Below are positions 1 through 64,000 of a DNA stretch of 64,000 bases, in pieces. Made by a program: the position numbers and the translations under genes. The notes under the pieces are model-generated. The model searched no databases. It was not told the origin of the DNA and saw only the letters and a list, made by a program, of their open reading frames with translations. Position 1 is the stretch's first letter; the number at the start of each line of letters is the position of its first letter. The stretch comes from Natrinema saccharevitans. GTDB lineage: Archaea; Halobacteriota; Halobacteria; Halobacteriales; Natrialbaceae. Location of the stretch: contig NZ_LWLN01000001.1 of assembly GCF_001953745.1 (NCBI RefSeq), positions 1,860,001 to 1,924,000 on the forward strand, given 5' to 3'.

Positions 1-219
1 CTCCCGACCGAGTCGAAACTCCCGGTCGGTCAGGGACGGCTCCCGCGCCCACTCGTCGAAGGCGTCCACCCAGACGCCCGCCTCGAGGAAGTCGGCGAGC
101 GCCTCGCGCCGGACGTTGTCCCCGGTTCGCTCGTCGGGTTCCTCGACGGCGTCGTAGTCGCCGAGGTGCTGGGAGCCGTGAAGCGACGGCGGATCGGGGA
201 CCTCGACATCGAGTGACAT
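1..219 (-). CDS. Hypothetical protein, N-terminal part (cut by window edge)
   Basis: The ATG lies at 219-217 and the frame stays open to base 1, giving 73 codons. The peptide begins MSLDVEVPDPPSLHG and is acidic, with ordinary haloarchaeal codon use (third positions mostly G or C). It has no signal peptide or membrane segment in the visible part. I do not recognise a family, and the C-terminus lies outside the window. The overlapping longer minus-strand frame that starts near 491 looks like a shadow, since its Arg/Ser-rich composition is unlike a haloarchaeal protein. Confidence 0.6.
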   Translation of the reverse strand, partial: MSLDVEVPDPPSLHGSQHLGDYDAVEEPDERTGDNVRREALADFLEAGVWVDAFDEWAREPSLTDREFRLGRE

Positions 220-264
220 CCCGGACCTACGTCGAGTATCCGGATAAGGATTCCCCGGCGTCGA

Positions 265-693
265 CTACCCCCAGACCGTTCCGAGCAGTCGACCGGTTCC
301 CCAGCCGAGTAACCCGACCGCGAGGCCGACGGCGACGGTCGCGACGAGCCACGTCCGGGGGTCCGAGTCGAACCGGGAGACGCCGACGGCCGCCGACGCC
401 AGCAGGGCCAGCACCGCACCGACGGGGGCGGCGAGACCGAACAGCATCCCCCGCGGCAGGCCCTGGCCCACATACCCCGTTCCGGCTGCAACGAGGAATC
501 CGAGGGCGGGAATCGCGTACAGAGCGAGTTCCGACAGCGCGTGGTATCCGCTCGCGTCGACGGTTCCGGTCGCGTAGGCCAGACGCAGTCCGCCGGCGAT
601 CGTGCCGCCGGCGAGTGCGAGCAGCGTCCAGCGGAGCGCGACGAACTGGAAACGGTCGCTGCCGAGTAGTATCGAGAGGACGGCCGATGTCAC
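265..693 (-). CDS. Small integral membrane protein, unknown function
   Basis: The 142-residue protein is made almost wholly of hydrophobic Ala/Gly/Leu/Val stretches with about four membrane helices (roughly residues 18-40, 55-75, 82-105 and 113-135) and a short charged loop (RFDSDPRTW) before the last helix. It has no enzyme motif or recognisable domain. It lies divergently from the Tat-secreted protein gene at 824, and the shared intergenic stretch holds AT-rich promoter sequence near 780-800. The family cannot be named from sequence alone. Confidence 0.7.
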   Translation of the reverse strand: MTSAVLSILLGSDRFQFVALRWTLLALAGGTIAGGLRLAYATGTVDASGYHALSELALYAIPALGFLVAAGTGYVGQGLPRGMLFGLAAPVGAVLALLASAAVGVSRFDSDPRTWLVATVAVGLAVGLLGWGTGRLLGTVWG

Positions 694-823
694 GGGGCGG
701 ACGACGGCCGCCAGGCGAATAGTACTACCTCAATACTCCTCTGTGAGAGACGCTGACAGGCCGTCCGGTACGGACCGATATTATAAAATTACGTTATAGT
801 ATCCTTGAAAGATAATTCGGATC

Positions 824-1762
824 ATGGACGACACAGACCCGACACGATTCGGGCGACGCGGGTTCCTCGCATCGATCGCGAGCAGCGGTTTGCTCGCCGG
901 ACTCGCCGGCGTGGGAAGCGCCGCGAGCGACGACGGCGCGGGACCGGTGACCGTCTCCGGTCGCCGCATCCACAAGTACCGACCGGACGGCGACTACTTC
1001 GAACACGAACAGCGATTCGTCAGCTCCGAGCTTCGGGACCGCTACGGCAAGGCGACGCTGGTCTACGACGAGGGAACGATCCACCGACGTGCCGTCCCCG
1101 ACGAGTACACCGATCCCGATCGCGCGTTCACCCTGAACTATCGCGACACGGCAGTGATCGGCCGCTTCCGGGAGTTCGGTCGGCTCGAGACAAAACAGCG
1201 GGACGCGGGAAGCGCGGACGCGGCGGTCGGGACGGCGTCGATCCCGGACTACACCGGACCGCTGTACGTCTACAACTCCGACGTGGACAACCCACAGGAG
1301 GAGGACCTGGGCGAGGCGACCGGCCCGATCAACGTCGGCTGGAACCGCGACCTCGATCGCGACGCCGCGTCGATCAACTCGCAGATGGAGTCGTGGGGGT
1401 GGACGTCGCTGTACGCCGGCAGCCCCGGTGACAGATACGTCATCATGGACGAGGACGCGTCCCTGCCCTACGTCACGAAACAGGACGAACACATCGTCAA
1501 GGGGCTGTCGACGCCGACGACTCAGTACCACGTCCGCGCGTACGACCTCCCCCAGTACGAGGAGGAGAACATCGCGGTCGCCGGCCAGGCGCACAAGGAC
1601 CCCGTCCTCCACGACGGCCCGCCCTGGAACTTCGCCGAGGCCCGCGAGGCCGCCTCGAGCGCCTGGGACGACAACGGGTACTCGACCGTCCTCCACTACG
1701 TCGAGAACGGCGACGGATACGACACCAGCGACGGGTCCTTCGATCAGGTCCGGGCGGGCTGA
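824..1762 (+). CDS. Tat-exported protein of unknown function
   Basis: The 312-residue product opens with a twin-arginine signal (GRRGFL at about residues 10-15, then a hydrophobic stretch ending GSAAS near 34), so it should be exported folded through the Tat pathway. The mature part is rich in Tyr, Asp and Glu and has no cysteine lipobox, so it is probably released or wall-associated rather than lipid-anchored. A TATA-like TTATAG at 794-799 sits 25-30 bases before the ATG, which fits a leaderless transcript. I see no catalytic motif and cannot assign a domain. Confidence 0.75.
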   Translation: MDDTDPTRFGRRGFLASIASSGLLAGLAGVGSAASDDGAGPVTVSGRRIHKYRPDGDYFEHEQRFVSSELRDRYGKATLVYDEGTIHRRAVPDEYTDPDRAFTLNYRDTAVIGRFREFGRLETKQRDAGSADAAVGTASIPDYTGPLYVYNSDVDNPQEEDLGEATGPINVGWNRDLDRDAASINSQMESWGWTSLYAGSPGDRYVIMDEDASLPYVTKQDEHIVKGLSTPTTQYHVRAYDLPQYEEENIAVAGQAHKDPVLHDGPPWNFAEAREAASSAWDDNGYSTVLHYVENGDGYDTSDGSFDQVRAG

Positions 1763-1855
1763 TCGAGGGCTGTCTGCCGGTCGGTTCCGCCGGTCGCGGT
1801 CGGCCGGCGATCGCGGTCCCCTACAGTTATTTCAGCCGCCACACAACTAGCGCGT

Positions 1856-2260
1856 ATGGCCAGCGGGACCGCCGGCGGTCGGGAGTACTCCCTCGTCGAA
1901 CTGTTCGCCATGAAGTTCGTCCTGGCCGACGTGTTGATCATCGCCCTGTTGCTGTTGGCGGGGCCGATCTACGCCATTCTGGCCACCGCCGTGATCGTCC
2001 TCGGGGGACTGCTCCTGTGGTATCTCGCCGAGGGCGGCAGCGACGAGTCCGCCGATGCCGAATCGTCCGCCTCGGCCGCCGAATCCGAGGCGGCCGCCAC
2101 TGAAATCGATCCAGTGACGACCTTACAGGAGCGATACGCCGCCGGCGAACTCTCCGACGCCGAGTTCGAGGCGAAGCTGGATCGACTGCTCGAGGCCGAC
2201 GAACGAGCGACCGACGCCGGCGTCGAGACCGAGGAGTTGTCCCTCGAGCGCGAGCGGTGA
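1856..2260 (+). CDS. Membrane protein with C-terminal SHOCT-like motif
   Basis: The 134-residue protein has two closely spaced hydrophobic helices (about residues 20-58), then an acidic Ser/Ala/Glu linker. It ends in a short amphipathic segment (LQERYAAGELSDAEFEAKLDRLL, quoted in part: RYAAGELSDAEFE) typical of the SHOCT oligomerisation motif. SHOCT segments usually sit at protein ends and mediate self-association, and the biochemical role here is unknown. TTATTT at 1828-1833 is the probable TATA box and fixes the start at 1856. Confidence 0.75.
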   Translation: MASGTAGGREYSLVELFAMKFVLADVLIIALLLLAGPIYAILATAVIVLGGLLLWYLAEGGSDESADAESSASAAESEAAATEIDPVTTLQERYAAGELSDAEFEAKLDRLLEADERATDAGVETEELSLERER

Positions 2261-2304
2261 GGCCATCCCAACACTCAATCGCCGGCCGGTCCTAGGGACG
2301 GCCG

Positions 2305-3090
2305 ATGACCGACTACGAGGCGGCGATTCTCGACGTCGACGGGACGATGGTCCGGGGCGAGGCGTTGCTCCCCGGCGCGACCGACGGCTTGCGCGCGATC
2401 GAGGCCGCGGGCTGTTCGCGACTGCTCTTCTCGAACAACCCCACCCGGGGAAGCGATCACTACCGCGAGAAACTCGCGCCCCACGGGATCGACGTCGATC
2501 CCGGGACCGTCCTCACCTCCGCGACGGTCTCGGCGGAGTACCTCGCCGCGACCCATCCCGACCAACGGGTCTATCTCGTTGGCAGCGAGCGACTCGAGTC
2601 GATCCTCGCGGACGCGGCCGTCGCGCTGACGACCGAGCCCGACGAGGCCGAGGTCGTCCTGGGATCGTTCGACGAGACCTTCTCCTACGGCACCCTCTGG
2701 TCGGCCCTGCGGGCGCTCGAGGGCGACGTCCCCTTTTACGGCACCGATCCGGACGCGACGGTTCCGATCGACGACGGCGAGATTCCGGGGTCGGGCGCGA
2801 TCATCGCCGCGATGGAGGCCGTCGCCGGCCGCGAGCCCGACGCGATCCTCGGGAAGCCCTCGTCGGTCGCGGCCGCGGCCGCCATGGACCGGCTCGAGGC
2901 CGACCCCCGGAACACGCTTGTCGTCGGCGACCGGCTCGATACCGACATCGCGCTGGGAAATCGCGCGGGGATGGAGACCGCGCTCGTCCTCACCGGCGTC
3001 ACCGATCGGTCGGACCTCGCCGACGTGGGGGCCGACGCCGAACCCGACCACGTCCTCGAGTCGCTGGCCGCCGTCGAGACGCTTCTCTGA
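2305..3090 (+). CDS. HAD superfamily phosphatase (class IIA, NagD/phosphoglycolate-phosphatase-like)
   Basis: The 261-residue cytosolic enzyme shows the HAD motifs in order. These are the nucleophile motif DVDGT at residues 10-14, motif II in LLFSNNPTRG near 40-48, and motif IV in VVGDRLDTDIALG with the Asp at 209. A C2-type cap lies between motif II and motif IV, as in NagD-like class IIA enzymes. These hydrolyse small phosphorylated metabolites such as 2-phosphoglycolate or sugar phosphates, but the substrate cannot be read from the sequence. The gene stands alone between two small-protein genes. Confidence 0.85.
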   Translation: MTDYEAAILDVDGTMVRGEALLPGATDGLRAIEAAGCSRLLFSNNPTRGSDHYREKLAPHGIDVDPGTVLTSATVSAEYLAATHPDQRVYLVGSERLESILADAAVALTTEPDEAEVVLGSFDETFSYGTLWSALRALEGDVPFYGTDPDATVPIDDGEIPGSGAIIAAMEAVAGREPDAILGKPSSVAAAAAMDRLEADPRNTLVVGDRLDTDIALGNRAGMETALVLTGVTDRSDLADVGADAEPDHVLESLAAVETLL

Positions 3091-3141
3091 ACGGGATTCT
3101 CAGGAGACATATTTATCCGTAACAGTATCCATGTACGACAT

Positions 3142-3369
3142 ATGAAAGAACGAATCAAAGCGGTGTTGTTGCGCGCTCGATACGCGGCCATCGGTGCGGC
3201 CGTCGGCGCGGCGATCGGCGGACTGTTCAGCCGCAACGCCGCGAGTACGGGCGGTGCGATCGGCGGGCTCGTCGGCGCGACCGTCGCCGACACCCGCGGC
3301 ACGCTCGAGGGGACCCTCGAGGATCTCGGCGAACTCGACCCGCGGTCGACCGACGGCAGCGAGGAGTAA
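3142..3369 (+). CDS. Small glycine-zipper protein
   Basis: This 75-residue protein has a basic N-terminus (MKERIKAVLLRARY), then an Ala/Gly segment with GxxxGxxxG spacing (about residues 16-54) like glycine-zipper membrane-associating segments, and an acidic tail. ATTTAT at 3111-3116, about 27 bases upstream, is a good TATA box for a leaderless start at 3142. Function is unknown; membrane association is inferred from the zipper only. Confidence 0.65.
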   Translation: MKERIKAVLLRARYAAIGAAVGAAIGGLFSRNAASTGGAIGGLVGATVADTRGTLEGTLEDLGELDPRSTDGSEE

Positions 3370-3498
3370 CCCGACCGAGCCGGTCCCGTTTCGGGGCCGA
3401 CAACGGACCCGTTTTTCGTTCGCGCCGGACCGCGAACGGTGCTGTCAGCGCGTGAGAGACGATCGTGCGGAGAACCGAGACCGGCTCCGTCGCCCGGC

Positions 3499-3948
3499 TC
3501 AATCGGCCCGGCCCAGATCGTCCGCGAGTGCCTCCTGCCGGAGCCGTTCGCCCTCCTCGGTGCTGACGGTCAACTCGGGGACGATCGTCGGCGTGTTGTC
3601 GTCGTCGATCGCGACGTAGACGAAGTACGATTCGGTGGTCCGTTCGCGCTCGCGGGTCTGGAGGTTCTCGCGCTCGGCGATCAGCCGGACCTTCACGCTC
3701 GAGGACCCGGCGTCGTAGACGTAGGCGGTGATGTAGGCGGTGTCGCCGACCGGGATCGGCCGCTCGAAGTTCATCTGATTGACGCGGGCGGTGACACACA
3801 TCTCGCCCGAGAACCGCATCGCCGACATCGCACCGACTTCGTCCATCCACTTCATGACGTTGCCGCCGTGGGCGACGTCCAACATATTGGCGTGGTTCGG
3901 CTGGACCATCTCCCGGTTCTCGACCACCGTCTCCACGAGGTCAGTCAT
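3499..3948 (-). CDS. Hotdog-fold acyl-CoA thioesterase (YciA/BACH type)
   Basis: The protein resembles acyl-CoA thioester hydrolases of the YciA/BACH group. It has HGGNVMKWMDEVGAMSA near the N-terminus, the hotdog helix with its catalytic acid, followed by an RVNQMNFERPIPVGD strand region. Such enzymes hydrolyse acyl-CoA to free fatty acid and CoA in the cytosol. I start at 3948 (MTDLVETVVENRE) because the 149-residue product matches the single-domain family. An in-frame ATG at 4041 would add a 31-residue extension that does not look like part of the fold. The gene is divergent from the TraB gene at 4108. Confidence 0.82.
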   Translation of the reverse strand: MTDLVETVVENREMVQPNHANMLDVAHGGNVMKWMDEVGAMSAMRFSGEMCVTARVNQMNFERPIPVGDTAYITAYVYDAGSSSVKVRLIAERENLQTRERERTTESYFVYVAIDDDNTPTIVPELTVSTEEGERLRQEALADDLGRAD

Positions 3949-4107
3949 CGACGGACGTTTTCCCACGGCGACAATCAGTCTTGCTTTTGCTGGGCCGCGA
4001 GCCGACTCGAGCGACACCTCGCCGGTCTCGGAGCCGCTCATCGTAGATATTTTACAGGGGTTCGCGGTCCGATACTGGTAAAAGTCGCCGCCGAGTTGGG
4101 GCGAGTA

Positions 4108-5880
4108 ATGAGCGATGCAGGCGAGGCCGACGTGCCGGAGCCGCCCGAGCCACCCGACCGCGAGCGTGGCTCCATCCAGGTTCTCGGGACGGCACACGTC
4201 TCGCAGGCGAGCGTCGACGAGGTACGGGACACCATCGAGCGCGAGCGACCGGACGTGGTCGCCGTGGAACTTGACGAAGGCCGGTACAACCAGATGCAGG
4301 GCGGCACGCCCGACGACGTCGAGGCCGAGGACCTGCTCTCGGGCAACACCGTCTTTCAGTTTCTGGCCTACTGGATGCTCTCGTACGTCCAGTCGCGGCT
4401 GGGCGACCAGTTCGACATCGAGCCCGGGGCCGACATGCGGGCGGCGATCGAGGCCGCCGAGGAGCACGGCAGCGGCGTCGCCCTGGTCGATCGCGACATT
4501 CAGGTGACGATCCAGCGGTTCTGGAGCAGGCTCACGTTCACGGAGAAACTGAAGATGGTCGGCGGCCTCGCGCTCGGCATCACCGATCCCCGGACGCTCG
4601 GGCTGACGTTCGGCGCGATCGGCGGCCTGCTCGTCGGCTTTCTGGTCGCCGCGTTCGTCGCCCCGCTGCTCGGGTTCGGCGACCTCCTGCTGGTCGGCGT
4701 CACCGACGCCGCGACGCTGCAGTACGCCGGCGGTGTCGCCATCGGCGCCTTAGTCGGTGCCGTCGCCGGCCTGCTCGTCCTCCCGCCGCTCGAGTCGGCC
4801 GAAGAGTACACCGGCGGGCTCCTCTCGGGGTTCTCGCTACGGGTCCTCGGGGGAATCGCCCTCGGGAGCGTCGCCTGTCTCGGGCTGGTCGCGACCGACA
4901 CCTTCGTCGGCCCCTTCTCGGCGGCGAGCGTCGAGAGCGCCGGTATCTACGCGGTTCGCGGAAGTACCGGGATGCTGGCGGGACTCGGCGTCGGCGTCTC
5001 GATCGGGGCGGTCGTCGGCCTCTTCCTCGACGCGGCCGGCGCCGACGTCGAGGAGATCGACGAGATCGACATCGAGGAGATGACCGACGGCGACGTCGTC
5101 GCCGCCATGATGGAGGAGTTCCGGCAGTTCAGCCCCAGCGGCGCGAACGCCCTGATCGACGAGCGCGACGCCTACATCGCCTCGCACCTCCACGAACTCC
5201 GCGAGCAGGGGTACGACGTCCTCGCGGTCGTCGGTGCCGGTCACAGGGCCGGCATCGAACGCCACCTCGAGAACCCGGCGGGTATCCCCTCGCGGGAGTC
5301 GATCTCGGGGACCGCCTCGAGTCGGCGGTTCTCGCCGCTGAAGATCCTCGGCTATCTCGTCATGGTCGGCTTCCTCGCGTTCTTCTTCCTGCTCATCATG
5401 GCCGGCGTCAGGAACGTCTTCCTGCTGAAGGTGTTCGCCGCCTGGTTCCTGTTCAACGGGATCTTCGCCTTCACCCTGGCGCGGCTGGCCGGCGCGCGCT
5501 GGACCAGCGCGGGCGTCGGCGGCGCGGTCGCGTGGCTGACGAGCATCAACCCGCTGCTCGCGCCGGGCTGGTTCGCGGGCTACGTCGAACTCAGACACCG
5601 GCCGGTCAACGTCCGCGACATCCAGACGCTCAACGAGATCGTCGACGACACCGAGCGGCCGATCGACGAGGCGATGGCCGCGATGTTCGACGTGCCGCTG
5701 TTCCGGCTGATCATGATCGTCGCGCTGACGAACGTCGGGAGCATGATCGCGACCTTCCTGTTCCCCTTCGTCGTGTTGCCGTGGCTAGCCGGCCCCGAGA
5801 TCGGCGGCGTCGACGCGCTGATGGGCGAACTGTTCGAAGGGGCGAGAAACAGCCTCGAGCTGCTCCGGGGGCTGCTATGA
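4108..5880 (+). CDS. TraB/PrgY-family membrane protein
   Basis: The 590-residue protein carries an N-terminal TraB domain with GTAHVS at residues 27-32 and a second GxxH motif, GAGH, at 376-379. Paired GxxH motifs are the hallmark of the TraB/PrgY/Tiki/GumN superfamily, of which Tiki is a metal-dependent protease. Between the two motifs lies a long insertion of several hydrophobic helices (about 165-315), and about four more helices follow residue 410. The protein should therefore sit in the cytoplasmic membrane. The start at 4108 follows the domain; longer in-frame extension upstream runs antisense through the thioesterase gene. Its stop overlaps the next gene as ATGA, which implies translational coupling. 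The substrate is unknown. Confidence 0.8.
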   Translation: MSDAGEADVPEPPEPPDRERGSIQVLGTAHVSQASVDEVRDTIERERPDVVAVELDEGRYNQMQGGTPDDVEAEDLLSGNTVFQFLAYWMLSYVQSRLGDQFDIEPGADMRAAIEAAEEHGSGVALVDRDIQVTIQRFWSRLTFTEKLKMVGGLALGITDPRTLGLTFGAIGGLLVGFLVAAFVAPLLGFGDLLLVGVTDAATLQYAGGVAIGALVGAVAGLLVLPPLESAEEYTGGLLSGFSLRVLGGIALGSVACLGLVATDTFVGPFSAASVESAGIYAVRGSTGMLAGLGVGVSIGAVVGLFLDAAGADVEEIDEIDIEEMTDGDVVAAMMEEFRQFSPSGANALIDERDAYIASHLHELREQGYDVLAVVGAGHRAGIERHLENPAGIPSRESISGTASSRRFSPLKILGYLVMVGFLAFFFLLIMAGVRNVFLLKVFAAWFLFNGIFAFTLARLAGARWTSAGVGGAVAWLTSINPLLAPGWFAGYVELRHRPVNVRDIQTLNEIVDDTERPIDEAMAAMFDVPLFRLIMIVALTNVGSMIATFLFPFVVLPWLAGPEIGGVDALMGELFEGARNSLELLRGLL

Positions 5881-6506
5881 ACCACCGAACGCGGACCGGC
5901 TCCGGGCGCGAACTCACCTTCAGTGATCGAGAACTGCGCGATCTCGCGATCGCGTGGCTCACCCTCAGCGTCGCCTTTGCGCTGCTTTACGTCAAAGTAC
6001 ACCTCGGGGAAAGTCCGAGCGAGTTCGTCGTCATGGTCGTGTTGAGTCTCGTCACGGTCGGCGTCGCGTTCTTGCTCCACGAGATCGCTCACAAGGTCGT
6101 CGCGATCGAACATGGACAGATCGCCGAGTTCCGGGCCGACTACCAGATGCTATTTCTGGCTCTCATGGGCGCGCTCGTCGGCTTCCTCTTCGCCGCACCC
6201 GGGGCCGTCTACCACCGTGGGCGAGTGACTCAGCGGGAGAACGGGCTCATCGCGCTCGCCGGACCGGTGACGAACCTCCTGCTCGCGCTGCTCTTTCTCC
6301 CGTTGATGGTCTTTCCGAGCTACCTCGGAATGATCGGCCAGATGGGCGTCGGGATCAACGTCGTTCTCGCCGCGTTCAACATGATCCCTTTCGGCCCGCT
6401 CGACGGCAAATCCGTCCTCGAGTGGCACAAGGGCGTCTTCGCGCTGGTGTTCGTTCCCAGCGTGTTGCTGGCGGCGTTTATCATCTTCTACGTCGGGCTG
6501 TTCTGA
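5877..6506 (+). CDS. Site-2-protease-like (M50) zinc metalloprotease
   Basis: The 209-residue membrane protein has HEIAH at residues 68-72 (the HExxH zinc site) inside a hydrophobic helix, and a second motif, NMIPFGPLDG, with Asp176 as the probable third zinc ligand. This is the S2P/M50 arrangement for cleaving substrates within the membrane. About five or six helices are visible. It has no PDZ or CBS domain, so it is a minimal form. The ATG overlaps the TGA of the TraB-family gene (ATGA), so the two are almost certainly co-translated. The natural substrate is unknown. Confidence 0.85.
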   Translation: MNHRTRTGSGRELTFSDRELRDLAIAWLTLSVAFALLYVKVHLGESPSEFVVMVVLSLVTVGVAFLLHEIAHKVVAIEHGQIAEFRADYQMLFLALMGALVGFLFAAPGAVYHRGRVTQRENGLIALAGPVTNLLLALLFLPLMVFPSYLGMIGQMGVGINVVLAAFNMIPFGPLDGKSVLEWHKGVFALVFVPSVLLAAFIIFYVGLF

Positions 6507-6569
6507 GCCGCCGGCGGCTCGCTCGAGCGGACCGGTGACCTTTTGCTCGCCCCGGGAGGTCGTTGAGAC

Positions 6570-7562
6570 ATGACCGACTCAGCCGACGACGCGGACGACG
6601 AGGGGCTCACCTACGCCGAGACGGGCGTCGACATCGCGGCCAGCGAGGACGCGACCGCCGCCCTGCTCGAGGCCTTCGGGAGCGGCCTGCGGACCGAGTA
6701 CGCCGGGATGATCGACATCGGCGACCGGTACCTGGCGCTGGCGACCGACGGCGTCGGGACCAAGCTGCTGGTCGCCGAGGCCGTCGAGGACTTCTCGACG
6801 ATCGGCATCGACTGCATCGCGATGAACGTCAACGACCTCGTGGCCGCGGGCGTCGAGCCCGTCGCGTTCGTCGACTACCTGGCGATCGACGAGCCCGACG
6901 AGGACCTGACCAACGGGATCGGCGAGGGGCTGGCCGTGGGGCTCGAGCGGGCCGACCTCACGATGCTCGGCGGCGAGACGGCCGTCATGCCGGAGGTCGT
7001 CAAGGGGTTCGATCTGGCGGGCACCTGTGCCGGCCTCGCGGACAAAGACGAGATCTTCGACGGGGAGGCCGAGGCCGGCGACGCGCTCGTCGGGTTCCCC
7101 TCGAACGGCATCCACTCGAACGGGTTGACGCTGGCCCGCGAGGCCGTCACCCGCGGCCACGAGTACACCGACGCGTTCCCGCTGGACCCCGAGAAGACGA
7201 TCGGCGAGGAACTGCTGCGGCCGACCCGGATCTACACGGACCTGCTCGAGCCGATGCGCGAGTGCGGGGTCCGGGCGGCGGCCCACGTCACCGGCGGCGG
7301 CTGGACGAACCTGCTGCGGATGGGCGAGTTCGAGTACGTCGTCGACGACCCGCTGCCGGCCCAGCCGATCTTCGAGTTCGTTCAGGACGAGGGCAACGTC
7401 ACCGACGAGGAGATGCACCGCACGTTCAACATGGGTACCGGATTCGTCGTCGCGGTTCCCGAGGATCGGGCCGCCGATCTCGTCGCCGAGACCGACGGAC
7501 GGGTCATCGGCCACGTCGGAGACGGCGACGGCGTCGAGATCCGCGGCTGCTCGCTGTCCTGA
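6570..7562 (+). CDS. purM: Phosphoribosylformylglycinamidine cyclo-ligase
   Basis: The 330-residue enzyme catalyses ATP-dependent ring closure of FGAM to aminoimidazole ribotide in purine synthesis. Recognisable PurM features are the DGVGTKLLVAEAV loop, the DCIAMNVNDLVAAGVEP segment, the LGGETAVMPE motif and the C-terminal GHVTGGG-like loop (HVTGGGWTNLLRM). A purine-rich GGGAGGT at 6554-6560, nine bases before the ATG, could act as a Shine-Dalgarno site, which is uncommon in this window. Another purine gene, purD, lies far away at 56.5 kb, so the pathway genes are scattered. Confidence 0.95.
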   Translation: MTDSADDADDEGLTYAETGVDIAASEDATAALLEAFGSGLRTEYAGMIDIGDRYLALATDGVGTKLLVAEAVEDFSTIGIDCIAMNVNDLVAAGVEPVAFVDYLAIDEPDEDLTNGIGEGLAVGLERADLTMLGGETAVMPEVVKGFDLAGTCAGLADKDEIFDGEAEAGDALVGFPSNGIHSNGLTLAREAVTRGHEYTDAFPLDPEKTIGEELLRPTRIYTDLLEPMRECGVRAAAHVTGGGWTNLLRMGEFEYVVDDPLPAQPIFEFVQDEGNVTDEEMHRTFNMGTGFVVAVPEDRAADLVAETDGRVIGHVGDGDGVEIRGCSLS

Positions 7563-7663
7563 ACCGGACGGCCCGTTCGAAAAACAGGGCTGTGGCTCCG
7601 ACCGGCGGCCGAACGCGGCGCGGACGACACGAAACCGGTGACCGACGGGGGCGAACTGGACGG

Positions 7664-8086
7664 TCAGACGGCCTGGACGGGGATGTCGGTGTGTCTCATC
7701 ACCCGGTCGGCGACGCTCCCGAGCGGCGTTCTCCGGTCGTTAGTCGCCCCGCGTCGCCCCATCACGATCAGATCGGTGTCCCGCTGTTCCGCGAGGGACG
7801 TGATCTCTTCCCAGGGAAGTCCGCGGTGACACTCGCGGTCGACGTCGAGCCCCAGCTCGCGGGCCCGCTCTGCGATCTCCTCGAGCATTTCGACGGCGTC
7901 GTCTTCGATTTTTGCGTGTTCGACCTCGGTGCTTCCCAGCGCCGGCGTCCGTCCGTGCCGGCGTTCGTCGACGACGTAGAGAAGCACGACGTCCGCGTCG
8001 TAGGTGTCGGCGAGGCTCAGCCCCTGCTCGACTCCGCGGTTCGCCTGTTCGCTCCCGTCGGTCGGGATGAGGATCGTGTCGTACAT
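7664..8086 (-). CDS. Universal stress protein, single UspA domain
   Basis: The 140-residue protein begins MYDTILIPTDGSEQA and ends with the nucleotide-binding pattern IVMGRRGATNDRRTPLGSVADRV, the G-2x-G-9x-G-S/T signature of ATP-binding Usp proteins. The normal family length is 140-150 residues. These cytosolic dimers help stress survival, but the precise role here is not evident. It is transcribed convergently with purM and stands alone. Confidence 0.9.
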   Translation of the reverse strand: MYDTILIPTDGSEQANRGVEQGLSLADTYDADVVLLYVVDERRHGRTPALGSTEVEHAKIEDDAVEMLEEIAERARELGLDVDRECHRGLPWEEITSLAEQRDTDLIVMGRRGATNDRRTPLGSVADRVMRHTDIPVQAV

Positions 8087-8264
8087 CAGTTGTCACCCGT
8101 ATTAGGGGTCGACGCCAGCGGTGGTAAAACTAGCAGCCGTTCTCAGTGCGTCGAAACCATTCCCGACGTCCCCATCCTCCCGATCGTCGTCGCTTCCCGT
8201 GCGGTGACTCGACCGAGCGGTACCCTCCGGGCGCTCGCCGTCCGCGGCCGGTCGATTGCGTCCG

Positions 8265-8780
8265 TCACCGGTCCGCGTCGCTCCCCGCGGCCGTCACCGC
8301 CCGAACCGTCTCGTACTCCGCGTCGCTGTAGGCGATGAACCGGACGTCCGCGAGCGAGTCGGGATCGTAGCGCTCGAGTTCCGCGCCGATGATCGCGGCC
8401 CCGTCGGCGAGGTCGAAGCCGGCGACGCCACAGCCAAGCGCCGGGATCACGAGCGAGCGACAGCCCAGTTCGTCGGCCGTCTCGAGGCTATTTCGCGTCG
8501 CCGCTCGGATGCTTTCGGCGGTCGCCTGCCCGTCTCCGTAGTGGGGCATTGCCGCGGCGTGAATGACGTAATCGGCTGCGAGGTCGTAGGCGTCTGTGAC
8601 CGCGACCGCGCCGAGGTCGATCGGGCCCTTCGCCGTGGCGGCCTCGTTGATCTCCTCGCCCGCGCCGCGCCGGAGCGCGCCGGCGACGCCCGATCCCATC
8701 CGGAGGCTCGTCCCGGCGGCGTTGACCACGGCGTCGGCCGACTGTGCGGCGATGTCACCCCGAACGACCTCGTACTCCAT
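8265..8780 (-). CDS. Macro-domain ADP-ribose-binding protein
   Basis: The 171-residue single macro domain has the strand and loop DAVVNAAG at residues 16-23, the GSGVAGALRRGAG phosphate loop, and the later PALGCGVAGFD loop, all of which bind ADP-ribose in family members. Related proteins de-ADP-ribosylate macromolecules or hydrolyse O-acetyl-ADP-ribose. The start at 8780 (MEYEVVRGDIA) gives the standard domain boundary. The much longer in-frame extension upstream runs antisense over the neighbouring gene and is rejected. No partner ADP-ribosyltransferase lies nearby. Confidence 0.88.
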   Translation of the reverse strand: MEYEVVRGDIAAQSADAVVNAAGTSLRMGSGVAGALRRGAGEEINEAATAKGPIDLGAVAVTDAYDLAADYVIHAAAMPHYGDGQATAESIRAATRNSLETADELGCRSLVIPALGCGVAGFDLADGAAIIGAELERYDPDSLADVRFIAYSDAEYETVRAVTAAGSDADR

Positions 8781-8839
8781 ATTCGGGCGTTTCGGATCGA
8801 GCGCAATGAAACTGACCGTAGTCGCGGGGCGGACTCGAG

Positions 8840-9163
8840 TCAGTCGGTCCGGATCCAGTCCGGGTCCACCGGATCGGTCGGGAGGTCGGCGTCCGCGATC
8901 CCGTAGAACTTCTCGCGGCCGACCGGGGAGCGCAGCCGGACGACACAGGTGTAGTTCGTGACCGAGAACGCCGTCACCGTTCGTGCGGACCGGCGGTGAT
9001 CGAGCGCGAAGAGCCGCTCCGCGTCGGCCTCGACGGTGACGCGGTTGCCGAGCGGCCAACTCAGTGACTCGACCCGGCCGGTATCGACGTCGAACAGGTG
9101 AGCGATTAACTCGCGACCGCGCCGGCCCCGTGCCCCCTGTGATCGATCCCCGTGTAAGCTCAT
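8840..9163 (-). CDS. Hypothetical protein
   Basis: The 107-residue protein starts MSLHGDRSQGARGRRGRELI and is less acidic at its N-terminus than usual. The rest (VTVEADAERLFAL, TVTAFSVTNYTCVVRLRSPVG) looks like a small beta-rich fold. It lies directly upstream of the macro-domain gene on the same strand with about 60 bases between them, so they may be cotranscribed. Family and function are unknown. Confidence 0.55.
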   Translation of the reverse strand: MSLHGDRSQGARGRRGRELIAHLFDVDTGRVESLSWPLGNRVTVEADAERLFALDHRRSARTVTAFSVTNYTCVVRLRSPVGREKFYGIADADLPTDPVDPDWIRTD

Positions 9164-9300
9164 ACACCAATCGTATCACCCGACCGTGAAAAATGATACT
9201 ATCTCGGCTTGACAGTGCCGTTGGCAATGAGAATCAGTAGAAGATTGCCCCAGTGTCGGCGTCTCGGTCGCATCGAGACCGGCCTCCCACTTCCGATGTC

Positions 9301-9340
9301 TTAGGCTGACCAAAACCTTTTTAGATTTAGGCTCACCTAA
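9301..9340 (+). promoter_or_regulatory. Two DtxR/SirR-type iron boxes around a TATA box
   Basis: TTAGG-CTGA-CCAAA at 9301-9314 and the perfect inverted repeat TTAGG-CTCA-CCTAA at 9327-9340 bracket a TATA-like TTTTAGAT at about 9319-9326. DtxR-family metalloregulators bind interrupted palindromes of the TTAGG/CCTAA type. The second box covers the stretch between TATA and the ATG at 9350, where a bound regulator would block transcription. The assignment is by pattern; no regulator gene is in the window. Confidence 0.6.
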
Positions 9341-9349
9341 CTCCTCGTG

Positions 9350-9517
9350 ATGGACGTACCCGCCCGCAGGGAAGAGCCCGAACGCGACGAGGACCGCGAG
9401 GAACCGGCGGCGGTCGTGACGAGCCACGAGACCCGCCCCGGGAAGACCGTTTTTACCGAACGCGACAACAGCGACGGCTGGATCGCGACCGATCTGACCG
9501 TCGACCTCGAGCGGTGA
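9350..9517 (+). CDS. 55-residue acidic protein under probable iron control
   Basis: ATG at 9350, TGA at 9515-9517. The peptide begins MDVPARREEPERDEDREE, is very charged, and ends GWIATDLTVDLER. It has no membrane segment or signal. Codon use is haloarchaeal, the promoter has a TATA box at the expected 27-base distance, and DtxR-type boxes frame it, all of which argue for a real gene despite its size. Function is unknown; by context it may belong to the iron or metal response, like dpsA next to it. Confidence 0.65.
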   Translation: MDVPARREEPERDEDREEPAAVVTSHETRPGKTVFTERDNSDGWIATDLTVDLER

Positions 9518-9629
9518 GTTCGGCGACGCCCGGGACCGACTGAGGCATCACCTACCGATCGCTCTCCGCCGTTTTCCTCTCGGAAAAACCGGTTCGCAGT
9601 CCGATAACCGCCGCCACGATGTGCCGTCG

Positions 9630-10175
9630 TCAGTGCGTCGCTTCCTCGAGGACCAGCGTGTCGTCTTCGAGGTAGTGTTCGAAGTGGTGGCCGTCCTCCT
9701 CGAGGTCGACGAGGATCTCGCGGAGGATCTCGGCGGTGGCGTGGTCACCGAAGTTCTCCGCGAGTTCGATGCTGTCGCGCGTCGACTCGATGATGTCGCC
9801 GTACATCTCGAGGTCGTTCTCGAACATCGTGCGGACGTCGTAGACGTCCTCGCCCTCGAACTCGACGGTGGCGCGCTCTTCCTGGTTCGCTGGCCCAGAG
9901 ACGGGGACGCCGCCCAGCGCTTGCGCACGCTCGGCGATGATGTCAGCGCCCTCCTCGACGTTCTCGTAGGCCTCCTCGAGGAACTCGTGGAGCGGGAGGA
10001 ACTCCGCACCCTCGACGGTCCAGTGGTGCTTTTTGAGCTGGTGGTAGAGGACGTAGGCGTTTGCCAGCTCCGTGTTCAGTGCGTCGACGATCTGTTCGGC
10101 CTTCTCCTGCTCGAGGCGAAGCTCGTTCTCCTCGACGGTGTCGGCCGACTGGCGAACGGTCTTTTGGGTACTCAT
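9630..10175 (-). CDS. dpsA: Ferritin-like DNA-protecting protein DpsA
   Basis: The 181-residue Dps-family protein oxidises and stores iron in a 12-subunit shell and limits hydroxyl-radical damage. The ferroxidase-site pattern is present: His51 in KKHHWTVEG, His63, Asp78 and Glu82, with the exact Dps spacing (12, 15 and 4). The rest of the helical bundle (DHATAEILREILVDLEEDGHHFEHYL) is typical of halobacterial DpsA. TTTAAG, complementary to 10203-10208, lies about 30 bases before the ATG as TATA box, with a DtxR-type box further upstream. Confidence 0.93.
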   Translation of the reverse strand: MSTQKTVRQSADTVEENELRLEQEKAEQIVDALNTELANAYVLYHQLKKHHWTVEGAEFLPLHEFLEEAYENVEEGADIIAERAQALGGVPVSGPANQEERATVEFEGEDVYDVRTMFENDLEMYGDIIESTRDSIELAENFGDHATAEILREILVDLEEDGHHFEHYLEDDTLVLEEATH

Positions 10176-10202
10176 CCTACTCCGAGGTACGTGCGCTTTC
10201 CA

Positions 10203-10245
10203 CTTAAAGACTTCCCTTGAGAAAACATTTCTTTGGTATACCTAA
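10203..10245 (-). promoter_or_regulatory. dpsA promoter with upstream DtxR-type box
   Basis: On the minus strand the TATA box CTTTAAG is complementary to about 10203-10209. Further upstream, complementary to 10232-10245, lies TTAGG-TATA-CCAAA, the same half-sites as the box at 9301. A box upstream of TATA rather than over the start site could permit activation instead of repression. That is inference from position. Confidence 0.55.
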
Positions 10246-10380
10246 AAAACAGTTTTTGATTCGGCCACTGTATTTCCCTCTGTGGGACGCGGGACCTGTC
10301 GCCGAACGAGACCGTCAAGCGCGCCTCTATTTTTTCGAGGCTGAGTAAACATTTTCAGTGGGGGGAGCGAAGGGACGCGT

Positions 10381-11850
10381 ATGGCAACCGGAATCGCACA
10401 GCGGCGGGAGCGGCTCTACGTCGACGGTGAGTGGATCGAAACCGAGAACGCGCTGTCGGTATCGGACCTCGCCGCCGGCGGGACGTTCGCACGGGTGGCG
10501 GCCGCGGGGCCGGCCCACGTCCGAACGGCGCTCGAGGCCGCCCACGAGATCAAACCGCGCATGCGGGAGACGACGGTCGTCGAGCGCGCCGAGTGGTGTG
10601 AATCGATCGCCGAGCGGCTCCGCGAGCGCGAGGAGGAACTCGCGGAAGTGATCGTCCGCGAGGCGGGCAAGCCGATCTCGTCGGCCCGCGGCGAGGTCGA
10701 GCAGGCGGCCGAGCGGTTCGACCGGGCGGCCGAGGAAGCGCGCACCGTCGTCAGCAAGGGCGAGTACCGCGAGGGCTCGACGGCGGGCCACGAGGGCTGG
10801 CAGGCGATCGTCAAACACGAGCCGATCGGTGCGGTGCTGTGTATCACCCCCTACAACTATCCGCTGGCGACGACGGCCCTGCAGGTCGCGCCCGCGATCG
10901 CGGCCGGCAACAGCGTCCTGCTCAAGCCCGCCAGCAAGACGCCGGTGTCGGCGGCGATCCTCGCCGACGTCATCGCCGGCGTCGACGGGATCCCCGACGG
11001 CGCGTTCAACTTCGTCCCCGGCGAAGCGAGCGAGATCGGCGACCTGCTGGCCGGCGACGACCGCATCAACGCGATCGCGATGACCGGCTCCTCGGGCGCG
11101 GGCAAACACGTCGCCCGCGAGAGCGGCATGATCAACCTCCACATGGAACTGGGCGGCAACGCCCCCGCCGTCGTCTTCGACGACGCCGATTTGACCGACG
11201 TCGCGGGCGACTGCGCCAAGGGCTCGTTCAAGTACGCCGGCCAGCGCTGCTCGGCGATCTCGCGGGTGCTGGCCCACGAGTCGATCCACGACGACCTCGT
11301 CGACCTGATCGACGGCCAGATGGACGCCTGGCAGGCCGGCGACCTCTTCGACGAGGACACCGCCGTCGGCCCGCTCATCAGCGAGGACCAGGCCGACTGG
11401 GTCGCCGAACTCGTCGACGACGCCGTCGAGAAGGGTGCGGAGATCGTCCGCGGGGGCAGCCGCCGCGCGCCCGACGGCGTCCCGGACGAACTGGCCGATC
11501 AGTTCTTCGAACCGACGCTGCTCGCGAACGTGCCCCGCGACGCCCGCCTCGTCGACGAGGAACAGTTCGGTCCCATCGCCGCGATCACGACCTTCGAGGA
11601 CGAAGCCGAGGCCCTCGAGATCGCGAACGGCTCCGACCTCGCGCTCGACGCCGCGGTCTTCACCGGCGACTACGAGCGCGCGATGCGGATGGCCGAGCGC
11701 ATCGACGCCGGCGCGGTCCGGATCAACGGCGCGCCGAGCCACGGGCTGGGCGACGTCCCCTTCGGCGGCAACAAGGACTCGGGAATCGGCCGCGAGGGGA
11801 TCGACGCCTCGATCCACGCGATGATGCGCGAGAAGAGCATCGTACTGTAG
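10381..11850 (+). CDS. NAD(P)-dependent aldehyde dehydrogenase
   Basis: This 489-residue, full-length ALDH-superfamily enzyme oxidises an aldehyde to its acid. The catalytic Cys290 is in GQRCSAI and the general base Glu256 in MELGGNAP. The Rossmann-type cofactor loop (MTGSSGAGKHV) precedes them, and the family ends at FGGNKDSGIGREG. Overall it resembles the branch containing non-phosphorylating glyceraldehyde-3-phosphate and lactaldehyde dehydrogenases, but substrate choice cannot be decided here. It is a single gene, facing away from dpsA across a 205-base spacer. Confidence 0.9.
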   Translation: MATGIAQRRERLYVDGEWIETENALSVSDLAAGGTFARVAAAGPAHVRTALEAAHEIKPRMRETTVVERAEWCESIAERLREREEELAEVIVREAGKPISSARGEVEQAAERFDRAAEEARTVVSKGEYREGSTAGHEGWQAIVKHEPIGAVLCITPYNYPLATTALQVAPAIAAGNSVLLKPASKTPVSAAILADVIAGVDGIPDGAFNFVPGEASEIGDLLAGDDRINAIAMTGSSGAGKHVARESGMINLHMELGGNAPAVVFDDADLTDVAGDCAKGSFKYAGQRCSAISRVLAHESIHDDLVDLIDGQMDAWQAGDLFDEDTAVGPLISEDQADWVAELVDDAVEKGAEIVRGGSRRAPDGVPDELADQFFEPTLLANVPRDARLVDEEQFGPIAAITTFEDEAEALEIANGSDLALDAAVFTGDYERAMRMAERIDAGAVRINGAPSHGLGDVPFGGNKDSGIGREGIDASIHAMMREKSIVL

Positions 11851-11909
11851 TCGACCGGCCGCTATCGGTTTCTGTCCGTTCCGTCCCCGCCTCAAGCGCC
11901 CGCCGCCTC

Positions 11910-13040
11910 TCAGAACGAGACGGTTTCAGTCATGAGGACGCTCTCCTCGTCGCCGCTGACTGCGACGACGGTAATCGTCGCCGACGTCCCGGACTCGTAC
12001 TCGATCGTCTCGGCCTGGCCGACCTCGGTCAACTCGACGCGAACCCCGCTCTCGTCGCGCACCTCGACCCGATCGGCGGTGCCGCTCGAGTGATACATCA
12101 CGACGACAGCGTTCGGCTTCCGGTCGGTATCGAGACTGACCCCCGCGTACGGCTCCGTCGGCTGGCTTCCGCGTTCGGCGAACAAGTCCCGATACTCGTA
12201 CTCCTCGACCGGGACGACTCTCGTCGCGACGCCGACGTTGCCGTCCGTTTCGACCGTCAGGTCGGCGGACCGATCCGCCATCGCGTCCTCGAACTCGTCC
12301 GTCCCGTCGGCGTCGGCGTAGACGGCGATCCCCGAATACGCCGCCCGCTCGGCACCGAGTTCCCACGAGAAGACGGCTCCGACACCATCGTCGCGTCCCT
12401 CGTATTCGCCCCACAGGAACGTGCTGTCGCCGACTCGGTCGACCAACTGCGCGAAGTTCCCGTGCGAATCGATCCGGCGATCGGCCCCCTCGATACCGGC
12501 CGCGAGGATCGCCTCGAGGGCCGCGCCGTCGGCCGGGCTCACGACGATCGTCTCCTCGGAGACGGCGACCGAGACATCGTCGCGCCCGAAGGTCTCGAAC
12601 TCGCCGACCGACGAACTGCCGTCCGTCTCGAGCGCGTCGGGGTCGAACGAGCCGTCGACGACGACGTTGCCGACGACGCCCTCCGAGCCGAACCGGAGAA
12701 CGGAGTCGATCGCGTCCGTCCCGTCGGCGGCCGCTTCGACCACCGCGGCGCTGTCGCCGTCCGGGAGCGTCGGCACGGCCTCGATTACGGACGCCTGCAG
12801 GGCGTCCTCGTAGGTCTCGAGCGCGGTGAGATCGCGGTAGTGAAACAGCAGTTCCTCGCTTCCCGACGTCGGAACCCATCGCTCGAGCGGCGTCACGGTC
12901 GAGTCGCCGTCCTCGGTCGGCGACTCGGCGTCGTCGCTCTCGTCGTCTTCGCCGCCGAACCTGCCGAGACACCCGGCACCGAACGCTGCGAGTCCCGCGC
13001 CGGTCGTCGCGAGTAGTTTCCGTCGGTGAGTGCGTTCCAT
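11910..13040 (-). CDS. Tat lipoprotein of unknown function
   Basis: The 376-residue product starts MERTHRRKLLATTGAGLAAFGAGCLG. Twin arginines and a lipobox (GAGC) near residue 24 predict Tat export and lipid anchoring outside the membrane. An acidic Asp/Glu spacer follows, then a large Ser/Asp-rich globular part, with the C-terminal 70 residues beta-rich (VEVRDESGVRVELTEVGQ). I cannot name a domain. It is convergent with the aldehyde dehydrogenase gene and divergent from the PfkB kinase. Confidence 0.78.
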   Translation of the reverse strand: MERTHRRKLLATTGAGLAAFGAGCLGRFGGEDDESDDAESPTEDGDSTVTPLERWVPTSGSEELLFHYRDLTALETYEDALQASVIEAVPTLPDGDSAAVVEAAADGTDAIDSVLRFGSEGVVGNVVVDGSFDPDALETDGSSSVGEFETFGRDDVSVAVSEETIVVSPADGAALEAILAAGIEGADRRIDSHGNFAQLVDRVGDSTFLWGEYEGRDDGVGAVFSWELGAERAAYSGIAVYADADGTDEFEDAMADRSADLTVETDGNVGVATRVVPVEEYEYRDLFAERGSQPTEPYAGVSLDTDRKPNAVVVMYHSSGTADRVEVRDESGVRVELTEVGQAETIEYESGTSATITVVAVSGDEESVLMTETVSF

Positions 13041-13138
13041 ACTAATGGCTGCGATTTGAAATCATTGGCATATATAACTATCCCGATCCCGCCGACGAAC
13101 GGCGAAGGAATTACGCCGTTGCGGATGAAGACGCGGGC

Positions 13139-14098
13139 ATGCCCCACGACGTCCTCGTCGCCGGCGAAACGCTCATCGATTTCGTCCCCGAGCGAGCGGG
13201 GTCGCTCGAGGACGTCCCCGGCTTCGAACGCCGCCCCGGCGGTGCGCCGGCGAACGTCGCCGTCGCGCTCGTCCGCCTCGAGGAGCCACCGCTGTTCTGG
13301 ACCCGCGTCGGCGATGACCCGTTCGGTCGGTATCTCGAGCGGACGCTGGCCGACTACGGGATTCCCGACCGGTTCGTCGAGCGGGACTCCGGGGCGAAGA
13401 CGACCCTCGCGTTCGTGACTCACGACGAGATCGGCGACCGCGAGTTCACCTTCTACCGGGACGGGACCGCGGATACCCGCCTGGAGCCGGGGCGGATCGA
13501 CGACGCGACGCTCGCGGACTGCGAGTGGGTCCACGCCGGCGGCGTGACCCTTTCGAGCGGTTCCGCGCGTGAGGCGACGCTCGACCTGCTCGAGCGGGCC
13601 GCGGCCGCCGACTGCACCGTCTCGTCCGATCCGAACCTGCGGCCGGAACTGTGGCCCGACGAGGGAACGGTCGCGAGCGTGGTCGGGGACGCGCTCGCAC
13701 ACGTCGACGTCTGTCTCGCGACGGTCTCGGAACTCGAGGCGCTCGGGTTCGAGGGCGAGTCCGCGACGGCGCTCGCTCGAGCCGCGGTCGAGGTGGGGGC
13801 GGTCCACACCGCGTTCGTCACCCGCGGCAGCGAGGGCGCGGTTGCGGTCGCGGGCGCGGACGCACCGTGGCCGGCGGCGACGGTCGAGCATCCGGGATTC
13901 GCGGTCGAGGCCGTCGACACCACGGGCGCGGGCGACGCCTTCGTCGCCGGGGCGATCACCGCCCTGCGAGACGGCGACGACCTCGAGAACGCAGTGGCGT
14001 TCGCGAACGCGGTCGGAGCGCGGGCGACCACCGGCCGAGGCGGAATGACCGCGCTGCCGACCCGCGACGAGGTCGCGGCGCTGCTCGAGGGAGAGTGA
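13139..14098 (+). CDS. PfkB-family carbohydrate kinase
   Basis: The 319-residue ribokinase-fold enzyme has the N-terminal signature RRPGGAPANVAVALVRL and the C-terminal signature DTTGAGDAFVAG, with Asp266 as catalytic base in the anion-hole loop. The family phosphorylates sugars such as fructose or 2-keto-3-deoxygluconate. The sequence has a fructokinase look, but specificity is not certain. It is probably cytosolic. It lies 62 bases before the BrkB-type gene on the same strand. Confidence 0.9.
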   Translation: MPHDVLVAGETLIDFVPERAGSLEDVPGFERRPGGAPANVAVALVRLEEPPLFWTRVGDDPFGRYLERTLADYGIPDRFVERDSGAKTTLAFVTHDEIGDREFTFYRDGTADTRLEPGRIDDATLADCEWVHAGGVTLSSGSAREATLDLLERAAAADCTVSSDPNLRPELWPDEGTVASVVGDALAHVDVCLATVSELEALGFEGESATALARAAVEVGAVHTAFVTRGSEGAVAVAGADAPWPAATVEHPGFAVEAVDTTGAGDAFVAGAITALRDGDDLENAVAFANAVGARATTGRGGMTALPTRDEVAALLEGE

Positions 14099-14160
14099 CG
14101 CGCTGGGCCCGTGTGGTTGCAAGCCGGAGTGGTATCCGGAACTGCGTCGGACGAACGCGT

Positions 14161-15327
14161 ATGGGTATCAACGTCCGCGGCGCGGTCCCGTTCGCGAAGT
14201 CGGTCGTGACGGGGATCAGCGAGAAGAACGTGACGTTCATGGCGGCCAGTATCGCGTATCAGGCCTTCATCTCGCTGCTCCCGCTGCTGATCCTCGTGTT
14301 CTTCCTCGTCGCGTTCGTCGGCGGCGAGGGGCTCGCCCAGCAGGTGTCGTCGGTCACCGAGGGCTTTCTCCCCGAGAGTGGCCAGGTACTGCTCGAGGAG
14401 GGGATCGAGGGCGACACCGGCAGCGTCGGGACTTCGATCATCGGACTCGTCGCGCTCCTGTGGGGGTCGCTGAAAATCTTCCGCGGGTTGGACACCGCCT
14501 TCTCGGAGATTTACGCCACGACCGACGAGAACTCGCTGGTCGATCAGCTCCAGGACGGGGCCGTCGTCTTCGGCGCGGTCGGCGTCGCGCTGGTCGCCGC
14601 GGCCCTGACGACGATCGCCTTTGCCTTCTTCCCGACGATCCCCTTCCTCGGACTGTTGAACCCGCTGTTGCTCGTCGTCGGGCTGACGATCGCGTTCCTC
14701 CCGATGTACTACCGCTTTCCCGACGCCGACCTCTCCGTCCGCCAGGTGCTGCCGGGCGTCGTCGTCGCCGCGGTCGGCTGGGCGCTTCTCCAGTCGCTCT
14801 TTCAGGTCTACGTCGCGGTCTCGAGCAGTTCCGACTCGGCCGGCCCGATCGGCGCGATCCTGCTCTTGCTCACGTGGCTGTACTTCGGCGGGCTGATCCT
14901 GCTGGTCGGGGCCGTCGTCAACGCGACACACTCCGGCCACATCGACATCGATCCCGACGAGAGCGAGGACGAGTCGCTCGAGGGCATCCCCGAGGACGCC
15001 GAGCGCGAGCCGTTCGTCGACGACGGCCGGCGCGAACGCGAGCGCCTCGAGGCGCGACTGGCCGAGTTGCGGCGGGAACGCGATCAGTTACGGAACGACC
15101 GCGAGGCCCAGCGCAGCCGTCGCTACCGGCTCGAGGACCGCGTCGACGACCTCGAGTCGCGGGTCGACTCCCTCGAGACCGAAAACCGCGCCCTCACCGA
15201 GGAAAACGAACGGCTCCGGCGCGAACTCGCGTCCAGCCGCAGCTCGTCGTGGCGGGGGCGACTGCGCGGCGTGCTTTCGCGAGTCCGAACGCTGAACGTC
15301 GGCGTCCTCGAGGACCGGAGCGAATAG
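14161..15327 (+). CDS. YihY/BrkB-family membrane protein with coiled-coil tail
   Basis: In this 388-residue protein the first about 265 residues hold six hydrophobic helices in the BrkB/YihY pattern, starting with NVTFMAASIAYQAFISLLPL, the family signature. An acidic linker follows, then a long charged coiled coil (about 285-365) with heptad-like Leu spacing (LEARLAELRRERDQLRNDR). The fold is transporter-like; no activity is established for the family. The coiled coil suggests oligomerisation at the cytoplasmic face. Confidence 0.87.
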   Translation: MGINVRGAVPFAKSVVTGISEKNVTFMAASIAYQAFISLLPLLILVFFLVAFVGGEGLAQQVSSVTEGFLPESGQVLLEEGIEGDTGSVGTSIIGLVALLWGSLKIFRGLDTAFSEIYATTDENSLVDQLQDGAVVFGAVGVALVAAALTTIAFAFFPTIPFLGLLNPLLLVVGLTIAFLPMYYRFPDADLSVRQVLPGVVVAAVGWALLQSLFQVYVAVSSSSDSAGPIGAILLLLTWLYFGGLILLVGAVVNATHSGHIDIDPDESEDESLEGIPEDAEREPFVDDGRRERERLEARLAELRRERDQLRNDREAQRSRRYRLEDRVDDLESRVDSLETENRALTEENERLRRELASSRSSSWRGRLRGVLSRVRTLNVGVLEDRSE

Positions 15328-15606
15328 GACTGATAGGCACACAGTTCCGAGGTAATTTCCGTCTCGCTCCGGACTGACAGATCCATATTGCGGTGGCGCG
15401 CGCTGTCGGCCGCCCGAACGATAGTGAGGGTGGCCGATGACATTGCGCGAGCGAATCGGCTGGGGAGGGTGTGGTCTCTCCGTGTTGCCACGATAGCAGG
15501 ACACCGTTCTCGACGCTCCCGGTCCAAAACACCACTCAGCCAGTCGTATCCGAGATTCGAAAACGGAGTCGAGACGCATTAGTGGCTCCCCACCCCACCG
15601 AAACCC

Positions 15607-16029
15607 GTGTCCCATCCAGTCCGGGCCGCCCGGCGGTACGTCCAGCGCGACCACGCGTCGATCGTCAGCGCGATCGACGCCTGTGCCGACGCGGTCGCCG
15701 AGCCCTGGGATACCGCCCGGACCACCGACGTCGACGCCGTCACCGACGGGCTCCACCGGGCGCTCGAGGAGACCGGCATCCTCGAGCGCCTGCCCGGCGT
15801 TCTCGCCGGTGCCGTCGACGCGACCGGCCACGAACTGCGGGCCCGCCCCGTCGCGGGACCGCCCTACGTCGTCGTGACGAGCCGCGGCCCCGTCCTCCGG
15901 GCGACAATCGATCCCGGCCGACTGGTGATCCGCTTCGACGCCTTCGAGGTGGTCCGCGATTCCGAGCCGGCCCACCCGCCCGCCTACCGCCGCCGCGACG
16001 GGGTCGAACTCGCCGTCTCGCTCGAGTGA
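15607..16029 (+). CDS. Conserved-looking hypothetical protein
   Basis: The 140-residue protein begins at GTG 15607 (read as Met, then SHPVRAARRYVQRDHA). The first half is helical with repeated Ala/Asp; the second half (RPVAGPPYVVVTSRGPVLRATIDPGRLVIRFDAFEV) looks like a small beta sheet. It has no signal, membrane helix or enzyme motif. It is separated by about 280 bases from the BrkB gene, a spacer in which I see no gene. Function is unknown. Confidence 0.62.
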   Translation: MSHPVRAARRYVQRDHASIVSAIDACADAVAEPWDTARTTDVDAVTDGLHRALEETGILERLPGVLAGAVDATGHELRARPVAGPPYVVVTSRGPVLRATIDPGRLVIRFDAFEVVRDSEPAHPPAYRRRDGVELAVSLE

Positions 16030-16206
16030 TACGGTTTGCTGTACCGATGTACCGGTGCGACCGCGACACGGCCTGCGGTCGCACCGGAAATGACTTACAG
16101 CGGGCCGTCTGACCGACGCGACGCTCACCGTCCGCGACTCGCCGCTAGTAACTCGGATCGCTATTCCACCACGATTTGCTAACAGACGCCGTCAACGACG
16201 CCGATT

Positions 16207-16245
16207 GTTAATAATCTAGGATAGTGAGATAATAACCCTTATACC
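16207..16245 (+). promoter_or_regulatory. Metal-transporter promoter with imperfect inverted repeat
   Basis: CTTATACC at 16238-16245 is a strong TATA box 27 bases before the ATG at 16267. Just upstream, GTTAATAATC (16207-16216) and GATAATAAC (16228-16236) form an inverted repeat with one extra base in the left arm. It lies immediately next to TATA, a usual place for a metalloregulator. Which regulator binds is unknown. Confidence 0.45.
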
Positions 16246-16266
16246 CCGACGGACCGACGTTCGGGT

Positions 16267-17295
16267 ATGAAGCTGACACGACGCGCGCTGGTGAAAGCGG
16301 GAGCCGGCACGGTCGCGACGGGAGCGATCGCCGGCTGTCTCGACGATATCGACCCGGCGAGCGCCGAGATCGACGCCGGTTACGCGGCCTTCTTCACCCT
16401 CTGGGACTGGGCCGAGCGAGTAAGCGGCGACGCGATCGACTTCGAGAACCCGGTCGGCACCGGTGAGGCCGGCCACGGCTGGCAACCGAGCGGGGACCTC
16501 ACCCGAAACGTCGCCGACACTGGGGCCTTCGTCTACCTCGATACGCCCGAGTTCTCGTGGGCCCAGGACCTCGCGGCGACGCTCGAGTCCGACTACGACA
16601 CCGTCGCGGTGATCGACGGCCTCGAGGGACTGGAAGACCGACTCCTCGGGTGGGGCCACGAGGTCGACACCGGGGGGCACGAGGGGAACGATCACGACGA
16701 GAACGGAAGCGACGACCACGACGGCCACGATCACGACGAGACCGACTACGACCCCCACGTCTGGCTCGACCCCGTCATCGCGGGGGAGATCGTCGACACG
16801 ATCGCGACCGGGCTGGCCGACGCCGATCCGGACAACGCCGACACCTACGAGGAAAACGCCGCGGCGTACGTCGACGACCTCGAGTCGCTGGACGAGCGAC
16901 TGCAGGACCTCTTCGAGTCGGCCGACCGCCGGACCGCCGTCTTCGCCGGCCACGACTCCTTTACCTATCTGCAGGATCGATACGGGTTCGAGCTGCACAC
17001 GCCCGTCGGCGTCTCGCCCCAGGAATCGCCGTCGTCGGGGGAGATATCCGAGACGATCTCGCTCATCGACGACGAGGGGATCGAGACGGTCCTCTACGAC
17101 CCCTTCGAAGCGCCCGACGACGAGTATCCCCAGCTCGTCGAGACGCTGTTGCGGGACAGCAACGCGACCGACGCGATGCCGTTGAGCCACCTCTCGGGAA
17201 CCCTCTCGACGTGGGAGGAGGAGGGCTGGGGGTACCGCGAGCAAATGGAAGAAATAAACCTCCCCGCGCTCAGAGAGGTATTAGACGCACAGTGA
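16267..17295 (+). CDS. Metal ABC transporter substrate-binding lipoprotein (ZnuA-like)
   Basis: The 342-residue cluster-9 binding protein captures Zn or Mn outside the cell for the ABC importer encoded next. It has a Tat signal (TRRALVK) with a lipobox (IAGC, Cys about residue 24). A His/Asp-rich loop near 140-160 ends in DPHVWLDP, the family's metal-binding His segment. FAGHDSFTYLQDRYGFE supplies another His ligand. Zinc is favoured by the His-rich loop, but manganese is possible. The gene overlaps the ATPase gene by four bases. Confidence 0.9.
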   Translation: MKLTRRALVKAGAGTVATGAIAGCLDDIDPASAEIDAGYAAFFTLWDWAERVSGDAIDFENPVGTGEAGHGWQPSGDLTRNVADTGAFVYLDTPEFSWAQDLAATLESDYDTVAVIDGLEGLEDRLLGWGHEVDTGGHEGNDHDENGSDDHDGHDHDETDYDPHVWLDPVIAGEIVDTIATGLADADPDNADTYEENAAAYVDDLESLDERLQDLFESADRRTAVFAGHDSFTYLQDRYGFELHTPVGVSPQESPSSGEISETISLIDDEGIETVLYDPFEAPDDEYPQLVETLLRDSNATDAMPLSHLSGTLSTWEEEGWGYREQMEEINLPALREVLDAQ

Positions 17296-18029
17296 CCGTC
17301 GTCGACCTCGAGAACGTGACCTTCGCCTACGGCGAGCAGCCGGCCGTCCGCGACGTCTCGCTGACGGTCGCGGACGGCGATTTCCTGGGACTGATCGGCC
17401 CGAACGGCTCGGGCAAGACGACCCTGCTGCAGCTCATGCTCGGGCTGCGCAGCCCCGACAGCGGCTCGATCGAGCTGTTCGGCGAGCCGGTGTCGTCGTT
17501 CGAGGACGGCGAGCGGATCGGCTACGTCTCCCAACAGGCGACCAGCGGCGGCGGCTCGATGCCGGTCACCGTCCGCGAGGTCGTCACCATGGGTCGGTTC
17601 GCCCACGCGGGCCACGGCCGGCTGACCGACGCGGATCACGCGGCCGTCGACGACGCCCTCGAGACGGTCGGCATCACCGACCTCGCGGACCGACAGATCA
17701 ACGCGCTCTCGGGCGGCCAGCGCCAGCGGGCCTACATCGCGCGGGCGCTGGCCTCCGAGGCCGACCTGCTGGCGCTGGACGAGCCCACCGTCGGCGTCGA
17801 CGCCGAGTCACGCGACGCCTTCTACCAGCTGCTCGAGTCGCTCAACGACGAGGGGATCACGATCATCCTGATCGAACACGACATCGGCGTGGTCACCGAT
17901 CGGGCGAGCCGGATCGCCTGTATCAACACCGAACTCTACCACCACGGCGACACGGAATCGTTCGTCGAAAGCGACGCCCTGACCGAGGCCTACGGCGCGA
18001 GCGGCCAGGTCGTTCACCACCACCACTGA
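17292..18029 (+). CDS. Metal ABC transporter ATP-binding protein (ZnuC-like)
   Basis: The 245-residue ATPase has Walker A GPNGSGKTT at residues 36-44, signature LSGGQRQR, Walker B LLALDEPTVGVD and switch His in IEHD. It energises the importer. I use GTG at 17292, which overlaps the previous stop (GTGA) and gives a domain starting VTVVDLENVTFAYGE. No ATG of the right frame lies closer. The protein ends in a run of five histidines (VVHHHHH), possibly a metal-sensing or chelating tail. Confidence 0.92.
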   Translation: MTVVDLENVTFAYGEQPAVRDVSLTVADGDFLGLIGPNGSGKTTLLQLMLGLRSPDSGSIELFGEPVSSFEDGERIGYVSQQATSGGGSMPVTVREVVTMGRFAHAGHGRLTDADHAAVDDALETVGITDLADRQINALSGGQRQRAYIARALASEADLLALDEPTVGVDAESRDAFYQLLESLNDEGITIILIEHDIGVVTDRASRIACINTELYHHGDTESFVESDALTEAYGASGQVVHHHH

Positions 18030-18031
18030 CC

Positions 18032-19051
18032 ATGTCGACTCGCTCTCCCCTTCGCCGACGGCTCGAGCGCGTCGGGATCGGCCTGACCGCGGTCCTCGCG
18101 GTGGCGATGGTCGGCCTGCTGGCGATCGACGCGCTCCGCTCGTATCCGGTCGTGAACGTGATCTACGATCAGGCCCGGATCGCGGGCTGGTGGCTCGATC
18201 ACTACCTGGGGACGAACGTCTTCTACCATCCCTTCATGTGGCGCTCGATCGCGACGGGGATCCTGATCGGCGTCGTCGCGCCGCTTGTCGGCACCTATCT
18301 CGTCCACCGCGAGATGGCCCTGATCGGCGAGACGCTGGCACATACTGCGTTCGCCGGCGTCGCCGTCGGGCTCGTGGTGAGTTCGATGACCGGCTGGAGC
18401 GGTTCGCTCATGCTCGTCGCCTTGGTCGTCGGCATCCTCGGGGCGCTTGGCGTCCAGTGGCTGGCCGAGCGGACCGACACCTACGGCGACGTGCCGATCG
18501 CGATCATGCTGACCGGGAGCTTCGCCGTCGGGACGCTCATCATCAGCTACGGCCGCGGAATGACCGGGTTCAACGTCGAGGGCTATCTCTTCGGGAACAT
18601 CTCGGTCGTCACCCCCTCGGGAGCGCGGCTGATGGCCGTCATCAGCGTCGTCGTCGTCCTCGTCACCGTCGCGACCTACAAACAGTTGCTTTTCATCACC
18701 TTCGACGAGCAGGCCGCCCGCGTCGCGCGGCTCAACGTCACCTGGTACAACACCTTGCTGATCGTGATGACGGCCGTCGTCGTCGTCGGCGCGATGCAGA
18801 TCCTCGGCGTGATCCTCGTCGCCGCGATGTTGGTCGTGCCCGTCGCGGCCGCGACGCAGGTCGCCCACAGCTTCCGCGAGACGCTGACCCTGTCGATCCT
18901 CGTCGGACAGGTCGCGGTCGTCGGCGGCTTCGCCCTCTCGATCTCGCAGGGGCTGCCCACCGGCGGCTCGATCGTCGTCGTCGCCATCGCCTGCTACCTG
19001 CTCGCGATCCTCGCCTCGAGTCGCTCGACGGCTGCGATCTCGACGCGCTGA
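18032..19051 (+). CDS. Metal ABC transporter permease (ZnuB-like)
   Basis: The 339-residue membrane protein of the ABC-3 (ZnuB/MntB) family has about eight or nine helices. HPFMWRSIATGILIGVVAPLVGTYLVHREMALIGETLAHTAFAG contains the recognisable family start (for instance MALIGETLAHTAFAG), which includes the conserved His. It begins two bases after the ATPase stop, completing a binding protein-ATPase-permease operon. This is the last gene of the unit. Confidence 0.92.
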   Translation: MSTRSPLRRRLERVGIGLTAVLAVAMVGLLAIDALRSYPVVNVIYDQARIAGWWLDHYLGTNVFYHPFMWRSIATGILIGVVAPLVGTYLVHREMALIGETLAHTAFAGVAVGLVVSSMTGWSGSLMLVALVVGILGALGVQWLAERTDTYGDVPIAIMLTGSFAVGTLIISYGRGMTGFNVEGYLFGNISVVTPSGARLMAVISVVVVLVTVATYKQLLFITFDEQAARVARLNVTWYNTLLIVMTAVVVVGAMQILGVILVAAMLVVPVAAATQVAHSFRETLTLSILVGQVAVVGGFALSISQGLPTGGSIVVVAIACYLLAILASSRSTAAISTR

Positions 19052-19108
19052 GTCTCGAGCGTGGGTCTCAGCCACAGCCTCTACGTATTCTCGGGTCGAC
19101 GATCGCGT

Positions 19109-19594
19109 ATGGGACGCCGCTCGTGGAACCTCCTCGCGAGCGCGGTCTTTGCGTTCGCCCTCGGCTACGTCCTCTGGCCGCCCGGGGACGTCTACTGGAC
19201 TCGAGTCGCGGACGTGCTGGGCGAGCCACTGACCCTCGCGCTCGTCGCGTTGCTCGCCGGCGGGGGCGGCGCGGTCGCCGCCGTCCGTCTCACGGTCCCG
19301 CTCGCCGATCTCGTCGCCGGCAGTGTGATCGCCTACGCGGTCGGCATGGCGTTGCTCGAGGCGGTCGTGACGGCGGACAGCCCGGTTCATTTCCTGCTGT
19401 ACGGCGGGCTGGTGCTGTGTTACTGGCTCGGGGCGACGGTCGCCGCGGTCGGACGGTCGTCCCGCGACGATCGGGGCTCCGGTTCCGACCGCCCCGAGGG
19501 ACGCTCTCCCCTCGAGCGCGGCGTTTCGACGCGCGGTACCGGACGGCGGGAACACGCCGTATCCTTAACACGCTACCCGGCCAACCATCGAGCG
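19109..19594 (+). CDS. Four-helix membrane protein frame lacking its own stop
   Basis: The frame from ATG 19109 (MGRRSWNLLASAVFAFALGY) has about four hydrophobic helices up to residue 115, then a charged Arg/Ser/Gly linker. No stop codon occurs before the ATG of the acyl-CoA synthetase at 19595, which is in the same frame, so the natural product would be an 865-residue fusion ending at 21706. I list the N-terminal part separately because the synthetase has its own TATA box. A lost stop codon, a real fusion or a sequencing error are all possible. The membrane segment has no recognisable function. Confidence 0.5.
19563..19570 (+). promoter_or_regulatory. TATA box for the acyl-CoA synthetase gene
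   Basis: CCTTAACA at 19563-19570 centres 27-28 bases before ATG 19595, the usual leaderless spacing in this window. It lies inside the upstream membrane-protein frame and supports separate transcription of the synthetase. Confidence 0.5.
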
Positions 19595-21706
19595 ATGGGA
19601 CGGTTATCCGCACTCTTCGATCCCGAGACCGTCGCCGTGGTCGGCGCGACCGACCGCGAGGGCGCGGTCGGTCGGGCGATCCTCGAGAACCTGCGAGACG
19701 GGTTCGACGGCGAGGTCGTTCCGGTCAACCCCTCGCGCGAGACGGTCCTCGGGCTCGAGTGTTACGAGGACGCGACGAGCGCGCCGCCGATCGATCTGGC
19801 GGTGGTCGTAGTACCGCCCGATATCGTCATCGAGGCGATTCGGGACGTGGCCGACGCCGGCACCGAGAACGTCGTCGTCATCACGGCCGGCTTCTCGGAG
19901 ACGGGCGGCGAGGGCGCCGAACGCGAACGGCGACTGCGCGAGATCGCCGCCGAACGCAATCTCAACGTCGTCGGCCCGAATAGCCTCGGAATCATGGCCA
20001 CCGCGAACGGAATGAACGCCACCTTCGGCCCCGAGGACGCCCGCGAGGGCTCGATCTCCTTCATGAGTCAGTCCGGGGCGTTCATCACCGCCGTGCTGGA
20101 CTGGGCCAACGAACAGGGGATCGGCTTCCGTGACGTCGTCTCGCTGGGCAACAAGACCGTCCTCGACGAGACGGACTTCGTCCGCGAGTGGGGGTCGGAT
20201 CCGAACACCGACGTCGTCATCGGCTACCTGGAGGACATCGACGACGGGCAGGACTTTCTCGAGGCCGCCCGCGAGGTCACCGCCGACACCCCGATCGTCC
20301 TCGTCAAGTCCGGCCGCACCGACGCCGGCGCGCAGGCGGCCTCCTCACACACCGGCGCGATCGCCGGCAGCGAACGAGCCTACGAGGCCGGCCTCGAGCA
20401 AGCCGGCGTCCTCCGGGCCCGCTCGGTGCAGGAACTGTTCGACTCCGCGCGGGCGCTGGCCGGGCTGCCGGAACCCGAGTCCGACGGCGTCGCCGTCGTC
20501 ACCAACGCCGGCGGCCCCGGCGTCCTCACCACCGACGCCGTCGGCGACTCGACACTCGAGATGGCCGACTTCGCGGACGGGACGTTCGACCGACTCGCCG
20601 CGGCGATGCCTGACGAAGCCAACGTCTACAACCCGATCGACGCGATCGGCGACGCCGACGTCGAGCGATTCGGCGAGGCATTAGAGATCGCCCTCGAGGA
20701 CCCCAACGTCGGCAGCGCGGTCGTCGTCGCCGCGCCGACCGCCGTCCTCTCCTACGACGAGCTGGCCGAGACGGTCATCGAGAAGCTCGAGACCCACGAC
20801 ACGCCGGTCGTCACGTGCCTGATGGGCGGCGAGCGGGCCCGCGACGCCGAGGAGCGACTGCGCGAATCCGGGATTCCGAACTACTTCGACCCCTCGCGTG
20901 CGGTCTCGGGACTCGACGCGCTCGCGCGGTTCCGGGACATCCGCGAGCGGACGATCGACGAACCGGCGACGTTCGACGTCGACCGCGAGCGCGCCCGCGA
21001 GATCCTCGCTCGGACGAAACGCCGCGACGACAACCGCCTCGGGGTCGAGTCGATGGACTTGCTCGAGGCCTACGGGATCCCGACGCCACAGGGCGAGATC
21101 GTCGACGACCCGGATCGCGCCCGCGAGGTCGCCGAGTCGATCGAGGGCGACGTCGTCATGAAGATCGTCAGCCCCGACATCTCTCACAAGTCCGACATCG
21201 GCGGCGTCAGGGTCGGCGTGAGCGACGCGGACGTCGCCGACACCTACGAGGACGTGGTCTCGCGGGCGCGAAACTACCAGCCCGACGCGACGATCGTCGG
21301 CGTCCAGATCCAGGAGCTGCTCGACCTCGAGGCGTCGACCGAGACGATCGTCGGGATGAACCGCGACCCGCAGTTCGGCCCGCTCGTCCTGTTCGGACTC
21401 GGCGGCATCTTCGTCGAGATCCTCGAGGACACGTCGGTTCGAGTCGCGCCGATCGGCGAGGGCGAGGCCCGCGAGATGGTCGACGAGATTCAGGCCGCGC
21501 CGCTGTTGCGCGGCGCTCGCGGCCGCGAGCCGGCCGATGTCGACGGCGTCGTCGAGACGATCCAGCGGCTCTCGCAGCTGGTGACCGACTTCCCGTCGAT
21601 TCTCGAACTCGATATCAACCCGCTCGTGGCGGGCCCCGATGGCGTACAGGCGATCGACCTGCGGCTCACCGTCGATCCGGACGACCTCGACACGACAGAC
21701 CCATGA
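19595..21706 (+). CDS. Acetate/acyl-CoA ligase, ADP-forming
   Basis: The 703-residue single-chain synthetase interconverts acyl-CoA, ADP and phosphate with acid, ATP and CoA. The domains run in order: CoA-binding Rossmann domain (DPETVAVVGATDREGAVGRAI); succinyl-CoA-ligase-like domains with the phosphorylated His in SSHTGAIAGS; and a C-terminal ATP-grasp domain (VVMKIVSPDISHKSDIGGVRVGV). In haloarchaea this enzyme forms acetate and ATP during overflow metabolism. It overlaps the DRTGG-domain gene by ATGA, so the two are coupled. Confidence 0.92.
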   Translation: MGRLSALFDPETVAVVGATDREGAVGRAILENLRDGFDGEVVPVNPSRETVLGLECYEDATSAPPIDLAVVVVPPDIVIEAIRDVADAGTENVVVITAGFSETGGEGAERERRLREIAAERNLNVVGPNSLGIMATANGMNATFGPEDAREGSISFMSQSGAFITAVLDWANEQGIGFRDVVSLGNKTVLDETDFVREWGSDPNTDVVIGYLEDIDDGQDFLEAAREVTADTPIVLVKSGRTDAGAQAASSHTGAIAGSERAYEAGLEQAGVLRARSVQELFDSARALAGLPEPESDGVAVVTNAGGPGVLTTDAVGDSTLEMADFADGTFDRLAAAMPDEANVYNPIDAIGDADVERFGEALEIALEDPNVGSAVVVAAPTAVLSYDELAETVIEKLETHDTPVVTCLMGGERARDAEERLRESGIPNYFDPSRAVSGLDALARFRDIRERTIDEPATFDVDRERAREILARTKRRDDNRLGVESMDLLEAYGIPTPQGEIVDDPDRAREVAESIEGDVVMKIVSPDISHKSDIGGVRVGVSDADVADTYEDVVSRARNYQPDATIVGVQIQELLDLEASTETIVGMNRDPQFGPLVLFGLGGIFVEILEDTSVRVAPIGEGEAREMVDEIQAAPLLRGARGREPADVDGVVETIQRLSQLVTDFPSILELDINPLVAGPDGVQAIDLRLTVDPDDLDTTDP

Positions 21707-22845
21707 CCGATCCAGACCCCGACCCCACGACCGCTGACAACGAGACGACCACCGACACCGACGACGCGACCGCCGCCGTTCGCGGCGACCCCGACGCGCT
21801 GCTCGTCAGTTCCCTCGCGGAGAGCGCCGGCAAGACGGCGATCACGCTGGCGTTGGCCCGACTCGCGGCCGACGCGGGCGACAGCGTCGGCTACATGAAA
21901 CCGAAGGGAACCCGCCTCCAGAGCAACGTCGGGAAGACCCTAGACGAGGACCCGCTGCTCGCCCGCGACCTGCTTGAGTTAGAGGCCGAACTCCACGACC
22001 TCGAGCCGGTCGTCTACTCGCCGACGTTTATCGAGCAGGCGATCCGCGGCCGCGAGGACGACGCCGAACTCCGCGAGCGCGTGACGGAGGCATTCGAGAC
22101 GCTATCGGCCGATCACGACCGACTGTTCGTCGAGGGCGGCGGCCGCTACGACGTCGGCGGCATCGTCGACCTCGCCGACCCCGACGTGGCGGAACTGCTC
22201 GACGCCCGGGTCCTGCTGGTCGCCCCCTACGAGATTCCGGCCGACGTCGACGACGTCATCGCCGCCGCCGACCGGTTCGGCGACCGACTCGCCGGCGTCG
22301 TCTTCAACGACGTCTCCGACGCGGCCTACGACGGGCTCGAGACGGACGTGGTCCCGTTCCTCGAGGGGCGGGGGATTCCGGTCTACGGCATCCTCCCGAG
22401 CGAACGGGAACTGTCGGGCGTGACCGTCGCGGACCTGGCCGACGAACTCGGGGCCGAGACGCTCGTGGCGGACGGGGCCGAGAACTACGTCGAGCGCTTT
22501 ACCGTCGGCGCGATGGGGGGAGACAGCGCCCTGCGACACTTCCGCCGGACGAGAGACGCCGCCGTCATCACCGGCGGCGACCGGGCCGAGATCCACACCG
22601 CGGCGCTCGAGGCCCCCGGCGTCCGCTGTCTCATCCTCACCGGCGGCCATCGGCCCTCGGGCGCGATCACGGGACAGGCCCGGGAGAAGGGTGTCCCGAT
22701 CCTGTCGGTCCGGACGGACACGCTGACCACCGTCGAGCGCGCGGAAGACGTCGTCCGCAGCGGCCGGACCCACACCGCCGACACCGTCGACCGCATGCAG
22801 CGACTGCTGTCGGACCACGCCGACATCGACTCGATCCTCGAGTAA
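21703..22845 (+). CDS. Phosphotransacetylase-like regulatory protein: P-loop plus DRTGG domain
   Basis: This 380-residue protein begins with an acidic Thr/Asp tail. A dethiobiotin-synthetase-like P-loop domain follows (VSSLAESAGKTAITLALARL is the Walker A region; VEGGG at about 140 matches the partner loop). The C-terminal DRTGG domain (ITGGDRAEIHTAAL, ILTGGHRPSG) matches the N-terminal half of some phosphotransacetylases. The catalytic PTA domain itself is absent, so it cannot make acetyl phosphate by homology. A regulatory or nucleotide-sensing role beside the acetate-forming enzyme is inference from the ATGA overlap. Confidence 0.85.
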   Translation: MTDPDPDPTTADNETTTDTDDATAAVRGDPDALLVSSLAESAGKTAITLALARLAADAGDSVGYMKPKGTRLQSNVGKTLDEDPLLARDLLELEAELHDLEPVVYSPTFIEQAIRGREDDAELRERVTEAFETLSADHDRLFVEGGGRYDVGGIVDLADPDVAELLDARVLLVAPYEIPADVDDVIAAADRFGDRLAGVVFNDVSDAAYDGLETDVVPFLEGRGIPVYGILPSERELSGVTVADLADELGAETLVADGAENYVERFTVGAMGGDSALRHFRRTRDAAVITGGDRAEIHTAALEAPGVRCLILTGGHRPSGAITGQAREKGVPILSVRTDTLTTVERAEDVVRSGRTHTADTVDRMQRLLSDHADIDSILE

Positions 22846-22932
22846 ATCCGGAGCCGCCGGGACCGCTCCCACCGCCGGTCGCGGCCGCTCGGACGGTTCG
22901 CTTTTGTCGCTGGCCGCAGTCGACCCGTACGG

Positions 22933-23703
22933 ATGACTGACGTTACCGTTTCTCACGACGATGCGGATCGGTACGCGACCGTGGCGATCGACCGCCCCGA
23001 CGCGGGCAACGCGATGTCACCGGCCGTCATCGCCGACCTCGGGGATCGCATCGAGGCGACCGCGGCGGACGACGCCGTTCGATCGATCGTCGTCACCGGC
23101 GCGGGCGGGACGTTCTCGGCTGGGGCCGACGTCGACGTCTTCGCCGCTCGAGCCGACGACCCCGACGCCGTGATCGACTACCTCGACTCCTTCTCGGCGC
23201 TCTACGCCCGCATGGAGGGCGTGTCGGTCCCGATCATCGGACGGGTGAACGGCCCGGCCTACGGCGGCGGCTACGAACTCGCGATGGCCTGTGATATCAG
23301 GATCACCGCGACCGACGCGACGCTCTGTCCGGCCGAGATCCGAATGGGGATCGTCCCGCCGTTCGAGCGCCTCTGTCAGGAACTCGGCGAGGGACTCGCC
23401 CGAGAGCTGTGTTTCACCGGCGGCGTCCTCGAGGCCGAGGCGGTCGCCGACACCGATCTCTTCAGTCGCGTCGTCGCCCCGGACCGACTCGACGACGCGG
23501 TCCGCGAGGTCGCGAGACGGATCGCCGAGCGGAGTCCGAACGCGGTCGCGCAGACGAAGCGGGCGATGGTTCGACACCGGGCCGACGAGATCGCCCGCGG
23601 GCGGGCGTATCGGCACGCGCTCGACGAACAGTGCGTTCGCCATCCGGACTTCGCCGAGTCCGTCGCCGCCTTCCGCGAGGGCCGGGAACCCGACTACGAG
23701 TGA
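22933..23703 (+). CDS. Enoyl-CoA hydratase/isomerase family protein
   Basis: In this 256-residue crotonase-fold enzyme, the oxyanion-hole segments are present: AGGTFSAGADVDVFA and GPAYGGGYELAMACDIRI. The usual catalytic glutamates are not both obvious (GIVPPFERLCQELG lies in the second position), so it may be an isomerase or hydrolase of the superfamily rather than a classic hydratase. The protein is cytosolic and probably acts in fatty-acid or amino-acid breakdown. It is transcribed alone. Confidence 0.85.
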   Translation: MTDVTVSHDDADRYATVAIDRPDAGNAMSPAVIADLGDRIEATAADDAVRSIVVTGAGGTFSAGADVDVFAARADDPDAVIDYLDSFSALYARMEGVSVPIIGRVNGPAYGGGYELAMACDIRITATDATLCPAEIRMGIVPPFERLCQELGEGLARELCFTGGVLEAEAVADTDLFSRVVAPDRLDDAVREVARRIAERSPNAVAQTKRAMVRHRADEIARGRAYRHALDEQCVRHPDFAESVAAFREGREPDYE

Positions 23704-23793
23704 CGGCAGGCTCGAGCCGCCGTCGGTCACGTTGGACTCGGTGACTGTCACGTCTGACCAAGAATTAAGAGTCCGCCCCGCATGGAGCCAGAC

Positions 23794-24087
23794 ATGGACG
23801 ATACACCCCAAGAGATCACCTCTCTCGTCGGCCGCGAGGTCTACTCGAACAACGGCGTCTTCGTGGGCGAAGTCGAGGATCTCCGCCTGAACATCGACGG
23901 CCAGGCCGTCTCCGGTCTCGCGCTTGCGAACCTGAACGGCGAACTGTTCGCCGAGGAAGCCCGAACCGGGCAGGGCATCATCGTTCCCTACCGCTGGGTC
24001 CGCTCGGTCGGCGACATCGTCTTGATCAACGACGTCGTCGAACGGGTTCGCGAACCCGACGAGGAAGAAGACGAACTGCTGGCCTGA
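23794..24087 (+). CDS. PRC-barrel domain protein
   Basis: The 97-residue protein is one PRC-barrel (LVGREVYSNNGVFVGEVEDLRLNI opens the barrel in part: REVYSNNGVFVGEVED) with an acidic C-terminal tail. Such small barrels bind partner proteins or RNA, and several relate to ribosome maturation factor RimM. I prefer ATG 23794 to the in-frame ATG 23782 because TTAAG at 23765-23769 is then 27 bases upstream, as for other leaderless genes here. It is convergent with the DHH gene. Confidence 0.8.
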   Translation: MDDTPQEITSLVGREVYSNNGVFVGEVEDLRLNIDGQAVSGLALANLNGELFAEEARTGQGIIVPYRWVRSVGDIVLINDVVERVREPDEEEDELLA

Positions 24088-24109
24088 TCGGGGTTCCGTT
24101 TCGCGGCGC

Positions 24110-25564
24110 TTAGCTTCCGTTCGAGCCTTCGCTTCCCCCGCCCTCGACGCCCATCGCGTCGAACAGCGTCCGCTTGACCGCCTCTTCGGTCAGCTCGAGC
24201 AACGTATCGCGCGTGTCCTCCGAGATTTCGATCCCGGTGAAGATGCCCAGCGGAATCTCCGCGCTGGCCTGGGTCGAGTGGCCCGCCGTCTCGCCGATCT
24301 CGCCGTAGGCGTCGTCGAGTACCTTCCCGATGTTGATGCGGATATCCTTCGAGCGGCCGGCGAGGAAGATCGTCTCGTCGGCGATGCCGAAGACCGCCGT
24401 CGTGGTCACGCCCTCGAGGTTCAGCAGGTGACTGGCCGCTTGGGTCAGCGCCTCGCGATCGCGGACGATGCCGGCGTTCGAGATGAGGTGACTCCCCTGG
24501 ACGTCGCGGTTGGTGATCGCCTCCGCGAGGACGTCTAAGGTTTCGGGGGACATCGACGGCGACTCGACCTGCTCTAAGGTGTCGTGGTTCGCGAAGGGGT
24601 AGAGGTAGGCCGCGGCGGTCAGGTCGGCGGGGGTCGTGTCGCGTTTGAAATCCAGGGTCTCCGCGCGGATGCCGTAGAGCAAGGCGGTTGCGACCTCCTC
24701 GGAGACGTTCATGTCGAACTCCTGAATGTACTTCGTCATGATCGTCGACGTCGAGGACATGTTCGGCCGGATGTCGACGAACTCGGGTTCCGATTCGGAT
24801 TCGGACTCGTTGTGGTCGATGACGATGTCGACGGGCAGTTCCATCTCGCCCGCGGTGCCGTGATCGACCAGGGCGACGGTGTCGTAGACCGAGTGGTCCT
24901 CGATCTCGTCCCACTGGACCAGATCGATCCCCAGCAGGTTGACGAACGCGCGGTTCTCCTGGTGGCCCACGTCGCCCAGATAGATGATGTCTGACTCGAT
25001 GCCAAGGTGGTCGGCGATCGCCTGCAGGGCCGCCGCCGACGCGATCGAGTCCGGGTCGGGGCTGTCCTGCGTGACGATCGCCAGCCGCGTCGCCGTCTCC
25101 TCGACGAGGTCGGCCAACTTGCCCGCGTTGTACTCGAGTTCGCCCGACTCGAGTGCCCGCAGGGCGGACTCGGCGATCACAGAGGAGGGGTTGATGACGA
25201 TGTCGGCCCCGAGTTCGGAGAGTTCGTCGCCGGAGACGGGGTCGCTCGCGCGTGCGACGACGAACTGGCTGTCGTCGGCCGCGCGGATGTGTTCGACGGC
25301 CTGTTTGTTCGATTCGACGTCGGAGGCCAGAATGAGGACCACGTCCCGGTCGGCCACCAACTCCGCGGCCTCGGGCTCGCGGATGTCGGCCCGGCGGGCG
25401 TCTAAGTCCTGATCGCGCAGCGACTCGACGCGGCTCTCGTCGCGGTCGATGATCAGCACGTCCTTGCCCTGTTCGACGAGTTCCTCCGCCACGGCGTATC
25501 CCACGCTTCCGCAACCCAAGATAGCGTAATCGGAGATGGACGAGATCGTAACCCCCGTACTCAT
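24110..25564 (-). CDS. TrkA-N plus DHH phosphoesterase fusion protein
   Basis: The 484-residue protein has an N-terminal NAD-binding TrkA-N (RCK) domain (YAILGCGSVGYAVAEEL, about 13-130). A DHH/DHHA1 phosphoesterase follows, with DSPDPDSIASAAALQ (the DHH motif region), VALVDHGT and VIDHN motifs, and a C-terminal DHHA1 part. Such fusions are predicted to cleave cyclic or small oligonucleotides and to sense nucleotides. The start at 25564 is supported by a TATA box (AGGGTTAAGTG, complementary to 25588-25597). The substrate is unknown. Confidence 0.87.
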   Translation of the reverse strand: MSTGVTISSISDYAILGCGSVGYAVAEELVEQGKDVLIIDRDESRVESLRDQDLDARRADIREPEAAELVADRDVVLILASDVESNKQAVEHIRAADDSQFVVARASDPVSGDELSELGADIVINPSSVIAESALRALESGELEYNAGKLADLVEETATRLAIVTQDSPDPDSIASAAALQAIADHLGIESDIIYLGDVGHQENRAFVNLLGIDLVQWDEIEDHSVYDTVALVDHGTAGEMELPVDIVIDHNESESESEPEFVDIRPNMSSTSTIMTKYIQEFDMNVSEEVATALLYGIRAETLDFKRDTTPADLTAAAYLYPFANHDTLEQVESPSMSPETLDVLAEAITNRDVQGSHLISNAGIVRDREALTQAASHLLNLEGVTTTAVFGIADETIFLAGRSKDIRINIGKVLDDAYGEIGETAGHSTQASAEIPLGIFTGIEISEDTRDTLLELTEEAVKRTLFDAMGVEGGGSEGSNGS

Positions 25565-25587
25565 TGCCCGAGTGGTCGGACCCACCG

Positions 25588-25597
25588 CACTTAACCC
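25588..25597 (-). promoter_or_regulatory. TATA box for the TrkA-N/DHH gene
   Basis: On the minus strand GGGTTAAGTG (complement of 25588-25597) centres about 28 bases before ATG 25564. It decides for that start over a longer in-frame frame that would begin at 25753. Confidence 0.5.
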
Positions 25598-25616
25598 TCC
25601 CGAAGAGTGGTACGTC

Positions 25617-25715
25617 CTGAGACGGCCCGCTGTCAGCCAGTGCCGGTGTCCCTGCGACCGTCCTGTCGGATACCGGGACACCGCATCCGTACGAGAGCCA
25701 CCCGGACGACTCGAG
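25617..25715 (+). repeat. Dispersed hairpin repeat, copy A
   Basis: Similar to 27810-27901 in the same orientation. Both start CTGAGACGG, share CCGCTGTCAG, GTGCCGG and GGGACAC blocks, and end near GACTCGAG/GATTCGAG. Copy A contains a perfect 8-base inverted repeat GGTGTCCC (25645-25652) and GGGACACC (25675-25682). It lies in the gene-free stretch between the DHH gene promoter and tRNA-Lys. Its nature (repeat element, RNA or terminator) is unknown. Confidence 0.6.
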
Positions 25716-25761
25716 GTGGTGCGCCCGTGGATCACTGCCATGGCACCGACCAAGGGAAACG

Positions 25762-25787
25762 TATTTTAACGACCGACGGAAAGTCGG
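25762..25787 (+). promoter_or_regulatory. tRNA-Lys promoter and leader stem
   Basis: TATTTTAA at about 25762-25769 is the TATA box. A small stem CCGAC (25773-25777)/GTCGG (25783-25787) lies just before the tRNA and may be part of the precursor leader. Confidence 0.5.
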
Positions 25788-25794
25788 AGGTACA

Positions 25795-25868
25795 GGGCCG
25801 GTAGCTCAGTCCGGCAGAGCGTCTGACTCTTAATCAGACGGTCGCGTGTTCAAATCGCGCCCGGCCCG
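25795..25868 (+). tRNA. tRNA-Lys (anticodon CTT)
   Basis: The cloverleaf fits throughout. The acceptor arm GGGCCGG (25795-25801) pairs with CCGGCCC (25861-25867), with discriminator G25868. The D-arm is GCTC/GAGC. The anticodon stem TCTGA/TCAGA carries the loop CTCTTAA with anticodon CTT. The T-arm GCGTG (25844-25848) pairs with CGCGC (25856-25860), with loop TTCAAAT. No CCA is encoded, as is normal in haloarchaea. No intron is seen. Its 3' end is duplicated 122 bases downstream. Confidence 0.95.
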
Positions 25869-25873
25869 CTTTC
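25846..25873 (+). repeat. Direct repeat, tRNA-Lys 3' end (att-like copy 1)
   Basis: The 28-base stretch from the T-arm to just beyond the tRNA (GTGTTCAAATC through GCTTTC) recurs exactly at 25968-25995. tRNA 3' ends are the usual attachment sites for tyrosine-recombinase elements. No integrase gene is visible nearby. Confidence 0.75.
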
Positions 25874-25967
25874 CTGTCGCGAACAAGTCCGTGAGCGACA
25901 GGTAACGGAACCGTCGGGACTTGAACGCAGGGAGGTCGCGCGCAACGGAGTGAGCACGTCCGACCGT

Positions 25968-25995
25968 GTGTTCAAATCGCGCCCGGCCCGCTTTC
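25968..25995 (+). repeat. Direct repeat of tRNA-Lys 3' end (att-like copy 2)
   Basis: This is an exact 28-base copy of 25846-25873, without the rest of a tRNA. The 94 bases between the copies hold no gene. This looks like the scar of integration and loss, or one end of an element whose other end has decayed. Confidence 0.75.
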
Positions 25996-26100
25996 TGCGC
26001 TAGCGACGTGGAGTACGGACTAATCGCAATCAGGCGTCGGGTTGATACGGTCACCTGTCAGCTACAGAAGCCGTCACTGTCGGAACGGGCGGCTTCGTTA

Positions 26101-26985
26101 TCAAACCCACGGCAAGAAGCGGTTCGCAGAAGTGTCGATAACGTCACCAGCACGGGCAAGAAGTACGGTTCGGTCAGTTCGGTGGACGACTGTCCGCGGA
26201 ACCGAACCAACGAGACGGCGGTGCAAGGTTCCCTGGCGTGTCGCTCCGAAAACGATCACGTCGTGATCACTAGCGGCGTCGATAATCCTCTCGACCGTCT
26301 CGTCGTCTCCGTGAATCGCCGACTCAGTCCGAACCTGGGGGCCGGGCGCTTCTTCGAGCTGCAGTTGTGCGCTTGCAATGTACTCGCGTACGCTCTCGAG
26401 GTCCGTCTCGGAAGTGGCGACTGACAAGAGGTGTATGGCGGCATCGTTGCGAGCAGCAATCGCCTTCGCTACGGATGCTGCCGGACGGACGTGAGGCCCG
26501 CCAGCCACTGGCAGGAGAACGGAATCGACGCTGCTCGCCGCTTGTCCGATTCGTTCGACATAGAGATCACACGGTGTCCGCTCGATGAGTCGATCGATAG
26601 TAGTACCGAGGACGGCATCCGTTCGGCGTTTTCGCTCTTGCCAGCCCACGACGAGCGCGCGTGCATCGGTCTGCCCAACGGCTGTGAGTATCCCATCAAC
26701 GACCGATCGGCTGACGATTAGCTCACCCGTTACCGTGACATCGTCAGGGGCGACTGTCGTTGCTTTGTCGAGTATATCCTGACTGGTTCCCGAGTACTGC
26801 CCGATAATCGTCTCATCGGTATACAGGGAAAACGCTGAGTTGCGGGCTTTGGCGATCACGGAAACGATCTGCACGAGGCCATCCGTTACCCGGGCGAGAT
26901 CGCCGGCTGTTCGGACCAACTGCTCTGCGTGGTCGGGGTTACCGATCGCGACCAGTATCGGTCGAGATTCGTCTGCGTTTCCCAT
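26101..26985 (-). CDS. Tandem universal stress protein (two UspA domains)
   Basis: The 294-residue protein has a first UspA domain (about 8-140: ILVAIGNPDHAEQLV to the GTTIDRLIERTPCDLYV end) and a second (about 150-285: SVLLPVAGGPHVRPA to VFGATRQGTLHRRLVGS, the nucleotide-loop equivalent). Tandem Usp proteins often sit beside transporters in haloarchaea, but here none is adjacent. Codon use looks less GC-biased at third positions than in the flanking genes, and the gene lies just downstream of a duplicated tRNA end, so acquisition by transfer is plausible. Confidence 0.87.
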   Translation of the reverse strand: MGNADESRPILVAIGNPDHAEQLVRTAGDLARVTDGLVQIVSVIAKARNSAFSLYTDETIIGQYSGTSQDILDKATTVAPDDVTVTGELIVSRSVVDGILTAVGQTDARALVVGWQERKRRTDAVLGTTIDRLIERTPCDLYVERIGQAASSVDSVLLPVAGGPHVRPAASVAKAIAARNDAAIHLLSVATSETDLESVREYIASAQLQLEEAPGPQVRTESAIHGDDETVERIIDAASDHDVIVFGATRQGTLHRRLVGSVPRTVVHRTDRTVLLARAGDVIDTSANRFLPWV

Positions 26986-27233
26986 GCGTGTTACTTCGTG
27001 TCATGAGTCCCAATACCCTTGGGTCGAATACGACGTTGAACGGTCAATACTGGAGAAAGACGCACACGACGTCCAATCACGAGTCGGTCACGGCCGTCAC
27101 GGTCGTCGACCTCGGCGCGATCCGCGAAAGCGAGCCCGCGACGGCGACGACGCGGTTATCGAGGCCTCGAACCGGCTGTTCGACCTCGGGGACGGCGAGA
27201 GGACGGACTGAACCGGAGCCGGTCCAAACGGGG
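26986..27233. other. Gene-free spacer with a possible decayed reading-frame end
   Basis: No intact gene is seen. At about 27140-27210 the plus strand reads DDAVIEASNRLFDLGDGERTD then a stop, with haloarchaeal composition; just before it, in another frame, is VTVVDLGAIRES. Together they resemble the frameshifted tail of an old gene, but I cannot name it. The mobB promoter follows at 27234. Confidence 0.3.
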
Positions 27234-27261
27234 CTTATACCCCCGTCCGAAACGGACACGT

Positions 27262-27813
27262 ATGAGTCAGGACTCGAGGCTGCGGGTCGTCTGTCTGGCG
27301 GGCCCGAGCGACGCGGGCAAGACGTCGCTCGTCCAGGAACTGATTCCGGAACTGGCCGCCGACGGCCGCGTCGCGACGGTCAAGTCGATCCACCACGACA
27401 TCGAGATCGACACGCCCGGCACGGACACCCACCGCCACCGGAGCGCCGGTGCCGAAACCGTCGTCGGGGTCACGCCGGAACTCACCTTCGATATCTCGAC
27501 CCGCGGGAAACGGGACCCACCCGAACCGACCGGTGACGAACCGCTGCTCGAGACCGATGACCCCGAACTGCGGGCGCTCTCGCGGACCCTCGAGCGCCTC
27601 GCCGACCGGGGTTACGACACCGTGATCGTCGAGGGATTCGCCGCGGCGCCGCTGCCGACGATTCTCGTCGGGGACCGCGACCCGGAAGCGGTCGGCGGGC
27701 CCGTCGTCGGCCGCGGCGACGACCCGATCGACGACCTCCTCGCGGCGATCCGCTCGCTCGCGGGGCTCGCGGTACCGACTGGTGGACGGCGGTCGAACAA
27801 GTCGGGGGACTGA
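27262..27813 (+). CDS. mobB: Molybdopterin-guanine dinucleotide biosynthesis protein B
   Basis: The 183-residue P-loop GTPase-like protein has Walker A region CLAGPSDAGKTSLVQELI, the conserved KSIHHDIEIDTPGTDTHRHRSAGA block and VIVEGF later. MobB assists attachment of GMP to molybdopterin to make the cofactor of DMSO-reductase-family enzymes. CTTATACC at 27234-27241 is its TATA box. It stands about 250 bases before the molybdate/tungstate transporter genes, which fits a shared role, though each has its own promoter. Confidence 0.9.
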   Translation: MSQDSRLRVVCLAGPSDAGKTSLVQELIPELAADGRVATVKSIHHDIEIDTPGTDTHRHRSAGAETVVGVTPELTFDISTRGKRDPPEPTGDEPLLETDDPELRALSRTLERLADRGYDTVIVEGFAAAPLPTILVGDRDPEAVGGPVVGRGDDPIDDLLAAIRSLAGLAVPTGGRRSNKSGD

Positions 27814-27901
27814 GACGGACCGCTGTCAGTCTGTGCCGGCGCGACTGCGAACTCCTGTAGGTATCCCGGGACACAGCGGCGAGAATCCGGCCGATTCGAG
27901 A
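27810..27901 (+). repeat. Dispersed hairpin repeat, copy B
   Basis: Similar to 25617-25715. It begins at the mobB stop codon and includes paired arms CGCTGT (27821-27826)/ACAGCG (27873-27878), with an inner arm TGTGCCGG (27832-27839) opposite CCGGGACA (27866-27873) with one mismatch. It could double as a terminator for mobB. Confidence 0.55.
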
Positions 27902-27998
27902 GACCGGATTGGCGTGTCGGTCCGGTAAAGCGGTCGGAACCGGCAAGCCGCGAGCGGCCGTCGCCGTTCGGCTCGCCGACGCCACGTAACCATATTCG

Positions 27999-28014
27999 AT
28001 TGTTTTCCCACAAT
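27999..28014 (+). promoter_or_regulatory. Inverted repeat upstream of the molybdate/tungstate-type genes
   Basis: ATTGT-TTTCCC-ACAAT is a perfect 5-6-5 inverted repeat about 50 bases before ATG 28063 and just upstream of the AT-rich TATA region (near 28032-28040). It is a candidate operator. The binding protein is unknown. Confidence 0.4.
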
Positions 28015-28062
28015 ATAAGAACTGAAACCAGTTATGTTTACGGTGGTGTTCGAAGGGAGCGT

Positions 28063-29016
28063 ATGCGAAGTCAGGGCGACACCAACGGGGCGGGCCCGAC
28101 GAGCCGTCGGACGCTACTCGCCGCGGCGGGCGGGTTGACGGCGGGGCTGGTCGGGACGGCGGGCTGTCTCGGCACCGCCGACGAGGTCCGCGTCCTCGCC
28201 GCGGGCAGCCTGGCAGCCGCGTTCGAGAACGGGGTCGGCCCGGCCTTCGAGACAGACGCCGAGTTCGGCTACGCGGGCGAGTACTACGGGACGAACGCCG
28301 TGTTGCGGCTGGTCGTCGACGGGACGAAACACCCCGATGTCGTGATCGGGGCCGACGTCGCCCTCCTCCGAGACCGACTCTATCCCGACCACGTCGACTG
28401 GGACGCGACGTTCGCGGCCAACGAGGTCGTCGTCGCGTACGAGCCGACGACGACGCTGGGCGAGCGGCTCGCGGCGGGCGAACCGTGGTACGACGTCTTC
28501 GCCGACGCCGACGACGGCGAGATCGCGATCAGCGATCCCGACGTCGACCCGCTTGGCTACCGGGCGCTGCTCCTGTTCGAACTCGCCGAACGCGAACACG
28601 GCCTCGAGGGGTTCCGGGCGGCGATGGCCGACCGCGTCGCCCACGTCGCCGACGAGCCTCGACTGCTCGCCGGACTCGAGAACGGTGACCGAGCTTGTGC
28701 CGTCGCCTACCGCAACATGGCGACCGAGCGTGACGCGGCCGTCCGCCGGCTGGACGACGCCTACAACTTCGGGAGCCGCACCCGCGCCGACCGGTACGCG
28801 CAGGCGAGCTACACCACCGAACGCGGCCACACCGTTACGGGGTCGCCCGTCGTCTACAACGCGACGGTCCCGGCCGACGCCGACGATCCGGACGCCGGCC
28901 GGGCGTTCGTCTCCTTCTTGCTCGAGAACGAGGCCCTGCTGACCGACCACGGCCTGCGGGTGGACGACGACGTGCCGCGGTTCCACGGCGATCCGCCGGA
29001 GGGGATCTCGCCGTGA
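28063..29016 (+). CDS. Molybdate/tungstate-type ABC transporter binding lipoprotein
   Basis: The 317-residue product has a Tat signal (SRRTLLAAAGG) with lipobox TAGC, then DEVRVLAAGSLAAAFENGVGPAF, which is how WtpA/ModA-type oxyanion-binding proteins start. Ser/Thr residues in the AGSL region and Tyr-rich loops (YYGTNAVLRLV) would hold the anion. I start at ATG 28063, which gives a normal short n-region. It overlaps the permease start by four bases. Molybdate versus tungstate cannot be told apart. Confidence 0.85.
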   Translation: MRSQGDTNGAGPTSRRTLLAAAGGLTAGLVGTAGCLGTADEVRVLAAGSLAAAFENGVGPAFETDAEFGYAGEYYGTNAVLRLVVDGTKHPDVVIGADVALLRDRLYPDHVDWDATFAANEVVVAYEPTTTLGERLAAGEPWYDVFADADDGEIAISDPDVDPLGYRALLLFELAEREHGLEGFRAAMADRVAHVADEPRLLAGLENGDRACAVAYRNMATERDAAVRRLDDAYNFGSRTRADRYAQASYTTERGHTVTGSPVVYNATVPADADDPDAGRAFVSFLLENEALLTDHGLRVDDDVPRFHGDPPEGISP

Positions 29017-29945
29017 CCGCCTCGAGCCGCGAGCCCGAACGGGCGTCGGTCCCCGATCGCGGTCGCGGGTCCGCTTCGGACCGCGAGCCCGAGGATCCGT
29101 CGAACGACGACGGCGAGCGCCGGGCTGTCTCGAGCGGCGGACACGGCTGGTTCGGCGTCCGTCGACCGTGGACCGCCGGCGGGCTGGCCGTCCCCGCGTT
29201 GCTCGGGACGGTGTTGCTCGCGTACTTCGTCGTCCCATTCGCGGCCTTCCTGTTCCGGAGTCGGCGCGTCGACGTCGTCGCCGGGCTCGCCGATCCCGCG
29301 GTCCGCGATGCGATCGCGACGTCGCTGCTGACGGCACCGGTCTCGACGGCCGTCGCGACCGTCTTCGGCGTGCCGCTGGCCTACGTCCTCTCGCGGGCCT
29401 CGTTCCGCGGGAAGCGACTGGTCGAGGCACTCGTCCTGTTGCCGCTCGTCGTCCCGCCGATCGTCGGCGGCGTCATGCTGTTGACCGTCGTCGGCCGCTA
29501 CACGCCGATCGGGGCCGCCGCCGCGGCGGTGGGGTTGCCGCTGACCGGCAGCGTCGCCGGCGTCGTCCTCGCCCAGACGTTCGTCGCCGCGCCGTTTCTC
29601 GTCGTCACCGCCCGCGCCGGCTTCGACGGGGTCGACCCCCGCCTCGAGGAGGCCTCGCGAACGATGGGATACGGCCGACTGCGGACGATACGGCTGGTCT
29701 CGCTGCCGCTTGCACGCAACGCCATCGCCGCCGGGATCGTCCTGACGTTCGTCCGGGCGATCGGCGAGTTCGGCGCGACGATGATGGTCGCGTACACGCC
29801 GCGGACGATGCCGACCCGGATCCGCGTCGCCTTCATCGCTCGCGGGATCGACGCCATCGTCCCGATCGCGCTCGCCTTGCTCGCGATCGCCGTGATCGTC
29901 GTCGTCGCCGTGCAGTTGCTGGTCGGCACCCCTCGTCGGAGTTGA
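29013..29945 (+). CDS. Molybdate/tungstate-type ABC transporter permease
   Basis: The 310-residue membrane protein starts with GTG 29013 (GTGA overlap) and a 45-residue charged leader (unusually long). About six helices follow, with the BPD inner-membrane loop EEASRTMGYGRLRTIRLVSLPLARNAIAAG (EAA motif, in part EASRTMGYGRLRTIRLVSLP) that docks the ATPase. It is WtpB/ModB-like. No ATP-binding gene follows; the next gene encodes an HTH protein. Confidence 0.88.
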   Translation: MTASSREPERASVPDRGRGSASDREPEDPSNDDGERRAVSSGGHGWFGVRRPWTAGGLAVPALLGTVLLAYFVVPFAAFLFRSRRVDVVAGLADPAVRDAIATSLLTAPVSTAVATVFGVPLAYVLSRASFRGKRLVEALVLLPLVVPPIVGGVMLLTVVGRYTPIGAAAAAVGLPLTGSVAGVVLAQTFVAAPFLVVTARAGFDGVDPRLEEASRTMGYGRLRTIRLVSLPLARNAIAAGIVLTFVRAIGEFGATMMVAYTPRTMPTRIRVAFIARGIDAIVPIALALLAIAVIVVVAVQLLVGTPRRS

Positions 29946-30077
29946 TCGACGGCGACGGCGGCGCTTCCGCCGAGTTCGAACGAAAACGATCGGATCGCGT
30001 GTAATTCGCTCTAACCGCTTCTAAGTGCTTTGGAAGTGGGGTTATAGCCGTCGTCGCTGTACGGAGAAACGAGACTC

Positions 30078-30743
30078 ATGACATCCATCGCAGACATCGA
30101 GATCCCGGCCGACGGCACCGGAACCGGTCAGCTGTTCGAGGCCGTCCCCTCCCTGACGTGTGAGATGGAACGGGTAATCGCCTCGAGCGGACACGGGCTC
30201 TGGCTGGCGGGGCCCTCGCAGTCCGAGATCGAAGCGGCGCTCGAGGAGGCCGACGCGATCGGTCGGTACTCCCTGATCAGCAGCGACGAGGACCGCTGGC
30301 TCTACGACATCGAGTTCGAGCCGGACACCGTCGACCCCTTCGAGATCGTCCTCGAGGAGGGTGGCACCGTCCTGAGCGCCTCGGCCGCGGACGGCACGTG
30401 GCTGCTCAGCATCCGCGTCGTCGACCGCGAGAGCGTGAGTTCGCTCTACGACCGACTCGACGACGACGTGACGCCGACGATCGTCCGCCTGTTCGACCTC
30501 GCGGAGGAGAGCCACTCCCAGTGTGGCCTGACGGCCCGCCAGTACGAAACGCTGGTCGCGGCCATCGATCACGGCTACTTCGAGATCCCGCGCGAGGTCT
30601 CGATGCAGGAACTCTCCGAAGAACTCGGCATCTCCCACCAGGCCCTGTCCGAACGGCTTCGCCGGGCCTACCGCGCCCTCGTCACCGCCGAACTCAACGT
30701 GACCGAGGAAGACGCCGCCGCGCCGCCGATCCCCACGAACTGA
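30078..30743 (+). CDS. HTH_10 (bacterio-opsin-activator-like) transcription regulator
   Basis: In this 221-residue protein the last about 60 residues (LTARQYETLVAAIDHGYFEIPREVSMQELSEELGIS, in part TARQYETLVAAIDHGYFE) are the HTH_10 DNA-binding domain found widely in haloarchaea. The N-terminal 150 residues are a beta-rich, acidic sensor-like part. No known ligand site is evident. It follows the ABC permease by about 130 bases and may control it or something distant. Confidence 0.85.
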   Translation: MTSIADIEIPADGTGTGQLFEAVPSLTCEMERVIASSGHGLWLAGPSQSEIEAALEEADAIGRYSLISSDEDRWLYDIEFEPDTVDPFEIVLEEGGTVLSASAADGTWLLSIRVVDRESVSSLYDRLDDDVTPTIVRLFDLAEESHSQCGLTARQYETLVAAIDHGYFEIPREVSMQELSEELGISHQALSERLRRAYRALVTAELNVTEEDAAAPPIPTN

Positions 30744-30867
30744 TTCCACTCCGACCGCGTCGTCCCGCGACGGCCGACTCGATGCTTTCGACCACCAGCG
30801 AACTCGCCGTTCGAGTGACGCCCGCGAACCGCCCACAGTTACTATCCGGGGGGCCCATGTGTGTCGC

Positions 30868-31629
30868 ATGCGAATCACTGACGATGACGGCGTGTTGCGA
30901 CTCACGTTCGACCGACCGGACGCGCTCAACGCGCTCACCGGCGAGACGGCCGCCGAACTGGCCGACGAGATCGAGGCCGCAACTCCCGAGGAGTACGACG
31001 CGATCGTCCTCACGGGCGCGGGCGAGGCGTTCAGTGCCGGCGGCGACCTCGAGATGCTGGCTGAGACCCCCGACACCTCTCAGGACGCGTACGAGAACGT
31101 CACCGAAACCTTCGGCCGTGCCGTCGAGGCGATGCTCGAGTGCCGAGTGCCGATCGTCGCGAAGGTAAACGGCGACGCCATCGGGGCCGGACTATCGCTC
31201 GTCGCCGTCTCCGACATCGCCTACGCGGCCGACGACGCGACCTTCTCCTGTGCGTTCGTCAGGGTCGGGCTCGTCCCCGACACCGGCGGCACCGTCATGC
31301 TGCCTCACGTCGTCGGTCTGCGGGCGGCCAAGGAACTGGCCTTCACCGGCGAGTTCTTCGACGCCGAGCGCGCGGCCGACCTCGAACTGGTCAACGAGGC
31401 GGTGCCCGCCGACGAACTGGACGACCGCGTCGCCGAGACCGTCGACTCGCTCGCGGCCGGCCCGACGGAGACGATCGGGCTGATGAAACAGGCCATGCAC
31501 GAGAACCTCGGGCGCTCCTGGGACGACGCGCTGGACTACGAGAACCTGCTCCAGTCCCAGGCCCGGACGTCCGAGGCCCACGAGGAGGGCGTCGCTGCCC
31601 TCCTCGAGGAGAGGGAGCCGGAGTTCTAG
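30868..31629 (+). CDS. Enoyl-CoA hydratase/isomerase family protein
   Basis: This 253-residue crotonase-fold enzyme has oxyanion-hole segments GAGEAFSAGGDLEML and KVNGDAIGAGLSLVAVSDIAYA. The second helix has VRVGLVPDTGGTVMLP, where Asp/Gly replaces the usual hydratase Glu, as in some isomerases. ATG 30868 is chosen over the upstream in-frame ATG 30859 because GTTACTATC at 30837-30845 then has correct TATA spacing. It is the second such gene in the window, and the two are not close relatives by eye. Confidence 0.87.
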   Translation: MRITDDDGVLRLTFDRPDALNALTGETAAELADEIEAATPEEYDAIVLTGAGEAFSAGGDLEMLAETPDTSQDAYENVTETFGRAVEAMLECRVPIVAKVNGDAIGAGLSLVAVSDIAYAADDATFSCAFVRVGLVPDTGGTVMLPHVVGLRAAKELAFTGEFFDAERAADLELVNEAVPADELDDRVAETVDSLAAGPTETIGLMKQAMHENLGRSWDDALDYENLLQSQARTSEAHEEGVAALLEEREPEF

Positions 31630-31732
31630 CCCGTTCGAAGTCGGTGGCCGCGGACCGTTTCCGTGCCCGAACCGACCGCAAGCACCCGCAAGCACCACGG
31701 CCTTGCGCGAACCGACCGTCAAACGAATCGCA

Positions 31733-32203
31733 ATGTCCCTTCAGTTTACCGACGACGACATCGGCAAGGACGTCGTCAACGACGCGGGCGACGAGGTCGG
31801 CATGATCGTCGACGTCGACCACGGGACGGCCCACGTCGAACCCGACCCCGGCATCACGGACTCGATCAAGGCGGCGCTCGGCTGGACCGACAGCGGCGAG
31901 GACACCTACCCGCTGCAGGAAGCGGCGGTCGGTCACATCACCGACGACGCGATCCACCTCGAGGGCGATCGCTCGAGCGGCCGCTCGGCCGGGACGGGCG
32001 GTGCCACCGACGCGGATCCCGACCGCGGCATCGATCGAGACGGGGACGACATCAGCGGGACCGACGACGAAAGAGCGGTCCGTCGGGACGACGACGACCC
32101 GCTCATGGGCGACGATGAGGATGAGGGACTGATCGGTGACGACGATGACGACGAGGAACTGCTCAGCGACGATGACGACGACCGCGCCGGCAGCACTCGC
32201 TAA
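31733..32203 (+). CDS. PRC-barrel-like protein with acidic tail
   Basis: In this 156-residue protein the first about 80 residues (FTDDDIGKDVVNDAGDEVGMIVDVD) resemble a PRC-barrel domain; the rest is a low-complexity Asp/Gly/Glu/Arg tail with runs of Asp (GDDDDDEELLSDDDDD). The start at ATG 31733 matches the domain edge; an in-frame upstream ATG is less likely. It is probably cytosolic, and binding partner and role are unknown. Confidence 0.75.
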   Translation: MSLQFTDDDIGKDVVNDAGDEVGMIVDVDHGTAHVEPDPGITDSIKAALGWTDSGEDTYPLQEAAVGHITDDAIHLEGDRSSGRSAGTGGATDADPDRGIDRDGDDISGTDDERAVRRDDDDPLMGDDEDEGLIGDDDDDEELLSDDDDDRAGSTR

Positions 32204-32398
32204 CCGACCCATCCGCCGGACCGCGACAGCCGGGTTTCGACGCCCGCCGGGCGGACGGCAGTCAGTCGGCGGTTGAGTTCTTTCGTCTCCGTTCGATGCC
32301 GTCGCTCTCGAGTGCGACCCACACCACTACCGGGAGCTCGCGGCCGTTCCGCAAGCGGCGAACCGCGAGTTCTCACGTCGGCGGGGAACTCACGCGAC

Positions 32399-33676
32399 TC
32401 ACTCTTCTTCCGGCGATTCGTCGGTGACCCTCCGCTCGGTCGGCGGCCGGGATTGGTCGGACTGCGCGTCCGTGTCCGCCTTCCTGCGTCGCTCCGACGA
32501 CCGCTCCGGTTCGGCTCCCTCGCCGCGATCGATACTACCCTGCTCGCTCTCGGCCCGATCGGTGTCGGCCCGCCGCGCGTACTGATCCCGAAGCCGTCCC
32601 TGCTCGGTCCGTTCCGGTCCCGGCCCCGGCTGTCCGCCCTCCGCCGGTCGGTCGCTCGCTCGAGCGGCGCGGGATCGGTCGCCGCCCCCCATCGACTCAC
32701 CGGACCGGCCGTGTCCCCGCTGCGAGTCGGCCGTGGGTCGTGGCTGCGGTTCCCGCGGCTGTCCCCGTCGTCCCCCCTGTTGGCCCCGTTCGATCCCGGT
32801 CGACGACGGACCTCGCTGGGACTCCTGTCGGGGCCCGGTTTCACCTCCCCGTGACTGCCCGTCGACCGCTCGAGAGCCGTCCGCCGGTGACGGATTCGGC
32901 GCGGCCGACAGCGGCCGCTGCTGGTACTCGGTCGTTCCCGTCGATTCGCCGCCGTACTCCCGTGGTGTGACCCAGTCCCCGGTCTCGGGGTACCGATCGC
33001 CGGATCGGGCGGACTGCCGGGGCCGCCGTGACCGGGAGCGATCGCTCGAGGCCTGTCGGTCGCGTCGCCGTTGGTTCGATTGCTGTCCGGCCATCGGCTG
33101 GGCCGATCGGTGCTTGGCGCTCGTCGGCTGCTGGGTCGATCGTTGCCCGCCGCCCGTCGACCGGCGCTGGCCGGTCGGCTGGCGTCCACCCCTCGATTGC
33201 TGACTCGGCTGTGGCTGCTCGGCCATCGACTGGGGGGACGGCCGCTGGCGTCCTCCCGTCGTCCATCCGGGTTCGTTGCCTCCTCGCCGGCCTCGATACT
33301 GCCGGCCCCGTGACTCCTGGGTACGGGGCCGATCGCTCGAGCGTCCCGTTCCGGCAGCGCCGGCCATTTCGGGGTCGGTGACGGCCTGGGTCCCCTCCGC
33401 CATCGCTTGCTCCATCTCCGGCACGATCGCCTCCATTCCCTCGAGGTAGCGCTCCATCATCGACTCGGTGAACTGCGGTCCCGGCGCGCTCTCGAGCATC
33501 GACTGCGTCAGCTCGATACCCTGTCGCTGGGCGCTTTCGCCCCACTCGAGCGCGCTCAAGGTCATCTCCGCCATGTTCCGCTGGAGGTCGATCAACCGCT
33601 CCATGGTCCGTTGACTCCGTTCGATCGTCGACTCCGCCATCCGGTCCGTGGATTGCTGGCTCCGGTGGTCTGTCAT
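32399..33676 (-). CDS. Basic, Arg/Gln/Ser/Gly-rich disordered protein with helical N-terminus
   Basis: In this 425-residue protein, residues 1-105 are helical and phasin-like (TIERSQRTMERLIDLQRNMAE, in part ERSQRTMERLIDLQRN) with repeated Met. The remaining 320 residues are low-complexity Arg, Gln, Ser, Gly and Pro with RGG-like and QRR motifs, and few hydrophobics. Such a basic protein is remarkable in an acidic proteome. AGGTGA (complement of 33681-33686), four bases before the ATG, is a clear Shine-Dalgarno site, rare here, and supports the start. Granule or nucleic-acid binding is inference only. Confidence 0.8.
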   Translation of the reverse strand: MTDHRSQQSTDRMAESTIERSQRTMERLIDLQRNMAEMTLSALEWGESAQRQGIELTQSMLESAPGPQFTESMMERYLEGMEAIVPEMEQAMAEGTQAVTDPEMAGAAGTGRSSDRPRTQESRGRQYRGRRGGNEPGWTTGGRQRPSPQSMAEQPQPSQQSRGGRQPTGQRRSTGGGQRSTQQPTSAKHRSAQPMAGQQSNQRRRDRQASSDRSRSRRPRQSARSGDRYPETGDWVTPREYGGESTGTTEYQQRPLSAAPNPSPADGSRAVDGQSRGGETGPRQESQRGPSSTGIERGQQGGRRGQPREPQPRPTADSQRGHGRSGESMGGGDRSRAARASDRPAEGGQPGPGPERTEQGRLRDQYARRADTDRAESEQGSIDRGEGAEPERSSERRRKADTDAQSDQSRPPTERRVTDESPEEE

Positions 33677-33680
33677 CGTG

Positions 33681-33686
33681 TCACCT
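33681..33686 (-). promoter_or_regulatory. Shine-Dalgarno site
   Basis: On the minus strand AGGTGA lies four bases before ATG 33676. Most genes in this window appear leaderless and lack such a site. Confidence 0.55.
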
Positions 33687-33956
33687 GAGGACGCGGTTAC
33701 CGCCGGCGCTCCTCAGTCACGGGAGAGCGCGACCGAGACGCAGATAAAGGGCGGCGTCGGTTCCGACCCGAAGCCAGCCCCCAATCGTTCGTAACTCCGA
33801 AAACCGGGCGCCCGGCGACGCGGCCGCGAACCGTCGGCCGGAAGACGGGACCGGCGGCAGTAATCACTCACAACGACGCTATCCAAGCGCACAATTGTTC
33901 GTTAGGCGTGGCGCGACGAGAGTCGCCGCCCCATCGGACGCGAGCGGAGTCGCCGA

Positions 33957-34799
33957 TTACGCGTCCGGGTCGCCGGGTTCGCCGTGGGTCACGCCCTCGC
34001 GTTCGTCGGCCTGCATCCGGCGCAACGCGGCGCGGCCCTTGCTCGCGTCGTAGCCGAAGAAGACCCCCTCGGCGTACTCCTCGGCGACCTCGAGGGCGTG
34101 GATCAGGTTCTCGATATCGACGTTTACCGCGTACAATTCGATGTTAAACGGCGTCTCGAGCGCGCTGTCGAACCCCTTCGCGATTGTCTCGAGCCAGTAG
34201 GTCGTCCCGTAGGCGGTGTCGTACAGCGGGACGACGAACTCGTCGACGTACTCGGAGACGGCCTCGAGGTCGATGCCGGCCCGTTCGTAGAGATGCCCCG
34301 GGTACGGATCGGGATAGAGAGTCATGTAGACGGTGCCGGGAATGCGGTCGGCGGCCTCGGCGACGAAGTCGGTGATGACGCTCGCCCGCCAGGCCATGCG
34401 GTCGTCGTACTCGCTCTCGGCGAAGGCCTGCTCGCAGACGCCGCAGTGACAGTACTCCGCGCGCGGAAAGCCGACGTCGTCGAGGCGGACGTCCTCGTTT
34501 TCGGCGACGCAGTCGTCGATGACCTCGAGCAGTCCGTCCCGGTAATCCGTCCGGGAGGGGCAGATGTAGGCCCAGTCGAAGTACTGTCGCTCGCGGTCGG
34601 CCGGCCGGCCCATGTCGTCGACGGGGACCAGCGACGGGTCGGCGTCGGCGGCGGCGTTGTCGCCGAAACACGAGACCATGTTCACCCCGTCTTCGATCGG
34701 TTCGGCGGACCGGCCGGTCACGTCTTTGACTTCGTAGAAGCCGCGGTCGAACTCCGGCCACCGTACTTCCTCGGCGTTACGGGTGACGACGCCGTACAT
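33957..34799 (-). CDS. Hypothetical TIM-barrel-like protein with Cys/His pair
   Basis: The 280-residue cytosolic protein has repeating strand-helix pattern (VNMVSCFG, DWAYICPSRTDYRDGLLEVI, DDVGFPRAEYCHCGVCEQAF, TVYMTLYPDPYPG, FVVPLYDTAYG, FNIELYAV) that resembles a glycoside-hydrolase-like barrel. EYCHCGVCEQAF offers His and three Cys as a possible metal site. DDVGFPRAEY and PLYD contain candidate acidic residues at strand ends. Sugar cleavage is a guess from the fold. It stands alone between larger operons. Confidence 0.7.
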   Translation of the reverse strand: MYGVVTRNAEEVRWPEFDRGFYEVKDVTGRSAEPIEDGVNMVSCFGDNAAADADPSLVPVDDMGRPADRERQYFDWAYICPSRTDYRDGLLEVIDDCVAENEDVRLDDVGFPRAEYCHCGVCEQAFAESEYDDRMAWRASVITDFVAEAADRIPGTVYMTLYPDPYPGHLYERAGIDLEAVSEYVDEFVVPLYDTAYGTTYWLETIAKGFDSALETPFNIELYAVNVDIENLIHALEVAEEYAEGVFFGYDASKGRAALRRMQADEREGVTHGEPGDPDA

Positions 34800-34845
34800 A
34801 CCTCAGTGTCCGGCCCCGCACCCGTAAGCCGTTCGGAATCGAGCG

Positions 34846-34959
34846 CTATTCTTCGGTCGGTTCGTAGTCGACTTCGACGTCCGAGGAGCCGCTGAAGGCG
34901 ACCTTGTAGAGGACGGCGATGACGAACAGGGCGAGTACGACTTTGACGGTACGTGACAT
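34846..34959 (-). CDS. 37-residue single-helix membrane protein
   Basis: ATG at 34959, TAG at 34848-34846. The peptide is MSRTVKVVLALFVIAVLYKV followed by AFSGSSDVEVDYEPTEE: one membrane helix (about 5-22) then an acidic tail, with basic N-terminus likely inside. It is far below the usual length cut-off. An AT-rich inverted repeat containing a TATA-like element at 34983-34998 lies at promoter distance. Function is unknown. Confidence 0.6.
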   Translation of the reverse strand: MSRTVKVVLALFVIAVLYKVAFSGSSDVEVDYEPTEE

Positions 34960-34982
34960 GTACGAGTCGGAATACGGCCGGC

Positions 34983-34998
34983 GAATACTTAGGTATTC
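34983..34998 (-). promoter_or_regulatory. Inverted repeat at promoter of 37-residue protein gene
   Basis: GAATAC-TTAG-GTATTC, perfect 6-4-6, is 24-39 bases before the ATG at 34959. It overlaps the expected TATA position (CCTAAGTATT on the minus strand), so it may be operator and promoter in one. Confidence 0.4.
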
Positions 34999-35046
34999 TG
35001 GATAGTGGTCCGAACGTGAAAATCCGACGGCGATAGCGGACGACGG

Positions 35047-35535
35047 TCAGGTGTCGATCAACGAGGCGATCTCCTCGCGGACGATCCGCTCGCAGTACGA
35101 ACAGCGGACGCCGTCCTCGAGGACGGTAAACCGGGAGGTGACGGGTTCGTCACCGGTCGTGATACAGCCGGCGTTGGGACACGAGAGAACGCCCTCGACG
35201 ACGTCGGGGCGTTCGACGCGGTGTTTCTCGACGACGTCGTAGTCGCGGACGATGTTGATCGTCGCGTCGGGCGCGATCAGCGAGAGGACGTCGACCTCGT
35301 CCTGGCTGAGTTCGCGACCCTCGACCTTGACGATGTCCTTGCGTGCGAACCGGTTGGAGGGAACGTTCATCCCGACCGAGACCTCCTCGCCGTCGGTCCC
35401 GTCGATGCCCAGTATCGCGAGGACGTTCAGCGCCTGTCCGCCGCGGACGTGATCGATGACGGTTCCGTCGCGGATCTTGCTGACCCGCAGTTCGTGGTCG
35501 TCGTCGCCGTCGTGGTGGTCGTGGTCGCTACTCAT
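35047..35535 (-). CDS. pyrI: Aspartate carbamoyltransferase regulatory chain
   Basis: The 162-residue PyrI has an N-terminal allosteric domain ([26 protein letters not shown], in part [16 protein letters not shown]) and a C-terminal zinc domain with four cysteines in CPNAGC and CSYC. It binds nucleotides and tunes PyrB in pyrimidine synthesis. I start at ATG 35535: GAGGTGA (complement of 35541-35547) lies five bases upstream, a real Shine-Dalgarno site needed because the start is inside pyrB. An unusual His/Asp-rich tail ([14 protein letters not shown]) precedes the domain. Confidence 0.93.
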
Positions 35536-36472
35536 CGGTCTCACCTCGAATCCCCCGATCGTCGCTCAACAGCAGGTCCAGCAGCGCCATCCGGACCGGA
35601 ACGCCGTTGTGGGCCTGTTCGAAGTACGCCGCGTAGTCGGTGTCGTCGATCTCGGGCGCGATCTCGTCGACCCGTGGCAGCGGATGCATCACCGTCAGAT
35701 CGTCGCTCGCGGCCTCGAGCGTCTCGGCGTCGATCTGGTACTCGCCGGCGACCTTCTGGTACTCGTTCTCGTCGGGGAACCGCTCGCGCTGGATCCGGGT
35801 CACGTAGAGGACGTCCAGCGAGGGCAAGACGGCCTCGAGCGACTCGTGTTCCTTGATCCCGGCGCCGCCCTGTTGCTGGTGGAGGTCGTAGACGACCTCG
35901 CGGGGCAACTGGAGGCTCTCCGGGCTGATGAAGTGTTGCTGGGTCTCGAAGTTCGTCAGCGCGTGGGCCAGCGAGTGGACGGTCCGGCCGTACTTGAGAT
36001 CGCCCATGATGCCGATCGTCAGGTCGTCCAGCCCGGCGTTTTCCCGGATGGTGTAGAGATCGAGCATCGTCTGTGTCGGGTGATGGCCCGCGCCGTCGCC
36101 CGCGTTCAGCAGCGGGACGTCGACGAACTCGCTGGCCATCGTCGCCGCCCCCTGTTTGGGATGGCGCAGGACGAGCGCGTCGGTGTAGCCCTCGATGACC
36201 CGGACGGTGTCGGCCAGCGTCTCCCCTTTCTTCACGCTCGAGGACTCGACCGAACCCATGTCGACGACGTCGCCCCCGAGCCGTTTCATCGCGGTCTCGA
36301 AGCTCATCTTCGTCCGCGTACTCGGCTCGAAAAAGAGCAGTCCGAGCAGCGTGTTCGCGTGGCGATCGGCGACCGCCGACGGGTCGGCGTCGATCTCGGC
36401 CGCGCGGTCGAGTACCGTCTCGATGTCCGCCCGCGAGAGTTGTTTGCTCGTGATGAGGTGATCGTGGCGCAT
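35528..36472 (-). CDS. pyrB: Aspartate carbamoyltransferase catalytic chain
   Basis: The 314-residue enzyme condenses carbamoyl phosphate with aspartate, the first committed step of pyrimidine synthesis. [13 protein letters not shown] is the phosphate-binding loop, [15 protein letters not shown] and [10 protein letters not shown] supply further active-site residues. It overlaps pyrI by eight bases and is the promoter-proximal gene of the pair. Confidence 0.95.
35541..35547 (-). promoter_or_regulatory. Shine-Dalgarno site of pyrI
   Basis: On the minus strand GAGGTGA, inside the 3' end of pyrB, lies five bases before ATG 35535 and fixes the start of the downstream gene. Confidence 0.6.
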
Positions 36473-36624
36473 TCGTTCGTGTAGGCTGTGGCGTGCCCCT
36501 TGAATCTCTCCATTCGGCGACGGGCCCCGAACCGGTCGGGAGACGCCCGCGTCGTCGGTTGATTTCGAGTCAGTAACCTAAGGCAAAGAGTTATACAGAC
36601 ACTGCAGCAATTGGTCACAACTGT

Positions 36625-37251
36625 ATGGTCGGCCGGCTAGATACTGGGATCGATGTCCTCGACCGAAAGCTCGACGGTGGGCTCCCACCGGGGTGTATCG
36701 TCGCGTACACCGCCGAGCCGGCCAGCCAGTCCGAACTCCTCCTCTACGAACTCACGGCCGCTCGCGGCACCCTCTATCTCACGACCGAGCGCGACGACGA
36801 CGCCGTCCGCCACGCCATCGAAACCTCGCCCTCCTCGGTCGGCAGTCCGACAGTCAGACACGTCAGCGGCGAGGACACCCTCGAGGAGGCGACCCGACTC
36901 ATCGGTGCCCTGCCCGACGGGGCGAACCTCATTATCGACACGACGGACGTCCTCGAGCGCTGTGACACCGACGAGTACATCGAGTTCCTCAACGAACTCA
37001 AGTCGCACATGCTGGAGACGGGCAGTATCGCCGTCTTACATTGTCTGAAAGGAGAGGACGAGCCCCCGAACCGATCTCGGACCTACCACGCCGCCGACGC
37101 CGTCTTCGATCTGCGGACCGAGATCGCGGGGACCGAACTCGAGAACCACCTCACGATCCCGAAGTTCCGCGGCGGGAGTCAGCCGACCGAGGCGATCAAG
37201 CTCGAACTCACCGAGGAAGTGGCGATCGACACGAGCCGCGACATCGCCTGA
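36625..37251 (+). CDS. RecA/KaiC-fold protein with degenerate Walker A (HTR-like)
   Basis: The 208-residue single RecA-like domain begins TGIDVLDRKLDGGLPPGCIVAYTAEP. Where KaiC-type proteins have GxxGxGKS, this has AEPASQSE, lacking the lysine. The Walker-B-like strand NLIIDTTDVLE remains. It therefore probably cannot hydrolyse ATP and may serve as a scaffold or regulator, as suggested for haloarchaeal HTR-like proteins. TTATAC at about 36592-36597 is the TATA box. Confidence 0.75.
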   Translation: MVGRLDTGIDVLDRKLDGGLPPGCIVAYTAEPASQSELLLYELTAARGTLYLTTERDDDAVRHAIETSPSSVGSPTVRHVSGEDTLEEATRLIGALPDGANLIIDTTDVLERCDTDEYIEFLNELKSHMLETGSIAVLHCLKGEDEPPNRSRTYHAADAVFDLRTEIAGTELENHLTIPKFRGGSQPTEAIKLELTEEVAIDTSRDIA

Positions 37252-37422
37252 GCCACGCACGGACGGCCGTCAGCACCTGTGCGGGCGTCGTGATCCGCCT
37301 CGGCTTCGCTCGTCGATTCGACACTCCGGTCTCTCCGGACGGTTCGCGGCGAAAAAGTCGATCCGCGCGTGCTCGTTGTCCGTCGGCAGCGACCGGTGAG
37401 CGGCCGGGTCCGCGGCGTCGGC

Positions 37423-38382
37423 TTACTCTTCCGCGCCTTCGAGTTCGTCGACGATCTCGTCGGCGTCGACGTCGGCGTCCTCGAGGGCCTCCTCGATGTC
37501 GCCGCCGCCCATACCGCCCATGCCGCCCATCATACCGCCCATGCCCATGCCACCCATGCCGTCGATGACTTCCTGGACGATGACGCGGTCGACGCCGACC
37601 TTCTCGATGATGTCCTGCCCGATCTGCTGTTTGCCCATCATCCACTGCTGGTTCATGGTCATCTGGGGCGTGGCCTCGAGGTAGAGCGTCTCCTTCTCGA
37701 CGGTTTCGGTCTCGAACTCGGGTTCCGCGTCTTCGTCGTCATCCTCGTCCGGTTCGACGGGAACCTCCTCCTCGACCTCGTCGGTCTCGATCCAGAGCTC
37801 GGGCTCCATCCCGAGGTACATCTCGAAGAGGCCGGCGGCCTGCTGTTCGCGGTCGTCGACCTCGTCGACGATCGTGTACTCGTACTCGACGTCCTCGCCG
37901 GCCAGCGGGTGGTTGAAGTCGACGCGGGCGCGGCCGCCGATAATCGTGCTGATGTAGCCCTGCTGGCCCTCGATCTGCACGTTCGCGCCGGGGTAGCGGT
38001 CGTCCTCGTCGATCTTCTCGGCGCTGACCGTCTGGACGTCGTCGGGGTCGTACTCGCCGAAGGCGTCCGCGGCGGGGACGGTCACGGTGCCGGAGTCGCC
38101 GGGCTCGGAGCCGACGATGTCGTCCTCGACGGCCTCGAAGATGTGGCCCTCGCCGACGACGATCGTACGGGGCTTGAACTCCTGACCCTGCTCGTCGACG
38201 CCTTCCTCCTCGGCGACCTCGGGGTCGGTCGTGTCAACCAGCTGGTCGTCCTCGACGGTGTAGGCGGTGTACTCGAGTTCGACGAAGTCGCCGTTCTGGA
38301 GTCCGTCGGCGGCTTCGTCGGCTACTTCTTCGTCGACGTCATCGGCCTGCTCGTCTAGCTCGGCCTCTTGTTCCTCGGTCAT
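37423..38382 (-). CDS. FKBP-type peptidyl-prolyl isomerase (SlyD-like)
   Basis: The 319-residue cytosolic protein has an acidic N-terminus, an FKBP domain with the inserted flap (GDFVELEYTAYTVED, IVVGEGHIFEAVEDDIVG, NHPLAGEDVEYEY), then an archaeal C-terminal extension domain. The tail has a Met/Gly-rich stretch (GGMGMGGMMGGMGG, about 278-293) before a helix. The family isomerises X-Pro bonds and chaperones folding. The Met/Gly stretch is odd and may bind soft metals or hydrophobic clients; this is inference. Confidence 0.9.
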   Translation of the reverse strand: MTEEQEAELDEQADDVDEEVADEAADGLQNGDFVELEYTAYTVEDDQLVDTTDPEVAEEEGVDEQGQEFKPRTIVVGEGHIFEAVEDDIVGSEPGDSGTVTVPAADAFGEYDPDDVQTVSAEKIDEDDRYPGANVQIEGQQGYISTIIGGRARVDFNHPLAGEDVEYEYTIVDEVDDREQQAAGLFEMYLGMEPELWIETDEVEEEVPVEPDEDDDEDAEPEFETETVEKETLYLEATPQMTMNQQWMMGKQQIGQDIIEKVGVDRVIVQEVIDGMGGMGMGGMMGGMGGMGGGDIEEALEDADVDADEIVDELEGAEE

Positions 38383-38470
38383 ACGTTGTACGTCCGGCCG
38401 TCTACATTTAAGTACGACGTTTTCGGGCGAGAGCGACCGATACTTACGATCCCCCCACGTCGCCTCGAGC

Positions 38471-39013
38471 ATGTACGAGGTCGAAGCCAAGGTTCCCGCG
38501 GACCTCGGGGTCGTCCGCGAACGGCTCGAGCGCCTCGCGGCGACGCCCGAGGGCGCGGTCGTGCAGGTCGACACCTACTACGACGCGCCCCATCGGGAGT
38601 TCGCCGAGACCGACGAGGCGCTGCGGATCCGATCGGAACGCCCCGAGGACGGCGAGGCGGAAACCCGTGTCACGTACAAGGGGCCGCTCGTCGACGACGA
38701 GTCCAAGACCCGCGAGGAGGTCGAAACCGCCGTCGCGGACGGCGAAAAGACCGACGCGATCCTGACGAACCTCGGCTTCGAGCCCGCCGCGACGGTCCGG
38801 AAAGAGCGCGAGCGGTTCTCGCTCGAGGGGTATACCGTCACCCTCGATTCGGTCGCCGACGTCGGCGACTACGTCGAGGTCGAGACCGAGGTCGATCGCG
38901 AAGACGAACTCGAGACCGCCCGCGAGGGGGCCTACGACGTCCTCGAGCGACTGGGACTCGATCCCGACGACCAGCTCCGGACCTCGTATCTCGGTTTGCT
39001 GCTCGAGTCCTGA
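38471..39013 (+). CDS. CYTH-domain protein (class IV adenylate cyclase/thiamine triphosphatase-like)
   Basis: This 180-residue protein has MYEVEAKVP, the ExExK signature, at residues 3-7. RIRSERP, RVTYKGPL, KTREEVET and VETEVDRE line the tunnel, as in CyaB-type enzymes. Substrates include triphosphate-containing compounds such as ATP or polyphosphate, with metal in the tunnel. The archaeal role is not established. The gene is divergent from the FKBP gene and 100 bases before the methionine adenosyltransferase gene. Confidence 0.88.
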   Translation: MYEVEAKVPADLGVVRERLERLAATPEGAVVQVDTYYDAPHREFAETDEALRIRSERPEDGEAETRVTYKGPLVDDESKTREEVETAVADGEKTDAILTNLGFEPAATVRKERERFSLEGYTVTLDSVADVGDYVEVETEVDREDELETAREGAYDVLERLGLDPDDQLRTSYLGLLLES

Positions 39014-39115
39014 AGGGATCCGAGACCGAGCCCGCTAAACCGATAACCGACAGGTATTTTCTGGCCCGTATCTGTTTCCGCAAGTTATACGAACGCGGTC
39101 CGTCAAGAGCCGCCA

Positions 39116-40321
39116 ATGAGCGAGCGGAACATCCGTATCGAATCCATCGACCGGCAAGCGGTCGAGGATCAGGAAGTCGAAATCGTCGAACGAAAGGGAA
39201 TCGGTCACCCCGACTCCATCTGTGATGGCATCGCCGAGAGCGTCGCCGGGGCGCTCGCACGCGAGTATCTGGACCGCGTCGGCGAAGTGCTACACTTCAA
39301 CACCGACGAGACCCAGCTCGTCGCGGGCGAGGCCGCGCCCGCCTTCGAGGGCGGCGAGGTCGTCGACCCGATCTATCTGCTGATCGTCGGCCGGGCAACC
39401 AAACACTACGAGGGCCAGACCATCCCGGCCGAGACGATCGCGTTGCGAGCAGCGCGGGAGTACCTCGAGGAGAACATCCCTCAGCTGACCGTCGGCGAGG
39501 ACGTCGTGGTCGACGTCAAACTCGGCGAGGGCAGCGGCGACCTACAGGAGGTCTTCGGCGAGGACGAAGTGTCGGTTCCGATGGCCAACGACACCAGCTT
39601 CGGCGTCGGTCACGCGCCGCTGACCGAAACCGAGCGGATCGTCCGCGAGGCCGAGCGCCGGCTCAACGGCGAGTACGCCGACGAGCATCCCGAACTCGGG
39701 CCGGACGTGAAAATCATGGGCAAGCGCGAGGGCGACGAGATCGACGTCACCGTCGCGGCCGCGATGGTCGACGAGTACGTCGCCGACCTCGACGAGTACG
39801 TCGAGGCCGTCGAGTCGGTCCGCGAGTTCGTCGACGGAGTCGCGCGCGAACACACCGACCGCGCGGTCGACGTCCACGTCAACACGGCCGACGACTACGA
39901 CGAGGGCTCGATCTATCTCACGGTGACGGGAACCTCCGCCGAACAGGGCGACGACGGCTCCGTCGGCCGGGGCAACCGCGCCAACGGACTCATCACGCCG
40001 AACCGCTCGATGTCGATGGAAGCGACCAGCGGCAAGAACCCCGTCAACCACATCGGGAAGATCTACAACCTGCTCTCGACGGCGATCGCCGAGGAGGTCG
40101 TCGCCGAGGTCGACGGCATCCGCGACCTGCGTGTGCGTCTGCTCTCCCAGATCGGCCGGCCGATCGATCGGCCCCACGTCGCCGACGTCCAGGTCGTCAC
40201 CGACGACGGCGTCTCGGTCGCGGACGTCGAGGACGACGTCGAGGCCATCGTCGACGCGGAACTCGCCGACGTCACCGAGATCACGCGCAGCGTGATCGAC
40301 GGCGAACTCTCGACGTTCTGA
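39116..40321 (+). CDS. mat: Methionine adenosyltransferase, archaeal type
   Basis: The 401-residue archaeal MAT makes S-adenosylmethionine from methionine and ATP. It carries [18 protein letters not shown], the substrate-loop signature, plus [34 protein letters not shown] (in part [17 protein letters not shown]) and the C-terminal domain. It is normal length for the archaeal family, distinct from bacterial MetK. Confidence 0.95.
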
Positions 40322-40447
40322 ACGCTGGTCCCTCGAGCGGCGTTTTCGCGACCACCGCCGGCCGAAACCGGCATGGCGTGCGTGCCGCCGGAACCGTCAA
40401 GGACCGGCCCCGTGTACGGCGTTACGAATCGAAACCGGTGTCGCCAC

Positions 40448-41707
40448 GTGTCAGACTCGAGCGCCGACTCCACCTCCCGTCCCGTCGTCTACGCCGTCGT
40501 CGCGAGTACCTTCTTCGTCGGCTTCGGTGGCGGGGTCGTCTTTCCCATCCTGCCGAACCTCGGCGAGGTACTCGGCATCTCGGCGTTTATGGTCGGCGTC
40601 ATCCTCTCGGCCAATCGCTGGACGCGGCTGGTCGCGAACGGGCCGGCCGGCGCGCTCGTCGACCGGATCGGCACCCGGAAACCGTTCGTCGCGGGGCTGG
40701 CGATCGAGGGGGCCGCGACCGCGGGCTACGTCGTCGCGATCACCTCAGCGGTGCCCGAGTTCTGGTTCGTCCTCGCGCGGGTCTGCTGGGGTGTCGGCAG
40801 CGCGCTCGTATTCGCGACGGCCTACACGATCACCGCCGATGTCAGCGACGCCGGGTCGCGTGGCGAGAGCATGGGCATCGTCCGTGCCGGGATCACCTTC
40901 GGCTTCCCCGCGGGCATGGTGCTGGGCGGACTCGTCAGCGAGGTCTACGGCAACGTCGCGGCCTTCGTTCTCGCGGCCGGCTTCGCCGGGCTGGCGAGTA
41001 TCATCGCCTTCTTCATCGTCCCCGAGACCCACGTCGACAGCCCCGATCAGTCGATCAAGCCCTGGGACCTCGAAACGACGCTCCCCGCCCTGACCGTCGG
41101 ACTGGTCAACTTCGGACTCTACTTCGCGTACTTCGGTGTCCTGTTCTCGACGCTGGTGTTGTATCTCGACGCCGAGTCGACGGTCCTCACCCTCGAGGTC
41201 GCTGGGATGGGCCTCGAGTACGGCGAGCAGGGGACCTCCGGGCTCTTGATGGCCGTCTCGGCGCTTTCGGGCGCGCTCTTTACCATCCTCGGCGGGAAGA
41301 TCAGCGACGCCGTCGGGGCTCGCGTCCCCGTGTTGCTCGTCTTCCTCGTGACGAGCTGTCTCGGGTTCGCGGTCCTGACGGTCGCGCCGTCGCTCTCGGT
41401 CGTCGTCGTCGCCTGCGCGCTGGTCGGCGCGGGACAGGGCGGCGTCGGCGGCCCGCTGACCGCGCTGTTGGCCGACCTCACGCCCGAGGACCGGATGGGA
41501 CGGGCGATGGGGACCAACAACGTCTTCGGCGACGTCGGCGGCGCGGTCGGGCCGCTGCTCTCGCTGCCCTTCGCCGAGGCGATCGGCTTCGACGTGCTGT
41601 ACGCGCTCAGTGCGACGATCCCGCTGCTGGCCGGCGCGATCCTCGTGGTCGGGATCTACTCCTACACGGGCAGCCTGAGTCCGACCGTCGAGGAGTCGAT
41701 CGTCTGA
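40448..41707 (+). CDS. Major facilitator superfamily transporter
   Basis: The 419-residue membrane protein has about 12 helices. The loop between helices 2 and 3 holds GPAGALVDRIGTRKPFVAG, the MFS motif A (G-x-L-x-D-R-x-G-x-R-K). A second weaker copy, GGKISDAVGARVP, starts the second half. I choose GTG 40448: TTACGAAT just upstream sits at TATA distance, and residues encoded further upstream look non-coding. The carried substrate cannot be told. Confidence 0.83.
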   Translation: MSDSSADSTSRPVVYAVVASTFFVGFGGGVVFPILPNLGEVLGISAFMVGVILSANRWTRLVANGPAGALVDRIGTRKPFVAGLAIEGAATAGYVVAITSAVPEFWFVLARVCWGVGSALVFATAYTITADVSDAGSRGESMGIVRAGITFGFPAGMVLGGLVSEVYGNVAAFVLAAGFAGLASIIAFFIVPETHVDSPDQSIKPWDLETTLPALTVGLVNFGLYFAYFGVLFSTLVLYLDAESTVLTLEVAGMGLEYGEQGTSGLLMAVSALSGALFTILGGKISDAVGARVPVLLVFLVTSCLGFAVLTVAPSLSVVVVACALVGAGQGGVGGPLTALLADLTPEDRMGRAMGTNNVFGDVGGAVGPLLSLPFAEAIGFDVLYALSATIPLLAGAILVVGIYSYTGSLSPTVEESIV

Positions 41708-41793
41708 GCCACGGGAAATCAGCTCGAGGGAATCGGTGCTCCGCGGGCCCGCCCTCGTAATCCCCTTATAGCTGCGATCATCTATCACAGTCC

Positions 41794-42975
41794 ATGCACC
41801 CCCCGGGAGCCGATACCGTCCTCGTCCGTCACGGGGACGTCAACACGAAGAGCAACACCGTCAAGCGGTACATGGAGGACCTCCTCGCGGCAAACCTCGA
41901 GGCCCTCCTGTCCGCGCGGTCGATTCCCGGCGAGGTCGAGCGCCGGTGGAGCCGGCCGCTGATCCACACCGAGAGCGACGCCGTCGAGGCCGCCACCGAC
42001 GCCGCCACCGACACGTTCGGCGTCGTCTCCGCCAGCCCCGCCCTGACGACCAGTACGGAGAAAGCGCGGATCCTCGAGGCCCTCGCGGAGACGGCCCGGG
42101 AACGCTACGGCGGCGGCACGTTCGCGGTCGACGCCCGCCGAGCGGACAAGAGCCTGCCCTACGACAGCGAGGACCTCGCCCGCGAGGCGGGCAACGCCAT
42201 CTGGGCGGCCGTCGAGGACGAGTTCGAGCCCGACGTCGATCTCGACGATCCCGACCTGACCTTCGGCGTCGAGGTCCGCGAGGACGCGGCCTTCATCTAC
42301 CTCGAGCAGCGCGACGGCCCGGGCGGGCTCCCGCTGGGTTCCCAGGAGTCGGTCATCGCCCTGGTCAGCGGCGGCATCGACTCGCCGGTCGCGGCCTACG
42401 AGATGATGCGCCGCGGCAGCCCGATCGTACCGGCCTACGTCGACCTCGGCGATTACGGCGGGATCGACCACGAGGCCCGCGCGATGGAGACGGTCCGGCT
42501 CCTCTCGGAATACGCGCCGAACTTCGACATGCAGGTCTACCGGATCCCGGGCGGCGAGACGGTCGATCGTCTGGTCCGCGAGATGGAGCAGGGGCGGATG
42601 CTCTCACTCCGACGGTTCTTCTACCGGGCCGCCGAGACGCTGGCCGAACGCGTCGACGCCGACGGCATCGTCACCGGCGAGGCCGCCGGCCAGAAGTCCA
42701 GCCAGACCGTCCGCAACCTGGGGGTCACCAGCCGCGCGACCCGACTCCCGATCCACCGCCCGCTCCTGACCTGGGACAAGCAGGACATCGTCGCCCGCGC
42801 CCGCGAGATCGGCACCTTCAACGACTCGACGATCGACGCCGGCTGCAACCGCGTCACCCCCGATCAGGTCGAGACCAACGCCCGCCTGAAGCCCCTGCTC
42901 GAGCACGAACCGGACGACCTGCTCGAGCGCGCCGAGGAAGCAGCGCAGAGCGCAGAGCTTGTCGCTCTCGACTGA
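41794..42975 (+). CDS. thiI: tRNA 4-thiouridine synthetase ThiI
   Basis: The 393-residue enzyme has an N-terminal ferredoxin-like and THUMP part (VLVRHGDVNTKS, about 1-165) that binds tRNA. A PP-loop AANH domain follows with SGGIDSPVAAYEMMRRG, which adenylates U8 before sulfur transfer. It lacks the C-terminal rhodanese domain seen in some bacteria, so sulfur must come by another carrier. CNRVTPDQVETNARL near the end includes a conserved-looking Cys. Confidence 0.92.
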   Translation: MHPPGADTVLVRHGDVNTKSNTVKRYMEDLLAANLEALLSARSIPGEVERRWSRPLIHTESDAVEAATDAATDTFGVVSASPALTTSTEKARILEALAETARERYGGGTFAVDARRADKSLPYDSEDLAREAGNAIWAAVEDEFEPDVDLDDPDLTFGVEVREDAAFIYLEQRDGPGGLPLGSQESVIALVSGGIDSPVAAYEMMRRGSPIVPAYVDLGDYGGIDHEARAMETVRLLSEYAPNFDMQVYRIPGGETVDRLVREMEQGRMLSLRRFFYRAAETLAERVDADGIVTGEAAGQKSSQTVRNLGVTSRATRLPIHRPLLTWDKQDIVARAREIGTFNDSTIDAGCNRVTPDQVETNARLKPLLEHEPDDLLERAEEAAQSAELVALD

Positions 42976-43038
42976 TTTCACACAGCCCACTTCGACGGTA
43001 GACGTGAAATTATATGATGCGGAGTATTATATCCGCTC

Positions 43039-43362
43039 ATGGGCGAGCGTAATGTCCGTTGGGGAACTGTGGGCATTAGCGTTTTACTCGCTAGCACGGG
43101 GATAGCGAGGCTCGGTAATCACGTTTGGCTCGTTCTGTTCGGGGGGCTAGCAATACTGCTCCTCGGTAGTAGCATCGTTTCGATACCGGACACCGCCCTC
43201 GGCATCGTCGGTGGGAGTCTCACGGGTTGCGTCGGTCTCTATTGGCTCACTCGTGGTGATCTCCTACTCGGCGGCGGACTGCTCGTCGGCACGCTACTCG
43301 TGATCGCGGACTATCTCCGGAAAGTACGGACGGACGGCAGTGGCACGCTTCGATCGTCGTAA
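43039..43362 (+). CDS. Small membrane protein, AT-richer gene
   Basis: The 107-residue protein has about three or four hydrophobic segments (WGTVGISVLLASTG, HVWLVLFGGLAILLLG, ALGIVGGSLTGCVGLYWL, LLLGGGLLVGTLLVIADYL), then a basic tail. The DNA is visibly less GC-rich at wobble positions than thiI. AAATTATATG at 43007-43016 is an ideal TATA box. Function is unknown and possibly of foreign origin. Confidence 0.68.
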   Translation: MGERNVRWGTVGISVLLASTGIARLGNHVWLVLFGGLAILLLGSSIVSIPDTALGIVGGSLTGCVGLYWLTRGDLLLGGGLLVGTLLVIADYLRKVRTDGSGTLRSS

Positions 43363-43499
43363 TCGGCGTCTCGATCGCTCCCGCCGATATCGTTCCGATC
43401 GGGGCGGTGTATCGGACCGTCCCTGTTCGTCCTCCGTCAGCGATCCTGGAGTCGCGAATGTCGAAACTACCAATACGCGACCGGATTCACTAGCGGACA

Positions 43500-44090
43500 G
43501 TGACCCGCGTCTGTCTCATCGGCGAGGCCGGGAGCGACCTCCAGTACGAACTCCTCTCGCGGGAAACGGCCCGCGAGGCGCTTTCGACCTACGACTTGGA
43601 GCGGCCGTTCGAGAACTCGCTGGCCCTGCGGACGGTCAGCGTCGGGGCCGCCGTCTCGCTGTTGAACGACCTGAACTGGTACTGCACGCGGTTCGTCAAC
43701 GAGGCGTTCGTCCGGGAACCGAGCATCAGCGACGACGAGTGGCTCTCGCGAGCGCTCGCGACCCAGCTCCGGAACGGGGAGATCGACGCCGACGAGACGG
43801 GCGAGTTCTGCAAGATCTACGGCCTCGAGCGGGTCGTCCCCGCCGTCGAGGACGAGGCCGGCACAGCCGATACGGCGGCCGCGAGCGGGACTGACGAGTC
43901 CGCGGCCGCGAGCGAGGGCGAAGAAAACGGAGACGCTGCAGCCTCGAGCGGGGCCGACGGGGGACCGACCTATCGGCTCGTCGAGCCGCTGTACGTCCGG
44001 CGAACGGACGGCGATCTTCCGGAGTACGACCTCCGCGACGTCGCGGAGACGCTGGTCGTTCGCCTGACCGAAGCGGAGTATACGCCGTAG
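43500..44090 (+). CDS. Hypothetical haloarchaeal protein
   Basis: The 196-residue protein starts at GTG 43500 (then TRVCLIGEAGSDLQYELLS). The first 125 residues look globular and cytosolic; a low-complexity Ala/Ser/Glu/Gly spacer (about 125-155) separates a final beta segment (YRLVEPLYVRRTDGDLPEYDLRDVAE). This sequence looks like a conserved haloarchaeal family of unknown function, possibly DUF5804, from memory only. Confidence 0.65.
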   Translation: MTRVCLIGEAGSDLQYELLSRETAREALSTYDLERPFENSLALRTVSVGAAVSLLNDLNWYCTRFVNEAFVREPSISDDEWLSRALATQLRNGEIDADETGEFCKIYGLERVVPAVEDEAGTADTAAASGTDESAAASEGEENGDAAASSGADGGPTYRLVEPLYVRRTDGDLPEYDLRDVAETLVVRLTEAEYTP

Positions 44091-44111
44091 CGGGGGCCGT
44101 CGCTCGAGCGG

Positions 44112-44882
44112 CTACGAGCCGTCGTCGGACGTCTCGTCACCCGACTCGACGCTCGTACTCTCCGACGCGGACGCGCTGTCGCCCCGCATCGAGGCGCCGC
44201 TTTTGTTGCCGTCGTGATCGACGACCGTCGCCGAGAGCGCCGTCAGCGGCTCCGACTCGAAGGTCACCCGCACGAGCCGGCCGACGGTGGTGATCACTGA
44301 GGTACAGGCCTCGTTCTCGTCCGCCGTGTCTTGGACCGTCCCCTCGAGGACGAGTTCCTCGTCGGCGCTTCCGTCCGTCCCGTCGCTGTCGGTCTCGTCG
44401 TCGCCGCCGGCACTGCTGCTACTGGGATCGTCGTCTCCGTCGTCAGTCTCGTCGTCCTCGATCGGCCGGACGTCGATCGACTCGAGGACCAATTCGTAAC
44501 AGGGGTTCGGTGCCTCGGACTCGAGCGAAACCAGGATCGACGTCTCGAAGTCGGTGTCGTCGACGAAGCCGGTGAGGGGGTCGGTGTCGGAGAGCGTGCG
44601 CGTCTCGAGCCACTCGGTCGCGTCGTCGGCGTCCCGGACGAGATCGACCGTTGCCGTCTCCGCGTCCGTGGGGGACTGGTATTTCTGTGTCTCGTAGCCG
44701 GTCACTTCGCCGGGAAGGTCCTCGCTTCCGTCGTCGTCGTCCGAACCGGGATCGTCTTCGTTGGGATCGTCACTCTCGTCCTCGTCGGGCGAGTCGTCGG
44801 TGCCGTCGGCGATACAGCCGGCCGAGAGCGCGAGCAGTCCTGCGGTGCTACTCAGTAGCGTCCGCCTGGAGGGGCATGTCAT
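44112..44882 (-). CDS. Tat lipoprotein with acidic spacer, unknown function
   Basis: The 256-residue product opens MTCPSRRTLLSSTAGLLALSAGCI: twin arginines, hydrophobic stretch and lipobox LSAGC with Cys near residue 23. A 35-residue Asp/Glu/Ser tract tethers a beta-rich domain (YETQKYQSPTDAETATVDLV, ETSILVSLESEAPNPCYELVL). The domain is interrupted by an Asp/Ser/Thr low-complexity insert near 150-185. The start at 44882 is preferred to a longer frame because it gives a compact signal. Probably faces outside; ligand unknown. Confidence 0.75.
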   Translation of the reverse strand: MTCPSRRTLLSSTAGLLALSAGCIADGTDDSPDEDESDDPNEDDPGSDDDDGSEDLPGEVTGYETQKYQSPTDAETATVDLVRDADDATEWLETRTLSDTDPLTGFVDDTDFETSILVSLESEAPNPCYELVLESIDVRPIEDDETDDGDDDPSSSSAGGDDETDSDGTDGSADEELVLEGTVQDTADENEACTSVITTVGRLVRVTFESEPLTALSATVVDHDGNKSGASMRGDSASASESTSVESGDETSDDGS

Positions 44883-45012
44883 TGTACCTACCCGTACGAA
44901 AGGGGACCTAAAGGCAGTTCGGCTAGGTGAAAGAGCCGTTTGTACCGGGTCACTCCCGAGAGCGAGCCCGCACAACGTGACGAACGGGACGAAACCACCC
45001 CGCTCGAGCCGG

Positions 45013-45993
<981 letters not shown>

Positions 45994-46241
45994 CGGCAAC
46001 CGCTAAGCTTTGGAGACGTAAACCGATGCTGGACCTCGGCAGGACGTGCCGGCTAGTCGCGGGGCATCTCCGTCGGCGATCGAATACTGCAACCCCCTCG
46101 AAAGCCCCCGACCCAGTCGGCCCCTTTCAGTCCCGCCCGGCGGTGGTTGGTCAATCGGGTACGAGAAACGGAGGCCGCCACTCGAGCGAAGCCGCTGCCT
46201 GAAACACCGCGGTTAAGCCCGCCGACCGACAAGCCGTGCGT

Positions 46242-46616
46242 ATGAGTCTCGAGACCATGCGGCCGAACCCGACGTGGGACGCGGCGTCCTACGAGGAGGC
46301 GGTCGAGACGCTCGCAGCGCACAACGACGAACTCGTGTACAAGGTCTGGGGCGGCGACTGGTGCAAGGACTGTCGGGCACTGCTGCCCGATTTCGGCGCG
46401 GCGCTCGAGGCCGCCGAGGTTCCCGACGACCGTATCGAGGAGATCAACGTCGATGAGGACAAGCAGGGGCCGGGCGTCGAGGCGTACGACATCGAATACA
46501 TCCCGACGATCGTCGTCGAGAACGACGACGGCGAGGAGATCGTCCGCTTCGTCGAGGAGGAGGACGTGCCGCCGGCGGTCTGGCTCGCAAGTGAGATCGA
46601 GTCGAGACTCGGTTAG
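46242..46616 (+). CDS. Thioredoxin-family protein with WCKDC motif
   Basis: In this 124-residue thioredoxin fold, the active-site motif is Trp40-Cys41-Lys-Asp-Cys44, an atypical pair (classic is CGPC) that should shift its redox potential. The cis-Pro loop is YIPTIVV. It has no signal peptide, so it is cytosolic. TTAAG at 46213-46217 is a TATA box 27 bases before ATG 46242, deciding against an upstream GTG. It is convergent with the VapC gene, with a four-base 3' overlap. Confidence 0.85.
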   Translation: MSLETMRPNPTWDAASYEEAVETLAAHNDELVYKVWGGDWCKDCRALLPDFGAALEAAEVPDDRIEEINVDEDKQGPGVEAYDIEYIPTIVVENDDGEEIVRFVEEEDVPPAVWLASEIESRLG

Positions 46617-47005
46617 TAGGTCTCGACGGCGACACCGAGTGCCTCGAAATCGGCCACGTTGGCCGTCAGTACTGGCTCGTCGTATCGGTCCGCGACGGCT
46701 GCGACCATCGGATCGACTTTGTCGATTCCGCTCCGGCCGTCGGCGTCCATATCCGCTCGAGCGAGTAACCGGCCGGCGCGTTGGGCGATGCGGTCCGTCT
46801 GTTCGACGACCGGATACATCCGGAGCGCGTTTCGAACTGCTCGCCGTTCGTCTTCGTCACCGAACGCGGCACCGTACGAGAGTTCCGTGACTACCGGTGA
46901 CGGGACCCGTTGGACGGCCCCCTCGTCGGACAATTGCTGCCCCTTCTCGAACGCGTGTCGCTGACCGTCGAAGAGATCGATGAGAAACGACGTATCGAGG
47001 ATCAT
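46613..47005 (-). CDS. vapC: VapC-type PIN-domain toxin (pair 1)
   Basis: In this 130-residue PIN-domain ribonuclease, acidic active-site residues are Asp4 in MILDTSFLIDLF, Glu in TELSYG (about 41), Asp in GIDKVDPMVAA and Asp in VLTANVADFEAL. VapC toxins cut tRNA or rRNA when the antitoxin is lost. The start overlaps the antitoxin stop (ATGA), the usual VapBC layout. Targets are unknown. Confidence 0.88.
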   Translation of the reverse strand: MILDTSFLIDLFDGQRHAFEKGQQLSDEGAVQRVPSPVVTELSYGAAFGDEDERRAVRNALRMYPVVEQTDRIAQRAGRLLARADMDADGRSGIDKVDPMVAAVADRYDEPVLTANVADFEALGVAVETY

Positions 47006-47232
47006 TCGAAGCGCTCCCGCAGTTCGTCTTTCCCCGCGACATCGCGCTCGCGTTTTTCCGCCAGCCGTTCCCGCATACCCTCCGCGGTTTCGGACGACAG
47101 TATCCCGGCGACGTCTTTCGGATGCGGACCGCCGATGAGGCGACGAAGCGTCTCTTCCATCGTCTCGTCGTCCCGTTTGTGTGCCGCGACGAATTCGTGG
47201 AATTCCTCGGAGACGCGGACCGATTTGCTCAT
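47002..47232 (-). CDS. vapB: VapB-type antitoxin (pair 1)
   Basis: In this 76-residue protein, the N-terminal half (KSVRVSEEFHEFVAAHKRDDETMEETLRRLI, in part RVSEEFHEFVAAHKRDDE) looks like a ribbon-helix-helix DNA-binding domain. The acidic and basic C-terminal helix (VAGILSSETAEGMRERLAEKRE) should wrap the toxin. ATG 47232 is chosen: it gives the family-like size and sits just after the palindrome at 47235-47250. It overlaps vapC by four bases. Confidence 0.82.
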   Translation of the reverse strand: MSKSVRVSEEFHEFVAAHKRDDETMEETLRRLIGGPHPKDVAGILSSETAEGMRERLAEKRERDVAGKDELRERFE

Positions 47233-47234
47233 GT

Positions 47235-47250
47235 GTATACTCGAGTATAC
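47235..47250 (-). promoter_or_regulatory. Perfect 16-base palindrome, probable VapBC operator
   Basis: GTATACTC-GAGTATAC reads the same on both strands and lies between the TATA-like TTGATATC (complement of about 47252-47259) and ATG 47232. VapBC complexes commonly bind such inverted repeats to repress themselves. The half-site GTATACT recurs before the second vapB gene. Confidence 0.65.
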
Positions 47251-47334
47251 AGCGATATCAATGCTCGGGTACCGCGAGTCGAGTGGGGGAGGCGCCGACT
47301 CGAATCGCGACCCCCGGACGGTCACGTCGAGCTA

Positions 47335-49527
47335 TCAGAACGGACTGCCAGATTCGTCGACGGTCGTCTCGCCCGATCCGATGTCAGCGACGTTCTCGCC
47401 GAGCCACTCGAGCGCCTCGTCCACCTCGTGGGTCGGCGGTGAACACGTCCGGGCGCGACAGACGTACAGCGTCGGCTCACCGTCGCGGGCCTCGCGGCCG
47501 GCCCAGATCGGGGGCGCGTCCTCGAGCCCGAGCCGGTCGAGCCACGCCTCGAGCCCGTCCGCCGTCGGCGGCCGCAACGCGAACAGCCGATCGGGCAGGT
47601 ACCGCGACGCGAACGCCTCGCGCCACTCGGTCGGCAACTCGTCGGCCGCGACGGTCACCTCGAGCGCGCCGGCCTCGAGTCGGTCGGCGGCGAGACACAG
47701 CGTCGCGTGTTCGAGGGCGTTGGCCTCGAGTTCGTTCGCGTGGGTCTCGAGGACGGTGGCGGCGATCTCAGCGAAGTCTTCCCGTGCGAACTCGTCGAGC
47801 GCGAGCAGCGTCTCGACCGCGACGCCGGTCGACGAGGGCGTCGACTGGTCGCCCAGTTCCTGAGGCCGCGTGACGAGCGACTCGCCGCTCTCGGGGGTGA
47901 AGTAGAGCGTCCCGCGGTCGGCGTCCCAGAACTCGGCCTCGATGACCCGAGCCAGCTCGAGCGCGAACGCGAGGTGGTCGACCTCGCCGGTGGCCTGATA
48001 GCAATCGAGCGCGCCACGAGCGAGGGAGGCGTAGTCCTCGAGGTAGCCGTCGACCGCCACGTCCCCATCCTTATACCGCCGCGAGAGTCGTTTCGCGTCC
48101 GCGTCCCAGAGCCGATCGCGGACGAACGCGAGGGCGTCGACCGCCGTCTCGGCGTACTCGTCCTCGCCGAGGACCAGCGCCGCCTCGGCGTAGGTCGAGA
48201 TCATCAGCCCGTTCCAGCCCGCCAGTATCTTCTCGTCGCGAGCGGGTCGGGGCCGCTCCTCGCGGGCCTCGAACAGCCGCTTTCGAGCCGAGTCGAGCCG
48301 TTTCAGGACCTCGCTCTCCTCGAGGTCGAACTGCGCGGCCAGTTCCGACACACGGGCGACGCGGTTGGGTTGGTTCGCCCCCTCGAAGTTGCCCGCCTCG
48401 GTGACGTCGAACCCGGCACAGAAGAGCGAAGCGTCGGTCTCGTCCTCGAGGACGTCGTGGACCTCCGCGGGCGTCCAGACGTAGAACGCGCCCTCCTCGC
48501 GCTCGCCGGTCTCGGGACCTTCGCTCTGGGCGTCGAGCGTGCTGAAGAAACCGCCCTCGTCGTGGGTCAGCTCCCGATCGACGAACGCCAGCGTGTCCGC
48601 GACGGTCTCGGCGTAGCGGTCCTCGCCGGTGAGCTGGTAGCCCGCGAGGAAGGCTCGCGGGATCTCCGCGTTGTCGTAGAGCATCTTCTCGAAGTGAGGG
48701 ACCGTCCAGTCCCGGTCGACGCAGTAGCGGTGGAAGCCGCCGCCGACGTGGTCGGAAAGCCCGCCGGCGGCCATCGCGTCTAAGGTCTCCTCGAGTACCT
48801 CGCGGTACTCCTCGCGGCCGGTGCGGTCGTACGTCCGCGCGAGGACGCGCAGCCGCGAGGGCTGGGGGAACTTCTGCCCGGTGCCGAAGCCGCCGTACTG
48901 GCGGTCGGCGCTCCGGCGGACGGCGTCGGCTGCCGCCTCGAGCACGTCGCTCGAGGGCGGTTCGGCGGCCCCGCCCCCGACGCCCGTCCCGTCGGGGGTC
49001 TCCTCGAGTCGGTCTTTCGCCGCGTCGGTCCACTGCTGGGCGCGGTGTTCCATCTCCTCGCGGTCCTCCTCGCTCTCCCAGGAGTCGCTGATCCGCCGAC
49101 AGAGGTCCGGAAAGCCGGGCTGGCCCCGCTTTCCTTCCCGCGGAAAGTAGGTCCCGATAAAGAAGGGCTCGCCCTCGGGCGTGAGCCACGCCGAGAGCGG
49201 CCAGCCGCCCTGTCCGCGGACGAGCTGGCAGACGGTCATGTAGATGCTGTCGACGTCGGGGCGCTCCTCGCGGTCGACCTTGATCGGAACGAAGTTCTCG
49301 TTGAGCACCTCGGCGACGGCCTCGTCGGCGAAGCTCTCCTCCTCCATCACGTGACACCAGTGACACGCCGAGTAGCCGATCGAGAGGAAGATGGGGACGT
49401 CACGTTCCTTGGCGGTCTCGAGGGCTTGCTCGTCCCACGGCTGCCAGTTGACGGGGTTGTCCGCGTGCTGGCGCAGGTAGGGGCTTTCCTCCTCGTCGAG
49501 CCGGTTGCGCCGCGTCGGGTCGGTCAT
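47335..49527 (-). CDS. YyaL-type thioredoxin-domain protein (DUF255)
   Basis: The 730-residue protein has an N-terminal thioredoxin-like domain (YSACHWCHVMEEES, with a CxxC-like CHWCH motif, about 45-60), followed by a large six-hairpin glycosidase-like (alpha/alpha) domain (GGLSDHVGGGFHRYCVDRDW, in part DHVGGGFHRYCVDRDW). The family is widespread, cytosolic and poorly characterised; some members have spermatogenesis-associated homologs. It starts MTDPTRRNRLDEEESPYLRQH, which is the conserved opening. It is transcribed alone. Confidence 0.9.
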   Translation of the reverse strand: MTDPTRRNRLDEEESPYLRQHADNPVNWQPWDEQALETAKERDVPIFLSIGYSACHWCHVMEEESFADEAVAEVLNENFVPIKVDREERPDVDSIYMTVCQLVRGQGGWPLSAWLTPEGEPFFIGTYFPREGKRGQPGFPDLCRRISDSWESEEDREEMEHRAQQWTDAAKDRLEETPDGTGVGGGAAEPPSSDVLEAAADAVRRSADRQYGGFGTGQKFPQPSRLRVLARTYDRTGREEYREVLEETLDAMAAGGLSDHVGGGFHRYCVDRDWTVPHFEKMLYDNAEIPRAFLAGYQLTGEDRYAETVADTLAFVDRELTHDEGGFFSTLDAQSEGPETGEREEGAFYVWTPAEVHDVLEDETDASLFCAGFDVTEAGNFEGANQPNRVARVSELAAQFDLEESEVLKRLDSARKRLFEAREERPRPARDEKILAGWNGLMISTYAEAALVLGEDEYAETAVDALAFVRDRLWDADAKRLSRRYKDGDVAVDGYLEDYASLARGALDCYQATGEVDHLAFALELARVIEAEFWDADRGTLYFTPESGESLVTRPQELGDQSTPSSTGVAVETLLALDEFAREDFAEIAATVLETHANELEANALEHATLCLAADRLEAGALEVTVAADELPTEWREAFASRYLPDRLFALRPPTADGLEAWLDRLGLEDAPPIWAGREARDGEPTLYVCRARTCSPPTHEVDEALEWLGENVADIGSGETTVDESGSPF

Positions 49528-49631
49528 AGGGATGCATACGGCCAGGGATTGTAAAAGCCCGACGTACGACCCACTCTCGAGGCGGCGACGGCGGCAAAAA
49601 TCGACTGCTATGGGACGTCGATTCGCGTCCG

Positions 49632-52364
<2,733 letters not shown>

Positions 52365-52798
52365 ACGTCGGCTTGGAAGCGGGGGCATTTGAATCCCTCG
52401 AGAATGATACGGAACGTTGTATACACCCGTTATTTGTCGGTGCTACGGGATTCAGGGGGCCGCTTTCGAAGTAGTGGAAATCCGACACTGGCCGTCGAAG
52501 CGATCTATCGAGGCGGGTTCAGACCTCGATGGAGTCGGAGGGCGCTGCAGGGCCGTTCGGCCCTCGGCTCGGTCGCCGAGTCGGCCGTTCGAAGCTGGCT
52601 GCGTTCTCAGGAGCCACATTCTGTTCCGATCAATTGCTGTTGTGGGTGCGTCGTCTGCGAGGAATACGGACGTGAGAGGACGAAAGAAGGCCTGTGGAAC
52701 AACCGTCGAGTTCGGAATGGACCACGACCGTCGTGAAACGGAATCGTCACAAAATGAACCACCGTTCGGTTGACTCGCTCCGCTTTCGCAGGGACGAA
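52365..52798. other. Gene-free stretch upstream of aconitase gene
   Basis: More than 430 bases without a convincing protein. Frames on either strand are Arg/Ser/Pro-rich and look like translated junk. It is AT-richer near 52430 (TTATTTG, plus-strand TATA-like). A perfect hairpin plus T6 follows at 52799-52824. It could hold an untranslated RNA read left to right, but I do not match it to RNase P or SRP RNA. Confidence 0.4.
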
Positions 52799-52824
52799 CT
52801 CGTTCGCCGAACGAGCCCTTTTTT
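52799..52824 (+). terminator. Hairpin followed by T6, terminator-like
   Basis: CTCGTTCG (52799-52806), one base, CGAACGAG (52808-52815), then CCC and six T residues (52819-52824). This is a textbook intrinsic-terminator shape on the plus strand, although no plus-strand protein gene ends here. Confidence 0.5.
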
Positions 52825-52869
52825 GACCCACATGTGAATAAATCGAAAGAAGAACGCGAAACGACTGGG

Positions 52870-53508
52870 TTAGTTGCCGCCGCCAGTCTCGTTATCGCCT
52901 GCACCGCCGCCGTCGCCGCCTGCACCGCCACCGTTACCGCCGTCGTCGCCTGCACCGCCACCGTTACCGCCGTCGTCGCCTGCATCGCCGCCGTTACCGC
53001 CGTCGTCGCCCATGTCGTCACCGTTGCCGCCGTCGTCGCCCATGTCGTCACCGTTGCCGCCGTTACCGGAGGCCCCGAGGGTTGCTTCGACCATTGCAAG
53101 TTCGGGGTTACGGAACTCTCCGTCCGCTCCCATCGTTTCGCTGTCACCCTGGCTGAGGTCGGCTTCCTCCGTCATCAGGATGCCCATCGACGGGGCAGTT
53201 CCACCGAAGTCGTAGGTGATGATGTACGCGTCCCAGTCGTCGGGGGTGTCGAACTCGTCGGCCGCACCGGTCTCCTCGAGCAGGTCGTCTCTCGTCTGGT
53301 CGTTCAGCGACGCTGCGACGGTGAAATCCGTATCGGGGAAGTAGTCGTCCGCGTGGACGATCACTTCGCCGTCGCCACCGTCCTGAGCAGCCCCGGTTCC
53401 CGTCATCGCTCCCGCGCCGAGAGCCGCCATTGAGGTGGCGAGCGCTCCCTTTTTCATAAACGATCGCCGCGAGTCGTCGAATAATCCGCTGTCAGTTTCT
53501 TCTGTCAT
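52870..53508 (-). CDS. Tat-exported protein with Gly/Asn/Asp repeat tail
   Basis: The 212-residue product has a Tat signal (RRSFMKKGALATSMAALGAG, about 17-37) without lipobox, so it is secreted. The middle (VIVHADDYFPDTDFTVAASLND, in part VIVHADDYFPDTDFTVAAS) is a beta-rich domain of unknown type. The last about 65 residues are tandem copies of a 10-residue unit (GNGGDAGDDG and variants). Repeats this acidic may bind calcium or space the domain from the wall. ATG 53508 is preferred as it starts a normal-length n-region; a hairpin-like CCCC/GGGG lies in the leader. Confidence 0.75.
   Translation of the reverse strand: MTEETDSGLFDDSRRSFMKKGALATSMAALGAGAMTGTGAAQDGGDGEVIVHADDYFPDTDFTVAASLNDQTRDDLLEETGAADEFDTPDDWDAYIITYDFGGTAPSMGILMTEEADLSQGDSETMGADGEFRNPELAMVEATLGASGNGGNGDDMGDDGGNGDDMGDDGGNGGDAGDDGGNGGGAGDDGGNGGGAGGDGGGAGDNETGGGN
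52921..53070 (-). repeat. Five 30-base tandem repeats coding Gly/Asp units
   Basis: Units at 52921, 52951, 52981, 53011 and 53041, each 30 bases; the first two are identical and the rest differ by a few bases. They encode the 10-residue GNGG-x-x-GDDG units. Such arrays change copy number easily. Confidence 0.85.
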
Positions 53509-54052
53509 GTCTCTCACTCTGAGTTCCCCCTGTTCGGGGTAGACAGTCCTTGGCCGATTTTTCGCATAAGTCGGGACCATCGTTTCACCGTCTACGACGG
53601 GTTTCGACGGGTAAATCTCATCGAGAGCCGTTATGAGCTGCGATATCGCCGCTCTCGGCCGTCGCGGAACGACGTATCAACAATGATCGTTTTTCGGGCG
53701 GAACTGAGTGTCCCTAGCGCCGTTCGCCCTCGTTAAAACCGACGGCTCGCACATCGAAACCGGTCGCATCGAACGCGGCCCGCTTCGGGCGACCGCCGAC
53801 GATTTAGTGCCGAAGCGCCGTACCTGTGCTATCCCGACGTCGGGGACAACACGGACGAGTCGTCCGGGAAACAGATGCTTTTCCCGAACGGTCACTCGAG
53901 AGGGCAGTACGCGAGAGCCATCACACACCGTACCTGTCGCGGAGATGGACCGACTCGCCGGCAGTCGGTGTTACCCGATCACCGGATCAAACGACGTATT
54001 ACGACGGACGAGGCGGGGGAAAAACGACGCTTCGGACCCGCTTTCGACTGTC
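53509..54052. other. Gene-free stretch
   Basis: Roughly 540 bases between the repeat-tailed secreted protein and folA. Possible frames on both strands are Arg-rich and lack family likeness or proper promoter spacing, so I assign no gene. AT-rich clusters (GATTTTTCGCATAA, GATCGTTTTTCGG) are present but undecided. Confidence 0.5.
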
Positions 54053-54610
54053 TCAGTCCTGACGGACGTACTCGAGGAAGGCGAACCCGTCCCGATCGTC
54101 GCGGGAGACGACGTCCCACTCGGTTCGGTCCCACTCTGGAAAGGAGGTGTCGCCCTCGGGATCGTCGTGGACCTCGGTCACGATCAGTCGGTCGAGTGCG
54201 GGCAGAAACTCCTCGTAGACGGTCGCCCCGCCGGCGACGAAGATCCGGTCGGCGCCGTCGTGGCGCTCGCGTGCGGCCCGTTCGCCCCGCTCGAGGGCCG
54301 CTTCGAGTCCGTTCGCGGCCACGGCTCCCTCGGGCGTCTCGAGGTCCCGGCTCGTCAGCACGACCGTCGTTCGGCCGGGAAGCGGTTCGCCGAGGGTCTC
54401 GAGAATCCCCTCGTAGGTCACTCGGCCCATGATGACGGGGTGATCCATCGTCGCCTCCTTGAAATGCTGCAGGTCGGCAGGGATGTGCCAGGGCATGTCG
54501 CCGTCTTTTCCGATGACCCCGTTGTCGGCGACGGCGACGATGCCGACGAGTTCGCGGTCGGACTCGAGGGGCTGCGTCGCGTCGGCCGCCTCGTCCCGGT
54601 CCCCGCTCAT
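54053..54610 (-). CDS. folA: Dihydrofolate reductase
   Basis: The 185-residue enzyme regenerates tetrahydrofolate with NADPH. The substrate loop GVIGKDGDMPWHIPADLQHF (in part MPWHIPADLQHF) and the cofactor strand VIMGRVTYEGI are typical, and IFVAGGATVYEE matches the later loop. An 18-residue acidic tail precedes the fold. It is directly downstream of thyA with an ATGA overlap, coupling the two partner reactions of thymidylate synthesis. Confidence 0.94.
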   Translation of the reverse strand: MSGDRDEAADATQPLESDRELVGIVAVADNGVIGKDGDMPWHIPADLQHFKEATMDHPVIMGRVTYEGILETLGEPLPGRTTVVLTSRDLETPEGAVAANGLEAALERGERAARERHDGADRIFVAGGATVYEEFLPALDRLIVTEVHDDPEGDTSFPEWDRTEWDVVSRDDRDGFAFLEYVRQD

Positions 54611-55623
54611 TCGGCCACCGAGAACTCGATGCCGTCGTGGGAGTCGTAGTCCCGAAGCTCGACGTCGTCGTAGCTCAGTTCGTCGATCGAGACGTCCGCG
54701 ACCGCGAGCGTCGGGCGCTCGAGCGGCTCCCGCGAGAGCTGCTCGAGCAGGCCGGGGACGTGATCGAGGCGTTCGTCACCGTCGGCCTCGGACGGGGCCT
54801 CGGTCTCGAGCCAGTCTTTGATCTCGCGGTAGTCCTCGCGCTCGTCGGCGTCGGCCAGCCGCGACTGGAGCGCCTCGAGGTTGTCGGCGTACCAGTCGCC
54901 CCGGTCGCCGCGGCCGCAGTAGACGTGGGTGTCGACGACGGTGTGCGCGAAGGTGCCCGGTTCGAAGCCGGTCTGCTGGGCGATCACTTTCGTCAGGAGC
55001 GCGTAGGCCGCGATGTTGAAGGGGATCCCGAGCGCGGTGTCGCCAGAGCGCTGGGTGAGATGGCAGTTCAGCCGGTCGCCCTGCACGTTGAAGACGAACG
55101 AGTAGTGACAGGGCGGCAGCGTCGAGACGGCCGCGTTGGCGGGGTGCCAGGCGTTGACCACCAGTCGCCGGGAGTTCGGCGAGTCAGAGAGCGTGTCGAT
55201 CACGTACTGTAGCTGGTCGAAGGTCTGCCGGCCGTCGGCTTCCTCGGTGACCCACCGGTGGGCCGCGTCGGGCCAGGACTCGCCCTCGAGGCGGGCGTCC
55301 TCGTCCGGGACCGGGAACCGCCGCCAGAAGCGACCGTAGGCCGTGTCCAGCCGCCCCTCCTCGTCGGCCCAGGCGTCCCAGATCTTGGTCTCCTCGCGGA
55401 GGTCGCGGATGTGCTCCTCGCCGGAGAGATACCAGCAGACCTCGTGGAGCATCGAGTTCCAGCGGTAGCCGTCCATCTCCTTGGTCGTGAGCAGGGGATA
55501 CCCCTCCTGCAGGTCGACCTCGTAGTGTTCGCTGAACGACGAAATCGTGTCGACGCCGGTCCGGTTGGGCTTGTGGGCGCCCTCCGAGAGGACCGTCTCG
55601 ACGAGATCGAGGTACTGTCGCAT
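54607..55623 (-). CDS. thyA: Thymidylate synthase
   Basis: The 338-residue enzyme methylates dUMP using methylene-tetrahydrofolate. The catalytic Cys172 is in PPCHYSF; NCHLTQRSGDTALGIPFN is the dUMP-binding signature. It is longer than the 264-residue bacterial form through insertions near residues 85-130 and an acidic one near 255-275. I start at ATG 55623 (MRQYLDLVETV). It forms an operon with folA. Confidence 0.95.
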   Translation of the reverse strand: MRQYLDLVETVLSEGAHKPNRTGVDTISSFSEHYEVDLQEGYPLLTTKEMDGYRWNSMLHEVCWYLSGEEHIRDLREETKIWDAWADEEGRLDTAYGRFWRRFPVPDEDARLEGESWPDAAHRWVTEEADGRQTFDQLQYVIDTLSDSPNSRRLVVNAWHPANAAVSTLPPCHYSFVFNVQGDRLNCHLTQRSGDTALGIPFNIAAYALLTKVIAQQTGFEPGTFAHTVVDTHVYCGRGDRGDWYADNLEALQSRLADADEREDYREIKDWLETEAPSEADGDERLDHVPGLLEQLSREPLERPTLAVADVSIDELSYDDVELRDYDSHDGIEFSVAE

Positions 55624-55681
55624 TAGCACCTCGTTTCGTCCGCTGGTTCTTTAGCGTTGACTTCTGGGACCCGCCGCCGTC

Positions 55682-56074
55682 TCAATACGACTCGACGTCG
55701 AGATCATCGATCCGTTCGAAGTGATCGACGTTTCTCGTCAGCACTGGTTCCTCGTTGACGAGCGCCGTTGCACCGATGATCGTGTCTCCGAGCCCGATCG
55801 CCCGCCCGTCCGCAGCGAGCCGGCCGTCGATTCGGCCGGCTTTCTTCATCACCGCGCTGTCGGCCGGATACGTCTGCTTCGTCTCGAGGACGGATTCGAT
55901 GCGTCGCCGCCGCTCACCGGGATCGACCACTCGCTCGAGACTGTGAAAGAGTTCGAACTCGGAGACCGCCGAAAGACGAAGCGGAACGCGCTGGTCTTCG
56001 AGGTCGGCGACCGTTCGTTTCGCCCGGTCGGCGTCCCGCATCAGATCGATCAGAACGTCGGTGTCGACGATCAC
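55682..56074 (-). CDS. vapC: VapC-type PIN-domain toxin (pair 2)
   Basis: In this 130-residue protein, PIN acidic residues are Asp4 in MIVDTDVLIDLM, Glu in SEFELFHSL (about 40), Asp in GLGDTIIGATAL and Asp in VLTRNVDHFERI. It starts inside the antitoxin stop (ATGA), as in pair 1. The two toxins are the same length but clearly diverged, so they probably act separately. Confidence 0.88.
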   Translation of the reverse strand: MIVDTDVLIDLMRDADRAKRTVADLEDQRVPLRLSAVSEFELFHSLERVVDPGERRRRIESVLETKQTYPADSAVMKKAGRIDGRLAADGRAIGLGDTIIGATALVNEEPVLTRNVDHFERIDDLDVESY

Positions 56075-56316
56075 GAGTCCAGTCGATCGGCGAGTCGGTC
56101 GAGTTCGTCTCGCGATCGCTCGTCCCGATCGCGAATCGCGTCGCGCATCTCCCGGGCTTCCTCGTCGGAAAGGATTCCGGCGAGGTCGAGGAGCGACCGC
56201 TCGCCGGCGATTCGCTCGACGGTATCGGAGAACGACTCTCCGGCCTTTTTTCGGCGTTTGAGCCGTTGATATGCCTCCTCGGTAAGTCGAACGTTTCGGT
56301 ACTCGGTTTCGCCCAT
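56071..56316 (-). CDS. vapB: VapB-type antitoxin (pair 2)
   Basis: In this 81-residue protein, NVRLTEEAYQRLKRRKKAGESFSD is a ribbon-helix-helix-like start. The LAGILSDEEAREMRDAI part resembles VAGILSSETAEGMRERL of the first antitoxin, so the two are related. TTAAT (complement of about 56340-56346) is the TATA box. GTATACT half-site lies directly before the ATG. Confidence 0.83.
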   Translation of the reverse strand: MGETEYRNVRLTEEAYQRLKRRKKAGESFSDTVERIAGERSLLDLAGILSDEEAREMRDAIRDRDERSRDELDRLADRLDS

Positions 56317-56332
56317 GTATACTGGTGTGTGC
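56317..56332 (-). promoter_or_regulatory. Half-palindrome before vapB pair 2
   Basis: GTATACT followed by a diverged arm (GGTGTGTGC), between TATA and ATG 56316, at the place where pair 1 has a full palindrome. It is a candidate, weaker, VapBC binding site. Confidence 0.45.
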
Positions 56333-56498
56333 AGAACGCGCTTAATCCTTGCCCCGCTCGATGTAATACCAGCCCCCATGATCCCGACCGGTTGCCCCGA
56401 ATCTCGATGCGTTTCAGTCGCGAAGGTGGCCACAACCGTGCATATTTCCGCTCGAGGAAAGAGCAACGCTTACAGGTTCGTGCGTTCCGCTATCGACC

Positions 56499-57848
56499 AT
56501 GCGAGAGAACGTGCTGCTGATCGGGGGCGGCGGCCGCGAACACGCCATCGCCCGCGCGCTCGAGGACAGCGAGGCCGACCTCTACGCCTGTGCCGGCAAC
56601 AAGAACCCCGGCATCGCCCGGATCGCCGTCGGGTTCGAAACGCTCGAGACGACCGATCCCGATGCCGTCGTCGAGTACGCCGAGGAGATCGACGCGACCA
56701 TCGCCGTTATCGGCCCGGAAGCGCCCCTCGAGGCCGGCGTCGCGGACGCGCTCGAGGCCGCGGGCGTCTACCCGTTCGGGCCGAAGGAGGCCGACGCCCG
56801 GATCGAGACGGACAAGGCCTTCCAGCGGCGGTTCATGGCGGAGAACGACATCCCCGGCTGTCCCGATTTCGAGACGTTCGACGACATGGACGCGGCGTGT
56901 GACTACATCGACGAGTACGACGGCGACCTGGCGATCAAGCCCGCCGGACTGACCGGGGGAAAGGGCGTCAAGGTCATCGGCGATCAGGTCACCGCCGAGG
57001 AGGGCAAGGAGTACGTCCGCGAGTCGGACTACGACCGGATCGTCTTAGAGGAGCGGCTGATCGGCGAGGAATTCACGATCCAGGCGTTCGTCGCCAACGG
57101 CGAGTTCCGGACCGCGCCCGCGGTGCAGGACCACAAACGCGCCTACGAGGGCGACGAGGGGCCCAACACCGGCGGCATGGGCAGCTACTCCGACGCGACG
57201 CCGGAGCTCCCCTTCATGACCGCCGAGGAGTACGACGAGGCCGTCGAGATCATCGCGGCCACCGTCGACGCCCTCGAGGACTACCGCGGAATCCTCTACG
57301 GCCAGTTCATGCTGACCGAGACCGGCCCCCGCGTCGTCGAGTTCAACGCCCGCTTCGGCGACCCCGAGGCGATGAACACGCTCCCGGTGCTCGAGACGGA
57401 CTTCCTCGACGTGCTCACCGCGGCACGGAACGGCGAGGCACCGCCGGAACTCGAGTTCGCCCCGCAGGCGACGGTCTGTAAGTACGCCGTCCCCGACGGC
57501 TACCCGACCGCTCCCGAAGCGGGTACGAAAGTGCAGGTCGACGAGGAGAGCGTGGCGCGGTCGGTCCGCGCCACGGAAAGCTCGAGCGGCGATGAGCCGC
57601 GAGAGAGCGCCGGGGACGCGCTGCTGTATTACGCCAGCGTGGACGAGCGCGACGACGGGATCTACACCACCACCTCGCGGTCGTTCGCCGTCGTCGGCGT
57701 CGCCGACTCGATCGCCGAAGCCGAGGAGATCGCCGAGGACGCGCTCGCAGTCGCCGGCGAGGACGGACTCCGGATCCGTCACGACATCGGGAAAGCCGAC
57801 CTCGTCCAGCAGCGGATCGACCACATGAACGAACTCCGCGGCGAGTAG
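56499..57848 (+). CDS. purD: Phosphoribosylamine-glycine ligase
   Basis: The 449-residue ATP-grasp enzyme joins phosphoribosylamine and glycine, step two of purine synthesis. It starts NVLLIGGGGREHAIARAL, the N-domain signature. GLTGGKGVKVI, EEFTIQAFV and FNARFGDPEAMN are the ATP-grasp and metal-binding motifs. A 20-residue Ser/Glu insertion near 355-375 is not typical of bacterial PurD and looks like a halophile loop. Confidence 0.95.
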   Translation: MRENVLLIGGGGREHAIARALEDSEADLYACAGNKNPGIARIAVGFETLETTDPDAVVEYAEEIDATIAVIGPEAPLEAGVADALEAAGVYPFGPKEADARIETDKAFQRRFMAENDIPGCPDFETFDDMDAACDYIDEYDGDLAIKPAGLTGGKGVKVIGDQVTAEEGKEYVRESDYDRIVLEERLIGEEFTIQAFVANGEFRTAPAVQDHKRAYEGDEGPNTGGMGSYSDATPELPFMTAEEYDEAVEIIAATVDALEDYRGILYGQFMLTETGPRVVEFNARFGDPEAMNTLPVLETDFLDVLTAARNGEAPPELEFAPQATVCKYAVPDGYPTAPEAGTKVQVDEESVARSVRATESSSGDEPRESAGDALLYYASVDERDDGIYTTTSRSFAVVGVADSIAEAEEIAEDALAVAGEDGLRIRHDIGKADLVQQRIDHMNELRGE

Positions 57849-57949
57849 CGATTGGCCCGTCTGGACGGAAATAGACTACTCGAACGGATCCGCTGCCATC
57901 GTAACCGAGTGATTCCGCCGGCCCGTTGGAGCCGCGATGACCGTATCGG

Positions 57950-58210
57950 TCAGGGCGATCGATTCGTCTCACCGGCGATGAAGTCGTGATCGTCGGCCGC
58001 GTCAGTTTCGTCACCGATATCGACGGGATCGAGTTCGGAAAACGTACCGTCCCGTTGCGTCACGACTTCGACGGCGAGCGTCCCGTCTTCGGTGACGCGC
58101 CAGCGGATTTTGTCCCCGGGTTCGATATCGAGTTCGCGTCGGACCGCTGCCGGAACCGTGACGGAATAGCTGTCGTTTATCGGCGGTTCCTCCTCGAGCC
58201 GATGCGGCAT
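57950..58210 (-). CDS. AbrB/SpoVT-type swapped-hairpin DNA-binding protein
   Basis: In this 86-residue protein, SYSVTVPAAVRRELDIEPGDKIRWRVTEDGTLAVEV (in part SVTVPAAVRRELDIEPGDK) is the AbrB fold, as found in transcription regulators and in MazE/VapB antitoxins. No toxin gene is adjacent, so it may be a stand-alone regulator. It is convergent with purD. Confidence 0.85.
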   Translation of the reverse strand: MPHRLEEEPPINDSYSVTVPAAVRRELDIEPGDKIRWRVTEDGTLAVEVVTQRDGTFSELDPVDIGDETDAADDHDFIAGETNRSP

Positions 58211-58307
58211 ACTCGACCCTACGTGATTCGTTTGGAAATGACTTGCCTCCTGATTTCTCGGTGGTGCAACGCGGCTTCCGAAAACCGAACCGACTACCTG
58301 CCGGATC

Positions 58308-59654
58308 TCAGGACGCGGCCTCGTCGATCGCCTCGAGCAACAGCCCTACCCCTAGCTCGATCTCGCGTTCGGTCACGTCGAGCGGGGGCAGCAATCGCAG
58401 CGTCTTGTAGCCACAGCCCAGCGTCAGCAGTCCCCGCCGGAACGCCGCCTCGAGGACCGCGTCCCGCCGATCCTGCGTCTCGAACTCGACGCCGAGCATC
58501 AGTCCGCGGCCTCGAACCTCGACCGCGCCGGGTGCGTCGCCGTCCTCGATGGCGTCCTCGAGTCGCCGTCGCAACTGCGCGCCGCGCTCGCGGGCGTTCG
58601 CGAGCAGGTCGTTCGCGTGAATCGCGTCGATCGTCAGGACACCCCGCATCGCGGCGAGGAGATCGCCCGCGCCCCACGTCGAGGAGAGTCGCCCCCGTTC
58701 GGCGGGGAAGACGTCCGAGCGCGACACCGTCGCGCCGACGCGCAGACCCTTCCCGCTCGTGATGACGTCGGGCGTGAGATCGAGGTGGTCGACGGCCCAC
58801 GATTCCCCCGTGCGGCCCACGCCGGACTGGATCTCGTCGGCGACGACCCGGAGGTCGTACCGCTCGCGCAGCGCCTCGAGGTCGCGGGCGAACTCGGGGT
58901 GGGCGACCCGGTAGCCGCCCTCGCCCTGAATCGGCTCGAGGATGAGGAAGGCGACCTCGTCGGGGTCGACGACGCCGCGTTCGGGGTGGAGGGCGTCGGC
59001 GACGACGTTGCCGCCGGGGCCGTCGGTCAGCCAGCGGCGCTGGTAGGCCTCGTCGGTCGCGGGGTAGGGGACGCTGACGACGCCCGGAACCTCGGGGAAG
59101 CCGCGTCGGTGGACGGCCTTCGAGCGGTTGAGCGAGAGCGCGCCGAGCGTGCGGCCGTGGAAGGCCCCCTCGAATGTGAACGCGCGGTGCCCGCCCGCGG
59201 CGTAGCAGCTCTTGACGGCGTTCTCGACGGCCTCCGCGCCGGAGTTAGAGAGGAAGACCCGGTCCATGTCGTAGTGATCCGTCATCGCGACCAACCGGTC
59301 CATCAGCTGGGTCGGGCCGGGGAAGTCGGGGTCATCTGGCGGCCCGCCGCCACTGACGTAGAAGTCCTGTCCCGCGATCTTGCCCGGATCGACGGGGCCG
59401 AAATCGCGGAGCCGCTCCCGGATCGTCGGATTGTTGTAGCCGAGCGGCGCGGCGGCGACGTGGCTCGTGAAATCGAGCAAGACGTTGCCGTCGACGTCGG
59501 TACAGAAGGGGCCGATCGCCTCGCCGCTGGCGTCCCAGACGAACTCGTAGACGTACGTACTCGGGGCGGCGAACCGGTGGTGGTAGTCGACCCACTCGCG
59601 GGCCCGCTGGCCGGGGAGGTCATCGACCGTGGGCTCGACCGTATCGCGGTCCAT
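58308..59654 (-). CDS. Class III pyridoxal-phosphate aminotransferase
   Basis: In this 448-residue enzyme, DEIQSGVGRTGESWA and the PLP-lysine motif ITSGKGLRVGA are the class III signatures, with SNSGAEAVENAVK for the cofactor phosphate. It moves amino groups between an omega-amino compound (for example 4-aminobutyrate or acetylornithine) and a keto acid. The exact substrate is not evident. ATG 59654 gives MDRDTVEPTVDDLPG. Confidence 0.9.
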   Translation of the reverse strand: MDRDTVEPTVDDLPGQRAREWVDYHHRFAAPSTYVYEFVWDASGEAIGPFCTDVDGNVLLDFTSHVAAAPLGYNNPTIRERLRDFGPVDPGKIAGQDFYVSGGGPPDDPDFPGPTQLMDRLVAMTDHYDMDRVFLSNSGAEAVENAVKSCYAAGGHRAFTFEGAFHGRTLGALSLNRSKAVHRRGFPEVPGVVSVPYPATDEAYQRRWLTDGPGGNVVADALHPERGVVDPDEVAFLILEPIQGEGGYRVAHPEFARDLEALRERYDLRVVADEIQSGVGRTGESWAVDHLDLTPDVITSGKGLRVGATVSRSDVFPAERGRLSSTWGAGDLLAAMRGVLTIDAIHANDLLANARERGAQLRRRLEDAIEDGDAPGAVEVRGRGLMLGVEFETQDRRDAVLEAAFRRGLLTLGCGYKTLRLLPPLDVTEREIELGVGLLLEAIDEAAS

Positions 59655-59702
59655 ACGATGTGTTAGCACGCCCGATCCAAATAGCCGCCGCTCGGTCTCA
59701 GT

Positions 59703-61001
59703 TCAGACGACGAGCAGGACGGACGCGAGCGCCCCACCGACGAGCAGCACGGTGCTGTAGGCCGCGACCCGGTTTCGGAACCCGTCGTTCGTCGACGCGG
59801 CCGCCAGCAGCGCCTTGACGACGATGCTCGAGACGGTCGCGAGCAGGACGGCGATCGTCGCCTCCGCGGGTCCGAGCTGGCCGCCGCGGTAGAGGACGAC
59901 CGCCGAGGTGGTCGCGCCGGCGCTCGAGACGAAGCCGCTGGCGACGGCCGTCGCGTAGAAGCCGAGCGTCCCGAACCAGGTCTCGGCCAGCGACCCGAAG
60001 ACGAGGACGACGAGAAAGACCGCGCCGAACCCGAGAGCGTTTTTCAGCGAGAAGGGGCTCTCGAGTTCCATCGGTCCGGACTCGCTCCAGTCGGCGGTCG
60101 CGGCCGCGACGGCGAACGCGAGGAGGATGACGGTCCCCAGCGGGACGATCGCCTCGAGGAGGATACCGGCCTCGCCGCCGGCGGTAAAGCCGACCGCGAT
60201 CGCGAGGTTGCGGGCAGCCATCGCGGCGTTGGCCAGCAGGATCGCGGCGACGGCGTAGGAGGCCGCCTCGGGGCGCTGGTCGACGTGATCGAGCATCGTC
60301 CCGACGACGGCCGTCGAGGAGGCCAGCCCGCCGAAGAAGCCGGTGATCGCGATGCCGCGGCCGCCGTAGGTCGAGACGATCGCGTAGTTGGCGATGCCGA
60401 TCCCCGCGACGGCGACGACCATCAGCCAGATGACCTGGGGCTCGAGCGGGATGGTGATACCGGCGATCTCGGGCTCGTAGGTCGCCGGGAGAAGCGGATA
60501 GATGACGAACGCGAGGATGGCAAATTCGGTCGTCGAGCGCATCTCCTCGCGGGAGAGCCCCCACGCGAACTCGTGGAGTTCCCGCTTCAACACCAGCAAC
60601 AGCGACGAGAGGACCGCGACGGTGACTCCCTCGAGGATGAACCCGGCCGAGACTAACACGCCGACGCCGTAGGCGACGAGCATCGACACCGAGGTCGTCA
60701 GCGAGAGGCCGGTTTCCGCTTCCTCGCCTTCCATGAGCCCCTGCACGGCCAGCAAGACCCCCTGGACGATCACCAGCAATCCGCCCAGCAGGAGCAGGCT
60801 CTCGCCGAAGCCGGCCTCGCGGACCAGCACGGTAAAGACCGCCCCGAGCAGACTGATCAGGGAGAACGTCCGGATGCCGGCGGCCTTCTGTGACCACTCC
60901 CGCTCGAGGCCGAGGAACATCCCCAGCGCGCCGGCCAGCGCGAGGCGGACGACCGTCTCCTCGAGCGGCGCGTCGGCGAGTTGTAACGGGACCGTGTTCA
61001 C
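59703..61001 (-). CDS. MgtC/SapB plus DUF4010 membrane protein
   Basis: In this 432-residue membrane protein, the MgtC-like start is RLALAGALGMFLGLEREW, with the characteristic GxxxGLERE segment. DUF4010 forms the rest. About 12 helices are visible. MgtC-related proteins aid survival at low magnesium in bacteria; the archaeal function is unknown. It is near a PadR regulator but separated by about 120 bases. Confidence 0.87.
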   Translation of the reverse strand: MNTVPLQLADAPLEETVVRLALAGALGMFLGLEREWSQKAAGIRTFSLISLLGAVFTVLVREAGFGESLLLLGGLLVIVQGVLLAVQGLMEGEEAETGLSLTTSVSMLVAYGVGVLVSAGFILEGVTVAVLSSLLLVLKRELHEFAWGLSREEMRSTTEFAILAFVIYPLLPATYEPEIAGITIPLEPQVIWLMVVAVAGIGIANYAIVSTYGGRGIAITGFFGGLASSTAVVGTMLDHVDQRPEAASYAVAAILLANAAMAARNLAIAVGFTAGGEAGILLEAIVPLGTVILLAFAVAAATADWSESGPMELESPFSLKNALGFGAVFLVVLVFGSLAETWFGTLGFYATAVASGFVSSAGATTSAVVLYRGGQLGPAEATIAVLLATVSSIVVKALLAAASTNDGFRNRVAAYSTVLLVGGALASVLLVV

Positions 61002-61123
61002 TCCCGACCGTTCACCGTGGTGGCATATAAGGGGCCCGCCGACCTCGACGACGGCTCGGTGGCGGTTCGATGCGCGGCCGTCCGGAACGGACAGTGCGAC
61101 GCCGACCCGGTTCGGTGAGCGCG

Positions 61124-61399
61124 CTACAGGTCGACGTACTGGGACTCCCAGTCACGACGCGCCTCGAGTTCGCGGCGGCCGCGCCGTGTGAGCGTATAGA
61201 AGTTCGTTCGGCGGTCGCGCCGGCCCTTCTCGACGAGTCCCTTGTCGACGAGGGTATCGAGGTTCGGGTAGAGGCGGCCGTGGTGGATTTCCTTTTCGTA
61301 GTACTGCTCGAGTTCCTCTTTGATCGCCAGTCCGTGTGGCTCCTCCTCGCCAGCGATGACGTAGAGCAGGTCACGCTGAAATCCTGTCAGGTCGTACAT
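61124..61399 (-). CDS. PadR-family transcription regulator
   Basis: The 91-residue winged-helix regulator contains GFQRDLLYVIAGEEEPHGLAIKEELEQYY (in part QRDLLYVIAGEEEPHGLAIK), HHGRLYPNLDTLVDKGLVEK and FYTLTRRGRREL, the PadR motifs, without a C-terminal effector domain. Such short PadR proteins dimerise and often repress a neighbouring transporter gene, here possibly the MgtC/DUF4010 gene. The ligand is unknown. Confidence 0.9.
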   Translation of the reverse strand: MYDLTGFQRDLLYVIAGEEEPHGLAIKEELEQYYEKEIHHGRLYPNLDTLVDKGLVEKGRRDRRTNFYTLTRRGRRELEARRDWESQYVDL

Positions 61400-61707
61400 T
61401 GGGGAAGTACCAATCGCATTTACTGTCGAATTTTAATAAGGCTATCGGGTTGTTTCGATCGAAAGAGTCGTATTACCAGTGAGCAGTGTCGTTTCGAACG
61501 ATCGGGATCCATAATGCCGGTGACGCATCGTCCGACAGACCACACATAACGAGTGGTTCATGTTTACAGTACAGCTATTATATTTCCGTACAATTATACT
61601 GCCGAGAACGGTGCCCGAGCAGTCGTTTTTCGGCAAACGAGCGACTGACCAGTCGTAGCCGAATCGAAGAGTCAGGACTAGAACATTCGTATCGAAACAG
61701 GAAAGCA
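61400..61707. other. Gene-free AT-rich stretch
   Basis: About 300 bases with several AT clusters (TTTTAATAAG, TATTATATTTCC, CAATTATAC) and no convincing coding frame. A 117-residue minus frame spans it but has Cys/Arg/Thr-rich composition unlike real genes here. Twin hairpins follow. Confidence 0.45.
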
Positions 61708-61738
61708 GATCGCGTGACGGGAAAAGTGTCACGCGATC
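61708..61738. repeat. Perfect 11-base inverted repeat
   Basis: GATCGCGTGAC (61708-61718), nine-base loop, GTCACGCGATC (61728-61738). It is the first of two consecutive hairpins in gene-free DNA. Confidence 0.7.
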
Positions 61739-61764
61739 GCTTGCCGCCCTGAATTGGTCCCCGC

Positions 61765-61794
61765 TGACGCTTCGGCCCTCCAAGCGAAGCGTCA
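61765..61794. repeat. Perfect 10-base inverted repeat
   Basis: TGACGCTTCG (61765-61774), ten-base loop, CGAAGCGTCA (61785-61794). It is the second hairpin, 26 bases after the first. Confidence 0.7.
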
Positions 61795-61884
61795 CGTGGA
61801 AGATTCAGTTGCGCCTACTTAAATGTAACGACATGGCTCGGCCGCGGCGCGACCGGATCGATCGAGAGGCTGGCCCGGCCGCGA

Positions 61885-62031
61885 TCAGATGTGTTCCTCC
61901 TCGAGGACCCAGCCGATCGCGCGCTTGTAGTAGGTAAACATCTCCTCGACGCCGTCGTGGCGCATCTCGTCGCTCTCGAGGTGTTCCTTGAGGAACTCGT
62001 ACTGCTCGCGGATTTCTTCTTCGTCGCGCAT
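61885..62031 (-). CDS. 48-residue acidic helical protein
   Basis: ATG at 62031, TGA at 61887-61885. The peptide starts MRDEEEIREQYEFLKEHLES and ends GWVLEEEHI. It is highly charged and predicted helical throughout, with no membrane segment. Codon use is haloarchaeal. Such short proteins are probably partners or regulators, but nothing specific can be said. Confidence 0.65.
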   Translation of the reverse strand: MRDEEEIREQYEFLKEHLESDEMRHDGVEEMFTYYKRAIGWVLEEEHI

Positions 62032-62223
62032 ACCAGTCACTACCGACCGAGAGGCCAAAAAGGTCGGTACGTGATCGGTTCGGTCGCTCGAGCGATGGTG
62101 TCGAGTTCGATGCAGCGCGAGCCGTTTCGGGACGGAACGGCCGCTTTCCCGTGAAACGATCGCGGATCGGTGGGAAACGGGGCCGGTCCCCCGCGGGGAT
62201 CGGAGACGGGACGGACGACGCGG

Positions 62224-62877
62224 CTACGTGTCGTCGCTCTCGTTTTCGGTCGCGTTCTCGCTCTCGTTGTCCGTGCCGCCGTCGCCAGCCTCGGCGTCGC
62301 CGAACGCGAGGGTGACTTCCTCGTCGTCGCCGTCGATCTCGACGTCGTCCTCCGTCTCCTCGCCCTCGTTCTCGGCGGTGACGGTGTACTCGCCGTCCTC
62401 GAGGTCCTCGAACTCGACCTCGCCGTCACCGTCGGTCTCGTCCTCCATCGGGAACTCCTCGCCCGCCCCGCCGGTGGTCGTCTCGTTGTCCGTCCCGTCG
62501 TCCTCGGTTTCGTTGTCCGACTCGTTTTCCAGTCCGCCGTCTTCGGTTTCGTTATCCGACTCGTTACCGATCGTATCGTCCGTCTCGTTGTCCGACTCGT
62601 TGCCGGTTCCTCCGTCTTCGCCGTCCATCTCGCCCGTACCGGCCTGCTCGAGGGTGACGGTCGCGCCCTCGACCGGGCCGTCGTCGTCCTCGACCGTGAC
62701 CGTCAGGGTATACGTTCCGTCCTCGTCGGCGCCCGTCTCGTCGTCGGTGTCGTTCGTCTCGTCGTCGGACTCGTTGTCGTCGCCGGGGCCGCTGTTTGCA
62801 CAGCCGGCCAGCGCGACAACGCCTGCGGTTCCGCTTGCGGTCACGAACGTCCGTCGGGTCAGTCGTCGATGGGACAT
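62224..62877 (-). CDS. Tat lipoprotein rich in N-glycosylation sequons
   Basis: The 217-residue product starts with a Tat signal (TRRTFVTASG) and lipobox LAGC (Cys about residue 26). Two beta-sandwich-like halves (TYTLTVTVEDDDGPVEGATVTL, in part TLTVTVEDDDGPVEGATV; and GEVEFEDLEDGEYTV) flank and follow an acidic tract with repeated NESDNETED. I count 12 N-x-S/T sequons, so surface N-glycosylation is likely. It resembles a PEGA/CarboxypepD-like Ig-type domain split by a linker; function unknown. Confidence 0.75.
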   Translation of the reverse strand: MSHRRLTRRTFVTASGTAGVVALAGCANSGPGDDNESDDETNDTDDETGADEDGTYTLTVTVEDDDGPVEGATVTLEQAGTGEMDGEDGGTGNESDNETDDTIGNESDNETEDGGLENESDNETEDDGTDNETTTGGAGEEFPMEDETDGDGEVEFEDLEDGEYTVTAENEGEETEDDVEIDGDDEEVTLAFGDAEAGDGGTDNESENATENESDDT

Positions 62878-63128
62878 ATCCGTTCGTTGGACGGTCCCGT
62901 TGGTCTGGGTATGGCCTGCACCTGCTATCCGTTAATAACCTATTGAACGACACCCGAGGACCGATGACTGTCATCGCTTTCGGAACGCAACATTCCCTTG
63001 GGACGAAACGAACGCGGGGCGGCCTACCGCCTGCCCGACGGCACCGGACCGACAGCGGTGGCTCGAGCGCGCTGCACGCGCGAATCGGGTCCGGTGGGCC
63101 TTTTGCGGTCCCGACCCTACGACGACGT

Positions 63129-63839
63129 ATGAAGATCCGGGGCGAGCGCGAGTGCAAGGAGTGTGGGACCCGCTGGTCGTACTACGAGACGGGCAGCGTC
63201 GGCTGTCCGGCCTGCGGGAGCCTCCGGAGCGTCGGCGTCGACGAGCGGACCGAACACACGGACCTGCGCGTCGAGTTCGATCTGACGCCGGTTCGAAACG
63301 CCATCGACGAGGCCGACGCCGACGACCTCGCGGAGCGGGCCGGCGATCGCTGTCGGGAGTACGTCCGCCGCCGCGGGTTCGTCAACGCCGGCACCCTCCG
63401 GAACCTCGACGACACCTACCTCGGGGCCAGCGAGTTGCTCCACGTCGCCGACATCGTCGGCCGGACGACCCGCCTCGAGGACCGCGAGGAACTGTACTTC
63501 CTCGCTCTGCTGCGCGATGCCGATCAGGGCGAGCGGCCGCCCGTCGCGGACGTCCCGCCGACGCTGCGGGCGGCCCGCGGGCTCGCCTACGCCAACGCCG
63601 TCCGGGAGTACCGGCGCGATGTCCGCACCTGGGCCGAGGACCGCGACCTGACCGCCGGCGAACGGCGGGCCCTCGAGACGCTGGGCGAACACGTCAAGCG
63701 GATCCGGATGCTCGACGGCGACGTCGAACCCCGAACCGCCGAACGACTCGTCGAGGCGACGCGCGACCTTGCAAACGGGCTCCGCGGCGACGAGTTCGCC
63801 TTCGCGCAGGCCCAGGAGCGACTGGACGCCCTCGAGTGA
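63129..63839 (+). CDS. Zinc-ribbon protein, unknown function
   Basis: In this 236-residue protein, residues 1-40 form a zinc ribbon with Cys pairs CKECGTRW and CPACGSL, as in TFIIB-like or nucleic-acid-binding ribbons. The remaining residues are helical and charged (LAERAGDRCREYVRRRGFV, TAERLVEATRDLANGL) with no known domain. I start at ATG 63129 at the ribbon. DNA or RNA binding is inference. Confidence 0.75.
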   Translation: MKIRGERECKECGTRWSYYETGSVGCPACGSLRSVGVDERTEHTDLRVEFDLTPVRNAIDEADADDLAERAGDRCREYVRRRGFVNAGTLRNLDDTYLGASELLHVADIVGRTTRLEDREELYFLALLRDADQGERPPVADVPPTLRAARGLAYANAVREYRRDVRTWAEDRDLTAGERRALETLGEHVKRIRMLDGDVEPRTAERLVEATRDLANGLRGDEFAFAQAQERLDALE

Positions 63840-64000
63840 CGCGGGTCGAACTCAGAGCGGGTCGCCGGACCCATTCGGGTACCGTCGACGGGCGCGTTGG
63901 GGGCCGGAACGAATGGCGGCCGGCAACAACCGCCGGTCCGAATCTTTTCATTCTTATAGGATCCATCAATTATTGCCAGGCGAACGCAGCGAACGCCCTC

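Follow-up and report, generated by a model that had tools for sequence, protein, structure and literature searches.

The question raised by this locus is whether a gene of only 55 codons, lying beside a gene for a Dps-type mini-ferritin and carrying two palindromic sites in its promoter, belongs to the iron response of its haloarchaeal host, and what its product might do there. The window, by which we mean the whole 64-kb stretch of DNA that was analysed, is part of a 3.98-Mb haloarchaeal genome of Natrinema-like character, and the closest named relatives at the small-gene locus are Natrinema mahii and N. thermotolerans (96% protein identity). A sequence-only reading of the window had described two TTAGG-type boxes flanking the TATA box of a tiny, highly charged protein gene next to dpsA, one of them a perfect inverted repeat, and had proposed control by an iron regulator of the DtxR family, a proposal that it tied to the presence of homologs and of conserved boxes in related species.

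The arrangement is collected in Table 1. The two boxes do stand on either side of the TATA-like element, dpsA is indeed the neighbour, the two genes converging with a stop-to-stop gap of 112 nt, and the 55-residue translation is highly charged as described. The claim of a perfect inverted repeat holds for the 5-bp arms of the downstream box and fails for its four-base centre, which is not palindromic. The right half of the upstream box (CCAAAA) overlaps the BRE-like element, and the mRNA leader of the small gene would be very short or absent altogether (leaderless). Three TTAGG-type sites occur in the window, giving six strand matches where shuffled sequence leads one to expect 0.53 ± 0.86, and none of 100 shuffles of the window reached six. 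No known RNA family was found in the region, and a scan of it for bacterial-type promoters and terminators, which does not cover archaeal promoters, returned nothing useful.

Table 1. Features of the small gene, its promoter and the convergent dpsA gene (positions are those of the window).
Feature	Position	Strand	Basis or remark
Upstream iron box TTAGGCTGACCAAA	9301..9314	+	Sequence motif
BRE/TATA-like core promoter CCAAAACCTTTTTAGA	9310..9325	+	Sequence; position and sequence kept in 40 family loci, and across the class
TATA-like element TTTTTAGA	9318..9325	+	Sequence
Downstream iron box TTAGGCTCACCTAA	9327..9340	+	Arms perfect over 5 bp; lies between TATA and ATG
55-codon gene (ATG at 9350, stop codon ending at 9517), small acidic protein of a divergent DUF7331 subfamily	9350..9517	+	Open reading frame, orthologs, codon pattern
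dpsA, Dps-type mini-ferritin, convergent partner	9630..10175	-	NCBIfam NF041388, 291 bits
Iron-box-like element TTAGGTATACCAAA	10232..10245	-	-70 to -57 of dpsA, 5' of TATA-like TTTAAG

The homologs are there: orthologs of the 55-residue protein were found in all 29 genomes of the genus, in 125/125 genomes of the family, drawn from 29 genera, and in 306 of the 342 genomes of the order, representing 84 of its 89 genera. Members of this protein family are about 45-60 residues long, and six positions (M1, N40, D42, G43, W44 and D48) are invariant among 67 of them, some of these residues being favoured by the motif used in locus retrieval, [GDN]NxDGW[IL][AS][TS]D. Third codon positions differ about twice as often as the first and second, and in the conserved core the ratio rises to about three; the coding constraint on the small protein is clear from this pattern. 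The possibility that the frame is a non-coding ORF is ruled out by this codon-position pattern together with the conservation of the protein across the order.

The boxes are conserved alongside the protein. Loci from 80 named genomes were retrieved solely by protein similarity, and at least one promoter box is present in every one of them (80/80), and with homologs and boxes both present, the proposal of the earlier reading passes the test of relatives comfortably. The downstream box is exact at 70 of the 80 loci, and at the other 10, Natronomonas and Halorubrum loci among them, only the upstream box is found; the reverse situation, a downstream box alone, is seen at L171, L172 and L178. The spacing of the two boxes is fixed at 26 bp in most loci, and in 63 of the 70 loci with an exact downstream box this box starts 22-23 nt 5' of the start codon. 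Within these 70 the half-sites of the upstream box are conserved at 74-97% and its three variable centre positions at roughly 58-65%, while the flanks near -40 to -28 are low in information; as the subset was chosen on the exact downstream box, its downstream half-site conservation is circular, and the unbiased figures are the 70/80 and 80/80 given above. A near-invariant block, ctTAGG-cgACCAAAAcCtTTTTAGA-TTAGG-N4-CCTAA, is common to 40 loci of the family, with variable sequence just 5' of it, and additional genera of the family and divergent copies follow the same block pattern. Outside the family the box was found at 37 of 38 additional loci, and the set of box-bearing genomes takes in the deep-lying lineage Actinarchaeum (L148).

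What the box signifies is best judged from the other genes that carry it. A pattern search of the 3.98-Mb genome found 14 exact TTAGG-N4-CCTAA sites, and the genes examined behind them encode three Peripla_BP_2 siderophore-type binding proteins, an SBP_bac_6 solute-binding protein, a TOBE-domain ABC ATPase and a short DtxR-type protein. About half of the 14 sites lie roughly 17-28 nt 5' of a start codon, which is the geometry seen at 9327-9340, and the small gene shares both the site and a comparable position with the iron-uptake genes of its own genome. From its distribution, we take it that the box acts as an iron box in this genome. The same genome holds three DtxR-family genes, two of which score above the Pfam cut-off for the metal-binding domain, and one of the three combines a full metal-binding domain with an FeoA domain. 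Candidate iron regulators of this family in Haloferax are Idr, SirR and TroR, and signals of the ferR regulon precede fhu genes (PMC11349517). The small gene resembles the known haloarchaeal DtxR-family iron regulon (FerR/TroR/Idr/SirR; Halobacterium, Haloferax) in its palindromic site and in a promoter geometry like that of the own-genome uptake genes, and differs from it in carrying two boxes around the TATA element. No target of that regulon like the small gene, convergent with dpsA, is described in the literature examined. Comparison has thus come down in favour of control by an iron regulator, since the box is kept at all of the named-genome loci and also stands 5' of iron-uptake genes in the same genome. 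Iron regulation of the small gene is strongly supported on these comparative grounds, and the gene very likely belongs to the haloarchaeal response to iron starvation as a component that has escaped notice.

Other occurrences of the box in this genome are recorded here as observations in their own right. Four exact boxes fall in one cluster (L001; own genome C1:515000-534000), ahead of genes for a solute-binding protein and for glycosyltransferase-like, RGP-like and gluconate 2-dehydrogenase subunit 3-like proteins, and an iron box over sugar-related genes is unexpected. Two exact boxes 36 bp apart (L006:3810-3859; C1:3141809-3141858) lie some 100-140 bp 5' of a gene whose sole domains are DUF7551/DUF7552. 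Lastly, the genome has a second DpsA gene, in convergent orientation to a gene for a DtxR-type protein of 128 aa; this regulator gene bears its own exact iron box (L003:3447-3980, L013:1318-2451; C1 near 2540946), and a 43-codon ORF lies between that box and the start of the DtxR-type gene.

The protein itself offers fewer clues. Against DUF7331 (Pfam PF24018), a group of small haloarchaeal proteins of unknown function, it scores 24.8 bits (gathering cut-off 27, E 3.1e-5) over 50 residues, and 55 of 67 subfamily members match DUF7331 at E <= 0.01; in terms of sequence, it is a divergent relative of that family and not a full member. DUF7331 is multi-copy and present in 286 of 293 genomes of the order. 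Neither an exact box nor a dps gene was found at 22 mainstream DUF7331 loci, both other copies in the present genome included, and a single one of these loci has a one-mismatch match to the box, at an unrelated position. The subfamily of the window protein is therefore set apart by its iron boxes and its linkage to dps. The AlphaFold model (pLDDT 73.5, pTM 0.42) shows nothing more than a beta hairpin preceded by a disordered N-terminus. Searches by sequence found no relative with a solved structure, and a fold search with the model returned no match at E <= 0.001, the best (E 3.2) being a bare hairpin; a hairpin-only model and the lack of a fold match mean that there is no structural sign of DpsA binding. 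We found no papers on DUF7331, and no published account of the 55-residue protein in the literature searched: the main text of the Haloferax iron proteome paper makes no mention of such a protein, and papers on Haloferax and Halobacterium locus tags taken to be dpsA or its neighbours contain nothing on it.

Outside the family, a Dps gene is convergent with the small gene within 1 kb at 28 of 38 loci, near it in another layout at 3 more and absent within 1 kb at 7 (layouts were counted by eye from a table). Among the 41 most divergent named loci, 31 have a Dps gene inside the examined stretch. The Dps proteins are of two types; where a genome carries two cassettes, each Dps type has its own type of small protein next to it, and both small genes are boxed. 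Distances among the small proteins correlate with those among their Dps neighbours (Mantel r 0.80, 0/999 permutations), although linked genes share ancestry, and so the correlation speaks for a cassette inherited as a unit and does not demonstrate binding. The gap between the small gene and dps ranges from 0 to about 750 nt, and some pairs are same-strand or divergent. In other haloarchaeal families, single islands (L180, L188 and L191) hold a dps2-type gene alongside a boxed small gene and one of the dtxR type.

About half of the dps promoters have a box of their own. An exact or one-mismatch box lies 5' of dps in 49 of 97 promoters; most of these boxes fall at -68 to -72, some 30 bp ahead of a TTTAAG-like TATA. 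A site 5' of the dpsA TATA would be in an activator-like position, from which archaeal regulators commonly activate, and its placement suggests iron-dependent activation of storage at dps promoters; by the same token, control opposite to that of the small gene is implied. Reportedly, TroR was found to repress uptake and to induce storage under iron sufficiency.

With these observations in hand, it is reasonable to postulate that the small-protein gene is an iron-repressed member of a DtxR-family (FerR/TroR/Idr-type) regulon whose product acts on the iron of DpsA, a reading to which, taken whole, we assign a probability of roughly 0.7. Iron-dependent repression by a DtxR-family protein is the firm part of it and in our judgement highly likely. 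When iron is ample, an iron-loaded dimer of the regulator would occupy one of the boxes or both, mask BRE/TATA as well as the start site, and thereby block assembly of TBP, TFB and polymerase into a preinitiation complex. The upstream box runs into the BRE-like CCAAAACC, the downstream one takes up the space from TATA to start codon, and a dimer on either would hinder TFB/TBP or polymerase; the loss of one box with retention of the other in some lineages is as expected if either box suffices. When iron is scarce the repressor would leave, and synthesis of the 55-residue protein would set in alongside that of the uptake systems for siderophores and Fe(III), whose genes have the same box and spacing. 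In the simplest model, the two convergent genes would be controlled in opposite directions, with DpsA up and the small protein off under ample iron and the reverse under scarcity.

The role of the product is the more tentative part. As the gene is kept convergent with a Dps-type gene across haloarchaea, the likeliest target of its product would be the iron held by DpsA, a proposal that we hold at somewhat short of even odds. During starvation, the small protein might aid the release of stored iron or stop its further capture. Counting against this are the 7 loci outside the family that lack a Dps gene within 1 kb, and the fact that linkage of small gene and dps may be inherited with no physical interaction. 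Bfd, the bacterioferritin-associated ferredoxin, is a small protein that is expressed at low iron and genetically linked to the gene of a storage protein. In Pseudomonas it is the partner of BfrB and is required to mobilise stored iron from bacterioferritin (PMC7760384). The resemblance is one of layout, a small protein tied to an iron-storage protein and a linked ferritin-family gene, and no similarity of sequence or fold was found. The candidate partner of the window protein is a 12-mer Dps, whereas that of Bfd is a haem-containing bacterioferritin, and the window protein has neither conserved cysteines nor a [2Fe-2S] site: it contains no cysteine at all, and none is invariant among the 67 members. 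Membership of the Bfd-type ferredoxins is ruled out, as the four cluster cysteines are missing. A Bfd-like role at DpsA would be played by other chemistry, without an Fe-S cluster. A haloarchaea-wide iron-starvation family that binds Dps mini-ferritins and controls iron release or uptake without an iron-sulphur cluster, and so a dedicated Dps partner of an undescribed kind, is a bolder proposal and a slightly more doubtful one.

The alternative that fares best accepts the iron regulon and gives the product another task, such as that of an adaptor or anti-regulator for a DtxR-family protein or of an iron-sparing factor, with adjacency to dps reflecting merely a shared role in iron; we consider this quite possible, though well under an even chance. 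A DtxR-type gene does adjoin the small gene and dps in the three islands mentioned, and the boxed regulator gene of the present genome is itself convergent with the second dps. Moreover, the other DUF7331 paralogs have no link to iron genes, so that partnership with Dps does not come with the fold as such. Set against this, linkage to dps (31/38) is far more frequent than linkage to dtxR (3/38), and the two-cassette genomes pair each Dps type with its own small-protein type. It is improbable that the locus works mainly at the RNA level, through read-through from the small gene in starvation that would yield an antisense RNA to dpsA and lower DpsA synthesis, the protein being secondary. The genes are convergent in 28 of the 31 adjacent cases outside the family, and no simple terminator was found between the small gene and dpsA, but the protein is constrained and conserved across the order, the gap is anything but constant, and some pairs are not convergent. 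A shade less probable is that a manganese- or other metal-sensing DtxR paralog reads the boxes, so that the gene would answer to a metal other than iron: the three DtxR-family proteins best match MntR-type models, although far below equivalog cut-offs, while in this genome the same box stands before uptake genes of the siderophore and Fe(III) types, and the neighbour is a mini-ferritin. Chance matches in an AT-rich promoter before an unimportant ORF, suggested by the AT-rich context common to the downstream box and the TATA region, are hardly credible and are ruled out by the conservation of the box among loci, its spacing in most of them, and the control paralogs without exact boxes.

Returning to the reading we prefer, that of an iron-repressed gene whose product acts on DpsA iron, the regulator and the box are of known kinds, and the protein joins the regulon as a so far uncharacterised member with a haloarchaea-wide distribution. 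To our knowledge, the exit of iron from Dps mini-ferritins within the cell is poorly understood. The locus is also a well-defined natural example of paired repressor sites placed around BRE and TATA in archaea, and some lineages have retained the upstream box alone or the downstream box alone. The small protein, predicted to be switched by iron in the direction opposite to DpsA, a neighbour of dps in most haloarchaea examined and duplicated along with it, would be a direct and testable candidate for a role in Dps iron release.
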